A stretch of DNA of 50,107 bases, from NCBI GenBank assembly GCA_024958795.1, contig JANXHP010000021.1, positions 1-50,107 of the forward strand. Direction: 5' to 3'. This stretch comes from Candidatus Poseidoniaceae archaeon. Its GTDB lineage: Archaea > Thermoplasmatota > Poseidoniia > Poseidoniales > Poseidoniaceae. The notes beneath the pieces were generated by a model. That model had not been told where the DNA came from, ran no database searches, and saw only the letters and a program-made list of their open reading frames with translations. The position numbers and the translations under genes are program-made. Below are positions 1 through 50,107 of this stretch, piece after piece (the stretch's first letter is position 1; every line of letters begins with the position of its first letter).

Positions 1-1373
1 GAAGACATTACAAATAATTCCAACAGTACCATACCTTGCAGACTTCTACCATCTGCACCAATTACGCGATGTATACTTACTTCTCTTCGCCTTTGTTCAA
101 GTGAAAGAACAAGACCATAAATCAAAACTGACAACGAAAGAATGACAATTGGAATCATGATAATATAATCAAATATTTGTATTAGACCAAGGAAAATATC
201 GAGGAATATTATGGTGCCTCCAATAATGTCAGTATAGTACAATTCAACGCCTTCATCAGTATAATTTCCCTCTTGCACCCTTGTTCCAAGGTCTTCAAGC
301 CATTCAGCGGCATCATCTGTGGAAGTAGTCGGTAATTGACCTCGGTCAACTGTAACACCAAGATACATGTGATCATTGTTGATTAATATTGAACGCTGTG
401 ATTCATTAAGAACTTCCCATGTTGTAAAGATTGGATTTGGTCCAAGTGTTGGATTGCCTAGATCCCATGGGTCATAGACGCCAACAACTGTCAAATTAGT
501 TGCAGTCATCATCATTCGGCAGTAGATCATTTCATTGATTTCAGGAGTTATTTCTCCATCACAATTATCGCTTGTAACACTACCTTCAAGCAAAGTTGAT
601 TCATCAACAACATAAGCAAAAGTCAGTGATTCAAGGGAATCACCCACATTGGCCTTAGCCTGAGAAGCAACTGTAGAAGGAAGAATTATTCCGCGTTGTG
701 CACTCATATTTTCAGGTGAAGGCCATTCTCCCATTCCAGAAATAATATTGCCACCAAGACGATTTGCAAATTCTCCATCAAACGCCTCAGGTCCTAGGAA
801 ACGAATAGAACGCATATCTGAAATTGGAGGTCCTGATTCTGCTAACTCTGGATAACTAAAAGTGATATTATCCCAATAAGGATTTGAATCATCATAAATT
901 GAATTCATCTCAAGTGGTTGTGCAACAATAAATTCTTGATTGAAGAATCCACCACTATGTATTCCTTGCCGCCCTAACACAAGTGTACAATCAGTAAATT
1001 CATTAAATTCTAACATTAACTCATCACATACATTGGTCATGGTTGTGGAGTTATTAGACCATCCTGAAGAGGTCTCTGTAGGGGTTCTAGCGAATTCTAT
1101 TTTCGCATCAAATGGTTCACCTTTGAGAGATTCTTCAAAGAATAATTGCGATAAACCTACTCCATATGAAAGAACAGTAGTAATTACCAATGAAGCAAGG
1201 AAAACACCTGCAATAACAGCAAGTCCACGTTCTTTACCACGCCAAGCGCTCAATCCTGCCAGACGAAGTTGCCCCGGAGTCTCAGTCACCTTACGCATCA
1301 TTCGCATAGGGAAATTTAGAGATTGAGCAAAATCACTTGGCTTCAATTCAACCAATTCCTTCTCATTACTCAT
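1..1373 (-). CDS. ABC transporter permease, FtsX/MacB type (3' end cut by window edge)
   Basis: This is the membrane subunit of an exporter of the MacB/LolCDE class, which moves lipids, lipoproteins or peptides out of or along the membrane. The reading frame is open from the ATG at 1373 to base 1 with no stop, so about 457 N-terminal residues are present. Visible parts are a first membrane helix around residues 50-72, a large extracytoplasmic domain of roughly 320 residues rich in Asn, Asp and Ser (the MacB periplasmic-core position), then helices near residue 400 followed by the FtsX-type loop LEQRRREVSIHRVIGADGR. The start overlaps the stop of the ATPase gene by four bases (ATGA), so the two are translationally coupled. 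The family call is firm; the substrate is unknown. Confidence 0.85.
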   Translation of the reverse strand, partial: MSNEKELVELKPSDFAQSLNFPMRMMRKVTETPGQLRLAGLSAWRGKERGLAVIAGVFLASLVITTVLSYGVGLSQLFFEESLKGEPFDAKIEFARTPTETSSGWSNNSTTMTNVCDELMLEFNEFTDCTLVLGRQGIHSGGFFNQEFIVAQPLEMNSIYDDSNPYWDNITFSYPELAESGPPISDMRSIRFLGPEAFDGEFANRLGGNIISGMGEWPSPENMSAQRGIILPSTVASQAKANVGDSLESLTFAYVVDESTLLEGSVTSDNCDGEITPEINEMIYCRMMMTATNLTVVGVYDPWDLGNPTLGPNPIFTTWEVLNESQRSILINNDHMYLGVTVDRGQLPTTSTDDAAEWLEDLGTRVQEGNYTDEGVELYYTDIIGGTIIFLDIFLGLIQIFDYIIMIPIVILSLSVLIYGLVLSLEQRRREVSIHRVIGADGRSLQGMVLLELFVMS

Positions 1374-2083
1374 TCTTCTTCACCTCCAAGTCCCCAAGCA
1401 GAACGAATATCAGATGCTTTAGTCACTCCATCGGTAAGCAATAGCATCCTGTCAGCATTAGATGCTAAGTCTGGGTCGTGTGTCACCATCAATATTGAAA
1501 TTGGGTTTGTTTCGTCATGACAAAGGTCTTTGAATAATTGTAATACTTCTTTACCGCTTGCAATGTCTAAATTTCCTGTCGGTTCATCAGCAAGAAGTAG
1601 TGGGCGATCACCTGCAATCGCCCTAGCGATAGCAACACGTTGTTGCTGCCCACCGGACAATTGATCTGGAATGTGTTCCATTCTATCTTCAAGTCCAACC
1701 TTCACTAGTGCTTTACGAGCTGCTTTTTCAGCATCCATGGATGACATTCCTGATAACTCGAGCGCCATAGCCACATTGTCTATTGCCGTTAGATGTTCTA
1801 GTAAATGAAAATCTTGAAAAATCCATCCAACATATTCGCGCCTAATATCAACAACATTTGACGGACTTTTTTGTCCATATGTCTTATCTTTTAGAGTAAT
1901 TGTACCACTTTCGGCTGGTAATAATCCACCAATAATATTGAGCAGTGTAGATTTCCCGCATCCAGAAGGACCCATTAGAGCAACTAATTCACCCAGTTCA
2001 AGTTTCATGTTGACGCCATTAAGAACTTCTAAACGATTAGCACCAGTGCCGAAGCCTTTCTTTAAGACATCAACACTGAGCAT
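1370..2083 (-). CDS. ABC transporter ATP-binding protein, MacB/LolD family
   Basis: This is the 237-residue ATPase that powers the permease encoded next to it. All nucleotide-binding motifs are intact: Walker A GPSGCGKST at 38-46, a Q-loop Gln at about 90, the signature LSGGQQQR at 142-149, Walker B LLLADE at 162-167 followed by the PTGNLD segment typical of the LolD/MacB/FtsE class, and the switch His at about 202. The length is normal for the family. The gene ends in a run of Glu codons whose stop overlaps the permease start. A TATA-like stretch lies about 30 bases upstream on the minus strand (around 2107-2121), suggesting this is the first gene of the operon. The substrate cannot be read from the sequence. 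Confidence 0.93.
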   Translation of the reverse strand: MLSVDVLKKGFGTGANRLEVLNGVNMKLELGELVALMGPSGCGKSTLLNIIGGLLPAESGTITLKDKTYGQKSPSNVVDIRREYVGWIFQDFHLLEHLTAIDNVAMALELSGMSSMDAEKAARKALVKVGLEDRMEHIPDQLSGGQQQRVAIARAIAGDRPLLLADEPTGNLDIASGKEVLQLFKDLCHDETNPISILMVTHDPDLASNADRMLLLTDGVTKASDIRSAWGLGGEEE

Positions 2084-2411
2084 ACCTAATCAGTACTATC
2101 GCATAGACAATAATATATCAAAGATACTTCAACAATATCAGTACAGTGATATAGAACAATTGGCTAATGATGGCCTATATTTATCGCTTGAAAAAGTTGA
2201 TCCAAGAAAAGAATTTTATTCCATTCGTTATTTCCTGTTGTTCCATTATTTGCTCAACATATGTTTCTAATTCAATATCCATTTTCATCACTTACCCGGG
2301 CCTGTTCAAACTGCTCCGTTGGTGTAAAATGTAAAGCGCACCCTATATTAACAGGTGGTAAAGTTGCCAACACGCAGGTGTAAAAAATAAATTAAGTAGT
2401 ATTTACAACAT
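2084..2411. other. 328-base intergenic stretch, no convincing gene
   Basis: This gap separates the ABC exporter promoter from the 3' end of the PhoU regulator gene. It holds a TATA-like run for the ABC operon near 2107-2121 and an inverted repeat at 2135-2152. A 35-codon minus-strand frame (2181-2288, ATG start, TAA stop) and an open plus-strand frame ending near 2270 that has no ATG are both present. Neither has a recognisable product, and either could be a decayed gene remnant. No tRNA-like fold was seen. Confidence 0.5.
2135..2152. promoter_or_regulatory. Inverted repeat upstream of the ABC exporter operon
   Basis: ATATCA and TGATAT form a perfect 6-base inverted repeat with a GTACAG spacer. 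It lies 52-69 bases before the ATPase start codon and just upstream of the TATA-like stretch, a usual place for an archaeal activator or repressor site. The arms are AT-rich, so chance occurrence is possible. Confidence 0.3.
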
Positions 2412-3461
2412 CTATTCTTCATTTGTTCTGCGTGCAAACATTTCATCGTTCACTTTCAGATTGAGTAGTATTTCGCCAAAATCTCTCGCATAAGCACATT
2501 GTCTGCGTAGAGATTCAGACAACTTGAATTCGAATAATATCGTTGCCGCTTTTTTCTTGCTCTTCATCAGTTCTTCCTCATGTGATTCAAGTAATCCTTG
2601 CGCTTGCTTTAACTCGTTTCTAGCAGATTCAATTCTTGTTGATTGTTTGGTTCTAATATTTATCATCAATTCTTTCAAGGCCTCTAGCCACTGTGGAATT
2701 GCACATAATGGTGCTGAATCGGGTGATAAATTGGGCATTTCAAATTCTAGGAGGTAAGTGCCGATTTGAAATGCGTGGTCCATCATTCGCTCTAAGCTGC
2801 GAGCCAAATTCGAGTACTCAAGCGCTTGGTGTCGGCTCACTTTTAATGATGAAGCTACCAGATGAGAATCTAATGCAACTCTAACTTGTCGCTCAACCAG
2901 ATATAACATTGCATCCACATCCGCTTCTCGTTCTGCTACATCCTCGATTAATTCTATACCCTCTCCATCAAAGACCAATAAAATATCTCTCATCAATGAA
3001 ACCAGTTGTGAATACATTCTGTTCAAACTTGCATACAAGGGCATCTCACCACTATTCAACAAACAAACCATTCTCATAGTATTATTATCTTCAGTTATTA
3101 TCTCAAAGCCACGTGTATTTTTCAAAAAACGCCTAATCTCTGCCTGGTATTGCTTGTTGTTGCTTGTAATGTTAGTAATAATAATTTCATCAGCACCTGA
3201 GATATACGCTCCCATTAGATGATCATGCAAACTATCAAAATTTATTTCTTTACAACTAAATATTGCTCTTTGGTATTTGTTTTCAAACATGTCAAGTGGA
3301 GTTATTCTCAAAGCACCACTCGGCCTCCAATCTATTCTAAGAGGATTTTTTGCTTGTATTGAATTCTCAACGACCCATGCTTTAGGAAGGCTGATCGTAT
3401 AGGTTGCTCCACCTGTAAGTTGTACTTTCCGCACCTCATATCCACCAGCACCTTCAGCCAT
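2412..3461 (-). CDS. AbrB-PhoU family phosphate uptake regulator
   Basis: This 349-residue protein begins with an AbrB/SpoVT-like swapped-hairpin DNA-binding domain (about residues 8-55, containing VRKVQLTGGATYTISLPKAW). It continues with an alpha-helical PhoU-type region from roughly residue 105 to the end, rich in heptad-like helices. The family is the archaeal PhoU regulator, which senses phosphate status and acts on phosphate transporter genes. It is divergent from the PiT phosphate permease, which supports the role. An upstream in-frame ATG at 3602 would add 47 residues overlapping the permease gene; those residues look non-coding, and a TATA-like CTATATAG sits 26 bases before 3461, so 3461 is preferred and the mRNA is probably leaderless. 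Which gene it represses or activates is inferred from position only. Confidence 0.88.
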   Translation of the reverse strand: MAEGAGGYEVRKVQLTGGATYTISLPKAWVVENSIQAKNPLRIDWRPSGALRITPLDMFENKYQRAIFSCKEINFDSLHDHLMGAYISGADEIIITNITSNNKQYQAEIRRFLKNTRGFEIITEDNNTMRMVCLLNSGEMPLYASLNRMYSQLVSLMRDILLVFDGEGIELIEDVAEREADVDAMLYLVERQVRVALDSHLVASSLKVSRHQALEYSNLARSLERMMDHAFQIGTYLLEFEMPNLSPDSAPLCAIPQWLEALKELMINIRTKQSTRIESARNELKQAQGLLESHEEELMKSKKKAATILFEFKLSESLRRQCAYARDFGEILLNLKVNDEMFARRTNEE

Positions 3462-3469
3462 AAACGCAC

Positions 3470-3481
3470 CAATATATATTG
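3470..3481. promoter_or_regulatory. Palindrome CAATATATATTG in the phoU/pit divergent promoter
   Basis: This is a perfect 12-base palindrome between the regulator start codon and its TATA-like box. Its left part, CAATATATA, recurs at 3508-3516 over the TATA region of the permease. A shorter direct repeat, ACCTATA, occurs at 3482-3488 and 3495-3501. The arrangement would let one DNA-binding protein shut both promoters, and the AbrB-PhoU protein is the obvious candidate. Palindromes of this kind are common in AT-rich DNA. Confidence 0.4.
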
Positions 3482-3482
3482 A

Positions 3483-3491
3483 CCTATATAG
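3483..3491 (-). promoter_or_regulatory. TATA-like box for the phoU regulator gene
   Basis: CCTATATAG on the plus strand reads CTATATAGG on the minus strand and is centred about 26 bases before the ATG at 3461. That spacing places transcription start at or very near the start codon, as expected for a leaderless archaeal transcript. Confidence 0.5.
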
Positions 3492-3507
3492 ATTACCTAT
3501 AATGTTC

Positions 3508-3518
3508 AATATATACCG
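3508..3518 (+). promoter_or_regulatory. TATA-like box for the PiT permease gene
   Basis: CAATATATACC is centred about 25 bases before the ATG at 3538, so the permease transcript is probably leaderless. It overlaps the second copy of the CAATATATA repeat, which makes it a plausible repression target. Confidence 0.5.
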
Positions 3519-3537
3519 ATAGCAACTAGAATGGTAC

Positions 3538-5631
3538 ATGGAACCAACCACCTTGCTCCTAGGAACCGCTTTTATTGTGTGTGCATATATGGCTTGGAAC
3601 ATAGGCGCTAACGATGTTGCAAATGCAATGGGGACTTCGGTTGGTTCTGGCGCATTGACCCTACGTAGAGCGATTATTGTCGCTGCAGTGTTCGAGTTTT
3701 GTGGTGCTGTATTCTTTGGTAGTCATGTTACTGAAACGATTCGTAAAGGTGTTTTAGACTTCGGAGATACTGGTTTTTCAGAGGAGTTAAGTCAAAAATT
3801 AATGTACGGATTTATGGCAGCATTATTGGCTGCTGCTATTTGGCTAACTATCGCCACTAGATTTGGGATGCCTGTCTCAACCACACACAGTATCGTCGGT
3901 GGTGTCATCGGCATGGGATTATACATTCAACCTTCTTCTGTAAATTGGGGTAAAGTGCTAGAAATTGTATTGAGTTGGGTTGCATCTCCTTTGTTAGGAG
4001 GTATTCTTGCATTCATCTCATTCTATGTTATCAAGCGGCTTATTTTCAATGATGAAGATCCGCTTAAACAAACCAAAAAATTAGCACCGGTTCTTGCTTT
4101 ACCTACATTTTTTGTCCTAGGTCTTGCATTTCAATTCAAAGCACTGAAAGGATTTTACTCAAATCTTGATTCTGCTGGATATATAGACAAGTCCAAATGG
4201 TTACCGGCAAAAGAAGGCTCTACCTTCAATCCATTCGCCGATGGCGCTTGGATTCCAATTAACAGTCTAGCAGTTGCTCTAGCAATCGGAATTATCTCAA
4301 GCTCAATTCTATATCTTGTTCTAAGGCGTTATCAATTCAAAGAAGAAGGAATGGAAGGTAGTGAACGTGTATTCATTTGGTTACAGATCATTACAGCATG
4401 TTATGTAGCATTTGCACATGGTGCGAATGATGTTGCAAATGCGATTGGCCCTATGGCAGCAATTTGGGATATTGCAACATCCACAACTGGTACATTGTCC
4501 GATGGTAATGTTGGAGTGCCGTTATTCCTATTGCTAATAGGTGGAATTGGAATTACCATCGGTGTAGCGACATGGGGCTACAAAGTAATGGATACTATCG
4601 GCAAGAAAATAACTCATATTACTCCTTCAAGAGGTTTTGCTGCTGAGTTTGGTGCTGCAACTACAGTACTAATCTTCTCAATGCCATTCCTGGCTGTTCC
4701 GATTTCAACAACCCACACTTTAGTCGGTGCAGTTGTTGGTGTTGGACTTGCAGGTGGTGCAGGTGCTGTTGATTTCAGAGTATTTGCAAAGATTGCAGCA
4801 AGTTGGGTGGCAAGCCTGCCAATCGCTGGTGCAGGGGCTGTTGTTTTCGTAATCCTATTCGCTGGAACTCCAATCAATGTAGCAATAGTGACATTACTCT
4901 CAATCGCGTTAACTTTGGCGGTTGTGATGCGTCCTGACAGTAAAGAAGAAAGGAAAGAGGATTTGGTGGATACAACTCCTTACGACACCTTAGATTCAAC
5001 GCCGTTTGATATGTTCTATGAGCATGCAAAGGCTGTTGAAAAGACTGTTGAGCATATGCTAACTGCAGTTACTGCTGCATCACTAGGAAAAGATGCTAGC
5101 AAGCACATTACTGCAACAATTGCTGCAGAATTAGACGCTGATAATATCAAAACAGATCTGCGTAATCACGTAGGAACTGGAGTAAGGGTTGCAATCGGGC
5201 GAGATACATTCTTGCATATGCTTTCACGCCAAGATAGGATTGCTGATTATGCACAAAATGTTGCTGAACAGATTTCATTTAGAGAATTAATGATCGATGA
5301 TAAAGCAAGAGAGAATTTGAAGGAGATGGCTGAAGCAGTCCACTTAACCGTTCAGAAGTATTCTGAAACAGTGGACCAACTAAATGTCTTGACTCAATCT
5401 GGGTTTGCTCCAAAGCAAAAAGTTGTTCTCAATGATTTGATTCTAGAGGTTAATCTTCTCGAACATGGGGCTGATGAACGCGAGAGTATTGCTGCTGCCT
5501 ATGTATTCTCTGAAGGTGATGACAAGCCGCTAGCGGCTATGCACATGTACAGAATCCTGCAACGCTTAGACGATGTAGCAAATGCTGCTGAGAAGGCTGC
5601 TAATGCGTTTTTACCGATGATAAATAAGTGA
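3538..5631 (+). CDS. pit: PiT family phosphate permease fused to a C-terminal PhoU-like (DUF47) domain
   Basis: This 697-residue membrane protein imports inorganic phosphate with a coupling ion. The family's inverted repeat is visible in both halves: GANDVANAMGTSVGSGAL at 23-40 and a second GANDVANAIGP near residue 293. Each is followed by a Thr-Thr-His motif segment (VSTTHSIVGG and ISTTHTLVGA). About ten to twelve hydrophobic helices extend to roughly residue 465. The last 200 residues are soluble and helical, with the low-complexity helix pattern of PhoU/DUF47 proteins. In many prokaryotes that domain is a separate gene next to pit; here it is fused, so regulation may act directly on the carrier. 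The gene is divergent from the AbrB-PhoU regulator and shares its 76-base promoter region. Confidence 0.92.
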   Translation: MEPTTLLLGTAFIVCAYMAWNIGANDVANAMGTSVGSGALTLRRAIIVAAVFEFCGAVFFGSHVTETIRKGVLDFGDTGFSEELSQKLMYGFMAALLAAAIWLTIATRFGMPVSTTHSIVGGVIGMGLYIQPSSVNWGKVLEIVLSWVASPLLGGILAFISFYVIKRLIFNDEDPLKQTKKLAPVLALPTFFVLGLAFQFKALKGFYSNLDSAGYIDKSKWLPAKEGSTFNPFADGAWIPINSLAVALAIGIISSSILYLVLRRYQFKEEGMEGSERVFIWLQIITACYVAFAHGANDVANAIGPMAAIWDIATSTTGTLSDGNVGVPLFLLLIGGIGITIGVATWGYKVMDTIGKKITHITPSRGFAAEFGAATTVLIFSMPFLAVPISTTHTLVGAVVGVGLAGGAGAVDFRVFAKIAASWVASLPIAGAGAVVFVILFAGTPINVAIVTLLSIALTLAVVMRPDSKEERKEDLVDTTPYDTLDSTPFDMFYEHAKAVEKTVEHMLTAVTAASLGKDASKHITATIAAELDADNIKTDLRNHVGTGVRVAIGRDTFLHMLSRQDRIADYAQNVAEQISFRELMIDDKARENLKEMAEAVHLTVQKYSETVDQLNVLTQSGFAPKQKVVLNDLILEVNLLEHGADERESIAAAYVFSEGDDKPLAAMHMYRILQRLDDVANAAEKAANAFLPMINK

Positions 5632-5757
5632 TTGTGACATTTGCACTAATCGCGAAGTTGAAACCGGATTGACAATAGCATTGGCTAACCGAGCCAGTTC
5701 CCGAAGTAGATGCACTCGCATCTCGACAGTGGAAATCAGGCTGAGGAAGTGAACCCT

Positions 5758-6765
5758 ATGGGTATGGATTTAGCACTAAAAGCAAAATTGCAAAAGCAAA
5801 GATATCACATTGTTGGTGAACATGGTGGTGTCAAAACCTGCCATTGGACAAAAGAGTCACTGCTACGAGATCGTCAATGTTACAAAGGAAAATTTTACGG
5901 TATAGCAAGCCACAATTGTATGCAAATGTCACCTGTGGTAGACCAATGTAACCTCGCTTGCACATACTGTTGGAGAGAACCTCATATGGATACTCTAGAA
6001 CTTACTGACCAGGACCCACTTGACATGCTGTATGAATCAGTACGTGCACAACGACGATTGTTATCTGGATTCAAGGGTAATGATAAGGTGCCAAGAGAAA
6101 AATGGTTAGATGCTCAAAATCCAAAGCATGTCGCTATCTCACTCAATGGAGAACCTACTCTTTACACACGACTTTCTGAATACATGGATTTATGCCATAA
6201 GCACGGAATGACTACTATGCTTGTTACAAATGGAACACTGCCTAAAGTTCTAGAAAACCTTGACACATTACCAACTCAACTCTATGTTTCATTTGATGCT
6301 CCAAATAAGAAAGTCTTTGATGCAGTATGCAAACCAAAATGGAATGCTAATGCTTGGGATAAATTTGAAGAAACTGTTGATTTATTACCTTCTTTAGATA
6401 CTAGAATTGTGGCTAGGCACACATTGATGAAAGGAATCAATATGTCAGATGAACATATTTCTCAATTCGCAGCATTAGATAATAGGGCAGACCCAGATTT
6501 TATTGAAAATAAGGGCTATGTATTTGTTGGACACAGTAGGGAAAATCTATCGATGGAAAATATGCCAAGTCATGATGACATTATGCAATTCTCAAACAAA
6601 ATCGCACCCCTAACTGGAAGGGAAGTTCTTTCCGATTCTCGGCCGAGTAGAGTCGCATTAGTTGGTCATGAAATTAGTCCAATTCCAATTCCTGAAGCTA
6701 CAATGTTCTTCCCTGATGATTTGGGAATCGCACCATCTGTCAAGCATCTGACAATGGCTAACTGA
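5758..6765 (+). CDS. taw1: tRNA 4-demethylwyosine synthase (radical SAM)
   Basis: Taw1/TYW1 builds the tricyclic ring of 4-demethylwyosine at guanosine 37 of tRNA-Phe from N1-methylguanosine and pyruvate, using two iron-sulfur clusters. Counting from the ATG at 5758, the radical SAM CxxxCxxC cysteines are C64, C68 and C71, and the second cluster's cysteines are C28, C41 and C54. The spacings 13, 13, 10, 4 and 3 match those I recall for the Methanocaldococcus jannaschii enzyme. The family segments HxGVKxCHW and CYKGKFYGI are also present. An in-frame ATG at 5710 would add 16 residues; 5758 fits the family's N-terminus better but is not certain. It converges on the GST-like gene with only three bases between stops. 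Confidence 0.93.
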   Translation: MGMDLALKAKLQKQRYHIVGEHGGVKTCHWTKESLLRDRQCYKGKFYGIASHNCMQMSPVVDQCNLACTYCWREPHMDTLELTDQDPLDMLYESVRAQRRLLSGFKGNDKVPREKWLDAQNPKHVAISLNGEPTLYTRLSEYMDLCHKHGMTTMLVTNGTLPKVLENLDTLPTQLYVSFDAPNKKVFDAVCKPKWNANAWDKFEETVDLLPSLDTRIVARHTLMKGINMSDEHISQFAALDNRADPDFIENKGYVFVGHSRENLSMENMPSHDDIMQFSNKIAPLTGREVLSDSRPSRVALVGHEISPIPIPEATMFFPDDLGIAPSVKHLTMAN

Positions 6766-6768
6766 TTA

Positions 6769-7374
6769 TTAATTAGGGAATTCAACTAGTGAATCTCCTT
6801 CAAACCATTGCTTATTTTTCTTCATACACATTTTGAATTCATCACTTGCCAGGTTATTGGCTAACCAATTGTGAATATTTGTCCAAGGTTGAATATCAAA
6901 CCATTCTCTATCATGATTAGCAAATTGGCGAACAAATGGGAATAATGAATCATTTAGATCTGCATTTTGTTCAAAACTCTGAAGATTTGCATCTAAATCG
7001 TCAAGGTAGATTACTGCTGCATTTCTTTGTTCTATCACATCAATATCCTCATAGCGATTAGGATATTTGTAACGGTCCAGGTGAAATTTAAATTCAAAAT
7101 CATTTCTTTCAATCCAAATTGATTCTTCTTTACTTAGTTGCCAGTCGAGAACATATTGCATAATCTCAAGACTTTCCTCAATGACCGTTCCATCTGGTAA
7201 TAACAAAACTGGCACTGTACCTTTTGGAGAAATTTGCATCATATGGGCTGGTCTATCGCGAAGAACTACTTCTCTATGCTCAACTTTGAAGCCTTTTCTA
7301 ACAATTGACATACGGGCGCGTATTGCATAAGGACAACGCCTAAAAGAATACAAAATTGGTAGCGCTGTGGTCAT
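6769..7374 (-). CDS. Glutathione S-transferase-like protein
   Basis: This 201-residue protein has an N-terminal thioredoxin-fold GST domain. LYSFRRCPYAIRARM contains the CPYA active-site turn near residue 14, and GTVPVLLLPDGTVIEES holds the cis-proline and glutathione-gamma-glutamyl contact positions of GSTs. The C-terminal half is helical and Trp-rich, as in GST C-domains. GSTs are scarce in Archaea and most archaea do not make glutathione, so the true thiol substrate is unknown and transfer from Bacteria is plausible. The first ATG of the open frame (7428) would overlap the gmd gene; the ATG at 7374, after TTTATT, leaves a 22-base spacer and begins directly before the first beta strand. Confidence 0.8.
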   Translation of the reverse strand: MTTALPILYSFRRCPYAIRARMSIVRKGFKVEHREVVLRDRPAHMMQISPKGTVPVLLLPDGTVIEESLEIMQYVLDWQLSKEESIWIERNDFEFKFHLDRYKYPNRYEDIDVIEQRNAAVIYLDDLDANLQSFEQNADLNDSLFPFVRQFANHDREWFDIQPWTNIHNWLANNLASDEFKMCMKKNKQWFEGDSLVEFPN

Positions 7375-7396
7375 AATAAACCACTCCAATTCAATC

Positions 7397-8461
7397 TCAC
7401 TCTGGTGGAATAGGTGGCTCATAACCACCCTTGACCGCTTCTTCTACAATGTTCATATCAGAGTCGACCATCATCGCGACTAATTCTTCAAAAGAAGTAC
7501 TTGGAACCCAACCTAACTCCTTACGAGATAAAGCTGGGTCGCCAATGAGTAAGTCAACTTCAGCAGGGCGGAAGAATTTCGGATTGGTTCTAACTCGAAC
7601 TACACCGTTTTGGTCTGTAGCAATAACATCTACGCCCTCTCCAGACCAGGTTAATTCCATTCCTACATGGGAAAATGCAAGATTGATCATATCCTTGACA
7701 CTGTGTGTGCGGCCAGTTGCAACTACGAAATCAAATGGTGTATCTTGTTGTAACATGCGCCATTGCATCTCGACATAATCTCCTGCAAATCCCCAGTCAC
7801 GCTTCGCTTCAACATTACCAATCCATAGATTCTCATCGATACCATGGGCGATACGTGCTGCGGTCATGGTGACCTTGCGAGTGACGAATTCAAGTCCACG
7901 GCGTGGGCTTTCGTGATTGAATAGAATCCCAGTACAAGCAAACATATCGTATGATTCACGATAGTTTCTAGTGATTTCAAATGCGAAAACCTTGGCACAT
8001 CCATAAGGTGAACGTGGATGGAATGGAGTAGCTTCAGTTTGAGGTACTTCATGCACCTTGCCGAATTGCTCACTGGAACCTGCCTGGTAATAACGACAGT
8101 TTGGAGCGTTCTTACGAATAGCTTCAAGGCAACGAAGAGCGCCCAATCCAGTAATATCTGCTGTCATCATTGGTGAGCGCCATGATTCAGGGACGAATGA
8201 CATTGCACCAAGATTGTAAAACTCGTCTGGTTGACAAGCGGTAACTGCATTATCAATCGAAGATTGGTCTGTTAAATCACCATTGATTAAATGGAATTTT
8301 TCATTACTCATTAGGTGGTTTATGAGGTTGCGTCCAACAGTTGGTTGTGACACACGTCTAACGAATCCATAGACTTCGTATCCCTTTTCTAATAGTAATT
8401 CTGCAAGGTAAGAACCATCTTGTCCTGTGACACCCGTAATCATCGCTGTCTTGCCGGTCAT
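7397..8461 (-). CDS. gmd: GDP-mannose 4,6-dehydratase
   Basis: This 354-residue short-chain dehydrogenase/reductase-fold enzyme converts GDP-D-mannose to GDP-4-keto-6-deoxymannose, the precursor of GDP-fucose, GDP-rhamnose and GDP-perosamine. It starts with the NADP-binding GVTGQDGSYLAELLL segment (GxxGxxG at 10-16). It has the Ser/Glu part of the catalytic site in GSSEQFGK, the YxxxK catalytic pair in SPYGCAK near 152-156, and the family segment FNHESPRRGLEFVTRK. Length is normal. No reductase or aminotransferase that would complete a deoxysugar pathway lies in the window. GT4 glycosyltransferases at 8578 and 14019 suggest a role in surface glycans or protein glycosylation. Confidence 0.95.
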   Translation of the reverse strand: MTGKTAMITGVTGQDGSYLAELLLEKGYEVYGFVRRVSQPTVGRNLINHLMSNEKFHLINGDLTDQSSIDNAVTACQPDEFYNLGAMSFVPESWRSPMMTADITGLGALRCLEAIRKNAPNCRYYQAGSSEQFGKVHEVPQTEATPFHPRSPYGCAKVFAFEITRNYRESYDMFACTGILFNHESPRRGLEFVTRKVTMTAARIAHGIDENLWIGNVEAKRDWGFAGDYVEMQWRMLQQDTPFDFVVATGRTHSVKDMINLAFSHVGMELTWSGEGVDVIATDQNGVVRVRTNPKFFRPAEVDLLIGDPALSRKELGWVPSTSFEELVAMMVDSDMNIVEEAVKGGYEPPIPPE

Positions 8462-8577
8462 GTTTTACCCTGCGACTTATCTCTTTTCAATTGGTCGCGT
8501 TAAAGTTATCACATTTTCTAACAATAATTTACCCTTTTGTGGGTTCAAATTAAGGTTGTAAGTCATGACAGCATTGC

Positions 8578-9936
8578 ATGGCTGATGAGTCTGAGGCTAT
8601 TGAAACTCCTTTGCGAGTATTAATTGTTAGAGGTTCATTCAACACTTTAGGAGGAGGCGAACGGGAATTGTTGCAGTTGCTTCGCCATGTTGGAAATAGA
8701 TGGCAAGTTAGTCTTGCAACACTTCAGTTTCCACAACAAGCAAAAGAGTTGTTAGGAAATCATGAAATCAATATCATCCAGCCAAAGCACCCATTTTCAT
8801 GGCCTCAAGGTGCAATAACTGAACTAACTGCAGGGCAAAGTTCTGCAGCCAGTAGAGAATGGAAAAAAATGAAAATTGATTGGTCCAACTATGATGCTAT
8901 CCACTTTTCTGTTTGCCGTGGAACATTAGAGATTCTAAACTCGGTTTCAGATAATGAACTCGCAGGTAAAGGACTGCACTATCATTGTCTTGAACCACCG
9001 CGTTGGCTGTATGAAGATGTCCTTCATCGACAGATAGATGGTACTTTGAAAAGACCTTTGTGGCTAACGAATCTGATTTTTGCAAATCAACGCCGCATTG
9101 ACCAAAAACTTGTCAAGCGTTTGGCGAAGATGAAGGGTTCGGCGATCTCTGGAAATTCAATGTGGATTCAAAAACAGTTGAGGGATATTTACGAGTTCGC
9201 AAGTGATGACAAGAAAGTGAATGGTTCTCCACCGCGCCGTAATTCAAGGGGGCAGATGCTGGAAGCAACACATCTAATGCATGTTTTAGATTGGAAATTA
9301 TGGCCCCAACTTGCAGACGAGGATGAAAAGAATGCTGGTGATGAAATTCAACAAGCGGTTGTTTCAGCAGAGAAAAACTCGCCAGAAGCAAAATCGTTAC
9401 CAGATGAATATGTTGTTACCATTGGCAAATTATCTTTCGTAAAGGGAGCATGGGAAACGGTGCAATCTTTGCAAGGAACTGGTCTTTCATTAGTTCAAAT
9501 TGGTGGTGGAGATAATAGCGATAAAGAGAGTATTTTAGCCCATGGAAGTTCCTTGGGCATAGATGTTTATTGCATGCCACGTCTAAGTCAATCAGCACTT
9601 AGAGCTGTGATTAGAGGCTCTGTTGCTATGGTTAGCCATGCACATGGTGAGCCGTTTGGATTAACTCCGTTGGAGGCGATGGCAATTGGAGTTCCCGCAT
9701 TAATGGTTGATGAGGGAGGTTTCCATTACACTATGGGCCTTGTTGACTCAGGGATGTTGATTTCACGGGAAGATTATAAATCGTGGAATGAGGCTTATGG
9801 TTTGGCTCAAGATGATGATACTCGTAAATTATGGGCCGGTAATGGACGCAAATATGTTGAAGAAAATTTCACAATTGATGTCCAACTTGATGCACTGGAG
9901 AACTTACTCTTGGAATGCATAAAAAGTGCTTTGTGA
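8578..9936 (+). CDS. GT4-family glycosyltransferase
   Basis: This is a 452-residue GT-B-fold glycosyltransferase, divergent from gmd. The N-terminal acceptor half opens with RGSFNTLGGGERELLQLL, the usual glycine-rich loop after strand one. The C-terminal donor half begins near residue 280 with VTIGKLSFVKGAWETV. It contains HGEPFGLTPLEAMAIGVPAL near 355-375, which is the GT4 nucleotide-sugar-binding motif with two Glu spaced as E-x7-E. The middle (about 215-275) is hydrophilic and poorly conserved in appearance. It probably transfers a sugar from a nucleotide donor, plausibly a GDP-sugar given the neighbouring gmd, to a lipid-linked or surface glycan. The acceptor is unknown. Confidence 0.88.
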   Translation: MADESEAIETPLRVLIVRGSFNTLGGGERELLQLLRHVGNRWQVSLATLQFPQQAKELLGNHEINIIQPKHPFSWPQGAITELTAGQSSAASREWKKMKIDWSNYDAIHFSVCRGTLEILNSVSDNELAGKGLHYHCLEPPRWLYEDVLHRQIDGTLKRPLWLTNLIFANQRRIDQKLVKRLAKMKGSAISGNSMWIQKQLRDIYEFASDDKKVNGSPPRRNSRGQMLEATHLMHVLDWKLWPQLADEDEKNAGDEIQQAVVSAEKNSPEAKSLPDEYVVTIGKLSFVKGAWETVQSLQGTGLSLVQIGGGDNSDKESILAHGSSLGIDVYCMPRLSQSALRAVIRGSVAMVSHAHGEPFGLTPLEAMAIGVPALMVDEGGFHYTMGLVDSGMLISREDYKSWNEAYGLAQDDDTRKLWAGNGRKYVEENFTIDVQLDALENLLLECIKSAL

Positions 9937-9963
9937 ATAGAACTGTTGATATCTGTTTCAATT

Positions 9964-9972
9964 CTTTATATG
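9964..9972 (+). promoter_or_regulatory. TATA-like box for the E1/JAMM operon
   Basis: CTTTATATG is centred about 26 bases before the ATG at 9994. It gives the three-gene operon its own promoter, probably leaderless, separate from the upstream glycosyltransferase gene. Confidence 0.5.
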
Positions 9973-9993
9973 TTCTCACTCAATTAATGTTGT

Positions 9994-10632
9994 ATGAAGA
10001 AAACTGTGGATAGCAAAACGCTACTTATTGTCGGCGCTGGTGGAATAGGTTCTACTCTTGTTGATGTATTGACCCCTGCACTAAGGAGAATAGGAATCAA
10101 TTGTGAAATAGTGATTATGGATGGAGACTTAGTTGAAGCAACTAATCTTGGCCATCAAAGGTTTACCAGCGAAGACATTGGTCTATCAAAGGTCGAAGCT
10201 TTAGCTCAACGCCATATTGCTGACAGTGAATCCAGTGTAACTGTCAGTGCAATAACTGAAAACTTACGTAATTTAGAGCAACTAAAAGGTGCTGATTTAG
10301 TCATAGTTTGCGTAGATAGACCTGAACCAAGACGTTTAGTTCACCAATTGCAAGTTCCTTGGACAGATTTGCGTTGTGGTGGCGATGGCCACCTTGTAAT
10401 GACTAGTGAAAGTCAAACTGCATTAGTTGAAGCCATGACTCCAGATCATCCTGCAAAATCATGTCAGCATGAAGGGGCTCTTGAATCTGGAAACCTAGAA
10501 TTTGGGTTCCTCAATGCTGCTGCTTTCGGCGCCCAGTGGGCCCTTCAACAATTGCGTGGAAAACCTACACCGATACAGAGTATGGCAAGCATTACCTATG
10601 GACAAATGCATTTTCCGGTGGTGAGTGAATGA
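9994..10632 (+). CDS. E1-like (ThiF/MoeB/UbaA superfamily) adenylating enzyme
   Basis: This 212-residue enzyme has the E1 Rossmann nucleotide-binding fold. It shows VGAGGIGS at 13-20, the acidic DGDLVEATNLGHQRF segment at 43-57 (Asp for ribose; Asn and Arg for the triphosphate), the IGLSK lysine at 66, and the VCVDRPEPRRL segment at 105-115 that follows the ATP site. Cys128 and Cys157 are candidate thioester or persulfide residues. No paired CxxC zinc motifs are seen, and at 212 residues it is shorter than MoeB/UbaA-type enzymes (around 245-270). E1 enzymes adenylate the C-terminal Gly of ubiquitin-like or sulfur-carrier proteins. The gene's last four bases overlap the start of the JAMM protease gene, so the two products are probably made together. 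The partner modifier is not in the window. Confidence 0.82.
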   Translation: MKKTVDSKTLLIVGAGGIGSTLVDVLTPALRRIGINCEIVIMDGDLVEATNLGHQRFTSEDIGLSKVEALAQRHIADSESSVTVSAITENLRNLEQLKGADLVIVCVDRPEPRRLVHQLQVPWTDLRCGGDGHLVMTSESQTALVEAMTPDHPAKSCQHEGALESGNLEFGFLNAAAFGAQWALQQLRGKPTPIQSMASITYGQMHFPVVSE

Positions 10633-11180
10633 TTTTTATTCCAAATATTGAAGAATTGTGTGAAGATCAAAGAGCATGGGAATACATCTGTAATCTTGCC
10701 GAAAACAAGAAGGTTGATGCTCCAATTCTACTAACATTCCAAAGCAATAGTGCTTCGGCTGGAAGATGGGATGCAGTTTACGCAATATCTCTGTTAGCAG
10801 GGCTTGAAACATCGGTTCTTATCGATGCTGATGACATGGTATTCATTGACTGGGGTACATCTGGAAGAGTACCACTAAAACCTCCAGTCGGTGCAAGAAT
10901 GCCCTTCAAAACCTGGGTTCACACCCATCCTGGGTTTGCTGCATATTGGAGCGCTACAGATACCAATAGTTTAGCGATAGGAAGCGCAATTCTTCGTCAA
11001 GCAATCGTACTTGGCGCACCGGGTCCAAAAACCGCTATCAACCTCGCTTTTGATGACGATTATGAATGCCAGAATACAATTAATGCTAACGGACCTTTGT
11101 CCAATTGGAGTGATGAACCTGTCACACCATGGGATGAATGGTATCAGCAAAGAGAAGAAATCAGTGAGGTGATTGTATGA
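10629..11180 (+). CDS. JAMM/MPN-domain metalloprotease, deconjugase-like
   Basis: This 183-residue protein carries the JAMM zinc motif as H98-T-H100-P then seven residues to Ser108 and Asp111 (WVHTHPGFAAYWSATD), matching HxHx7SxxD of MPN+ isopeptidases. The catalytic Glu expected some 40 residues earlier could be Glu60 in LAGLETSVLID; this is an inference. JAMM proteins cut ubiquitin-like modifiers from targets or process their precursors. The overlapping E1-like gene upstream makes that function more likely here. The start overlaps the E1 stop (ATGA), and its own stop overlaps the next gene's ATG the same way. The N-terminal 50 residues and the acidic C-terminus are not recognisable. Confidence 0.78.
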   Translation: MIFIPNIEELCEDQRAWEYICNLAENKKVDAPILLTFQSNSASAGRWDAVYAISLLAGLETSVLIDADDMVFIDWGTSGRVPLKPPVGARMPFKTWVHTHPGFAAYWSATDTNSLAIGSAILRQAIVLGAPGPKTAINLAFDDDYECQNTINANGPLSNWSDEPVTPWDEWYQQREEISEVIV

Positions 11181-11413
11181 GTGTTAGGAATCCTAAAGAT
11201 GATGAAGAAGAACTGAAAGCGCGGTTAGCAATAGCTTTAGGTAAGGGTAAGACCATCAAGGAATTTATTCAATTCATTAGCGATGAAGAAATTGATGATG
11301 AATTAGTTGAAGCAATTAAGAACAGGCTTAAATTTGCGAGTGAGAGGGATGAAACGATAGATGTTCACGCACTAATCACTGGAATGCTTGCTATTCAAGG
11401 CAAGTGGATTTGA
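11177..11413 (+). CDS. Small helical protein, third gene of the E1/JAMM operon
   Basis: This is a 78-residue charged protein with no family I recognise. It is predicted largely alpha-helical, with acidic N-terminal (KDDEEELKARL) and central (DEEIDDELVEAIKNR) helices and a hydrophobic end, MLAIQGKWI. It does not end in Gly-Gly and does not show a beta-grasp pattern, so it is probably not the modifier itself. It might be a target, an adaptor or an E2 substitute. Its ATG overlaps the JAMM stop by four bases, which strongly suggests it is translated and belongs to the same system. It converges on the fatty-acid oxidation gene with four bases between stops. Confidence 0.72.
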   Translation: MSVRNPKDDEEELKARLAIALGKGKTIKEFIQFISDEEIDDELVEAIKNRLKFASERDETIDVHALITGMLAIQGKWI

Positions 11414-11417
11414 GGAA

Positions 11418-13487
11418 TCATTGATTTGTATAAGTCGGTCTACGACCTTCGATTAGAGCGCTCAAACCTTCTAATGAATCAGCAGTTGAAAATATTCCAT
11501 TCAATCCAGCTAACTCTAGTGCAAGACCTGCCGAAAGATCGGTTGAAGAAGTTGCATCGATTAACTCACTTGCTTTTGCCAAAGCGATAGGGGCAGTGAA
11601 TTTCAAACTCTTCATTTGACGAGAAACTTGTTTGTCTTCCATATCAAAACCTTGAGGACATATTCCATTCATCAAATCATCCATATTTGCATCTGCAAAG
11701 AAATCATTAGCAAATTGAACAACAGATGATTGGAGATTTGCTGCTTGACCTGGATACTTGTTTGCTGGCTTTCCTTGATTGGAAATTTGTATAACAACTT
11801 CATCAACTGCAGCAACATCAACCAAATGGGTAATCAATCCCAAATCATTAGCTGTTTTTGCATCCATGAAGTTTCCTGCTAATACTGCCCACCTTGCAGC
11901 AGGAATACCACATATTCTTGCTGGCCTTTGTGAACCACCTAAACCAGGATAAATTCCGATTGAAGTCTCAGGGAATCTAAATTGTGTTCTGCGAGTACCG
12001 ACTCGGTAATCACACGCAAGAGCAAGTTCTAAGCCACCACCAAGAGCCAAGCCTGTAGTCAATGCAATAGTTGTCTTTGAAGAAGATTCTAATTTATCTA
12101 GAACTTGATGGCCAAAGGCTGTAAAATCATAGATATCATCTATTGAATCTGCACGAATTTTGTCAACAAAGAATTTGACATCAGCACCTGCAACAAAAGC
12201 CTTACCGGCTCCATCCAATACTATGGTTGAGACTGAATCATCCGAATTTACAATATCCAAAGCACTACCTAATTGTGCCATTACTGTCTCATTCAAAGCA
12301 TTCATCGCTTCTGGACGATTGATAGTAATGGTGGCAATACCATTGTCAATTGATGTGTCTACAACTTTGAAATCCCAATTAGTATCACCTTGATCGCTGA
12401 AATATTGTGGAACTTGCCAGCCACCATTAGCTAACTCTGCATATTGCTTGGCCATTCTATGTGCATTTTCTACTCCAACTCTATTCATTAATTCAAATGG
12501 TCCACGAGCCCAACGAAGACCTACCTTTGCACCACGGTCAACATCTTCCATTGAACAAATTTCTTCATCGACTATCTGTGCAGCCACTCCGAAAACGACT
12601 CCGAGTAATCGCTGTGAAATGATTTCATATTGTGATTCATCATAATCTTCATCCTGTGAAATTTCCCACATCTTGTTATCTGCTACCAAATCTCTTAGAT
12701 TCTGAGCACCATGGTAACGAGAAGTATTCAATTGTTCAGCCAAATAATCTGTTGAATGTAATGCGATAGGTGGACCGGTTAGATTCATCAATCCAAATGG
12801 CCCTAATCCAATAGAGAATGCTTTACGAGAAACCGCGTCTATTTGGGCTGGAGATGCTACTCCTTCCTGTAATAGCAAACAAGCTTCATTTAGCCATGGT
12901 ACAAAGAAACGGTTGACTACAAAACCAGGACGGTCTGCACATACGATGACAACTTTACCTAGCATCTTACAATACTGAACAACTTTTTCAACTGTTTGAG
13001 CAGATGATGCCTTTGCTGGAATGACTTCTATTAAACGGTTTTTTGCAGGGTGGAAAAAGAAATGAAGACCTACGAATTTATCTGCTCTTCCAGATGCTGC
13101 TGCCAATTCATTTACCGATAATGAAGATGTATTGGATGCAAAAATTGTATTATCGTCACAAGCAGAGTTTAATGTTTCAAAAACTGCTGTTTTTACATCA
13201 AAATCTTCGAACACTGCTTCTATTACTAAATCGGTATCTGCAGCGGTGTTTTCAACACCCACAACACCAGTGATTCTACCTTTTATCGCTTCAACCTGTG
13301 CTTCTCTAAATATTCGGCGTTCAACCGCTTCATTGAGAAAATTTGCAATAATATCTTGCCCTCTATCTACCCATTGCTGCTCTCGGTCCACCATTTGAAC
13401 ATCGAATTCTTCTTGCGCAGTTTTTTGAGCGATACCAGACCCCATATTTCCTGCGCCGACAATTGCCACACTCTGAATAGGTTGCAT
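11418..13487 (-). CDS. 3-hydroxyacyl-CoA dehydrogenase / enoyl-CoA hydratase fusion
   Basis: This bifunctional enzyme of 689 residues performs two successive steps of beta-oxidation, hydration of enoyl-CoA and NAD-dependent oxidation of 3-hydroxyacyl-CoA; the reverse is also possible. The N-terminal dehydrogenase has VAIVGAGNMGSGIAQ for NAD, SNTSSL and the catalytic-His segment GLHFFFHPA, followed by its helical C-domain. The hydratase/crotonase domain begins near residue 380 with IATITINRPEAMNAL. It carries an oxyanion-hole segment KAFVAGADVKFF, ALGGGLELALACDYR and the PETSIGIYPGLGGSQR acid segment. This dehydrogenase-then-hydratase order is the archaeal type, opposite to bacterial FadB. A GTG at 13499 is possible, but the ATG at 13487 starts four residues before the NAD strand. 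The actual acyl chain and direction are unknown. Confidence 0.93.
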   Translation of the reverse strand: MQPIQSVAIVGAGNMGSGIAQKTAQEEFDVQMVDREQQWVDRGQDIIANFLNEAVERRIFREAQVEAIKGRITGVVGVENTAADTDLVIEAVFEDFDVKTAVFETLNSACDDNTIFASNTSSLSVNELAAASGRADKFVGLHFFFHPAKNRLIEVIPAKASSAQTVEKVVQYCKMLGKVVIVCADRPGFVVNRFFVPWLNEACLLLQEGVASPAQIDAVSRKAFSIGLGPFGLMNLTGPPIALHSTDYLAEQLNTSRYHGAQNLRDLVADNKMWEISQDEDYDESQYEIISQRLLGVVFGVAAQIVDEEICSMEDVDRGAKVGLRWARGPFELMNRVGVENAHRMAKQYAELANGGWQVPQYFSDQGDTNWDFKVVDTSIDNGIATITINRPEAMNALNETVMAQLGSALDIVNSDDSVSTIVLDGAGKAFVAGADVKFFVDKIRADSIDDIYDFTAFGHQVLDKLESSSKTTIALTTGLALGGGLELALACDYRVGTRRTQFRFPETSIGIYPGLGGSQRPARICGIPAARWAVLAGNFMDAKTANDLGLITHLVDVAAVDEVVIQISNQGKPANKYPGQAANLQSSVVQFANDFFADANMDDLMNGICPQGFDMEDKQVSRQMKSLKFTAPIALAKASELIDATSSTDLSAGLALELAGLNGIFSTADSLEGLSALIEGRRPTYTNQ

Positions 13488-13603
13488 AAGACAACCCACC
13501 AGTCACCTATTCATGAACAAATCGCTATTATTATTCGCTAAATAATAAGATAATTGGGCCTTTATGCAAAGGATTTATGCTGCTTGATGGTTGATAGAAA
13601 TTT

Positions 13604-14008
13604 ATGCGAGTGGTGAAATTGACATTGGAGGATTTCCCAACAATGGCAATTCTAGATGATTATTTTGAAGAATTATCATCTCCGACAAAGAATGGAAGAG
13701 TTGACATCAATGGTGATTGTATGGAGGATTCTCAAATTTTTCCCGGTGAAATCGTTGTATTCTTACATGGAGGAAGGCTTGTGAAAATGGCAAGAGCATC
13801 TTCCTCAGTAATCGCCTCAGATAACGACCTTCCACGCCATTTTACAATAGATGCTGAATCCATTCGTATTCCAAGAAGAATGTTACGAATATCTGAATTC
13901 CAAGAAATACTCTTCAAAGTCGCTGGCCTTGCTACAAATCTAGCGAGTAAGAACTGGAACCATCTACAAGATTCTGATGTTTTGATTTCAATAATTGACA
14001 GATTATAA
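13604..14008 (+). CDS. Uncharacterised 134-residue protein
   Basis: I do not recognise this family. The protein is soluble, with a mixed pattern. The segment INGDCMEDSQIFPGEIVVF (about 35-53) weakly resembles the GDSM...GD core of S24/LexA-type peptidases, with Cys in place of the catalytic Ser. The lysine spacing after it is too short for that family, so the likeness may be accidental. The C-terminal 40 residues look helical. It stands alone between the divergent fatty-acid oxidation gene and the convergent glycosyltransferase gene. A TTTATG run about 28 bases upstream could be its promoter. Confidence 0.6.
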   Translation: MRVVKLTLEDFPTMAILDDYFEELSSPTKNGRVDINGDCMEDSQIFPGEIVVFLHGGRLVKMARASSSVIASDNDLPRHFTIDAESIRIPRRMLRISEFQEILFKVAGLATNLASKNWNHLQDSDVLISIIDRL

Positions 14009-14018
14009 CTTCAGTAAA

Positions 14019-15194
14019 TCAAAGATTTGAGTAAACTTCAGCCATCTTATCATTAAAAATTGTCATACTATAATTTCGTGAATGCTCAATCAATTCTTCA
14101 TCCACATCAATAGGTCCACCTCTTTGTTTCCATTGAGAATGTATCTCAACAATGGCCTTCTGCCATGCGCTAATATCATCTGCTGCAATACAAGCATTCA
14201 CAGGCATCAATTCATTATGACTTGCAAGATCTGAACAGAGAACTTTAGTTCCGCAGGCCATTGATTCTAAAGGCGGGTAACCAAATCCCTCACTTCCAGA
14301 AGGAAATAATAGCGCCTCAGATTTGATACGCATCCACATCAATTCCTGATGACTAAGATTTATTCCAACCCCATGCCAATTATTGACATTATATTGTTTA
14401 GCCAATTGATGGGTTGATAATCCACCATACGGACATTCACCATTACCTACATGATAGATATGAATGTCATTTTTTATTGATTCATCTAATCCGCCCAATA
14501 CTTCACAAATGAATTTGATTCTCTTTCTTGGGTCATGACTACCCACGATTAAGAGATTGCAACCAATTGGCATATTTTGTGCTGGTCCAGTGACTTCCAA
14601 ATCCCTTTGAATGAAATTTGCAAAGGCATCGATGTCAAGGCCGAGTGGAACGCAGATGCTTTTTACACTTGGAAAATGTTTTTTACAATCTGATAAAGTT
14701 GCCTTTGAATCACAAACTAATAGATTTGCTCTCCTTAATCCATTTCTTAATTTTTTCAAATCTCTTCTACGATAACTTGGTGGCTTTGGCTCACCAACTT
14801 GTATGATTTCATTACCTATCTTCACTTGCCTAGGAAATAAATGGAATAAATCATGCACTGTGACTACGACTGGCACTTTGCAATTCTTTGGAACCAAATG
14901 CGCCTGTTCCTGATCAGTAATGTGTAAAATATCACAATCACCAGCTTTTACAGAAGATTTTACGAATTTATTTACCACTCTTGGGTGTGACCACCAACGC
15001 ATCAATAATCGCTTGGCTGGATTCGTTTTCATTGAAAGTTCATATTCACAAGTTGCAGCCAATTGATGACCTTTGATGCTACCATTTTTGAGCGAATTTA
15101 ACAAATTGTGGTGTGCGCTGCCGAGACCTGTATTGCGGCCAAGTACACCCCCGCGAGCGAGTATTATTGACTTGACCATGACAACCCGAGTCAT
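14019..15194 (-). CDS. GT4-family glycosyltransferase
   Basis: This is a 391-residue GT-B-fold glycosyltransferase. The N-terminal half contains a glycine-rich acceptor loop (ARGGVLGRNTGLGSAHHNLL) and VVVTVHDLFHLFPRQ, common in mannosyltransferase-like GT4 enzymes. The donor half has LLIVGSHDPRKRIKFICEVL near 205-225 and EGFGYPPLESMACGTKVLCSD near 300-320, the nucleotide-sugar motif with E-x7-E spacing. The open frame extends to 15497. The ATG at 15194 is chosen because it follows a GAGGAGAGG ribosome-binding sequence and starts just before the first beta strand; an ATG at 15290 is the alternative. It is divergent from the HxlR-type regulator and probably serves the same glycan pathway as the GT4 at 8578. 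Confidence 0.88.
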   Translation of the reverse strand: MTRVVMVKSIILARGGVLGRNTGLGSAHHNLLNSLKNGSIKGHQLAATCEYELSMKTNPAKRLLMRWWSHPRVVNKFVKSSVKAGDCDILHITDQEQAHLVPKNCKVPVVVTVHDLFHLFPRQVKIGNEIIQVGEPKPPSYRRRDLKKLRNGLRRANLLVCDSKATLSDCKKHFPSVKSICVPLGLDIDAFANFIQRDLEVTGPAQNMPIGCNLLIVGSHDPRKRIKFICEVLGGLDESIKNDIHIYHVGNGECPYGGLSTHQLAKQYNVNNWHGVGINLSHQELMWMRIKSEALLFPSGSEGFGYPPLESMACGTKVLCSDLASHNELMPVNACIAADDISAWQKAIVEIHSQWKQRGGPIDVDEELIEHSRNYSMTIFNDKMAEVYSNL

Positions 15195-15347
15195 CCTCTC
15201 CTCTTTGAAGGATAAGTCGGATTTATTCGTTTTTGATTCATTTTCTTTTAATTCCCGATAACGCAAGTAACATTCGGTAACAATTTTCATACTCGGTGTG
15301 TAAAAGAAATCAAGTAGTCCTAGCCATCCGGACGAGTTGGGACAACC

Positions 15348-15806
15348 ATGCCAGAACCTGCACTTACCATTCCAAGAGATTCTTTTGACGCTGTTCAAAT
15401 TCATATTGATAATACAATAAAAAACGGTAGTAACATTCGAGATATTCTCGGTAAGTACTCCGATAATGGACCATGGGATACTACTTGGGAGGTTCAAGCT
15501 GCAGTTGAAGCATTACACGTATTTGGTTCCCGATGGACTACTGAAATTCTTTCAACACTATACATTGCTGGACCTCGTAGATTTAATCAAATGAAGGGAA
15601 TGCTATCAGGGATTTCTTCAAGAACATTGAGTGATAAATTACGTTTCCTCGTTGAAGAAGGATTGGTAATTCGCGAAGTTGAAGATGGACCGCCAATCCG
15701 TGTTTCCTACATCCTATCAGAGCATGGACGTACATGTGGAAGATTACTCTCACCATTAGTGGCACACTTGAAAATAAGGAACTATTCTGTTCGTAGTGAA
15801 AATTAA
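15348..15806 (+). CDS. HxlR-type winged-helix transcriptional regulator
   Basis: This 152-residue DNA-binding protein has the HxlR winged-helix fold at about 58-135. VFGSRWTTEILSTLYIAGP is the first helix pair, RRFNQMKGMLSGISSRTLSDKLRFL contains the recognition helix, and LVEEGLVIREVEDGPPIRVSYILSEHGR is the wing with the Tyr-x-Leu-Thr/Ser-x-x-Gly ending typical of the family. The first 50 residues are extra and lack a recognised domain. HxlR proteins respond to small molecules or redox signals; none can be assigned. It is the first of three winged-helix genes in a row and is divergent from a glycosyltransferase gene, which it might control. Confidence 0.85.
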   Translation: MPEPALTIPRDSFDAVQIHIDNTIKNGSNIRDILGKYSDNGPWDTTWEVQAAVEALHVFGSRWTTEILSTLYIAGPRRFNQMKGMLSGISSRTLSDKLRFLVEEGLVIREVEDGPPIRVSYILSEHGRTCGRLLSPLVAHLKIRNYSVRSEN

Positions 15807-15862
15807 TCGTTGTTTGAACAACGCTCCAATGGATTAAGAAGGGAAGAGGCTAACCCGACTAT

Positions 15863-16531
15863 ATGCCTCTACTATCGCAGTGGGTTCGTCAGCGTCCTTG
15901 GTTGGCTGCTGGTCTGCTTGGTGCTACTGGAGGTTTGTCTGGGATTGCGGGTGGAATGGCCGCGGCTGCAAGCGCCATTGGAGCTATTACTCTTGGAGGA
16001 GTCTCAAGCAAATCCAAACACCAACATGAGCACCCACAGCGTTTGAGAATTCTCACTGCATTGGAAGTAAATCCTGGCTTATGTTATCGTGAATTACAAT
16101 CTGTTTTGAATACTGCAAATGGGACGCTACGGCATCATCTTGATGTTTTACAAGCCAGAAATAGTGTCATCATTATGCCAGTAAATGGAAGAACTTGTTA
16201 TTTCGTAGGTGCACCTAGTCAAATCGAAGAACTGAGAGGAATGAAATTAGGTGAACAAGCAGCAGCAAACGCCTTACCGATCGGTTTGTCATTAGTACAA
16301 AGATTGATTCTTGAAAATATTGACAAAGAGGGAGTCCCTCGATCTCAAGCTGAATTGGCACGCAGAATCGGTCGCTCAAGAGCAACTATTCATTCCGCTG
16401 TTAAAGTTCTAAGACGAAGAGGGATTCTGCGTGAAGATAGAGTTGAATTGATGCCACACATCAATATGGACATGACTTGGCATGGAACTGTGGCTGTGGA
16501 TTATGAATGGGACGACCGTCGTCGCGACTAA
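15863..16531 (+). CDS. Two-domain winged-helix regulator with N-terminal membrane segment
   Basis: This 222-residue protein begins with a Gly/Ala-rich hydrophobic stretch (about 14-48) that looks like one membrane helix or a helical hairpin. Two winged-helix domains follow. The first, about 58-115, contains PGLCYRELQSVLNTANGTLRHHLDVL; the second, about 142-200, contains RSQAELARRIGRSRATIHSAVKVLRRRGIL. The arrangement suggests a membrane-tethered DNA-binding protein that reads an envelope signal, a layout known in archaea, but no ligand is evident. The spacing of 56 bases from the HxlR gene allows co-transcription. The DNA-binding assignment is firm; the membrane anchor is an inference from hydrophobicity. 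Confidence 0.8.
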   Translation: MPLLSQWVRQRPWLAAGLLGATGGLSGIAGGMAAAASAIGAITLGGVSSKSKHQHEHPQRLRILTALEVNPGLCYRELQSVLNTANGTLRHHLDVLQARNSVIIMPVNGRTCYFVGAPSQIEELRGMKLGEQAAANALPIGLSLVQRLILENIDKEGVPRSQAELARRIGRSRATIHSAVKVLRRRGILREDRVELMPHINMDMTWHGTVAVDYEWDDRRRD

Positions 16532-16570
16532 GTCATTCAATAAACGCCTCTTGACAAGCAATTGTTACAA

Positions 16571-16584
16571 AGTCTTCAAAGACT
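16571..16584. promoter_or_regulatory. Inverted repeat AGTCTT-CA-AAGACT before the third regulator
   Basis: A perfect 6-base inverted repeat with a two-base spacer ends 31 bases before the ATG at 16616. This is where an archaeal TATA region or repressor site would lie. It may be an operator for one of the three neighbouring winged-helix proteins. Confidence 0.35.
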
Positions 16585-16615
16585 CTTGGCATTCACTTCA
16601 CTTTGGTAGAGAAAT

Positions 16616-17722
16616 ATGTTTAGTGTTCGATTACAGGAAGTCGCACTACCAACAAGTGATAGGGATATAGACAGTTTAGTCACTTGGTTTACAGATACGC
16701 TTTGTTTAGTTCGTAAAAAAGGCGATGCAATGGCTGATTATGGTTTGGCAAATCCAGTTCATCGATTACTTCGTGACCACCTTCTAACTTCTCCAGAAAT
16801 CGGCTGGGATGCACAGATGTTAGCAGATGAACTTGCATTAACTCCTGCATCCTTGAATCATCATCTAACTCGCTTGGTTGAGGCTGGAATAATTGGATAT
16901 ACCAATGAAGGTAAAGGATGGAGAAGATATTATTTGCGCGGTGGAAGTATTACTAATGCTGTTGAATTGTTTTCAGTCCAATGTAAAGCCATAATCAATC
17001 AAAGAATGTCTCTTCTTGCGGCTAACTGGGAGCGAGGTGACTGCCGATTAGCACTTGAACTTCCAGAAGAAGATGCTCCATCATTGTCACTTGGAATTGT
17101 TGACCACAGACCCCTTACTCCACAGACCAGTGAAAATTTGTTATCCCAATGGTTAGGTGATTTTGGCCTACTTGGAGAACGTCCTGGAAAGGAAATAAAT
17201 GCTGATTCTCTCTCATGCAAATTGTTTGAAATTCTTCTAAGTAGAAATGCGCCATTATCTCTTGATGAAGCGGCTGAACTACTCGATGGCCCAAAGCCAC
17301 GTATCGGACGTATTCTAGAGCGCTTTAGAGCATCTGGAATGGTTGAAAGAGTTGCTAGAACAGATCGACTTTCCATTTCGTTATGGTCTGCAATGATGGC
17401 TCAATATCAACGACGTGGTGAAGATTGGATGCTGAAGAAAGGAGGATTCAACCGAATCCTCAATGAAAATCAACAATCAAAGTTGATTCAAAAATTAAAG
17501 AAGAATAAGTTGAAAGTTGAAGATGTGGAATCTCAATTAAAGGATGTAAATTCCAAACAACAAATGCTTCTGTTAAACCTATTAGGAGGGCGTTTGCCCT
17601 TAGGTCACCGTCTTAGTGGGGAAACTCCTGAAGATGTGGCTCGTCGTGTCAATGAACGGTTAGACAAGGTATTACGACGTATGCGGCGTGTTGCAGAACT
17701 TCTCGTTTCTGCTCAAAATTGA
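16616..17722 (+). CDS. Winged-helix protein with two HTH domains and C-terminal coiled coil
   Basis: This 368-residue protein has an ArsR-like winged helix at about 45-105 (WDAQMLADELALTPASLNHHLTRLVEAGIIGY...WRRYYL) and a second at about 200-258 (LSLDEAAELLDGPKPRIGRILERFRASGMVERV). From residue 285 it becomes a highly charged helix, QQSKLIQKLKKNKLKVEDVESQ and on, likely a coiled coil, and ends in a basic helical segment. No ligand or enzyme domain is visible. It is the third regulator in a row and lies 23 bases before the dihydrouridine synthase gene, so they may share a transcript. DNA binding is well supported; the regulon is unknown. Confidence 0.78.
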   Translation: MFSVRLQEVALPTSDRDIDSLVTWFTDTLCLVRKKGDAMADYGLANPVHRLLRDHLLTSPEIGWDAQMLADELALTPASLNHHLTRLVEAGIIGYTNEGKGWRRYYLRGGSITNAVELFSVQCKAIINQRMSLLAANWERGDCRLALELPEEDAPSLSLGIVDHRPLTPQTSENLLSQWLGDFGLLGERPGKEINADSLSCKLFEILLSRNAPLSLDEAAELLDGPKPRIGRILERFRASGMVERVARTDRLSISLWSAMMAQYQRRGEDWMLKKGGFNRILNENQQSKLIQKLKKNKLKVEDVESQLKDVNSKQQMLLLNLLGGRLPLGHRLSGETPEDVARRVNERLDKVLRRMRRVAELLVSAQN

Positions 17723-17745
17723 ATCGCGATTGTGAGTGAGTGAAA

Positions 17746-18777
17746 ATGAGCCAATATATTTCAGCCAAACCAGGCCAATGGGATGGAGAAGAACGCCCTC
17801 TCTTTCTCGCACCGATGGCCGGAGTTACTGATTTGCCTTTTCGCCTATTGGCCAAAGATTGTGGTGCTGATTTTACCATTACAGAATTCACAAATTCTAC
17901 TGCATTAACTCGTGAAGCTGCAATGTCTTGGCAAAGAATGGAAACCTGTAAAGAAGAATCTCCATTCATCCCTCAAATATTTGGAGGAGTTACTGAGGAT
18001 ATGGCTCGCGCTGCAGAAATGCTCAGCGATAACGCCGATATTATTGACTTGAATTTTGGCTGCCCTGCACCAAAGGTGACCAAAATTTGTGCTGGGGCTG
18101 CTTTGATGGGCGATCCTGATAATTTGGTTGATATGTGCTCTCAAATTGTTGATAGAATAGATACTCCTGTAACTGCAAAAATGAGATTAGGAACTGGTCA
18201 AGGTGAAAATAATGCCCTTGAAATTTGTAAGGAATTAGAGAATGTTGGAATACAACGATTATGTATTCATGGCAGAACTCTCAGGCAAAGATATTCTGGT
18301 CAAGCAGATTGGGATTATATCGCAAATGCAGTTGAGGCTGTTGAAGTTCCTGTTATTGCAAATGGTGACATTGTTGATGCAGCATCTGCTTCAGCATGTC
18401 TTTCACAAACACACGCAGCGGGATTGATGGTCGGAAGAGGAGCGATTGGAAGACCATCAGTATTTGCTGAGATGAAGGTTGAATTAGGCTGGATGGATGA
18501 AGAGCGATTACCTTGGATAAAACAATTCGAAGGCAATTGGCATTCACTATCTGAAATCGGTAGACAATTTGAGACTAGAAAATGGTGTTGGAACAGGTAC
18601 ATAGAATTAGCAAAAAAAACTACTGGATTAGACTCAAAAAGCCTGCGTGGTCATGCAGTATCCTTTACCAAGGGGTTACCAAGTGCCAAAAAAATTAGGT
18701 CTATCATGCATGGAAAAGTAACTAGAGAAGAATTCGCTCAAGCTACATCTGATTTTCTTTCATCTCACGAAGAGTGA
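17746..18777 (+). CDS. tRNA-dihydrouridine synthase
   Basis: This 343-residue FMN enzyme reduces selected uridines in tRNA to dihydrouridine. The TIM barrel starts with LFLAPMAGVTDLPFRLLAK, the FMN-binding opening. It has the NFGCPAPKVTK segment, whose Cys is the expected general acid, then KMRLG, LCIHGRTLRQRYSG with the conserved His and Arg, PVIANGDI, and MVGRGAIGRPSVF at the phosphate-binding site. A short helical C-domain follows. Several TIM-barrel insertions resemble the DusB/DusC branch, but I cannot fix the target position. The ATG at 17746 is used; a GTG two codons upstream is possible. It converges on the uS2 gene. Confidence 0.95.
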   Translation: MSQYISAKPGQWDGEERPLFLAPMAGVTDLPFRLLAKDCGADFTITEFTNSTALTREAAMSWQRMETCKEESPFIPQIFGGVTEDMARAAEMLSDNADIIDLNFGCPAPKVTKICAGAALMGDPDNLVDMCSQIVDRIDTPVTAKMRLGTGQGENNALEICKELENVGIQRLCIHGRTLRQRYSGQADWDYIANAVEAVEVPVIANGDIVDAASASACLSQTHAAGLMVGRGAIGRPSVFAEMKVELGWMDEERLPWIKQFEGNWHSLSEIGRQFETRKWCWNRYIELAKKTTGLDSKSLRGHAVSFTKGLPSAKKIRSIMHGKVTREEFAQATSDFLSSHEE

Positions 18778-18794
18778 AATGTAATCTATGGTGC

Positions 18795-19406
18795 TCAGAA
18801 TGTTGATTGCCACTCTTCGACATCTTGTTCCTTAGCCCAGTCTTCATCTGTGGTTTGTCCACGAAGTTTGAGTACTTCACGGGCTAGTAGCCAGTAAACT
18901 TGAGCAAGAGAGCGTCGACCTTTGTTATTTGCAGGTAATGCGATGTCCACATTGCGCAGGTTGTTATTTGCATCCACAATACCAACGATTGGTAGTCCAG
19001 AGTTAACCGCTTCAATCAATGCTTGTTGGTCAGCTGCTGGATCTGTTACAAAAAGAACATCTGGTTCAACATATGAACGAAGTACTGGATTGGTAAGAGA
19101 ACCTGGAATAAAACGACCGACCGCTGAATTTGCACCGATAGCCTCTGAGAAAAGACGTGCAGGTCTTTGTCCATATTGTCGTGCTGAAACGACCATAATA
19201 CGAGGGGATTCAAAATTGTTTAGGAAAGCAGCGATAGAACGGATGCGGGAATCTGTGATGTTTACGTTTAGAAGATATAATCCATCTTCGCGAACACGTT
19301 CAATAAATCTCATCATGTCTGCACTTTTCTGTTGAGTACCGATATTAACGGCATTCTCCTCATAAGTTTCAAACGGGAGCAATAATGTTGCTTCTTCATC
19401 GGACAT
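18795..19406 (-). CDS. rps2: Small-subunit ribosomal protein uS2
   Basis: uS2 (S2P/SA type) sits on the 30S back between head and body. The 203-residue sequence shows the archaeal/eukaryotic hallmarks: VNIGTQQKSADMMRFIERVREDGLYLLNV near the start, then NNFESPRIMVVSARQYGQRPA, GRFIPGSLTNP, EPDVLFVTDPAADQQALIEA and GLPIVGIVDANNNLRNVDIALPANNKGRRSL. Length is normal for archaea. Archaeal rps2 often sits beside enolase, rpoK/rpoN, rpl13 and rps9; here it is alone, facing the dus gene, so the operon has been broken up. A TTTAATAT run about 39 bases upstream of the ATG may be its TATA box. Confidence 0.97.
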   Translation of the reverse strand: MSDEEATLLLPFETYEENAVNIGTQQKSADMMRFIERVREDGLYLLNVNITDSRIRSIAAFLNNFESPRIMVVSARQYGQRPARLFSEAIGANSAVGRFIPGSLTNPVLRSYVEPDVLFVTDPAADQQALIEAVNSGLPIVGIVDANNNLRNVDIALPANNKGRRSLAQVYWLLAREVLKLRGQTTDEDWAKEQDVEEWQSTF

Positions 19407-19565
19407 TAATAAACCTCAGCAAGCCGGCGACATAACCCCCATATTAAACCGCTTCGCACTAACAAAGGCAAACAAAAATACTGTGTTTAGTGAAATTACA
19501 ACAACCGTGGCGGGGGAGAATAAAAGAAAGAGCCCGTTCACACGAGGTCTACTGGGGGAATTTGC

Positions 19566-20753
19566 ATGGCTCAACAATCTCCAAAATCTGACCTAATAAA
19601 GGGTGCTGAACTGCATGAGGATGGTGTTTGGAGATTAGAAAACGGTGAACCTTTGAGAGTTAGTGCCAGTGATTTAGAACGACACGAATATTGTCCTCTC
19701 TCTTGGTCACTTGCGCGTGAAGGGAAAAGTGGCCAAGGTGAAGCGATTGTTGCCGGGATGGAAAAACACGCGGCAATTCACGGTCAAGTCAAAGACTATC
19801 AGCAGAAGCATTCAAAGTTACGTAGAGCGATGATAATATGGTCATGGTGGTTTGCTGTTGTACTTGTTTTTATTATAGATGCCATCATATTTTCATTAAT
19901 AGATGACATAGTTCATACTCCAGATTCAATCGCAAGGTATCTCGCTCTTTGGGCACTATCTCTCCTAATTACCAGTATTATTGCAGTATATCTGCCATGG
20001 AGAGAATGGGTCGGATGGACTGAGACTATTGCAAAATCAAAAATAGACTTTGAAGAAAGTAGTGAAGATGATATCATAGCTGTTTTCCAACCTCAAAGTT
20101 TCATTGGTGGGTGGTTTGAAGCGGGGCGTCTTGAAGCAGGGTTATTGTTTGCAGCAATTGCATTAGCCCTCCATGCAGTCGCTCTTATATGGGCTGATAA
20201 TAGAACTCAAGCAGGATTCTTGTTAGCAACAATTGCAATGACTTGGACACTATTGGCCTCTTGGCAATTACAAAAAGCACTACTTGCAGAGAATGCATTG
20301 GAAATTGCAAGAGAAATCGTAGGGTTACAAGAAAATACAAAAGTTGCATATTCTGATGATGACGATACTTCTGGCCTATTGACAGATCCAATAACCGGAC
20401 TACGTGGCCGCCCTGACCAAATAGTGATTGTCGATGGTGAATTTATCCCTGTTGAACAAAAAACCGGAAGAATACCAAAATTTCCACACCGTTCTCATAA
20501 GATGCAGGTCTTAGCGTATTTGCATTTGGTTGAAATCAGCACAAAGCGTCCAACACCTTACGGTGTTTTACGATATGGAAATGAAGATTTACATCAAATA
20601 TCTTGGGATGATTCAAACAAAGAAATGTTGTTTAATGCTATTACTGAAGTCCAGAGATTAATGGTTCAAAATGATGCAAAAAGAAATCACAATAGACCAG
20701 GAAAATGTAAAAATTGTTCACGCAATTATGCATGCCCTGATGCTTTAGTTTGA
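19566..20753 (+). CDS. Cas4-like PD-(D/E)XK nuclease with inserted transmembrane domain
   Basis: This 395-residue protein combines a Cas4/RecB-family nuclease with a membrane domain. Nuclease parts are an N-terminal Cys43 in RHEYCPLSW, His68/His72 before the insertion, the PD-(D/E)XK core D284...E297-Q-K299 (GRPDQIVIVDGEFIPVEQK), the QxxxY motif at Q314-Y318, and a C-terminal C381-x2-C384-x5-C390. With Cys43 these cysteines match the Cas4/AddB-type Fe-S cluster. Between residues about 89 and 235 lie four hydrophobic helices (roughly 89-111, 124-145, 190-210, 215-233). Cas4-like enzymes are 5'-to-3' DNA exonucleases. No CRISPR array or cas gene is nearby, so it is not a CRISPR adaptation gene by context. 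Membrane anchoring suggests action on incoming or membrane-attached DNA, which is an inference. Confidence 0.82.
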   Translation: MAQQSPKSDLIKGAELHEDGVWRLENGEPLRVSASDLERHEYCPLSWSLAREGKSGQGEAIVAGMEKHAAIHGQVKDYQQKHSKLRRAMIIWSWWFAVVLVFIIDAIIFSLIDDIVHTPDSIARYLALWALSLLITSIIAVYLPWREWVGWTETIAKSKIDFEESSEDDIIAVFQPQSFIGGWFEAGRLEAGLLFAAIALALHAVALIWADNRTQAGFLLATIAMTWTLLASWQLQKALLAENALEIAREIVGLQENTKVAYSDDDDTSGLLTDPITGLRGRPDQIVIVDGEFIPVEQKTGRIPKFPHRSHKMQVLAYLHLVEISTKRPTPYGVLRYGNEDLHQISWDDSNKEMLFNAITEVQRLMVQNDAKRNHNRPGKCKNCSRNYACPDALV

Positions 20754-20754
20754 T

Positions 20755-21306
20755 TCATTCTGCCGAACAAGGTCCTTCTAAAGGATATTCAACACATCTT
20801 TTTGTTATTGTCAATTGGATGTTGAAATTGTCATGAATAAGTCCAAGTGTTTCTTCACCTATTCCTCTTGCTTCAACATCAAGTACCCATTCACCTTTAG
20901 CAAATTCAGGTGTTGGCTCAAGAGTTTCTTCAACTGGTGCTGAATCTGAACTAACATCAACATTCCATTGAATTACCCCTTCCGAATCAGTTAATGTGGC
21001 TCTTACATACCTCGTATTATTTTCAAATTGTGGAAATAATTCAGAAAATGTAAATTGAGCCTTGAAATATACTGAAATTTCAGTAACAGAATCATCAACA
21101 ACAAACGTTGACTTATTTGTAAACGGCTGTATTTCTAATGTAGTATAGGTATGAGAAACGTATATTTTTTGGTAATCTAATGACCACTCAGCAGGATCTC
21201 TAAATCCTTCAATTGCTTCACGAGCTGGAATCAAGCCCAGACAACCCACAGTTGATGTCATCAACATTGTTAGAACAACAAGCATTGGCAATACTCTGCG
21301 TTGCAT
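20755..21306 (-). CDS. Predicted lipoprotein of unknown function
   Basis: This 183-residue protein starts with a basic n-region (MQRRV), a hydrophobic h-region and the lipobox TSTVGC with Cys22, so it should be exported and lipid-anchored. The mature part is predicted to be all beta, with a jelly-roll or Ig-like alternating pattern. It has two further cysteines near the C-terminus (RCVEYPLEGPCSAE) that could form a disulfide. No enzymatic motif is visible. The frame opens with a TTG at 21309 just before the ATG at 21306, which is taken as the start. The gene converges on the Cas4-like gene with one base between stops. Confidence 0.75.
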   Translation of the reverse strand: MQRRVLPMLVVLTMLMTSTVGCLGLIPAREAIEGFRDPAEWSLDYQKIYVSHTYTTLEIQPFTNKSTFVVDDSVTEISVYFKAQFTFSELFPQFENNTRYVRATLTDSEGVIQWNVDVSSDSAPVEETLEPTPEFAKGEWVLDVEARGIGEETLGLIHDNFNIQLTITKRCVEYPLEGPCSAE

Positions 21307-21352
21307 CAAATATAGCCACTCTCTCTTTTGCTTTCAATACCTCCCCCCCTTG

Positions 21353-21452
21353 AGGCAAATTGAAGCCAAGTTGTGTTGTGAGTCAATTCGCCTGGATGAC
21401 GCACATGGTGGCCGAGCGAAAGCGATGACGAACCCTATGAAAGCCGACGGGC
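21353..21452. ncRNA. Candidate structured RNA or regulatory element (strand unclear)
   Basis: This intergenic block is visibly more GC-rich than its surroundings. It contains a long imperfect hairpin: AGGC (21353-21356) pairs with GCCT (21390-21393), and AATTGA (21358-21363) pairs with TCAATT (21383-21388). On the plus strand it is followed by two GATGA boxes (21395-21399 and 21424-21428), each followed by CCGA (21412-21415 and 21444-21447). That C, D', C', D order with spacings of 12, 6 and 15 bases recalls a C/D-box guide RNA. The boxes deviate from RUGAUGA and CUGA, and a GCC/GGC end stem is only three pairs. It could equally be a 5' leader element of the lipoprotein gene on the minus strand. 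Confidence 0.25.
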
Positions 21453-21483
21453 ACAAAAATCTCTCTTTAATCAGTGCTCAAAA

Positions 21484-24279
21484 TCATTCGAATTTAGCAC
21501 CGCAAGTACCGCACTCATTCGCTTCTACCGCAATATCTGCACCACATGCACCACATTCTGCAACTTCTGAAACTTCTTCTTTTCGTTTAGGAGCACGGCG
21601 TTTTGGTTTCTGTGCTTTCCTTGCCGCAGCAACTTCAGCATCGGACTTGGTAGATGCTGAAAGTGGGGCATCATCATCTACAAAGGTGAAATCTGTTGTT
21701 GATTCATTAACCTCATTTCCAGCAAATGAATTATCGGTTGCACTCATTCCAACTTCTACCTTTTCACCTGGCAATACTCCATCTTCACCAGTGACTTCGA
21801 ATATTTGCTCCCTAATTCCTGCATCACTTGCTGATAATTCCTTGCCATCATCCAAATGAGCGTGAAGTTCACGACCTTCTAGCATCTCGTCGATTCCAGC
21901 ACCAGAAGCGGCTTCTTTAGCACTCTTGAGCGTCGTAGTAACTTTGCTCTTATATTCTTCAATCTCTTCATCAGTGAGTCCTTCAAGCGCCATTTCGTCT
22001 GCATGTCTTCTATCGTATGCTGCTTCAACCTCTTCCTCAGCACTCTTCAGATTCTCATCCCATTCTTGCTCTAGTTGGTCTTCATCATAACCAAATTCTT
22101 GAACTGTTGATGCGAAATCTTCTGTTCCAGTGACGATTTCATCTTCATCTTCCTCAACTTCAATAGGAATATACTCTTTCTCTTCCACAACTCTTCTCTG
22201 CCTTTGTTCAAAGAATGATGATACATCTTGCTTAGAACCACAATATGGACAATCTTCCATCAAGTCCGGAATAGATTCTGAACATTCATGACAATCGTGG
22301 AATTGCTTTCTAGCCTTCTTTAAATTGAATGAGCAATGTGGACAACGGTCTTCATCACCTTCTAATTCACCATCACATGATGGACAATATTCGAAAATAT
22401 CTCTTTCAACTTCATCTTCTCTTTCCCTCGTTAGAATATATGCCACCACTAGTAATGCGACCAATCCCATAGCGCCACCACCAAGTAAAGTCATTGTTCC
22501 TTTAGTAGATGCTGCATTATTTGTTTCTCCATCATCGCCAGCTGCCGTTGGGAAGGCGCGTGTAAACATACTAGTTACAGTCATGTCTGATGGCGTAATT
22601 TTGATAGTACTAATTGGTGAAGAAGCAACGAAATTACAAGAAATAGATGCTCTATCACCTCTTTCTTCAATTGTCACAAGCATTGTCTCCAATAGATCTC
22701 CATTTCCATTATCACAATTGAAAGAAACATTACCCGTTTCAATACTGGTCATGTTTATTGACAATGTGTAAGCATCACCACTTTGTAATGGAACGGTTGC
22801 TGCATTACCAGAAATATCAGTCAATGAAATAGATGAATACACCCACTGTAATCTTAATGGAGCCTCAACCAAGATACTGCCTGTTGCTAAACTATTCAAT
22901 GGATTGCTATCCCAACTGGTGCTATGTGGAACCCACTGTGCTTCAAATTCAGCTGTGTGAGAACCGATTAATGTTGTCAGTGTAACGTCCCATGGTAGAG
23001 TTGCTCCTGCGTCAACATATATCCAATCTGATTCTGCTTGAGTTCCTTCCCAATCATATACAATTCTTCCTCGTACCTGGATGTCTCCAATGTTGGAAAT
23101 ACTAACTCTCCAAGTTACATCTTCACCAGAAGAGATTGATGAAGAAGATGGTATTGCATCTCCATCTACAAAAATATCTGGGATTGGAAAAATAGAAAGT
23201 TGCCCAGATTCTCTATCATTATCAGTTGTCTCTTGAATGAAACTACCTGCATTGAAAGGATCTATTTGTGCGGTGATAATATGTGAGCCTTCACTCAAAG
23301 AAGATATGTCGTTTATTGTCAGTACTTGACTCCAAGATGTCTCAGCATAGCCTGCACCTGTGAGAGTGACAGTGAATGGAGCCATCATTAGTAAGCCTCC
23401 ATTATCAGTTGGAATCTCAAGACGAACAGGAACATCAGTAGTGCCGGTTCCATTGGTTCTACCTAAAGTCCCTTCAATAGTCCATGGACCTTCTAAAGCG
23501 CCACTTTCAACAGTTACGGTTAATCCTCCAATATGGTAGACATCCATTCTTGTCTCAACTATCAAAGACTGTTCTACAATCTTGTTTAACTCTGAGGCTT
23601 CATGTACTTCTTCATAATAATCTGGATTCAGATAGATGGTATGAGTTCCACTTTCGGGAGCAATAAATGTTGTGTTAACCCATTGTGACTGACCAGCGAG
23701 TATTGCTGGAGTTGGCAAAAACTGTTCTTCACCACTGGATGAGGAAAAATGAAGGGTACTCGCTGATGCATCAACACTGCCTGTATTGGTAATGCGACTT
23801 GAGGCTGTAACATTATCGCCATAGTGAATACCACTTGCAGGTGATAATTCTGTTTCAACTACTCGTAAATTTGGCAAGCCTGTTACTACGAACTCGAGGT
23901 AAAATGATGCTTCAGTGTCGCCGTTAGCCTCAAATGTCACCCACACTTTGTGAGTTCCTTCAGTTACTGAATTCCATGATGTACTAACGTCTACTGTTGT
24001 TTCACCAAGAATATTGACAGTATTCGTTACAATCCTATAATCAGAATTTATTTCATCCTTGAAAAATGAGTATTCAACATCGAACGCATCAGTTTGTTGA
24101 GAATTGTAAAGTGTTAGTAAAATGGTGACATCATCACCTGCTTCAGGAGATGCTGGCAAGATGCTTAAAGTAGAAGAAGAGGCTTGAATTCCACCACTAG
24201 TTTCTGCTGAAACTGATAACGGAATCATTGTTAGTGCCAACAATACTACGACCAGCGTGGACTTCAACTCGTTCGCCAT
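21484..24279 (-). CDS. Large membrane protein: CARDB-type ectodomain, one TM, cytoplasmic zinc ribbons
   Basis: This is a 931-residue protein with a Sec-type signal peptide (TLVVVLLALTMIPLSVSA). A roughly 560-residue extracytoplasmic region contains repeated CARDB/Ig-like beta modules; one is LNPDYYEEVHEASELNK, the typical CARDB Pro-Asp-x-x-x-x-Val/Ile-x-Glu end. One membrane helix lies near residue 605. The cytoplasmic tail has two zinc ribbons directly after the helix (CPSC/CPHC near 631-646 and CHEC/CPYC near 665-680), about 200 very acidic residues, and a last ribbon, CGAC/CGTC (913-925). A TTG at 24342 could extend it by 21 residues, but the ATG at 24279 gives a proper signal peptide. 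The function is unknown; it may connect the cell surface to a cytoplasmic partner. Confidence 0.82.
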   Translation of the reverse strand: MANELKSTLVVVLLALTMIPLSVSAETSGGIQASSSTLSILPASPEAGDDVTILLTLYNSQQTDAFDVEYSFFKDEINSDYRIVTNTVNILGETTVDVSTSWNSVTEGTHKVWVTFEANGDTEASFYLEFVVTGLPNLRVVETELSPASGIHYGDNVTASSRITNTGSVDASASTLHFSSSSGEEQFLPTPAILAGQSQWVNTTFIAPESGTHTIYLNPDYYEEVHEASELNKIVEQSLIVETRMDVYHIGGLTVTVESGALEGPWTIEGTLGRTNGTGTTDVPVRLEIPTDNGGLLMMAPFTVTLTGAGYAETSWSQVLTINDISSLSEGSHIITAQIDPFNAGSFIQETTDNDRESGQLSIFPIPDIFVDGDAIPSSSSISSGEDVTWRVSISNIGDIQVRGRIVYDWEGTQAESDWIYVDAGATLPWDVTLTTLIGSHTAEFEAQWVPHSTSWDSNPLNSLATGSILVEAPLRLQWVYSSISLTDISGNAATVPLQSGDAYTLSINMTSIETGNVSFNCDNGNGDLLETMLVTIEERGDRASISCNFVASSPISTIKITPSDMTVTSMFTRAFPTAAGDDGETNNAASTKGTMTLLGGGAMGLVALLVVAYILTREREDEVERDIFEYCPSCDGELEGDEDRCPHCSFNLKKARKQFHDCHECSESIPDLMEDCPYCGSKQDVSSFFEQRQRRVVEEKEYIPIEVEEDEDEIVTGTEDFASTVQEFGYDEDQLEQEWDENLKSAEEEVEAAYDRRHADEMALEGLTDEEIEEYKSKVTTTLKSAKEAASGAGIDEMLEGRELHAHLDDGKELSASDAGIREQIFEVTGEDGVLPGEKVEVGMSATDNSFAGNEVNESTTDFTFVDDDAPLSASTKSDAEVAAARKAQKPKRRAPKRKEEVSEVAECGACGADIAVEANECGTCGAKFE

Positions 24280-24486
24280 GTAACTAAGCGTGGTATTGCG
24301 TAGCACTTGAACCCATCTCAAACCAAGTGCATTAGTTGTCAAGACTTTGAGATGTTATTACGCGCCAAAAGAACAGATAATTTTGGAAATGATATGATTT
24401 TGGCAAATGTTATTACCTTCACTAAATTGTAAAAAGAAGCAATTCTAAGGGTAGCATTGAAGGCTGAGCCCAAACGTCTCTAGGGT

Positions 24487-26304
24487 ATGCAGGGGAGGGC
24501 GGCGAGCATAGTGTTGGTTTTTCTTCTCGCTAGTCTTGTCTTGCCAATAACAAATTACAATGATGAATGTGATATACTGTCAGACACAATTGTTGTGAAA
24601 AACTCCCCTTCAGATATCAGCATTGCATTCAGTAATGGTCCAAATACAAATGATGACATTACCGGATTACACACCCTCACCTTTTCATTGAGTGGAACTG
24701 GTAACATCTCTTCTATTTTGATTGAATTATTAGATTCGGGCACATGGAGTACAGTAACAAATTTGACTGAAACTCCATGGTTGAAACATTTTGACTCCAC
24801 AGCATATGCAAATGGTAGTTATACACTAAGGGCTACTGCTTGGGATGATGATGTTGCAAATAATACTTCAGCACAAAGTGGACAATTCAATATTGTAAAC
24901 CATATTCCAGAAATTACAATTTTCAAAGTGTTAAATCCTGATTATGGCACAGGTGATTCCGCAACTGATAGAGCATGGTTTGATATTGAATCCAATGAAG
25001 CGATTTCATTTAGATGGGGCGCTATTGATGATGATCTAAAACGCGCAACTCTAACCAATGCCCCTGGCCCTAGTGCTCCAGCTGCAGACGGCCCAGGAAC
25101 TCTCAATTATGGCTGGGACTGGGCAAGCGGAAATATGTCTGAAGGTGTTTCTAATCCACGCTTGACGGTGTTTGATTATTCTGGACTTTCAAACTCTTCT
25201 ACATTATTCATCGGCATAGATAGAACCGGCCCTAGTATTGGTACTGTATCAATTGGTGATGGCTCTACTTGGCAACAAAGCACTTCTGTCACACTATCAA
25301 ACCTAATCTCTGGAAGCGATGACGGCCAAGGTAGTGGTGTTAGCCATATAGAATGGTCTAGCGATATTGGAGTTACTTGGAATTCAGTTAGTACAGATTC
25401 AATTACATTGACATTGGATGAAGGAATACACAATATTGCAATTAGAGCAATTGACAATGTAGGAAATATTGGACCAAGTGACACCATCACGATAAGAGTG
25501 GATGCAACTGAGCCAGAAGCTGATGGCTGGACTGTTGATGAATTAACAACTAGTAAAATCGGTGGTGCAAATGTTTCATACAGTGCTATTGATGGACAAT
25601 CTGGAATTGATAATACTTCATCATATATCCAATATGGATTTGACTCAAATGGAGTAGGGCAAACTCCTGACCTTTCTGGACGTTGGATTACATTAGGCAC
25701 TAGTGGTCTTGAAGGAACTGTTGGATTGGCTAATTGGGCCACAAAGTCTCGTCAGCATCTAATGCTTCAAGCTGTAGTTTTCGATGTTGCTGGTAATTCT
25801 ATGACGACTGCACCAGCATCATACCAAATTCTTCCGGGATTAGACCTATATTGGAATGAAACTGAAACCAATCTTGATAGATTGGTTGTTCGTCCTGGAG
25901 AAAATATGGGGAACATTACAATTACCAGTGTACTGGAAAGCAATCAAGACTATGGCGGAAGTGTAGTGGTTAGGCTTGAATCTGCACCAGCTGACCGTAC
26001 TTCCTCCGTGCAATGGACCGTGATGGAAGCAAGAACTCTTGGAACAGGAAGTCTTTCAGATTCTACTGAGACAATGATATGGAATTACACTGTTCCAAAA
26101 ACAGGTCAATTCGATTTACGACTTGTTATTGACTATGCAGATGGAATTGATGAGTATGATGAAGGAAATAATTACAACCACATGGTTGTCACTGGTGCAG
26201 CGGTAACAAGTGCTGGATTAGTTCCTTCTTTCTCACCTTCAATAATCGCACTATTATTCGCCGGAATTGTGATTTCACATCTTCAAAGAAGAAGCAACGA
26301 TTGA
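24487..26304 (+). CDS. Secreted/surface protein with Ig-like and CARDB modules and C-terminal anchor
   Basis: This 605-residue protein begins with a signal peptide (MQGRAASIVLVFLLASLVLP). It has repeated beta-sandwich modules of the Big/Y_Y_Y kind, with segments such as GIDRTGPSIGTVSIGDG, IAIRAIDNVGNIGPSD and RVDATEPEADGW, which recall extracellular adhesion repeats. A final CARDB-like module contains VIDYADGIDEYDEGNNYN. The end is a short PSFSPS motif, about 18 hydrophobic residues and HLQRRSND, a tripartite sorting-signal layout like archaeosortase substrates; the exact signature is not one I can name. No catalytic motif is seen, so adhesion or a structural surface role is most likely. It precedes the KH gene by 26 bases and may share its transcript. 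Confidence 0.8.
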   Translation: MQGRAASIVLVFLLASLVLPITNYNDECDILSDTIVVKNSPSDISIAFSNGPNTNDDITGLHTLTFSLSGTGNISSILIELLDSGTWSTVTNLTETPWLKHFDSTAYANGSYTLRATAWDDDVANNTSAQSGQFNIVNHIPEITIFKVLNPDYGTGDSATDRAWFDIESNEAISFRWGAIDDDLKRATLTNAPGPSAPAADGPGTLNYGWDWASGNMSEGVSNPRLTVFDYSGLSNSSTLFIGIDRTGPSIGTVSIGDGSTWQQSTSVTLSNLISGSDDGQGSGVSHIEWSSDIGVTWNSVSTDSITLTLDEGIHNIAIRAIDNVGNIGPSDTITIRVDATEPEADGWTVDELTTSKIGGANVSYSAIDGQSGIDNTSSYIQYGFDSNGVGQTPDLSGRWITLGTSGLEGTVGLANWATKSRQHLMLQAVVFDVAGNSMTTAPASYQILPGLDLYWNETETNLDRLVVRPGENMGNITITSVLESNQDYGGSVVVRLESAPADRTSSVQWTVMEARTLGTGSLSDSTETMIWNYTVPKTGQFDLRLVIDYADGIDEYDEGNNYNHMVVTGAAVTSAGLVPSFSPSIIALLFAGIVISHLQRRSND

Positions 26305-26330
26305 AAAGAGGGTGGCGGTAGCCTCGCCTC

Positions 26331-27077
26331 ATGCGCCAATCTCTACCTCGTGTTCCGCAAGGCCGTATTGCGGTCCTTATTGGGGCAAAAGGTGTTACTG
26401 CGAAGTCATTACACAAGGCTGCTGGTTGTAAAGAATTCAATATCGACTCCGATACAGGAGATGTAGAAGTTGTTTGGGGCGAACCTGGCTCTTACGATCC
26501 AGTGAAGGCAATGAAGTTACCAGATGTAATCAAAGCAATTGCTAGAGGAATGGCCCCTAAAGCAGCAATAAGATTACTTCAAGATGACCATTTCTTTGAA
26601 TTGGTTGATTTGCGTGAGTTTGTAGGTAAGAGAGCAAATCAACAGCGAAGAATACGTGCTAGGATAATTGGTAGTGAAGGAAAAATCAGAAAATTGATTG
26701 AAGGATTAACAAATACTGAAATCACTATTTACAAATCAACTGTTGTTTTAGTCGGTCATGAAGAAGGATTAGCAGCAGCAAGAGTTGCCATAGAAATGAT
26801 TGCAGGCGGTGCTGAACATGGTACTGTTTTGAATTTCTTGGAAAAGGATAGACGTAGGTCAAAGTTGGCTAGCCGAAGCTTAGACAGTATCGAAATTAGA
26901 GCCGAAGAACCAAGCGAATCTGGTTTTGAAGACCTTGTTCCTGGCCTTGCTGATTTGAGTGAGAGACGTAATAGAAGGATGCGCGCTGCTCAAATTGACC
27001 CTGAAGACCTAGAAGCTGTTGAGTTAGTGATGGAATTGGCTGATGATGAAAGTATCATTTATTCTGAAGAAGAATGA
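26331..27077 (+). CDS. KH-domain RNA-binding protein, archaeal Dim2/Krr1 (Pno1) family
   Basis: This 248-residue protein has two KH domains. The first, about 10-65, includes IAVLIGAKGVTAKSLHKA with the GxxG loop as GAKG. The second, about 95-165, includes ARIIGSEGKIRKLIEGLTNTEITIYKSTVVLVG with GSEG. The second-domain ending (GLAAARVAIEMIAGGAEHGTVLNFLE) is characteristic of the Dim2/Pno1 group, which binds the 3' end of pre-16S/18S rRNA with RIO kinase and Nob1. The C-terminal 60 residues are charged and extra. In many archaea it is co-directional with the aIF1A and RIO1 genes; here it converges on RIO1, one base apart. Confidence 0.92.
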   Translation: MRQSLPRVPQGRIAVLIGAKGVTAKSLHKAAGCKEFNIDSDTGDVEVVWGEPGSYDPVKAMKLPDVIKAIARGMAPKAAIRLLQDDHFFELVDLREFVGKRANQQRRIRARIIGSEGKIRKLIEGLTNTEITIYKSTVVLVGHEEGLAAARVAIEMIAGGAEHGTVLNFLEKDRRRSKLASRSLDSIEIRAEEPSESGFEDLVPGLADLSERRNRRMRAAQIDPEDLEAVELVMELADDESIIYSEEE

Positions 27078-27078
27078 T

Positions 27079-28080
27079 TTAACCTTCTTCTTCAACTACT
27101 TCTGACTTTACAACATGGTCTAAATTCATATTTAATACTTCATACATAGCGCTAGGTAATTCAACTTCAAGTCCTTGCTTTTTACCCCACTCAACCAATC
27201 TAGTTACATCTCTAACGAGGAACTCTTGTGCCTTTGGATGTGTTTCAATTACCGCTTGACCAACATCTATTACGACAGGCCCTCCATCATGCCACAAGAT
27301 GTTATATGGAGAAAAATCTCCATGAGCAAGTTTTGCTTTTTGCCAAGTAACTGCTAAAAATTCTAGTAATTCATCATATACTGGCTCTGGATCTTCTACT
27401 TTCACTTCTCTCAATTTTGGACTAGGTGATATTTCATCACCCAAATAATCCATCACTAGGACATTTTTGTGCAACCCTAGTGGTTTGGGCACATTCAATC
27501 CCCAACGAGAAAGTCTAGTCAAATTACTATGTTCTTTACGAACCCAAATATCAACCAAATCCCTATGCCTACGCTTTAATCCACTAAACCTTCTATCACC
27601 TTCGATATATTGTACTAAATTTTTGAATACCGCATTTGAAGTGTGGAATATTTTGACTGCAACAACTTTGCCATCTAAATCAGTAGCATGAAAAACATGC
27701 GCTTCTTTACCTCTAGCGATTGGGAAATCGAGTGTGTCTATGACTCCACTCTTCATTAGTTTATACAATGACATTAGAGTTAATCTGTCAAACACTTGAT
27801 CGAAAACACGGCGGTCTACCCAATCATAACTTCCTTTGCCAACAACACCTTGGAGTTTTGATTCTATATCACGAAACATTCTCTTGTGTCTATCTTCTTT
27901 CATCCAAACATATCGGCCAGACTTTGATTCCAAATCATTGAGGAACTTCTTAGATTGCTTCTCGTTAAATGCAGCATCTTCTATCTGCTCAGGAGTTTGG
28001 TTTTGATTCCTATTCTTTTTCTTATTGCGACGATGCTGGCGAGTGTTTTCGGTCAAATCTTCCCAGTCATCGGAACCCAT
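27079..28080 (-). CDS. rio1: RIO1-type serine protein kinase/ATPase
   Basis: RIO1 acts in late maturation of the small ribosomal subunit. The 333-residue protein has an extra basic N-terminus (about 1-50, RQHRRNKKKNRNQ), a helical winged-helix-like segment, and the RIO kinase core. The core has a nucleotide loop IARGKEAHVFHA near 121-132, Lys143 in VAVKIF, the catalytic loop HGDFSPYNILW with Asp255 and Asn260, and the metal-binding Asp272 in VIDVGQAV. IDxGQ is the RIO replacement for DFG, and the hinge and activation loop are short, as expected for the family. Its start is 54 bases after the aIF1A stop, so the two are probably co-transcribed. This pairing is conserved in Archaea. Confidence 0.96.
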   Translation of the reverse strand: MGSDDWEDLTENTRQHRRNKKKNRNQNQTPEQIEDAAFNEKQSKKFLNDLESKSGRYVWMKEDRHKRMFRDIESKLQGVVGKGSYDWVDRRVFDQVFDRLTLMSLYKLMKSGVIDTLDFPIARGKEAHVFHATDLDGKVVAVKIFHTSNAVFKNLVQYIEGDRRFSGLKRRHRDLVDIWVRKEHSNLTRLSRWGLNVPKPLGLHKNVLVMDYLGDEISPSPKLREVKVEDPEPVYDELLEFLAVTWQKAKLAHGDFSPYNILWHDGGPVVIDVGQAVIETHPKAQEFLVRDVTRLVEWGKKQGLEVELPSAMYEVLNMNLDHVVKSEVVEEEG

Positions 28081-28134
28081 AGACTCTCACCTTTGATTGC
28101 CCAACATAGCAATATAACATCAAAGCGTCGGTAT

Positions 28135-28794
28135 TCAGGCGAATAATGCATCAATATCATCATCGTCATCATCATCGTCATCATCTTCACTTGACTCTTC
28201 AGCAATAACTTCAGCAGGTTCTTCTTCAACGACTTCTTGTTCTGATTCTTCTTCACTTGCAAATAAGTCATCTGTTTCGTCATCATCGCCTTCAGACATA
28301 TCTTCTGTTTCTTCCGCAACTGATTCTTCCGCAACATCATCCTCAAACATATCGTCTTCTTCAGCATCGCTTGAGTTACCGAATAAGTCATCAAATTCAT
28401 CATCGTCATCTTGACGAGTGTTCATTCCAAACATATCAACTACTTCTGGAAGAACTCCTTTTCGTGAGAGGTACATCGATTGTGTCTTGCTGTATCTATG
28501 CTTTACGTCCGCCTTAGCATCTTGGAAATCCCAAGGCCAAACGATAATCAAATCTCCTTCGCGAACCCATTGTCTACGACGCATTTTTCCTGGAATACGG
28601 GCCAATCTCGTTTCACCATCAGCACACAGTACTGATACGCGACGACCACCGAGAATTTGTTCTGCTAAGGCAAACATTTCATTGACCTTTTTGTTAGGCA
28701 TCTTAACACGGATTTTGCCACCTGTGCCTCCTTCAGGAGATTCAAGACGAGCTAGTTCTTCCACGTCTACTTTTTCTTCACGACGACGTCCCAT
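28135..28794 (-). CDS. eif1a: Translation initiation factor aIF1A with long acidic C-terminal tail
   Basis: aIF1A binds the A site of the small subunit during start-codon selection. Residues 1-128 of this 219-residue protein are the normal factor: a basic start, the OB-fold segments KVNEMFALAEQILGGRRVSVLCADG, TRLARIPGKMRRRQWVREGDLIIVWPWDFQDAKADV, and the C-terminal helix region. Archaeal aIF1A normally ends there, at about 100-115 residues. This one continues with 91 residues, almost all Asp, Glu, Ser, Val and Ala. The tail carries DDLF at 135-138 and 175-178 and ends in IDALFA after a run of ten Asp. The start is the ATG at 28794, because the ten residues upstream do not belong to the fold. 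RIO1 follows in the same direction. Confidence 0.93.
   Translation of the reverse strand: MGRRREEKVDVEELARLESPEGGTGGKIRVKMPNKKVNEMFALAEQILGGRRVSVLCADGETRLARIPGKMRRRQWVREGDLIIVWPWDFQDAKADVKHRYSKTQSMYLSRKGVLPEVVDMFGMNTRQDDDDEFDDLFGNSSDAEEDDMFEDDVAEESVAEETEDMSEGDDDETDDLFASEEESEQEVVEEEPAEVIAEESSEDDDDDDDDDDIDALFA
28146..28187. repeat. ATC/GTC trinucleotide run coding for poly-Asp
   Basis: A run of ATC and GTC triplets on the plus strand (GAT and GAC on the coding strand) encodes the aspartate string at the end of the aIF1A tail. Such runs vary by slippage and may differ in length between close relatives. Confidence 0.8.
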
Positions 28795-28869
28795 GTGCTT
28801 GCACCTAACTGCTCCACCAGCCAACCCTTCTTGAAGGGTTCACATACTCATGCAGTGATATTGACGCTA

Positions 28870-30687
28870 TTATTGACTCGCCCAACTATAATTTAGGCTA
28901 TTTGCTGCCATTTCACACAATTCGATTAATGCATCTGCATTTATTCCGAAGAACACTGAAGCGACTACACAAGCAAAGATTGCTGTTCTTACTTGCCATC
29001 CATTTGGAAGTGGACCTTGTCGAGTTCCCTCTGGTTCATGGAAATACATTGTAACAACAACACGCAGATAATAGAACATTGAAATTGCTGAATTCAAAAC
29101 CATAATCAATGCTAACCACCAAACCCAATGTGCATCTCCAATACTGAGGAGATCACCATTGGATATCGCATCACCCATATCTCCAATTGCAACCTTTACA
29201 ATTCCCATTATCACTAATAGTTTAGACATAAATCCAGACATTGGTGGTACACCTGCAAGACTAATCATAAAGATAAACATGGATACTGCAAGTAGTGGTT
29301 CTCTCTTTGCAAGACCTCTCATATTAGACATTTGAGAAACTTCTCCTTCACTTTCTAGAACTGAAAGGACAAGGAATGCTCCTAACTTGAAACAAACTAA
29401 TACAACCAAATGGAATAGTATCGCCGTCATTACCATAATCGCTGCATCTCCGCCATGGCCAGCAAGTCTCGGATCCCAATTCCATGCACCAATCGCAGTT
29501 AATCCCGCAAGCATATATCCAGCATGAGCAACTGATGAATAAGCCAACATTCTCTTTGGATTGTCTGAACCCAATGCTGCAATATTGCCCCAAGTCATTG
29601 TGACTACAGAAAGAATACCTAATGCAACTAACCAAATTGCAGAGCCATCACTGGATTCTGGACTTGCAACTATTAACAACATACGCGTTAATCCAACAAT
29701 TCCCATCGCTTTACTTGCTGTTGCCAATATTCCTGCTACTGGTGAACTCGCTCCAGCATAAGCATCTGGTGCAGCGAAATGGAATGGTGCGGCGCTTACT
29801 TTGAAACCGAATCCAACCAATACAAATCCAAGTGCAATCAATGGTAATGCTGGAGAACCTTGTGGGCTCATGGCTGCATCAAAAGCAACCGATAATTCTC
29901 CTAATTGTAGAGAACCGGCCCAAAGATAGAGCATTGAAAGTCCGTATAGTCCAATACCTGATGCAACAGAACCAACGATGAAATATTTCATTCCACCTTC
30001 TGTTCCTTCCTTTGATTCTTTGTGGAATGCGACTAATACATATGATGAGAAACTTGCTAATTCCAAACCGAGGAATAGCACGAACATGTCCTGTGCCAAT
30101 GCAACTATTGCCATTCCCATTCCTGTAGTTAGTAGTAAGATGTAGAAGTCTGCTTGGCGGCGGTTGTTGTAAAGAGCATTTGTGCTTCTATCTGAAGCAT
30201 CAAATGATTGCAAACGATTCATACTAGCGATAGCAGCAAGAGAAAGAGCTCCGAAGAATATCATTTCAAATAGACGTGAGAAACCATTGATGAGCAACAA
30301 TTCCTTTGAACTACCAGGAAGAATATGGCTGCCTCCATTGACTAATACATCACCTGAATTTACTTCGTTTATTGTTGTTGGAAGTAATTCTGATACGATC
30401 ATATAGCGCTGAAGACCACCATCAAAGGTCATTAGCACCTCTACGAATGCAATGATCAAGGTGATTGCAGCAATCCAACTTGGTAAGCGAGGATTGGAAA
30501 ATGCAGAATATCTCTCTCCACCTAAGAAGTACGGCAATCTAATTTGAGTCCCAGGAATCCTAAAGGTGGCCTTACCCAAATTTGGAATTATTATCAGTGC
30601 AAATAATCCAGCAACTAATACTAATTCTGGGCAAAACGCAGTAGTGAAGTTTTCATCAAATGGTTGGACATATGTTACTTCAGACAT
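28870..30687 (-). CDS. nuoN: NADH-quinone oxidoreductase subunit N
   Basis: NuoN is one of three antiporter-like proton-pumping membrane subunits of complex I. The 605-residue protein is entirely membrane-spanning, with the family core in the middle. LGFVLVGFGFKVSAAPFHFAAPDAYAGA contains the key Lys and the PFHFWxPDxY-type loop, LAYSSVAHAGYMLAGL follows, and LAGVPPMSGFMSKLLV is the NuoN-type late helix. It is longer than Escherichia coli NuoN (about 485 residues), mainly through N-terminal and loop extensions. The ATG at 30687 has the ribosome-binding sequence GGAGGTG in front. It is the last gene of the operon and overlaps nuoM by a few bases upstream of its start region. Confidence 0.95.
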   Translation of the reverse strand: MSEVTYVQPFDENFTTAFCPELVLVAGLFALIIIPNLGKATFRIPGTQIRLPYFLGGERYSAFSNPRLPSWIAAITLIIAFVEVLMTFDGGLQRYMIVSELLPTTINEVNSGDVLVNGGSHILPGSSKELLLINGFSRLFEMIFFGALSLAAIASMNRLQSFDASDRSTNALYNNRRQADFYILLLTTGMGMAIVALAQDMFVLFLGLELASFSSYVLVAFHKESKEGTEGGMKYFIVGSVASGIGLYGLSMLYLWAGSLQLGELSVAFDAAMSPQGSPALPLIALGFVLVGFGFKVSAAPFHFAAPDAYAGASSPVAGILATASKAMGIVGLTRMLLIVASPESSDGSAIWLVALGILSVVTMTWGNIAALGSDNPKRMLAYSSVAHAGYMLAGLTAIGAWNWDPRLAGHGGDAAIMVMTAILFHLVVLVCFKLGAFLVLSVLESEGEVSQMSNMRGLAKREPLLAVSMFIFMISLAGVPPMSGFMSKLLVIMGIVKVAIGDMGDAISNGDLLSIGDAHWVWWLALIMVLNSAISMFYYLRVVVTMYFHEPEGTRQGPLPNGWQVRTAIFACVVASVFFGINADALIELCEMAANSLNYSWASQ

Positions 30688-30688
30688 T

Positions 30689-32332
30689 TTAGACACCTCC
30701 AGAAAAGTTGCCGAGAATCGGCATAATCAAACCTTCAAAAATTTGGATGGTCCAATCATTCATCATATCCAATGCAATCCATGGCATTACACCGAATAAG
30801 ATTGTAAACATTGCTAATACAAACATTGCCAACTTCTCATGGTTAGCAATATCAGGAATTGGGTGTCCATCCATTGAAGCAGGTGGTTGTGTTTCATCTC
30901 CACCTTCGAAGATTGTGCGTTGCATACTCCATAGATAATATGCCGCAGTAACAGCGATAGTAAGTGCTGGTCCAACCATCCACAATACACTCCAGCCTTC
31001 AGCGATTAAGAAGTGCCATAGAGCGATTAAGACCATTAATTCTGCAACGAATCCTGCTAATAGAGGAAGTCCGAGAGAAGCCATCCATGCGAACATCATA
31101 GATGTCGCTAACCAAGGTGAATGTTTGGCCATACCGCGCATTTCACCAATTTCCATACTGTGGTAGTGATGCTTGAATGCTCCACACACTGCGAACAAGT
31201 GAGGTGAGATAATTCCGTGTGCAAACATCATGAATAAGGCTGCAGCCCATCCAATCGGTTGCATTGTAGCAATACCTATACAAATTACTCCCATGTGAGA
31301 TACAGAGGAATAAGCAACCATCTTCTTGAGATTGGTCTGACCTAAACAAACTATTGAACCCCAAACAAGTGAAATCATACCGATTGCCATCAATGCTAAT
31401 TGGAAGTGTTCCAAGGCATGGGGGAATAGTGCTACAGGTAATCTAAACATTCCATATGCACCCATCTTTAGCATTACACCTGCAAGTAGCATTGAGCCAC
31501 CAGTAGGAGCTTGAACGTGTGCATCTGGAAGCCAAGTATGGAAAGGAACTGCCGGTAACTTTACCAAGAATCCGAGCATTAACATTACAAAGATAATCTT
31601 CTGCATTGAAGCACCCAAAAACCAATTTCCATTCATGTTAGCATTTTGTGCATAAGTCACAAGTTCTGGAATATCAAATGTGCGTCCTGTCAATGAACCT
31701 GAGTAGGCCAATGGTTCCAATGGGTTTTGTAAGAAGTAAAGAGTTACAAGACCTAGTAACATAACTACGGAAGCTGTGAAAGTATAGATGAAGAACTTCT
31801 GAGCTGCATATTTTCTATCTGCACCACCCCACTTGAGAATCAAGAAGAACATTGGAATCAGAGTCAATTCCCAGAAGACATAGAACATGAATAAATCAAG
31901 AGATACGAAAACACCGATTAAAGCTCCACCCATTAACAGAATTAGAGGATGATAGAATGCACCATTCTTTTCATCCCAAGTCGCAATAATAGTAATCGGT
32001 AGAAGTAGTGTTGTCAGCCAAACCATAGGGAATGAAAGCGCATCAAGACCAACGCTCCAATATATTCCCAATGAATCAACCCAAGAATATCTTGCAGTAA
32101 ACTCATAGGTGTTGAAAGCAATACCTTCGAAGCCATTTATATCTCCGAAATAATTGTAGAACATTGCTGTAGTCAAACCAAGCAATCCTAGAGAAAATAA
32201 CAAGATTGCCCACCTAATTGGGTTAACCATCTTCTCTCGCACTTCTTCACTCAAATTTGAGACAGTTGCCATTATTATTAAGCTCGCAATAATCGGTAAT
32301 CCGACCAAAGGCATTGAAATTAGGTCTTGCAA
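30689..32332 (-). CDS. nuoM: NADH-quinone oxidoreductase subunit M
   Basis: NuoM is the second antiporter-like pump subunit. The 547-residue protein shows VFWELTLIPMFFLILKWGG with the essential Glu, LVKLPAVPFHTWLPDAHVQAPTGGSMLLAGVMLKMGAYG with the pump Lys and the PFHTWLPDAH loop, and KKMVAYSSVSHMGVICIG. The open frame begins with TTG at 32332, immediately after the nuoL stop, with GGGGTGG about eight bases before it. Internal ATG at 32314 is the alternative start. Both choices keep all membrane helices. The close packing with nuoL and nuoN supports one polycistronic message. Confidence 0.95.
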   Translation of the reverse strand: MQDLISMPLVGLPIIASLIIMATVSNLSEEVREKMVNPIRWAILLFSLGLLGLTTAMFYNYFGDINGFEGIAFNTYEFTARYSWVDSLGIYWSVGLDALSFPMVWLTTLLLPITIIATWDEKNGAFYHPLILLMGGALIGVFVSLDLFMFYVFWELTLIPMFFLILKWGGADRKYAAQKFFIYTFTASVVMLLGLVTLYFLQNPLEPLAYSGSLTGRTFDIPELVTYAQNANMNGNWFLGASMQKIIFVMLMLGFLVKLPAVPFHTWLPDAHVQAPTGGSMLLAGVMLKMGAYGMFRLPVALFPHALEHFQLALMAIGMISLVWGSIVCLGQTNLKKMVAYSSVSHMGVICIGIATMQPIGWAAALFMMFAHGIISPHLFAVCGAFKHHYHSMEIGEMRGMAKHSPWLATSMMFAWMASLGLPLLAGFVAELMVLIALWHFLIAEGWSVLWMVGPALTIAVTAAYYLWSMQRTIFEGGDETQPPASMDGHPIPDIANHEKLAMFVLAMFTILFGVMPWIALDMMNDWTIQIFEGLIMPILGNFSGGV

Positions 32333-34567
32333 TCAAGCCACCCCCCAGATAAAGAAGAAAATAAGCAATGTTCCGATCGCCACCCAAAGTATGTAATCAC
32401 GGGCAGAACCAGTTGTTAGAGAGCGAACTGTGGTTGAAATCTTTTGTGATTTGTCTTCTATTTGTTTTACAGTACCATCAATGATTTTTGTATCGGCTTC
32501 AGCAACCTTATTGGAAAATCCTGCAACAATCTTGACCATTGCCAAATCATAGTACTTGTCAATATACAATCTGTTTTGTAAAGCGACTGCCAGACCAGAT
32601 GTTGCTATTCCACTATTATCCCAGTGGTATTTGTCGTAAACCCAATTGTTGAGTTTTATTACCGGTCTAAACCAAGGCTTGCACTCTTCTCCATCCTCAA
32701 GTTTACCACCAAATAGAGACATTGCCACAAATGGTCCAAGAATAGCACCAAGAGCAATTGCAACATATGTCAATATGAAGAAGAATGTATCATGGTTTGC
32801 GAAAGCATGACCTAATTCATACATTATACCATCAATTAATCCATGGTCAGATAGTAAGCTATATTCTGAATCTGGAGCCCAATGAGCAAAGCCCATACCT
32901 GCCAATAGAATTGATGACAATGTTACGAATGTTAGGATGAAAAGAGGTGTTTTGATCCAAGTATTGGTTGGACCAACATGTGCAGCAACTTCGTTACTTG
33001 GCTTACCTGCAAAGGTCTTGAGCCACATTCTTGACATGTAAAATCCAGTCATTCCAGCACCTACTAATACGCAGGCTGCAGGGAAAAAGAATCTAGGGTC
33101 TTCCAAAGCAACTCTCCAAGCATTAGCAATGATTCCTTCTTTAGACCAGAATCCCCCAATCAGTGGCAGACCCATAATAGAAGCTGAACCGACTAACATT
33201 GCTGTTGCTGTAAGAGGCATTTTACTCGCTAGACCACCCATATTCTCCATCGATTGAGCATCAAAGTCATCATCATGTCCATGGTCATCATGGTGCAGAT
33301 GGTGATGTGCATGATGAACTTCATGAATTACTGAACCACTTGCCATGAACAGCATTCCTTTTGCCATCGCGTGGTTGAATAAGTGGAATAGTGCTGCTCC
33401 AAATGCAACTACTACAATTGTATGAGCATCTGCGTCATGATGCCAATCCAATGTATTTGCAAGCCATAAAGCAACACCTAATCCTGTGAAAATATAAGCT
33501 AATTGACTCATTGTTGAATATGCTAATACCTTCTTCAAATCATCTTGGACAAAGGCAATTCCAGCAGCCATTACTACAGTAATACCACCAATTGAAGCGA
33601 TGATGAATGCTAGGTCAACCAATTCACCAGACATTGATTCTGCACCAAAGAATGGGAACATACGAGCAACTAGGTATAATCCTGCATTGACCATTGTTGC
33701 TGCGTGAATAAGAGCTGATACAGGTGTTGGACCTTCCATAGCATCTGGCAACCAAACGTGTAATGGGAATTGTGCTGATTTACCAACAGCACCAATAAAC
33801 ATCATTCCAAGTGCCCATTGTAAAGAACCAGAATCAACTGCTGCAATATTTGCTGAGTCAAAGACAACATTGTAATCTAATGAACCGAATAAATCCCACA
33901 TCATTACAAGTCCAATCATTAGGAATACATCACCAATACGAGTGGTCATGAATGCTTTCTTAGCAGCCGATGCTGCACTTGGACGTTCGTAATAGAAACC
34001 AATTAGTAAATATGAACAAAGTCCCATTATCTCCCAGAAGATGAATAACCATAGGAAAGAATCTGATAACACCATTCCAAGCATTCCAGCACAGAATAAT
34101 ACGAACTCTGCATAGAAGCGATGGTTTCTATTATCGTTTATTGGATCTGTATTCATATATCCAATCGCAAAGATGTTGATTAGGAAACATAGGAATGCTG
34201 CAACGAATAGTAACATTACTGTAATGTGATCTATGTAAATTCCAAAGCCAAAGGAGATTGAAGATATTGAAGAACCACCTTCCCAAACAGCAGTATTCAA
34301 CCAAGTTAGAGAGAAAATATCTCCGTTATTGGAAAAACTACCAATGTAATCTTTGATAATTACTAATGAAATAAATAATGATGCACCCATTGCTGCTAAA
34401 GCAATAATTCCACCTTCTTTTAGCGTATTCTTCCAAGTAGGATTTGTGTTGAATATCTTACCTAAGAACAAGATGACTGGCATTGCCAATATCGGTAATA
34501 ATATGATGAGAGGCGCATACTCGGCCATTGAACTGTCAACTATTTGTGAACTACTTGAACCAGACAT
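32333..34567 (-). CDS. nuoL: NADH-quinone oxidoreductase subunit L with His-rich loop
   Basis: NuoL is the distal pump subunit and carries the long lateral helix. The 744-residue protein has FWEIMGLCSYLLIGFYYERPSA with the essential Glu, VGKSAQFPLHVWLPDAMEGPTPVSALIHAATMVNAGLYL with the pump Lys, and LKKVLAYSTMSQLAYIF. Length is somewhat above the bacterial norm (about 610-700). Unusual is a His-rich insertion in the GSVIH loop near residues 410-433, HEVHHAHHHLHHDDHGHD, with ten histidines in seventeen positions. The C-terminal lateral helix and final anchor (ILWVAIGTLLIFFFIWGVA) are present. The ATG at 34567 follows GAGGTGG. Confidence 0.96.
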   Translation of the reverse strand: MSGSSSSQIVDSSMAEYAPLIILLPILAMPVILFLGKIFNTNPTWKNTLKEGGIIALAAMGASLFISLVIIKDYIGSFSNNGDIFSLTWLNTAVWEGGSSISSISFGFGIYIDHITVMLLFVAAFLCFLINIFAIGYMNTDPINDNRNHRFYAEFVLFCAGMLGMVLSDSFLWLFIFWEIMGLCSYLLIGFYYERPSAASAAKKAFMTTRIGDVFLMIGLVMMWDLFGSLDYNVVFDSANIAAVDSGSLQWALGMMFIGAVGKSAQFPLHVWLPDAMEGPTPVSALIHAATMVNAGLYLVARMFPFFGAESMSGELVDLAFIIASIGGITVVMAAGIAFVQDDLKKVLAYSTMSQLAYIFTGLGVALWLANTLDWHHDADAHTIVVVAFGAALFHLFNHAMAKGMLFMASGSVIHEVHHAHHHLHHDDHGHDDDFDAQSMENMGGLASKMPLTATAMLVGSASIMGLPLIGGFWSKEGIIANAWRVALEDPRFFFPAACVLVGAGMTGFYMSRMWLKTFAGKPSNEVAAHVGPTNTWIKTPLFILTFVTLSSILLAGMGFAHWAPDSEYSLLSDHGLIDGIMYELGHAFANHDTFFFILTYVAIALGAILGPFVAMSLFGGKLEDGEECKPWFRPVIKLNNWVYDKYHWDNSGIATSGLAVALQNRLYIDKYYDLAMVKIVAGFSNKVAEADTKIIDGTVKQIEDKSQKISTTVRSLTTGSARDYILWVAIGTLLIFFFIWGVA

Positions 34568-34576
34568 GATACCACC

Positions 34577-34879
34577 TCAGTTACTCAGAACATTGATATC
34601 GTCCAGAGTTATCGTTTCGTGCTTTCCATAAACAGCCAAGAATATGGCTAATCCGATAGCGACTTCACTAGCGGCGATTGCTATTGCGAAAAGGGCGTAA
34701 ACCCAACCGGTTGCATCACCATGGTGAACTGCAGCTGCTGCGAATTGCATATTTGCTGCATTGAGCATTAATTCTATACACATCAATACAATGATGGCAT
34801 TCTTTCTAGTGAAAACTCCAATCAGTCCAATAATGAACAATAGAGCAGAAAGACCGGAAACCCATGCTGGATCAATCAT
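34577..34879 (-). CDS. nuoK: NADH-quinone oxidoreductase subunit K
   Basis: NuoK is a small three-helix membrane subunit of the proton path. The 100-residue protein shows GLIGVFTRKNAIIVLMCIELMLNAANM with the conserved Glu in the second helix and AIAASEVAIGLAIFLAV with the Glu in the third. Length is normal. Its ATG overlaps the stop of the second nuoJ gene by four bases, a sign of translational coupling. Confidence 0.96.
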   Translation of the reverse strand: MIDPAWVSGLSALLFIIGLIGVFTRKNAIIVLMCIELMLNAANMQFAAAAVHHGDATGWVYALFAIAIAASEVAIGLAIFLAVYGKHETITLDDINVLSN

Positions 34880-35169
34880 TCTTCTTCACCTCCATCATTA
34901 GATTCAGATTTAAATTCCCAAAGAAGATTCTCTCTTCTCTCATCCCTAACAAGATATGCAGCACCTATCATTGCGATAGCCATTAGAACTCCAAGAATCA
35001 TTAAAGGAAGTGCCCATTCGTTGAATAGACTTGATGCCAATCCTGCATTTGTTGGTGACATATCAGGATTCTTAGCAGATTGCCAAGTTGATGCATCAGA
35101 AACAATTTTTACCAAAATAAATCCAAGGCCTACTAAGCCAATTCGAGTAAATGATGACATCAATTTCAT
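34876..35169 (-). CDS. nuoJ2: NuoJ C-terminal half, separate gene
   Basis: This 97-residue protein corresponds to the C-terminal helices of NuoJ, with membrane helices at about 8-24 and 50-75 and an acidic tail. In many archaea NuoJ is encoded as two genes. Here the start overlaps the stop of the first half by four bases (ATGA), and the frames differ. This is a genuine split gene, not a sequencing frameshift. The sequence alone is weakly conserved; the call rests mostly on its place between nuoJ1 and nuoK. Confidence 0.85.
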   Translation of the reverse strand: MKLMSSFTRIGLVGLGFILVKIVSDASTWQSAKNPDMSPTNAGLASSLFNEWALPLMILGVLMAIAMIGAAYLVRDERRENLLWEFKSESNDGGEEE

Positions 35170-35441
35170 TCAAAATCCTCCTCTAAGATTTGTCTGCGTG
35201 TTAACATGATAGCGAATAATACCACCAAACCAACACTTGCAAGATAAACTAAAATCTGAATTGCTGCCAAGAATTCTGCACCCATTAAGATGAAGATTCC
35301 TGAAACTGCCATGAAACAGAAAATCAATGAAAGCATGGAATGAGCAACACGTTGTGCAAGTATCATTCCAACTGCACCTAGTATTACGATAGTTGCGAAC
35401 AAAAAGAATACTGCTGATTCTGCAATAACTTGTATATCCAT
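35166..35441 (-). CDS. nuoJ1: NuoJ N-terminal half, separate gene
   Basis: NuoJ helps form the membrane interface next to NuoH, NuoA and NuoK. This 91-residue protein covers its first three helices, with VAHSMLSLIFCFMAVSGIFILMGAEFLAAIQILVY (split here as the typical NuoJ second and third helix with its conserved Glu) and an Ile-leucine-rich anchor. The start follows the nuoI stop directly. The remaining helices are encoded by the overlapping next gene. Confidence 0.92.
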   Translation of the reverse strand: MDIQVIAESAVFFLFATIVILGAVGMILAQRVAHSMLSLIFCFMAVSGIFILMGAEFLAAIQILVYLASVGLVVLFAIMLTRRQILEEDFE

Positions 35442-36416
35442 TCAAGCACTCTCCTCTTTAGCTGCCCTTGCAGCCGCCTTTTCACGCTTAGTGCGCTCCT
35501 TGCTTGCTCTCTTTGCCAATTCACCATCAACCGCTTCTTGGTGAACTGTTGGCAGAAGTCGAGTTCTGCTAGCATCCATCCAAAGGTCTTGGCGTGAAAA
35601 GCCGGACATACCATCATATTCGTTGGTCATAAAGAATGAAGTGAATCCACATGCTTCAGCACATAATCCACAGAACATACATCTTCCCAAATCAATTCTA
35701 CCGGATACGATTTGCTCATCTGCAGTTCGTAATTCTGAGGTATTAACATCGGATTCTTCACCAGAATCATTCCAGCGAACTGTTGCAGTATCTCCTGACA
35801 GGTCGAGAACTTCTGCATATCTCCACTGCTCAGGTGCTTCACTGTGAGCAGTTGCAAGGTTGAATGATTCCAATTCCTCATCAATTTGAGCAATTGCCAA
35901 AGCAGCATAACCTCCGACTTCAAGATCGGCCCCCAGCCCTGCATCTTCTCCATCAGCACCATCCAAAACATCAACTCGTAATTCTGTACTCATGTGAAGA
36001 CAATCGTTAGGACATGCTGTAACACATAACTTACAAGCAGTACAAGTTTCCCAAATAATTCCTATACGACCATTGTAATTTCCTGGCTTGAAAAGCCAAG
36101 GCTCAATTTCTTCAAGTCTTTCATACGGATATTGAACTGTTTGAGGCTTCCATAATGTAGGTGTCAAATCAGTTGTCACTCTATCTGGTGCAAATCTTTG
36201 CTTTGAAATATCGTTAATATGGGCATTGCGGGCCATTCTATTCTTAGTTGCATCATCCAAAAACTCAGGGTGTTCTGTATTATGATAAGCGCCCATTTTG
36301 TCGCCCCATCTCTTACCAAAGAATGGGAAAGTTCGCAATGCAGTAATCAATGTAATCTTAAATGGATACCAGAATAGGTTTCTGAAGTTTGGTTGTGCTC
36401 TTGGGTGCATTGGCAT
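35442..36416 (-). CDS. nuoI: NuoI-type 2x[4Fe-4S] subunit with large insertion
   Basis: NuoI carries electrons through clusters N6a and N6b toward NuoB. Cluster ligands are intact: C125, C128, C131 and C135 (CTACKLCVTACP) and C246, C249, C252 and C256 (CMFCGLCAEACG). The protein is 324 residues, against about 160-220 usually. The distance between the two motifs is about 110 residues instead of about 40, because of an inserted acidic, beta-rich segment that includes GDTATVRWNDSGEESDV. The N-terminal 110 residues include an amphipathic membrane-facing helix (LFWYPFKITLITALRTF), and the C-terminus is a basic Lys/Arg/Ala helix. Pro after the second motif is replaced by Gly. Function is probably kept, with added contacts to a lineage-specific partner. 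Confidence 0.93.
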   Translation of the reverse strand: MPMHPRAQPNFRNLFWYPFKITLITALRTFPFFGKRWGDKMGAYHNTEHPEFLDDATKNRMARNAHINDISKQRFAPDRVTTDLTPTLWKPQTVQYPYERLEEIEPWLFKPGNYNGRIGIIWETCTACKLCVTACPNDCLHMSTELRVDVLDGADGEDAGLGADLEVGGYAALAIAQIDEELESFNLATAHSEAPEQWRYAEVLDLSGDTATVRWNDSGEESDVNTSELRTADEQIVSGRIDLGRCMFCGLCAEACGFTSFFMTNEYDGMSGFSRQDLWMDASRTRLLPTVHQEAVDGELAKRASKERTKREKAAARAAKEESA

Positions 36417-36427
36417 TCTAAATCACC

Positions 36428-37939
36428 TCACTCCTGCCCCGGGACGTGCTTTCCCGCAGGCTGCATTGTTTGTACATGGAACATTCTCTCAGGGCTAGCA
36501 TCTTTGTCCTCATCTCTTAACATCAAAACGAATACTGCAAGCCAGAAGATGGTTGTTACAATTGGAACGAAATATGGAATGCCATATGCATCCCACGCCA
36601 TACCACCAGCAACTGAATCAGACATTGCTGTTGGATCGAATAACCAAAGTCGGTAAATAACTGCTAAGACTAATTGGAGAACTGAAAGTGGGAGTAAAAC
36701 TCTCCAACCAAATTCTAGGATTTGGTCTGTTCTAATACGAGCCAAAGCGAAACGAGCCATTACGAATACTACTAGGAAAACAATCCAAGCCTTTACCAAA
36801 GTTACAACAGCACCTGGAATCAATAGATATAGTGAACCAATTCCTAATAATTCAATGGAACCAATTGTTCCTTGAAGTGGCAAATGCCATCCTCCTAAGA
36901 AGAAGTGAGCGAAGAGGAAACATGCAGCATAAGTTCTAATGTATTCTGCCATAAATAGCATACCAAATCTCATTCCACCATACTCTGTCCACCAACCTTC
37001 AACCAGTTCAGCTTCCGCCTCGGGCATATCGAAAGGTACTCGTTCAACCTCTGCTATCATCGTCAAAAGGAATAATGCGCCACCAAGTGGCATAAGGAAA
37101 ATATTCCATGCGCCTGCTGAATGTTGGAAGTGAATACTTTCAATGATATTGAATGTACCAGTGAGAATACTTACGCTCAACAAAGTTAGAAGAAGAGGAA
37201 TCTCATAGGAAGTAAGTTGGGCTGCTGAACGAATACCGCCGATGAGTGTATACTTGTTGTTACTGGACCAGCCGGCGAAAAATACACCAATAGGTGCAAT
37301 TCCGAAGATTGCAATAATGTATAATATTGACAATTCTGGATTTGTTGCATAAATTCCACTCGATAGAGGAATTAGTCCAAGAATTAGCAGTGTTGTAGAA
37401 ACGATAAGGAATGGAGATACTTCAAAAATCAACTTATCTGCACGTTGCGGAACCATGTGTTCTTTGAGAAGGAATTTCATTCCATCAGCAACATTCTGGA
37501 AGAATCCAGGCAGGATTGGCATACCCATCCATGAACGGTTATTGACGCGGTCAACCATTGCATAATTTTCATCTCGATTACCGAATTTAGAGTTTAACCA
37601 ACGATTGATTGCACCAACTGGTTTTCCTACTCCGAATGGAAGCATATTCCACCATTCGCCTGCAGTTTGACCATTTTCTCCAACCCAAAGGGAACGAAGT
37701 GCCGTAGTTGCACCACGGCGGTCTTGCATACGAGCACACCATTTTCTCTCAATCCAAAGTATTGCAAATTGGGAGAAGAATAGTAGTAAGAACACAACAT
37801 TAACAATTACGAAGGTTCCTAATCCAAACGAAATTACTCCAATTTGGTTTTCAAGAGGAGTTCCAGTCAATAATTTGACTGTCACATCATCAACTATGTT
37901 AAACAGTAAAGAACGTAGGTCATATACATCATCCATCAT
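36428..37939 (-). CDS. nuoH: NADH-quinone oxidoreductase subunit H with cytoplasmic-loop insertion
   Basis: NuoH forms the quinone entry chamber between the peripheral and membrane arms. The 503-residue protein shows FFQNVADGMKFLLKEHMVP, IIAIFGIAPIGVFFAGWSSNNKYTLIGGIRSAAQLTSYEIP and AEVERVPFDMPEAEAELVEGWWTEYGGMRF (given here in separate conserved segments), all hallmarks of the family. It is about 150-180 residues longer than usual. The first cytoplasmic loop has some 60 extra residues between RMQDRRG and FFQNVAD, replacing the common RxGPNRVG stretch. The C-terminus is also extended. ATG at 37939 is chosen because GAGGTGA lies just before it. Confidence 0.93.
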   Translation of the reverse strand: MMDDVYDLRSLLFNIVDDVTVKLLTGTPLENQIGVISFGLGTFVIVNVVFLLLFFSQFAILWIERKWCARMQDRRGATTALRSLWVGENGQTAGEWWNMLPFGVGKPVGAINRWLNSKFGNRDENYAMVDRVNNRSWMGMPILPGFFQNVADGMKFLLKEHMVPQRADKLIFEVSPFLIVSTTLLILGLIPLSSGIYATNPELSILYIIAIFGIAPIGVFFAGWSSNNKYTLIGGIRSAAQLTSYEIPLLLTLLSVSILTGTFNIIESIHFQHSAGAWNIFLMPLGGALFLLTMIAEVERVPFDMPEAEAELVEGWWTEYGGMRFGMLFMAEYIRTYAACFLFAHFFLGGWHLPLQGTIGSIELLGIGSLYLLIPGAVVTLVKAWIVFLVVFVMARFALARIRTDQILEFGWRVLLPLSVLQLVLAVIYRLWLFDPTAMSDSVAGGMAWDAYGIPYFVPIVTTIFWLAVFVLMLRDEDKDASPERMFHVQTMQPAGKHVPGQE

Positions 37940-37946
37940 AATCACC

Positions 37947-39086
37947 TCAACGATCTGTCTCTCCTATACAAGGGTCAAAACTACCCATTATCGCAGGAAT
38001 ATCTGCAATCTTATAGCCAATCATTGTATCAGCTACATATGGAATTGTAATGAACATAGGAGAACGAATAGACAATCGATATGGATTCTTACCGCGTCCT
38101 TCACCGCCTCCTTGGATGTAAAATTGTGATGCACCACGAGTACATTCGTAGTTGGAAAATCCAGTTGCACCCTCAGGAGCGCGTGTAGGTGCCTTTGTTA
38201 GAATCATTTCATCTCCAGTCGAATAGTTGGTATTCTTGCCACCAGGTATTTTCTCTATTGCATCCAGAATCATTCTGCTAGATTGTCGCATCTCTTCTAT
38301 TCTAACTCTATATCGGTCATAGCAATCAGCACCCTTTACAGAAGTAGGTTTCTCAACTGCAGGCTCCCAGTCTACTTGGTCGTAAACCGAATATGGATGG
38401 GACCAGCGAACGTCATAATTGACACCAGCTGCACGAACATTCGGCCCTGAGACTCCTGCATCGACCATATCTTCCGCCTTTGCATATCCTACACCTTGCA
38501 AACGTACTAACCAAATTGTTGATTCATCGAGTAGCATTTCGTATTCTTCAATTCTCTTCTCAAACAATTTGACCTTAGCGATTAAACGCCCAGCGAAACC
38601 GATTGGAATATCTCGCTTAACTCCACCAATACGAGGGTAATTGTAGTGCATTCTTGAACCACCGAGTTCTTGAAGTAAATCCAGGAACATCTCTCTATCA
38701 CGCATACACCAAGTCATCAATGTTAGAGAACCAATATCTGGACCAAATGCTCCCAACCACATCAAATGTGAAGCAAGACGTTGTAATTCTGCAGAAATCA
38801 AACGAATGAACTCTGCTCTTTCAGGAACTTCCGCTTCTAGCAAATCTTCAGCAGCATAGATGTATGAGTTTGCCCATGTCATTGCAGATACATAGCAAAG
38901 ACGGTCGCAATAAGGAGTGATCTGGGTGAAATCACGTGCTTCACATATCTTTTCAACGCCACGGTGAATGTAACCAAGTTCAGCATCAGTATCAACGATA
39001 GTTTCTCCATCAACCTTGACTCTTAGAGTCCAAAGACCATGCGTCATTGGATGTTGAGGTCCCATTGTAATCCACATTTGTGCCAT
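37947..39086 (-). CDS. nuoD: NADH-quinone oxidoreductase subunit D
   Basis: NuoD (49 kDa homologue) forms the quinone-reduction pocket with NuoB. The 379-residue protein begins with MGPQHPMTHGLWTLRVKVDGE, the family's conserved loop with the quinone-headgroup His. It continues with ELGYIHRGVEKICE, PYCDRLCYVSAMTWANSY, RRLASHLMWLGAFGPDIG-like segments, and ends with a conserved DPCIGETDR, where the last Arg of the family lies. Hydrogenase cysteines are absent, as expected. The ATG at 39086 follows GAGGTGAATATC. NuoC is a separate gene directly before it, so this is the unfused arrangement. Confidence 0.96.
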   Translation of the reverse strand: MAQMWITMGPQHPMTHGLWTLRVKVDGETIVDTDAELGYIHRGVEKICEARDFTQITPYCDRLCYVSAMTWANSYIYAAEDLLEAEVPERAEFIRLISAELQRLASHLMWLGAFGPDIGSLTLMTWCMRDREMFLDLLQELGGSRMHYNYPRIGGVKRDIPIGFAGRLIAKVKLFEKRIEEYEMLLDESTIWLVRLQGVGYAKAEDMVDAGVSGPNVRAAGVNYDVRWSHPYSVYDQVDWEPAVEKPTSVKGADCYDRYRVRIEEMRQSSRMILDAIEKIPGGKNTNYSTGDEMILTKAPTRAPEGATGFSNYECTRGASQFYIQGGGEGRGKNPYRLSIRSPMFITIPYVADTMIGYKIADIPAIMGSFDPCIGETDR

Positions 39087-39096
39087 GATATTCACC

Positions 39097-39750
39097 TCAC
39101 TTTATGCGGCCCTCGTCCGCAGATTTACGACCAAATCCTTGAGCGTCGTCATACATTTCGTTATGTCCGTGATATCGCAACTTGTGTTGCTTTTGTAACG
39201 GATGGAATTCGTCTGGGCTATCATGTGGGTTGAGAACGCGATGCATGTTTTCATGGCCTTCAAAGTTAATGCCCACCAAGTCCCATGTTTCTTTTTCATT
39301 CCAATCAGCACCGACCCAAATGCTTTGGATTGATGGCACAGTAGGAGTATCTCCTTGTTCAATAGCAATTCGAACTTCAAATTCTAATGGAATATCATCT
39401 CCACTCAAATTTTCAGCGATATGAGTAGTATTGGTATGTGGTTCTACGTTTGATACTGGCATACGCATCATGTGGTATGCAACTTCCCAGCCCCTCTCAG
39501 CAGGTCCATCTGGGAAGTGTGTTCCAGTAATCATTGAGCAATAGTTTACGGATAAATCATATTTCATGTATTTTGCAACTGCTAACCAATGTTGAGGTGT
39601 GGCGTTGATTCTAACAAATGCCATCTTAAATGAGTTTGAATGGTGTTCGACAGTAGATTCCACACCACTGCCTGAGAAACGTTCATTCAATGACGCAACA
39701 CAGGATTCTGCAGCATTATCGCTTTGTTCAAGCGTAACTCTCATCCCCAT
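39097..39750 (-). CDS. nuoC: NADH-quinone oxidoreductase subunit C
   Basis: NuoC (30 kDa homologue) is a structural subunit of the peripheral arm. The 217-residue protein shows YCSMITGTHFPDGPAERGWEVAYHMM and the family signature PTVPSIQSIWVGADWNEKETWDLVGINFEGHENMHRVLNP, shown here by its key parts GADWNEKETWDL and GINFEGH. N-terminal residues 1-60 are less conserved. The first ATG at 39750 is used; another follows two codons later. It lies between nuoB and nuoD with spacers of two and ten bases. Confidence 0.94.
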   Translation of the reverse strand: MGMRVTLEQSDNAAESCVASLNERFSGSGVESTVEHHSNSFKMAFVRINATPQHWLAVAKYMKYDLSVNYCSMITGTHFPDGPAERGWEVAYHMMRMPVSNVEPHTNTTHIAENLSGDDIPLEFEVRIAIEQGDTPTVPSIQSIWVGADWNEKETWDLVGINFEGHENMHRVLNPHDSPDEFHPLQKQHKLRYHGHNEMYDDAQGFGRKSADEGRIK

Positions 39751-39752
39751 CT

Positions 39753-40346
39753 TCAGTCATCTCCTACAATAATTGGCTTCTCACCATCACGACCTGTGCT
39801 TGGAGCACCACCTATGCGAATTATCTTTTCTCGAAGTAAACCAAATCCATCGATTAATGCTTCTGGGCGAGGAGGGCAACCAGGGATGTAAACATCGACT
39901 GGAATTACAGTGTCCACTCCTTCTAAGATGTTGTAGGATTGGAAGTATGGTCCGCCTGAAATTGCACATTCACCCATAGCAATGCAATATTTTGGCTCAG
40001 GCATTTGTTCCCAAAGACGAACGATTTTATCAGCGAACTTCTTTGAAACTGGACCATTGACCAACAAGACATCGGATTGACGAGGTGATGAACGGAACAA
40101 TACTCCGAATCTATCACCATCAAATCTAGGCGTTGCTGCTGCTGCCATTTCAATAGCACAACACTTGATTCCCAAATGCAGTGTGAATAATGACTTACGA
40201 CCAGCCCAATTGAAAAATCGCCCCGCTAATACTCCGAGGAATTGCTTGATCTTTGTCGCCTTTAGTGCCTCATCGGTGACATCTCCGACCATTTCCACTA
40301 GCGCTCTGCTATTGAAAGCTGCAAAATTCTCTCCATCACTAGACAT
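39753..40346 (-). CDS. nuoB: NADH-quinone oxidoreductase subunit B (cluster N2)
   Basis: NuoB holds iron-sulfur cluster N2, the direct reductant of quinone. The 197-residue protein shows the adjacent cysteine pair in LGIKCCAIEMAAAATPRFD, then MGECAISGGPYF and VYIPGCPPRPEALIDG, which supply the other two ligands. SPRQSDVLLVNGPVSKK is also conserved. The ATG at 40346 follows GAGGTGAAATATT. It is the second gene of the operon. Confidence 0.96.
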   Translation of the reverse strand: MSSDGENFAAFNSRALVEMVGDVTDEALKATKIKQFLGVLAGRFFNWAGRKSLFTLHLGIKCCAIEMAAAATPRFDGDRFGVLFRSSPRQSDVLLVNGPVSKKFADKIVRLWEQMPEPKYCIAMGECAISGGPYFQSYNILEGVDTVIPVDVYIPGCPPRPEALIDGFGLLREKIIRIGGAPSTGRDGEKPIIVGDD

Positions 40347-40357
40347 AATATTTCACC

Positions 40358-40843
40358 TCAAATGTAGATGCGCCCTCTCTTGCGGAATACATACCAAACT
40401 CCAGCAGACATAGTACTGAAGAATATTGCTAGAATCATCATTGCCATCTTGGCATCCTCAACAGCAGTTCCACGACTGTTTTCAGTTAGTTCTGGTGAAG
40501 TAGCATTACCAACGACCATTCCTCCGAGTACTAAGAACATGAATGCAACATCAAAAACTAAGAAAATAATCGCATACCAATAATATTGAAAGTGAAATTG
40601 GATCATTGCATCCCCTACTGGCTCGCTACCACATTCAAAGGTGGTTAAACGACGTGGATAGAGGCTGTGATCAACTTCATACCCCTCCAAAAGATAGGAT
40701 TTTGTGATGTGTGGTCGAGCGGGATCAACCTTTGGCCTAACTACCCAAGTAATGAGGAAATTAGTCAATGGCATGATTATTCCAAGAATGGCTAAAAAGC
40801 CAATTGAAAGATAGGCACTAGGAACCGATTCTATGCCGGACAT
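40358..40843 (-). CDS. nuoA: NADH-quinone oxidoreductase subunit A
   Basis: NuoA is a three-helix membrane subunit at the peripheral/membrane arm interface. The 161-residue protein has helices near 8-30, 85-105 and 130-150, and the family's conserved loop TTFECGSEPVGDAMIQFHFQYYWYAIIFLVFDVAFMF in parts: FECGSEP with Cys and FDVA with Asp. It is longer than usual because of an extended loop and a basic C-terminus. The open frame starts 47 codons upstream, but residues there do not fit the family. The ATG at 40843 after GGTGATATT begins just before the first helix. It is the first gene of the nuo operon. Confidence 0.94.
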   Translation of the reverse strand: MSGIESVPSAYLSIGFLAILGIIMPLTNFLITWVVRPKVDPARPHITKSYLLEGYEVDHSLYPRRLTTFECGSEPVGDAMIQFHFQYYWYAIIFLVFDVAFMFLVLGGMVVGNATSPELTENSRGTAVEDAKMAMMILAIFFSTMSAGVWYVFRKRGRIYI

Positions 40844-40977
40844 AATATCACCATTGCACATAGCATACGCTGTGTGATTTGTCCGACAGGAAGACTGTCC
40901 ATAAGCGTTACCAAATGGGCCCGCTACATTGAGTGCCTCAGTACCCCTTTTAGACTCACAATGCAATAATTTTGTAT

Positions 40978-40996
40978 TCGGCATCTAAGAAGCCGA
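40978..40996 (-). terminator. Hairpin just after the surface-protein stop, before nuoA
   Basis: TCGGC and GCCGA pair around a nine-base loop directly downstream of the stop at 41000, on the minus strand. It may mark the 3' end of the upstream mRNA or stabilise it. There is no clear T-run right after it, so transcription may still read through toward nuoA. Confidence 0.3.
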
Positions 40997-40999
40997 GAA

Positions 41000-43876
41000 T
41001 CATGGTTTTTTACGCATTAAATATGCAACTAATAATGAAAATACTAATCCACTCGCAATCCACATAGTAGTGCCATTACTCAACGCTCCACCGAAGAGCC
41101 CGGTATCTTGCTGACTTTCAACCGTAAACTCAATGTTTTGACGATTGACTACTCCTGTTTCAACTGGTTCTGAAGAAAGTGTGAACTTGAATGTATCTTC
41201 CATTTCCGCACCGCTTGGAGGACGTACGATCACTTCGACAAGCACTGAAGCACCAACATCTATCCAGCATAGTAATTCTCCTCCATCAGGGATGCATTCA
41301 AAATCACTATCGAGAGATACGCTCCAACCACGTAAATTTTCAGATGCGAATATTCTCACTTCTGAGCGTATGTTACCAGTATTGTGCAATTCAATTTCAA
41401 ATTGTGTCTTTTCCGAGAATGAAACCTTGTATTCTGTATCAATATTTTCATCCATAAAGGTGAGCTCATAAATAATTTGTACATCTAATGCAACCGTAGC
41501 CCTTCCAGAACGATTGGCAGAATTTGACTCACTCATTACCACTATTTCCAACACTCCACCATCTCCAGTTTCAGCACTTGGATTAACAATGAGTGTAAGC
41601 AAAAAGTATTGTTCAAATGGTCTTGCTTCATGGCCAACCATCAAATCTAATTCTAACATTCTAGATTCAACACCACTTTTACTAGATTCAGTGACTGGTG
41701 TTCCGGATTGGTCAATCGCAAATTCTCCTCTTGTAAGATTCCAAATCCCATATCCAATTGGGATTTGTACCGGGTCTTCAACCGCCATACCATTCATCCT
41801 CAATGTCCTAGTTGCAAGCCCTTCTAGTCCACTGATTTCAAAGACAGCATTATCTCTACCATCGCCTGTATTCTTGACCCAGACGCCGTATTCTTTGACA
41901 CCATTTGGAGCGAGTGTTGCCATACCAGTACGCCCATCTAGGCCACCATCTTCTAATCGAAGATCCATCTGGAAATTTCTATCCGATTGTATTGCAAGCA
42001 TGGTCAATTCTCTTTGGTTATCCGGTATACCATCCTCATCCAAATCTTGTGAATTTGTATCATCTTTATTGGTAATTCGAATGGTTAATCTGGTACTGTC
42101 TAATTCTTCCTCACCATCAATACTCACTACGAGATAGACGACCATTGTAGACCTAGGCGCAATATCAATTTCTGTAAATTGGTTTCCGTCAGCATCTTCG
42201 AATGATGTTGCCCAATTAGGTGTAGATGTTTGTGACATTACTGCACATCGGAATGTGTCTTCTACATTACCGCGATTCTCAATTGAAATCGGGAATCTAA
42301 CTTCGGTATCAGAACGACCAGTTTGGTCTTCAATGCTAGAAACTACATCCATGCCGTGGTTTGCGGCAACTGTAACCGATAATGTAATCTCAGCGAAAAC
42401 AATTCCTCCATTATTGGACAGTACAGATAGCACGATTTCTATTTGCTCATCTGCGAGTGCATCAAATGGTACATTCACTTGAACTTCAACATCTCCACTT
42501 CTTTCGCTTCCATGCTTAGAACCGAGTGTTATCGATGATTTTGATAGTTGAACACTCCAGCCTTGTGGTGGTGATGATGAAGATATTTTGAAAGTATCAG
42601 CACCGTTACCTTGGTTTGTTACTGTCAGTGTTGTAGTGCCATTATCTCCTGGTTGGATATTTGGTAATAATGAACTAACTAATGATAGTGAAGCATCATG
42701 TGATTGACCCAGAATAATTCTAATGTCCTGTGTACACTTAACGGAACTACTTTCTTTGCCTTGAATTGCAACAACCGATTCTGACCCCGCTTCAACGGAA
42801 TCATCAGGATTAACTTTTAGATTGAAAGTTTTTGTTCCAGATCCACCATCATATTCAAGCAATCCTGAACTTGCACCATCAACACTTACCCATCCGGCTT
42901 TTGAACCAGATTTCCCAACTGTAATCGTCCAATCTACATTTCCATCATTTGTGAAAGTTGCAGAGAAAGTCCCCTCAGCACCAGGTGCTACAGTAATGGA
43001 GCTTTTACTCAGACTCATTGAACATTCGTGCAATTCTGGAACTGTTAAATCAAATTCTTGTGTATCGGTTGTACCTTGTGATGGGTCGTTGCTTACTAAA
43101 CCATCAACATCCCAACAATACTTGTCTGCTGCTTGTCCTTCTGGCACTTCAACTGAAACGGTTACAAATTCACTTTCATTGGCATCAACACTTACTGAAG
43201 ATTCACTTAGAGTAACGCTAATAGCTCCTGCATTAGAACAACCAGGACCGGATGCTTCGTTAGTAGTCAAAGTGATTGTTTCATTTGTTTGACCAGTATT
43301 CTCAACCTCAAGGCTGTATTCAACAACACTTTCACCACCCCAAGTTTTTGAAGGAGATGACATCTTCAAATCTACACCAAATACTGCACTACCAGAACCA
43401 TCACCAGCAGTAGTAGTAACTGTTGAAGTTTCTTGGGCTGGAGCACCTGGTACATCTGGAGGTGTTGCTTGTTCGTTCGCGGAAACAGTGACAGTGGTAT
43501 CACAACTACCCTCTGCTGTTTGAGTCAATGTTACATTCATTGCTGTCTCTTCATATGTTCCAGCATCAATTTGACCAGAAATTTGACTCGCTTGTGAAGA
43601 GTATTGGCCACATTCTTGAGTTCCTTCTTCACTTGAAGAGATTGTCACTGTCACTGGATTTGAACCTGTGTTACGAACACGAATTGTATATTCTCCCGAT
43701 TCACCTGGATTTATTTCCAAACTATTTGGGATCATTGTGACAGTTATTGAAGCGTCACGTGCCCCATCCGCAGAAACGGCTGGAGCCATAATAGGAATCA
43801 AAGAGAATAACAGTAAAGCCATTAGGAAAATAGCAGCCTTTGACTGCTTCCTTGTCTGATGTTTACGGGAGTCCAT
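41000..43876 (-). CDS. Large surface protein with repeated NPCBM-associated/CARDB-like beta domains
   Basis: This is a 958-residue secreted protein with a signal peptide (basic SRKHQTRKQSK, then AAIFLMALLLFSLIPIMAPAVSA). At least seven beta-sandwich modules follow, each with the pattern 'PG-x-x-G-T-x-T-x-x-V-x-N-x-G-N-x-x-D-x-F', as in IQPGDNGTTTLTVTNQGNGADTF and IAPRSTMVVYLVV. These resemble the NEW3/NPCBM-associated and CARDB families. A DEDGIPDNQ segment may bind calcium. A C-terminal membrane helix (MWIASGLVFSLLVAYLM) ends in RKKP. No enzyme motif is seen. The start at 43876 is preferred, as GGGAG precedes it; ATGs at 43894 and 43903 are possible. It is probably an envelope or adhesion protein expressed with the nearby protease. 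Confidence 0.8.
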   Translation of the reverse strand: MDSRKHQTRKQSKAAIFLMALLLFSLIPIMAPAVSADGARDASITVTMIPNSLEINPGESGEYTIRVRNTGSNPVTVTISSSEEGTQECGQYSSQASQISGQIDAGTYEETAMNVTLTQTAEGSCDTTVTVSANEQATPPDVPGAPAQETSTVTTTAGDGSGSAVFGVDLKMSSPSKTWGGESVVEYSLEVENTGQTNETITLTTNEASGPGCSNAGAISVTLSESSVSVDANESEFVTVSVEVPEGQAADKYCWDVDGLVSNDPSQGTTDTQEFDLTVPELHECSMSLSKSSITVAPGAEGTFSATFTNDGNVDWTITVGKSGSKAGWVSVDGASSGLLEYDGGSGTKTFNLKVNPDDSVEAGSESVVAIQGKESSSVKCTQDIRIILGQSHDASLSLVSSLLPNIQPGDNGTTTLTVTNQGNGADTFKISSSSPPQGWSVQLSKSSITLGSKHGSERSGDVEVQVNVPFDALADEQIEIVLSVLSNNGGIVFAEITLSVTVAANHGMDVVSSIEDQTGRSDTEVRFPISIENRGNVEDTFRCAVMSQTSTPNWATSFEDADGNQFTEIDIAPRSTMVVYLVVSIDGEEELDSTRLTIRITNKDDTNSQDLDEDGIPDNQRELTMLAIQSDRNFQMDLRLEDGGLDGRTGMATLAPNGVKEYGVWVKNTGDGRDNAVFEISGLEGLATRTLRMNGMAVEDPVQIPIGYGIWNLTRGEFAIDQSGTPVTESSKSGVESRMLELDLMVGHEARPFEQYFLLTLIVNPSAETGDGGVLEIVVMSESNSANRSGRATVALDVQIIYELTFMDENIDTEYKVSFSEKTQFEIELHNTGNIRSEVRIFASENLRGWSVSLDSDFECIPDGGELLCWIDVGASVLVEVIVRPPSGAEMEDTFKFTLSSEPVETGVVNRQNIEFTVESQQDTGLFGGALSNGTTMWIASGLVFSLLVAYLMRKKP

Positions 43877-43884
43877 GACTCCCG
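43866..43884. promoter_or_regulatory. Hairpin with the start codon in its loop
   Basis: CGGGAGTC (43866-43873) and GACTCCCG (43877-43884) form a perfect 8-base inverted repeat with loop CAT, which is the ATG at 43876 on the minus strand. The stem also holds GGGAG, the only ribosome-binding-like sequence for that start. In mRNA the start site would be occluded, suggesting translational control or an RNA-binding protein target. Confidence 0.5.
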
Positions 43885-43920
43885 CACAAGCCATCACTAT
43901 CATAAGGCTATGCTCAGTTG

Positions 43921-43930
43921 TGTATAAAAT
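43921..43930 (-). promoter_or_regulatory. TATA-like box for the surface-protein gene
   Basis: The minus-strand sequence ATTTTATACA is centred about 24 bases before 43903, so transcription should begin near 43901. The mRNA then has either no leader for the ATG at 43903 or a leader of about 25 bases for the preferred ATG at 43876. Confidence 0.4.
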
Positions 43931-43963
43931 TGATATTTGTGAGCAATTTTTTATTTTCGGACA

Positions 43964-46900
43964 TTATTCTTTTATGAATTTATTTGCAGGTGCTTGACAG
44001 TTATTACACAGTTCCAATTTTGAAATGTCGCAATCATCTCTTGCAGTTCCGTGATATCTTGCACCACAGGAAGGACATCCCAAAATATCCTCTGAAACAG
44101 GCGACTTGCATATCCAACACATCACCATTGGTTCTGTGCTATTTTGTTGTTCAACTTCATTCGTTGGTAGTGGCTGAATAATTTTAGGTGGTATGAATGA
44201 CTGTGATAGTGGTGCAGCTATTGATGCTGCAATTTGATTTGTTAAAGGCGAAGTAAGATTGTTAATTGGCTGCAATTCTTTTTCGCTAGTAGTCAAATTA
44301 TTTCTATACAATACTACCCCTATTAATGATAATAATACTAAGATGATAATTATTGCAACCCCGTTATTGATGAATGATTCACTTGAAGTCCCTGTAGGCT
44401 CACCTTCAGCATTGACATCAAATGAAACACTCGGATTTGAAAGCAAATGTGATTCTTCAAATTGTAATGTGATAGTTCCATCACCAGGCCTATCAGCCCT
44501 CACATTGATTCTAACAATCTTTGACTGACCTGCTTCAAGAGAGATGATATCATTACCGGTTACCTCAGAAAACCAATCCTTTGACGCGTTGGCATTGATT
44601 TTATATGACCACGCTACATTACCAGAATTTGTTATTTCAATTGATACCGTTTCTGTGATTCCGGTTTTGAATTCTTCAGTTCTACTCACATCCCAAATAG
44701 CAGATTCTACCGATGCAACATACAAACTAATTTGTTCAATATATTCTACTCCATTTCCTTCCAATGTTACTGTGAAGGTAGGTTCACTAGCTGGAGCCAT
44801 ATTTCCTGAAATTAGAATTGAACATTGTAGTAATTTGAACTCTAAATATCCTACAACTCCAACGCTTTGGCACTCACCAAATAATCCCGGATCTAATAAT
44901 AAAGAAAGGGAAGGCTCCCAATCAACATCTGCATTGTTGCCTACTAGCCAAGTAAAATTGAGACTCTCTCCACTCGGATGTGAACCTGGACCTAACGGGT
45001 GTTCGTAAGTAGTACCATCTGCAAATTGAAGAGTTGTGAAATCTAAAGTTGGTTGTGCTAATATTTCAACGTCAATATAACCTGTCCATGAATATCTGTC
45101 TGAGCCATTGTCTAGATTGAACTTTACTTCTCCTGATTTTCCTAAACCTTGAGAATTGACTACTACTATTATGTTAGAAGTAGTTGCCCAAGGTAATTGA
45201 ATTACATCAGTTGAAGAAGCCCACTGCCAACCACTTGGTAATTCAATAGAAGGCGTCAAACCTAAATCGATATTTCCACTATGCTGGATGCTAAACATTA
45301 GACTGAGGCTAGAATCTGGCCTCAATTTGCCAAAGTTATTCTGCAAGTCAATATCAATTTCTCTAATCTCCATTACTTTAATTGGAATATTATAAACATA
45401 GGAGACTGGGTTTTCTGTTTGTGAAACTGCAGTTAATTTCACCATTCGCTCAGCACCTGCTCCAGTCATCACCTGTGGTGGAGTGAAAGTAATTCCGATG
45501 TTTTTCTGTCCATCTTGTGCAATCAATCCGGTTGAACCGGAAATCGCACCTGGCTCACTACCTAAGTCATCAAATCCTGCTTGCCAACCTGCTGGAGCTT
45601 CTAAGAAAAGATCGTAGCCAATATTGTCATTACCAATATTGAAGAATCTAATATCCATACTTGTTGTATTGACTGGATGTACTGGAACGATTTGATAATC
45701 ATATTCAAGATTGACTTTAGAAAGACTTGGAACTACCAAATCTAGGGCGTATGGATAAGTCACTCCATTATCCACATCAATACCGATCAAACTAATTCGA
45801 TATGTTCCTGGGTCTGGAGGTGTTGGGTGAACTAATGTTACCGTAATCTCAGCCGATTCTTGCCCTGCAAGCGAGTGGTTTGATTGTGTTGTTCCAACAT
45901 ACCAAGAAATTGCCACATTATTTTCCACATGAATCAAACTATCAACCAGCAATGAGGCATTGGTCGCAATCAATGCTGTATTGGTCAGAGAAACATTCCA
46001 TGATGTCGCAGATGACTGAGTGTTGTCAAGTGTTGTTATTTGTGTTTCACTTGACAATTTCACACCGGGTGCAGTAACGTTTACAATAATATTATGTTGA
46101 TTATTATTTTCAGGTATTTCTTCAAGGTTTTCATCGGGGTCTATCGTGAAAGAAAGTGTTGATTGGCCAGCAGTTGCTGGTGTCCATGTCCAAAACATGG
46201 ACTTAGTAGAACCTGCTCCCAAATCGATATTCTTACGAGTAATCTCGGTTGAATCAACAGAGAATACAACATCGAAGGACTCGGCTTTCACATTTCCAGC
46301 ATTGAATACTTTAGTCTCAATGTGAACTGGATCGCCTACTTGAGGAATGCTAACATCCATTGAAAAATCATTGACCATCACCATCGGGTCAGGCCGTAAA
46401 TCGTTAACACCATGGCCCATTACTGCGATAGAATAAGTTTGAGCAGAACTGCCCCCCTGATAGGTATTTTTCGCTTTTACAGTCCATACTCCACTCATTG
46501 CATTATCCAATAATACAACTTCCATGTTATTGGTATCATCTGCACTTCCTCCTGTGGTTGAACGACCATTTGCAAAATCATTTCCTTTGTATATTGTTCC
46601 ATCTGGAGAAGTAACAATCAAATCTAAATTATTAACTAATTTTTTATTTGAAAATGTTGACCCTCTCTCATCTGACCAAGCCAATACAACCTTGAATTTT
46701 CCATTATTTTGTGTCAAATTAAATGAATACGATTTGGAATTTCCAGTACCTGAAAGTACCGACCTATCATCAACCCAAATCCCTTGGCCGCTTTGAGGAG
46801 CAAGGGTTTCTCTTAGATTGATTCGACCCCAACCTTCATCATCATTTGGAATATCTCTAGTTCCGATATCTTGAGCCCCTAGAACTAACAAAGCCTTGAC

Positions 46901-48547
46901 CAAAGCACCTTGGGGAGCTGGTCGCTGGGCTATTTCCTCAAGGTACTCTCTAACCATCGCTGCAGCTCCTGCTGCATTTGGAGTCGCCATAGAAGTACCT
47001 GTATACTCAAGATACCAATTATTTGACCAAGTTGAACCTGAAGTATCGGTCGCTTCTTGCGCGCGGCACGAGCGAACATATCCACCTGGCGCTATGACAT
47101 CCGGTTTTATTCTGCCATCATCTGTAGGCCCTCGGCTTGAACCACTCATCAAAGTGTCAGGTGCGCCTGAATAGCGATTTTGGTGATTACCGACTGAAAG
47201 AATGTTTTTTGCAGTAGCAGGAGGTGAAACTGTTCCAGTCCCTGGCCCATCATTTCCAGCCGCAAATAGAATTGTTAATCCGTCTCTACCATTGTAATAC
47301 CTGTCATAATAATTTGCCCTATCATCAACATCCTCTGCTTCAGAATCATATTTTCCTTGTTGACTTGCATCACTTGAACCCCATGAATTAGTATGGGTTC
47401 GCGCTCCTGAACTATATGCTGAATTCATCAAATAATTTAGAGAAGGTGATTGGAAATTACCGGTATTGTCATTCTCCATTGCTTGGAAATACAATTCCGC
47501 TGAAGGTGCAACTCCTGCATATCCACCTTTGCTACCATCTCCTAAAACCGTACATGAAACATGAGTTCCATGGCCAGAATGTTTGTCTGCGGTAGAACCG
47601 TCTCCAATTACATCATTACTACTAATCAATCTTGTACCGAAATCACCATGATCATCGTCCAAACCAGAATCTGCAACTGCAATAATCTGACCCGAACCAT
47701 CTAAATCCGTTGTAAAGTATGATTTCATCACTGTTGTCTTCATATGACTTCGAGCGTTATCATTATCAATGGAAAATTGCGGATTAAAACGGAAGGAACG
47801 AACACTTGGTTGTAGTATGATTTCTGCTATTTGTTCACTATTCAATTGTCCTTGATAACGCCCTTCATCCCACTTTATTATTTCAGATAGCCCAACTTTG
47901 GAAACTTCTTCAAGTGACTGGGAAATAGTAAATCCTTGTTCATCAATTAGTTCTACTGAATCAACAGGACCGAAATCATCCCTCCATCCTTCAAGTCTCA
48001 TCGTTTGCCCCTGTAGAGCAATATTTCCATCTGTTAACATCATAATATCCAATATTGCGCCATCAATTAACAATGCTAATGGTACTTGATGAGTTGCTAC
48101 AACTCCTTGTATGCTACTCGCTTGTTGAATTGAATTTGTGGTAGCTTGAATGATTAAACCGGAAGGTGCAATGAATTCTCTTATCATCAATCCTTGAATA
48201 TCATTCAATTGTTGTCTTGCTTGTTCCATCCTTATCGAATCATCTACAATCAATAAGGCAAGGTCTGGCCGCGCTTGCATCAATTCCATTGGAATTGGCC
48301 TAGATGCAGTAAACCCAAATTGGTCAAAATCACCAATCCGTGATGACGCGATACTCGGCCTTATTTCTAAAGAATAAGTATCATCATATTCACCAACTGC
48401 ATCGGAATAAACTCCGTCAACTAAATCAAATCTAACCCACTCGGTTTGATTCTCATCCAATTGAGATGCATCATTATTTTCACCCGTAGGGTGAAGTATT
48501 GGACTTAGGCTTTGTAATACGAATATCACAACTAAGCACAACGCCAT
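43964..48547 (-). CDS. Subtilisin-family (S8) surface protease with CARDB modules, TM and zinc-ribbon tail
   Basis: This protein of about 1527 residues is an extracellular serine endopeptidase. It has a signal peptide (MALCLVVIFVLQSLSPILH) and a roughly 250-residue prodomain-like part. The subtilase domain has a triad of Asp near 292 (AVADSGLDDDHG), His near 327 (HSGHGTHVSC) and Ser near 520 (GTSMATPNAAGAAAMV), with the oxyanion Asn near 432 (FAAGNDGPGTG). A P-domain-like beta sandwich and several CARDB/NPCBM-like modules follow (one has IDPDENLEEIPENNN). A single membrane helix lies near 1402. The cytoplasmic tail has CWICK, CPSCG and CNNCQ cysteine pairs like a zinc ribbon. A TTG at 48649 overlapping the upstream stop could add 34 residues. 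It probably digests proteins at the cell surface. Confidence 0.9.
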   Translation of the reverse strand: MALCLVVIFVLQSLSPILHPTGENNDASQLDENQTEWVRFDLVDGVYSDAVGEYDDTYSLEIRPSIASSRIGDFDQFGFTASRPIPMELMQARPDLALLIVDDSIRMEQARQQLNDIQGLMIREFIAPSGLIIQATTNSIQQASSIQGVVATHQVPLALLIDGAILDIMMLTDGNIALQGQTMRLEGWRDDFGPVDSVELIDEQGFTISQSLEEVSKVGLSEIIKWDEGRYQGQLNSEQIAEIILQPSVRSFRFNPQFSIDNDNARSHMKTTVMKSYFTTDLDGSGQIIAVADSGLDDDHGDFGTRLISSNDVIGDGSTADKHSGHGTHVSCTVLGDGSKGGYAGVAPSAELYFQAMENDNTGNFQSPSLNYLMNSAYSSGARTHTNSWGSSDASQQGKYDSEAEDVDDRANYYDRYYNGRDGLTILFAAGNDGPGTGTVSPPATAKNILSVGNHQNRYSGAPDTLMSGSSRGPTDDGRIKPDVIAPGGYVRSCRAQEATDTSGSTWSNNWYLEYTGTSMATPNAAGAAAMVREYLEEIAQRPAPQGALVKALLVLGAQDIGTRDIPNDDEGWGRINLRETLAPQSGQGIWVDDRSVLSGTGNSKSYSFNLTQNNGKFKVVLAWSDERGSTFSNKKLVNNLDLIVTSPDGTIYKGNDFANGRSTTGGSADDTNNMEVVLLDNAMSGVWTVKAKNTYQGGSSAQTYSIAVMGHGVNDLRPDPMVMVNDFSMDVSIPQVGDPVHIETKVFNAGNVKAESFDVVFSVDSTEITRKNIDLGAGSTKSMFWTWTPATAGQSTLSFTIDPDENLEEIPENNNQHNIIVNVTAPGVKLSSETQITTLDNTQSSATSWNVSLTNTALIATNASLLVDSLIHVENNVAISWYVGTTQSNHSLAGQESAEITVTLVHPTPPDPGTYRISLIGIDVDNGVTYPYALDLVVPSLSKVNLEYDYQIVPVHPVNTTSMDIRFFNIGNDNIGYDLFLEAPAGWQAGFDDLGSEPGAISGSTGLIAQDGQKNIGITFTPPQVMTGAGAERMVKLTAVSQTENPVSYVYNIPIKVMEIREIDIDLQNNFGKLRPDSSLSLMFSIQHSGNIDLGLTPSIELPSGWQWASSTDVIQLPWATTSNIIVVVNSQGLGKSGEVKFNLDNGSDRYSWTGYIDVEILAQPTLDFTTLQFADGTTYEHPLGPGSHPSGESLNFTWLVGNNADVDWEPSLSLLLDPGLFGECQSVGVVGYLEFKLLQCSILISGNMAPASEPTFTVTLEGNGVEYIEQISLYVASVESAIWDVSRTEEFKTGITETVSIEITNSGNVAWSYKINANASKDWFSEVTGNDIISLEAGQSKIVRINVRADRPGDGTITLQFEESHLLSNPSVSFDVNAEGEPTGTSSESFINNGVAIIIILVLLSLIGVVLYRNNLTTSEKELQPINNLTSPLTNQIAASIAAPLSQSFIPPKIIQPLPTNEVEQQNSTEPMVMCWICKSPVSEDILGCPSCGARYHGTARDDCDISKLELCNNCQAPANKFIKE

Positions 48548-48645
48548 CCTCAGTGAACTACTGGTTTGCACAAGTTGAGGGCTAACCTGCCCCGTTTTAT
48601 CGCTTCGGGTGCATTGATTGTATAGAACATCAATACAATAGTGGT

Positions 48646-49326
48646 TCAAGAGTTAGGCCAAGTAGTTTTATCGCCTTCATCGATAAAAATCTCACTCGAC
48701 CAATGTCCAACTGAGTGATACCAATCTTGACGGTTATCATTTCCATTAAAATCAGTCCATTCTAAATGCGTATGAACTACATAATTATCCCATACAGTAT
48801 AACCAGAAACTAGCATTTCTAATTCATCCCCTGCAATCGAAGAATGTGCTGAAACTTTGTCTATTTCAACTCTCATATTATCAAGTACCAAACCATCTAC
48901 ATCTTGGAATTCTACATGGATCACAACATCAGTAATTTCTCTACTTCCGTCGTTAGATAACTCAGACATCATTAAATGTCCACCGCGTTGCATATAATGT
49001 GTTTCAAGCACAACTGAATCTCTTGGTAGAACCCAATACCATCCACTGAGAACGACACCTATCATCAAGAGGATAACAACACCTGCTAATACAACTTGAT
49101 AAGGGTCGACTTCAGACACTTTTTCGCGAAGTAATTTTGCTGCCTCTTGGGCTCGTTCCCAATCCTCTCTTTCTTCTTCATTATCGCTATCAAATGCGCC
49201 TAATTCCGCTTGTTTATCCATACTTCTAGCCATCAATCCGCCGACTTCTTTAATATCGTCTTCATGAACTAATAGTTCACCATCTCGACCTTTTGCGATT
49301 GTCTTTGATTCAGAATTATCTACCAT
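48646..49326 (-). CDS. Uncharacterised single-span membrane protein
   Basis: This 226-residue protein has a long charged cytoplasmic N-terminus (about 1-75, with acidic DSDNEEEREDWERAQEAAK), one membrane helix at about 78-98 (VVLAGVVILLMIGVVLSGWYWVL), and an extracytoplasmic beta-rich domain of some 125 residues. That domain holds VVIHVEFQDVDGLVLDNMRVEIDKVSAHSSIAGDE, which resembles an FxLYD/DUF-like Ig fold (key pieces only given). I do not recognise the family. It lies directly upstream of the protease gene on the same strand and four bases after the gene at 49331. It may assist secretion or attach to the same envelope assembly. Confidence 0.7.
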   Translation of the reverse strand: MVDNSESKTIAKGRDGELLVHEDDIKEVGGLMARSMDKQAELGAFDSDNEEEREDWERAQEAAKLLREKVSEVDPYQVVLAGVVILLMIGVVLSGWYWVLPRDSVVLETHYMQRGGHLMMSELSNDGSREITDVVIHVEFQDVDGLVLDNMRVEIDKVSAHSSIAGDELEMLVSGYTVWDNYVVHTHLEWTDFNGNDNRQDWYHSVGHWSSEIFIDEGDKTTWPNS

Positions 49327-49330
49327 TTAA

Positions 49331-50107
49331 TCACCCCAGTAGCATTATGCCTGATGCAAGCATCGTAGTCAATGGCTCAACGACCATGATATGTCTTGTT
49401 TCAACAGCACCACCAGTCAATGTTCCAATCAATGAAAGGTCAGTCACTATTCCATTGACTCCCAATGAAGATGCAGTCGGAATTACTCCAGTGAATTGTG
49501 CATCAAGAAGTACTGCTCTACCATCTAATACAATACCATCCAATGACGGATAGTAAAATCCTGGCTCTATTGTAGCCTCTGCGCTTACTATTATTCTGCC
49601 ATTGGTAATGTCGTCTAAGACAATAATTGGATATTTTAGTGGCCCTTCATAAATATGAATCGTTGCAGATTTCAAATCTTGTCCTACAATTTCAATCCGA
49701 TCAATTGTTACTCCCGGAGCACTAGGAACATCAGTTTGCTGAATGTATACCCGTTTGACACCAACACCGGATGATTCAACCCGCATACCCCAATCTTCGG
49801 TTGGTTCAAGAACGAATCGCCCCGGTAAATCCTCAGCCAACATCAAGATATCTCCTTTGGAGTCTATTGCTCTTCCACTGGCTTCTAGATACAAATCCAT
49901 ATCATCTGTATTGGATGAATAATCCAAACTCATCATTCCTTGGAATGAGCTCATTTCGCGTATGTCAAACACAAGTTGTGGTTGCGCTTTTAACTGCATT
50001 ACTGCAGGTAAATCTCTCATGAAAACAGTGGCTGGCCACCAAAATCCATCAATATATCTCATAGATTGCAGCATTATAGCATCTGCTGAATGTTCACCAT
50101 TACGATA
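49331..50107 (-). CDS. Uncharacterised protein, 5' end cut by window edge
   Basis: The frame is open to the right edge of the window, so the N-terminus lies outside; 258 residues are visible. The sequence is beta-rich and not clearly related to a known family. It shows repeated two-strand units such as DIREMSSFQGMMSLDYSSNTDD and RIIVSAEATIEPGFYYPSLDG, which recall a beta-helix or bactofilin-like stack, and a hydrophobic C-terminal stretch, TTMLASGIMLLG. An internal ATG at 50074 exists, but in-frame codons continue upstream of it. It ends four bases before the next minus-strand gene, so it probably belongs to the same transcription unit as the membrane protein and protease. Confidence 0.6.
   Translation of the reverse strand, partial: YRNGEHSADAIMLQSMRYIDGFWWPATVFMRDLPAVMQLKAQPQLVFDIREMSSFQGMMSLDYSSNTDDMDLYLEASGRAIDSKGDILMLAEDLPGRFVLEPTEDWGMRVESSGVGVKRVYIQQTDVPSAPGVTIDRIEIVGQDLKSATIHIYEGPLKYPIIVLDDITNGRIIVSAEATIEPGFYYPSLDGIVLDGRAVLLDAQFTGVIPTASSLGVNGIVTDLSLIGTLTGGAVETRHIMVVEPLTTMLASGIMLLG

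What the first reader, a model, noticed from the sequence alone, without database searches (positions are those of the whole stretch)
9994..11413. Compact E1-like / JAMM / small-protein operon
Three genes overlap by four bases at each junction and share a TATA-like promoter. They encode an E1-type adenylating enzyme of only 212 residues, a JAMM peptidase with intact HxH...SxxD, and a 78-residue helical protein without a Gly-Gly end. E1 plus JAMM is the activating/removing pair of ubiquitin-like modification (compare the haloarchaeal UbaA-SAMP-JAMM system and bacterial Cap2/Cap3-type operons). No modifier and no E2 are encoded next to them. The third protein does not look like a beta-grasp fold and could be a new target, adaptor or E2 substitute. 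Sitting between sugar-transfer genes, it is not in an obvious defence island.
Basis: partly seen in the sequence, partly recalled or inferred. Interest (0 to 1): 0.72.

Follow-up and report, generated by a model that had tools for sequence, protein, structure and literature searches.

The report
Ubiquitin-like tagging machinery in ocean archaea

Summary
The three-gene operon is real and conserved. It belongs to Candidatus Poseidoniales (Marine Group II). All three genes are under purifying selection, and E1-JAMM-P78 order holds across both families of the order; four family-2 loci fuse E1 to JAMM. The missing modifier exists. Relatives encode a Gly-Gly ubiquitin-like protein (Ubl). In the window's genus it is an unlinked gene of 2-3 head-to-tail repeats, each ending (M)PGLVGG, with a short C-terminal tail. 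Elsewhere the Ubl lies directly upstream of E1 or is fused to it. A profile of these domains retrieves ubiquitin first from the whole PDB. Ubl and JAMM co-occur in 146 genomes (p=7e-25), as does a third family with an invariant Cys motif that may be the E2 (p about 1e-24 to 1e-27). In the window's own assembly the Ubl falls in a gap; three E2-candidates are present. One locus type contains Ubl-E2-E1-JAMM-P78 in one run. Viral contigs carry E1, JAMM, Ubl and E2-candidate but no P78. P78 is helical, matches nothing known, and all 87 complete sequences end at the same alignment column; its role is unproven. I found no published description of this system in the library held here.

The parts
9965..9972 (+). 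TATA-box-like promoter element TTTATATG, its start 29 nt upstream of the E1 start codon
   Evidence: conserved in the window and five close relatives (L005, L006, L007, L010, L011) although the flanking bases differ
9994..10632 (+). compact E1-like adenylating enzyme, 212 aa; GAGGIGS loop, DGD, NLGHQ, K66, D108, R113 and invariant Cys157 (SCQ)
   Evidence: Pfam ThiF 1.8e-21; invariant residues in 43 homologues; the fused homologue L043 folds with mean pLDDT 92 and matches UBA5, ThiF, MoeB and MccB
10629..11180 (+). JAMM/MPN+ metalloprotease, 183 aa; E60, H98xH100, S108xxD111
   Evidence: motif invariant in 48 homologues; overlaps the E1 gene by 4 nt; fused to E1 in L043, L047, L050, L051
11177..11413 (+). 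P78, small four-helix protein, 78 aa, no known family
   Evidence: directly follows JAMM in 74 of 87 distinct host JAMM genes; purifying selection; all 87 complete homologues end at the same alignment column; no Pfam, NCBIfam, PHROGs, PDB or BFVD match

Best explanation
The operon encodes the activating enzyme (E1), the deconjugating/processing protease (JAMM) and an accessory helical protein (P78) of a complete ubiquitin-like conjugation system of Candidatus Poseidoniales. Proposed cycle: (1) a Ubl precursor, in this genus an unlinked gene of 2-3 tandem Ubl repeats each ending LVGG with a short tail, is cut after Gly-Gly by JAMM [inferred]. (2) E1 adenylates the Gly-Gly C-terminus and carries it on Cys157 [inferred from the conserved site]. 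(3) The Ubl passes to one of several Cys-motif E2-candidate proteins and then to lysines of targets [inferred, least certain]. (4) JAMM removes the tag [inferred]. (5) P78, made in step with JAMM through an ATGA overlap, is most likely a non-catalytic subunit or adaptor of JAMM/E1 that places a fixed C-terminal helix end in a partner's pocket [inferred, about 50%]. A link to the 20S proteasome and to TFIIB-like transcription factors is suggested by gene neighbourhood only. Shown here: gene order, motifs, co-occurrence, Ubl fusion and adjacency, and similarity of the Ubl to ubiquitin.
For: E1-JAMM-P78 order conserved in both families of the order. Two tandem Gly-Gly Ubls fused to the N-terminus of E1 in L036, L038 and L057. 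Ubl directly upstream of E1 in L050, L058, L317, L327, L330, L333 and others. In the window's genus the Ubl is an unlinked di- or tri-Ubl gene whose last repeat carries F, MC, MASEVC or other tails. Ubl profile A7: ubiquitin and polyubiquitin lead all PDB hits and align through the terminal Gly-Gly; single ubiquitin E about 0.2-0.6, tandem ubiquitin down to 4e-17 by summing repeats. Ubiquitin outscored all genuine decoys and all 300 Gly-Gly-preserving shuffles. Co-occurrence over 146 genomes: JAMM-Ubl 7e-25, JAMM-E2-candidate 1e-24, Ubl-E2-candidate 4e-27. Window genome: Ubl-flanking gene cut at position 3 of contig C69 and the other flank missing, so the locus lies in an assembly gap; three E2-candidates present; 20S proteasome present.
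Against: No biochemistry exists. The Ubl gene was not seen in the window's own assembly. The E2 assignment rests on a motif: HMM scores for real E2s were within the decoys and hhalign was not significant although it put the Cys in register, and no Pfam E2 model matched. The E1 lacks the N-terminal arginine-finger segment of MoeB (from my knowledge of MoeB) and has His where canonical E1s have Arg in NLxRQ. Co-occurrence p-values ignore shared ancestry of the genomes.
Confidence: 0.85

Rival explanations
1. The system is a sulfur-carrier pathway: E1 adenylates the Ubl so that a thiocarboxylate forms for tRNA thiolation or cofactor synthesis, and JAMM only trims the Ubl precursor.
For: The E1 scores best to ThiF and MoeB models in NCBIfam; Cys157 lies where ThiF, MoeB and UbaA have their functional Cys (from knowledge of those enzymes); archaeal SAMPs are known to do both jobs.
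Against: No rhodanese, sulfurtransferase, thiamine or molybdopterin gene lies beside any of the loci read here. The genome has a separate full-length ThiF/MoeB-type E1 (409 aa). Tandem Ubls and a co-occurring Cys-motif family are not typical of sulfur carriers.
Confidence: 0.15
2. P78 itself is the main substrate of E1, a helical peptide modifier activated at its C-terminus in the manner of MccB and MccA, and the Ubl belongs to another E1.
For: All 87 complete P78 sequences end at exactly the same alignment column, whereas E1 and JAMM have 14 and 24 different end columns; MccB is among the closest solved structures.
Against: The Ubl is fused to or adjacent to this E1 in many loci. P78 is missing from viral and mobile-element versions that keep Ubl, E1 and JAMM. 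The last residue of P78 varies (A, V, S, C, I, T). The closest thing to P78 in L060 does not keep the register.
Confidence: 0.08
3. The operon is an antiviral defence system of the CBASS Cap2/Cap3 or Bub kind.
For: E1-JAB pairs of bacteria are mostly defence genes; weak PADLOC E1-E2 profile hits; viruses predicted to infect these archaea carry their own versions.
Against: No cyclase, effector or E1-E2 fusion nearby. In Poseidoniaceae the locus keeps the same chromosomal neighbours (GDP-mannose dehydratase, glycosyltransferases, 3-hydroxyacyl-CoA dehydrogenase, HxlR-type regulator) across genera. Distribution is broad in the order, not sporadic.
Confidence: 0.1

Closest known systems
Bacterial PRTRC / 'type 6d' Ubl-JAB-E1-E2 operons (Iyer, Burroughs and Aravind 2006, PMC1779556)
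   Same: E1 is PRTRC_ThiF-like (TIGR03736 E=1.3e-14, top model for the divergent E1s L043 and L060); the parts list Ubl, JAB, E1, E2-like plus a helical protein is alike
   Different: score far below the family cut-off (54 against 144.75 bits); tandem Ubls; P78 of 78 aa; archaeal chromosomes and viruses rather than plasmids; no PLSDB plasmid match
Haloarchaeal SAMP / UbaA / HvJAMM system
   Same: archaeal Gly-Gly Ubl, E1 and JAMM; SAMP-tagged TBP2 is degraded by proteasomes (PMC4895103), compare the TFIIB-like neighbours here
   Different: UbaA model hit far below its cut-off (36 against 450 bits); SAMPs are single domains; no E2 there; no P78
Caldiarchaeum / Asgard eukaryote-like ubiquitin operons (e.g. 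CsUb-CsRpn11, PMC6043591)
   Same: Ub with a C-terminal tail processed by a JAMM protease; E1 and E2 in one gene cluster
   Different: proteins here are not close homologues; E2-candidates match no Pfam E2 model; no RING protein seen
Eukaryotic polyubiquitin genes
   Same: head-to-tail repeats ending Gly-Gly with one or a few extra C-terminal residues; the Ubl profile ranks ubiquitin first in PDB
   Different: 2-3 repeats; 66-71 residue domains; individual similarity to ubiquitin is weak; likely convergent gene architecture
CBASS Cap2/Cap3
   Same: E1 and JAB pair
   Different: no cyclase target gene, no E1-E2 fusion protein

Membership tests
ThiF/E1-like superfamily | Rossmann-like ThiF domain with GxGGxG loop and conserved Asp/Asn/Lys/Asp of the adenylation site | tested here: met
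ThiF/E1-like superfamily | Arg of the NLxRQ motif | tested here: not met
   His54 in most homologues; Tyr in viral ones
JAMM/MPN+ peptidases | E ... HxH(x7)SxxD zinc site | tested here: met
   E60, H98, H100, S108, D111 invariant in 48 sequences
ubiquitin-like modifiers | C-terminal Gly-Gly, exposed or followed by a removable tail | tested here: met
ubiquitin-like modifiers | beta-grasp fold | tested here: inconclusive
   profile ranks ubiquitin first in PDB, single copies E 0.2-0.6; weak ThiS and SAMP1 hits; no model made
E2 (UBC-fold) enzymes | UBC fold with catalytic Cys | tested here: inconclusive
   [IV]C[IV]x...GD motif, Cys in 98 of 98 matched domains, but no significant profile match
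PRTRC cassette | E1 above the TIGR03736 cut-off | tested here: not met
   54.2 bits against 144.75
PRTRC cassette | ParB-related partner and plasmid location | tested here: not met
   no such neighbour in the loci read; no PLSDB match
SAMP/UbaA system | E1 above the UbaA (NF047750) cut-off | tested here: not met
   36.1 bits against 450
CBASS type II | CD-NTase gene and Cap2 E2-E1 fusion beside Cap3 | tested here: not met
   neighbours listed
Protein-conjugating system | Ubl covalently joined to target lysines | not testable with these tools
   needs mass spectrometry

The most novel reading that the evidence does not exclude
Poseidoniales have an independent, complete ubiquitin-like conjugation and processing system with polyubiquitin-style precursor genes, several divergent E2-type enzymes and an obligate helical subunit (P78), aimed partly at TFIIB-type transcription factors and the proteasome. 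Their viruses carry stripped-down copies (Ubl, E1, JAMM, E2-candidate, no P78) to take over or evade it.
Probability: 0.35. Interest if true: 0.92.

Novelty: new variant of a known kind. Interest (0 to 1): 0.8.

Why it matters
[quoted passage not shown] Full ubiquitin-like cascades in archaea have been reported mainly from Aigarchaeota, Crenarchaeota and Asgards (PMC4327156, PMC5654768, PMC9192718). A separate cascade in a thermoplasmatal lineage, with tandem Ubl genes resembling polyubiquitin and with viral copies, would show that the polyubiquitin gene plan arose outside the eukaryote line or is far older. It also makes two open questions testable: what a prokaryotic Ubl system marks outside defence, and why archaeal viruses encode their own tagging enzymes. 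P78 is a new helical component with no known relative.

Tried and rejected
P78 as a beta-grasp modifier: rejected by the helical model, absence of Gly-Gly and discovery of the real Ubl. P78 relatives: nothing in Pfam, NCBIfam, PHROGs, PADLOC (only chance-level hits), PDB or BFVD; none in 80 viral loci by HMM or in a viral scan with one P78. E2 confirmation by HMM scores and hhalign against two remembered E2 sequences: not significant. PDB profile search with the E2-candidate: no E2. PRTRC homologues in plasmids and E1 homologues in GenBank phages: no match. Profile scan for P78 in viral contigs: alignment too divergent for the tool. Bacterial hits of the genome scan (Acidiferrobacter, Acidimicrobiaceae, Gammaproteobacteria MAGs): rejected as mis-binned because their flanking genes match Poseidoniales loci. 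Pfam scan of single Ubl domains: only chance-level hits, one of them ubiquitin at E=0.099.

Full report
Observation. Upstream, TTTATATG at 9965-9972 is kept in the window and five close relatives while neighbouring bases vary, as expected of an archaeal TATA box close to the start codon. Between close relatives nearly all changes are at third codon positions and dN is about an order of magnitude below dS in each of the three genes, so P78 is a real, selected protein.

What the proteins are. The 212-aa protein is a compact ThiF/E1 core (Pfam PF00899 E=1.8e-21). In 43 homologues G14, G16, G17, D43, D45, N51, K66, D108, R113, H117, C157 and W182 are invariant. C157 sits in an SCQ...G motif where, from knowledge of those enzymes, MoeB, ThiF and UbaA have their functional cysteine. 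Unusual points: the N-terminal arginine-finger segment of MoeB-type enzymes is missing and the NLxRQ arginine is His (Tyr in viral copies). The 183-aa protein is below Pfam's cut-off but has an invariant E60 / H98xH100 / S108xxD111 set in 48 homologues, and its profile retrieves AMSH-type proteases from the PDB. A natural E1-JAMM fusion (L043) folds with mean pLDDT 91.7 and matches UBA5, ThiF, MoeB and MccB. P78 is modelled as four helices with moderate confidence (pLDDT 79) and has no match in any library.

Conservation. The JAMM protein is found in 72 of 146 related genomes and, in a draw of 390 genomes of the phylum, only in the two families of this order. A scan of the GTDB genome collection gives 79 E1 relatives, named as Candidatus Poseidoniales (Poseidoniaceae, Thalassarchaeaceae) apart from generic 'Euryarchaeota' or 'Thermoplasmata' MAG titles and four records with bacterial titles whose flanking genes match Poseidoniales loci and are therefore mis-binned. 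E1 precedes JAMM nearly everywhere; in L043, L047, L050 and L051 they are one ORF. P78 follows JAMM in 74 of 87 distinct host JAMM genes; of the 13 without it, five loci (L220-L224) are cut at or near the JAMM end, and most of the rest are the divergent, mobile-element-like loci. In Poseidoniaceae the operon keeps the same chromosomal neighbours across genera (GDP-mannose dehydratase, glycosyltransferases, 3-hydroxyacyl-CoA dehydrogenase, HxlR-type regulator). It is a stable chromosomal locus, not an island.

The missing modifier. Neighbourhood clustering of relatives and of 80 viral contigs brought out a family of 65-100 aa proteins ending in Gly-Gly plus 0-2 residues (viruses) or a short tail (hosts). 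In L036, L038 and L057 two such domains in tandem, each ending in PGLVGG or PQLIGG, are fused to the N-terminus of the E1. In L050, L058, L317, L323, L327, L330 and L333 a single copy lies just upstream of E1. A genome-by-genome search found the family in 70 of 146 genomes. In the window's genus it is an unlinked gene with two or three head-to-tail repeats, the last followed by F, MC, MASEVC or similar, the layout of a polyubiquitin gene. A profile of 37 domains against all PDB sequences ranks ubiquitin and polyubiquitin first and aligns them through the terminal Gly-Gly; single ubiquitins score E about 0.2-0.6, and tandem constructs reach 4e-17 only because repeats are summed. I call the family a Ubl with good but not final support.

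Is it in the window's genome? No hit in the assembly (87% complete). In the nearest relative (G007) the Ubl lies between a Pro-rich-linker protein and an RFC-like ATPase. In the window's genome the RFC-like gene is cut at base 3 of contig C69 and the other flank is absent from the assembly (the latter an empty search). The Ubl gene therefore most likely lies in an assembly gap. The single-contig genome G056 (2,064,136 bp, the length of CM001443.1, MG-II) holds the E1-JAMM-P78 operon with an E2-candidate following, a di-Ubl gene (about 111.2-111.6 kb) and two further E2-candidates (about 314.6-317.0 and 625.2-626.0 kb).

An E2 candidate. A third family co-occurs: proteins of about 250-800 aa sharing a [IV]C[IV][DHQN]...GD...[ND]D module, with the Cys present in 98 of 98 domains that match the motif. 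It is found in 79 of 146 genomes, including three ORFs in the window's genome (803, 313 and 253 aa). In some loci it lies directly after P78 (L053, L063), between Ubl and E1 (L317), or fused to the Ubl (L056). Co-occurrence across 146 genomes is very strong: JAMM-Ubl p=7e-25, JAMM-E2-candidate 1e-24, Ubl-E2-candidate 4e-27; 62 genomes have all three and 63 none. These p-values ignore shared ancestry. The short segment round the Cys looks like the ICLDIL segment of E2 enzymes and hhalign puts the two cysteines in register, but the score is not significant and no Pfam or PDB profile links them. This step is a hypothesis.

Viruses. 62 of 80 E1-bearing IMG/VR contigs carry the same JAMM near E1, in a conserved block with a TFIIB-like zinc-ribbon protein, the E2-candidate (c4), a chaperonin and a DNA ligase; many also have the Gly-Gly Ubl. 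By gene content these are probably magroviruses, the viruses of Marine Group II; the host is inferred, not shown. None has P78. A different group with sigma-factor and DNA polymerase genes carries Ubl, a desampylase-like JAB (NF041370 E=6.8e-17) and E1. The magrovirus paper I read (PMC10160649) does not mention ubiquitin, ThiF or JAB.

Mechanism. Best supported: JAMM trims the poly-Ubl precursor and removes tags, E1 activates the Ubl Gly-Gly, and a Cys-motif E2-candidate passes it on. Each catalytic step is inferred from conserved residues. P78 is translationally coupled to JAMM and is kept even where E1 and JAMM are fused. All 87 complete sequences end at one alignment column although they differ down to 13-20% identity, while E1 and JAMM C-termini vary (four exceptions are contig edges). 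The closest candidate relative in L060 does not keep this register, and its homology is only marginal. I read this as a structural subunit or adaptor whose C-terminal helix end fits a partner, at about 50%; a direct E1 substrate is possible but unlikely (8%).

Downstream. The window's genome has two 20S proteasome subunit genes, and divergent loci place a proteasome-activating-nucleotidase-like AAA ATPase beside the Ubl genes (L039: PAN model E=4.6e-37; L261: AAA 8.3e-20). TFIIB-type proteins lie beside system genes repeatedly in hosts and viruses (L261 TFIIB E=3.5e-29; zinc ribbons in L134, L211, L215, L260). In Haloferax a TBP is tagged by SAMP2 and degraded by proteasomes (PMC4895103), so tagging of basal transcription factors is a testable idea, no more.

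Known or new. The parts list resembles the bacterial Ubl-JAB-E1-E2 operons of Iyer et al. 2006 (PMC1779556), and the E1 is nearest PRTRC ThiF among their models, but it fails that family's cut-off, is not plasmid-borne and has P78 and tandem Ubls. It also fails the UbaA cut-off. An earlier survey reported only a UCH peptidase and RING proteins from one Marine Group II genome (PMC4327156). Searches of the held library gave no description of this system; the library lacks most subscription papers, so a report elsewhere cannot be excluded. I rate it a new variant of a known kind.

Noticed in passing
L040, L041, L045, L038 (upstream of E2-candidate/Ubl/E1/JAMM): T7-like single-subunit RNA polymerase (PF00940, E down to 5e-47) beside the Ubl system on contigs binned with Poseidoniales, probably mobile elements or viruses.
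   Followed up: partly
L066-L145 (viral contigs): Archaeal-type viral contigs carry E1 and JAMM with a TFIIB-like protein, chaperonin and ligase, and many also the Gly-Gly Ubl and E2-candidate, but no P78.
   Followed up: partly
L080, L084, L088, L098, L103, L120: A second marine phage group with sigma factor and DNA polymerase genes has Ubl (ending GG) - desampylase-like JAB - E1 in a row.
   Followed up: partly
L134, L211, L215, L260, L261, L333: TFIIB-like zinc-ribbon proteins sit next to Ubl-system genes again and again, in hosts and viruses; some lack a recognisable TFIIB core repeat.
   Followed up: partly
L039:1365-2798, L261:3339-4820: Proteasome-activating-nucleotidase-like AAA ATPase beside JAMM, E2-candidate and Ubl genes.
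   Followed up: no
L060/L318: Divergent operon Ubl (ending FG) - JAMM - 74-aa helical protein ending GGV - E2-candidate (HICLDVK) - E1.
   Followed up: no
G000:C115:9456-9542 (L003): A second, unrelated JAB-domain ORF (247 aa) in the window's genome.
   Followed up: no
window 13604-14008: 134-aa ORF without Pfam match next to the convergent 3-hydroxyacyl-CoA dehydrogenase gene.
   Followed up: no
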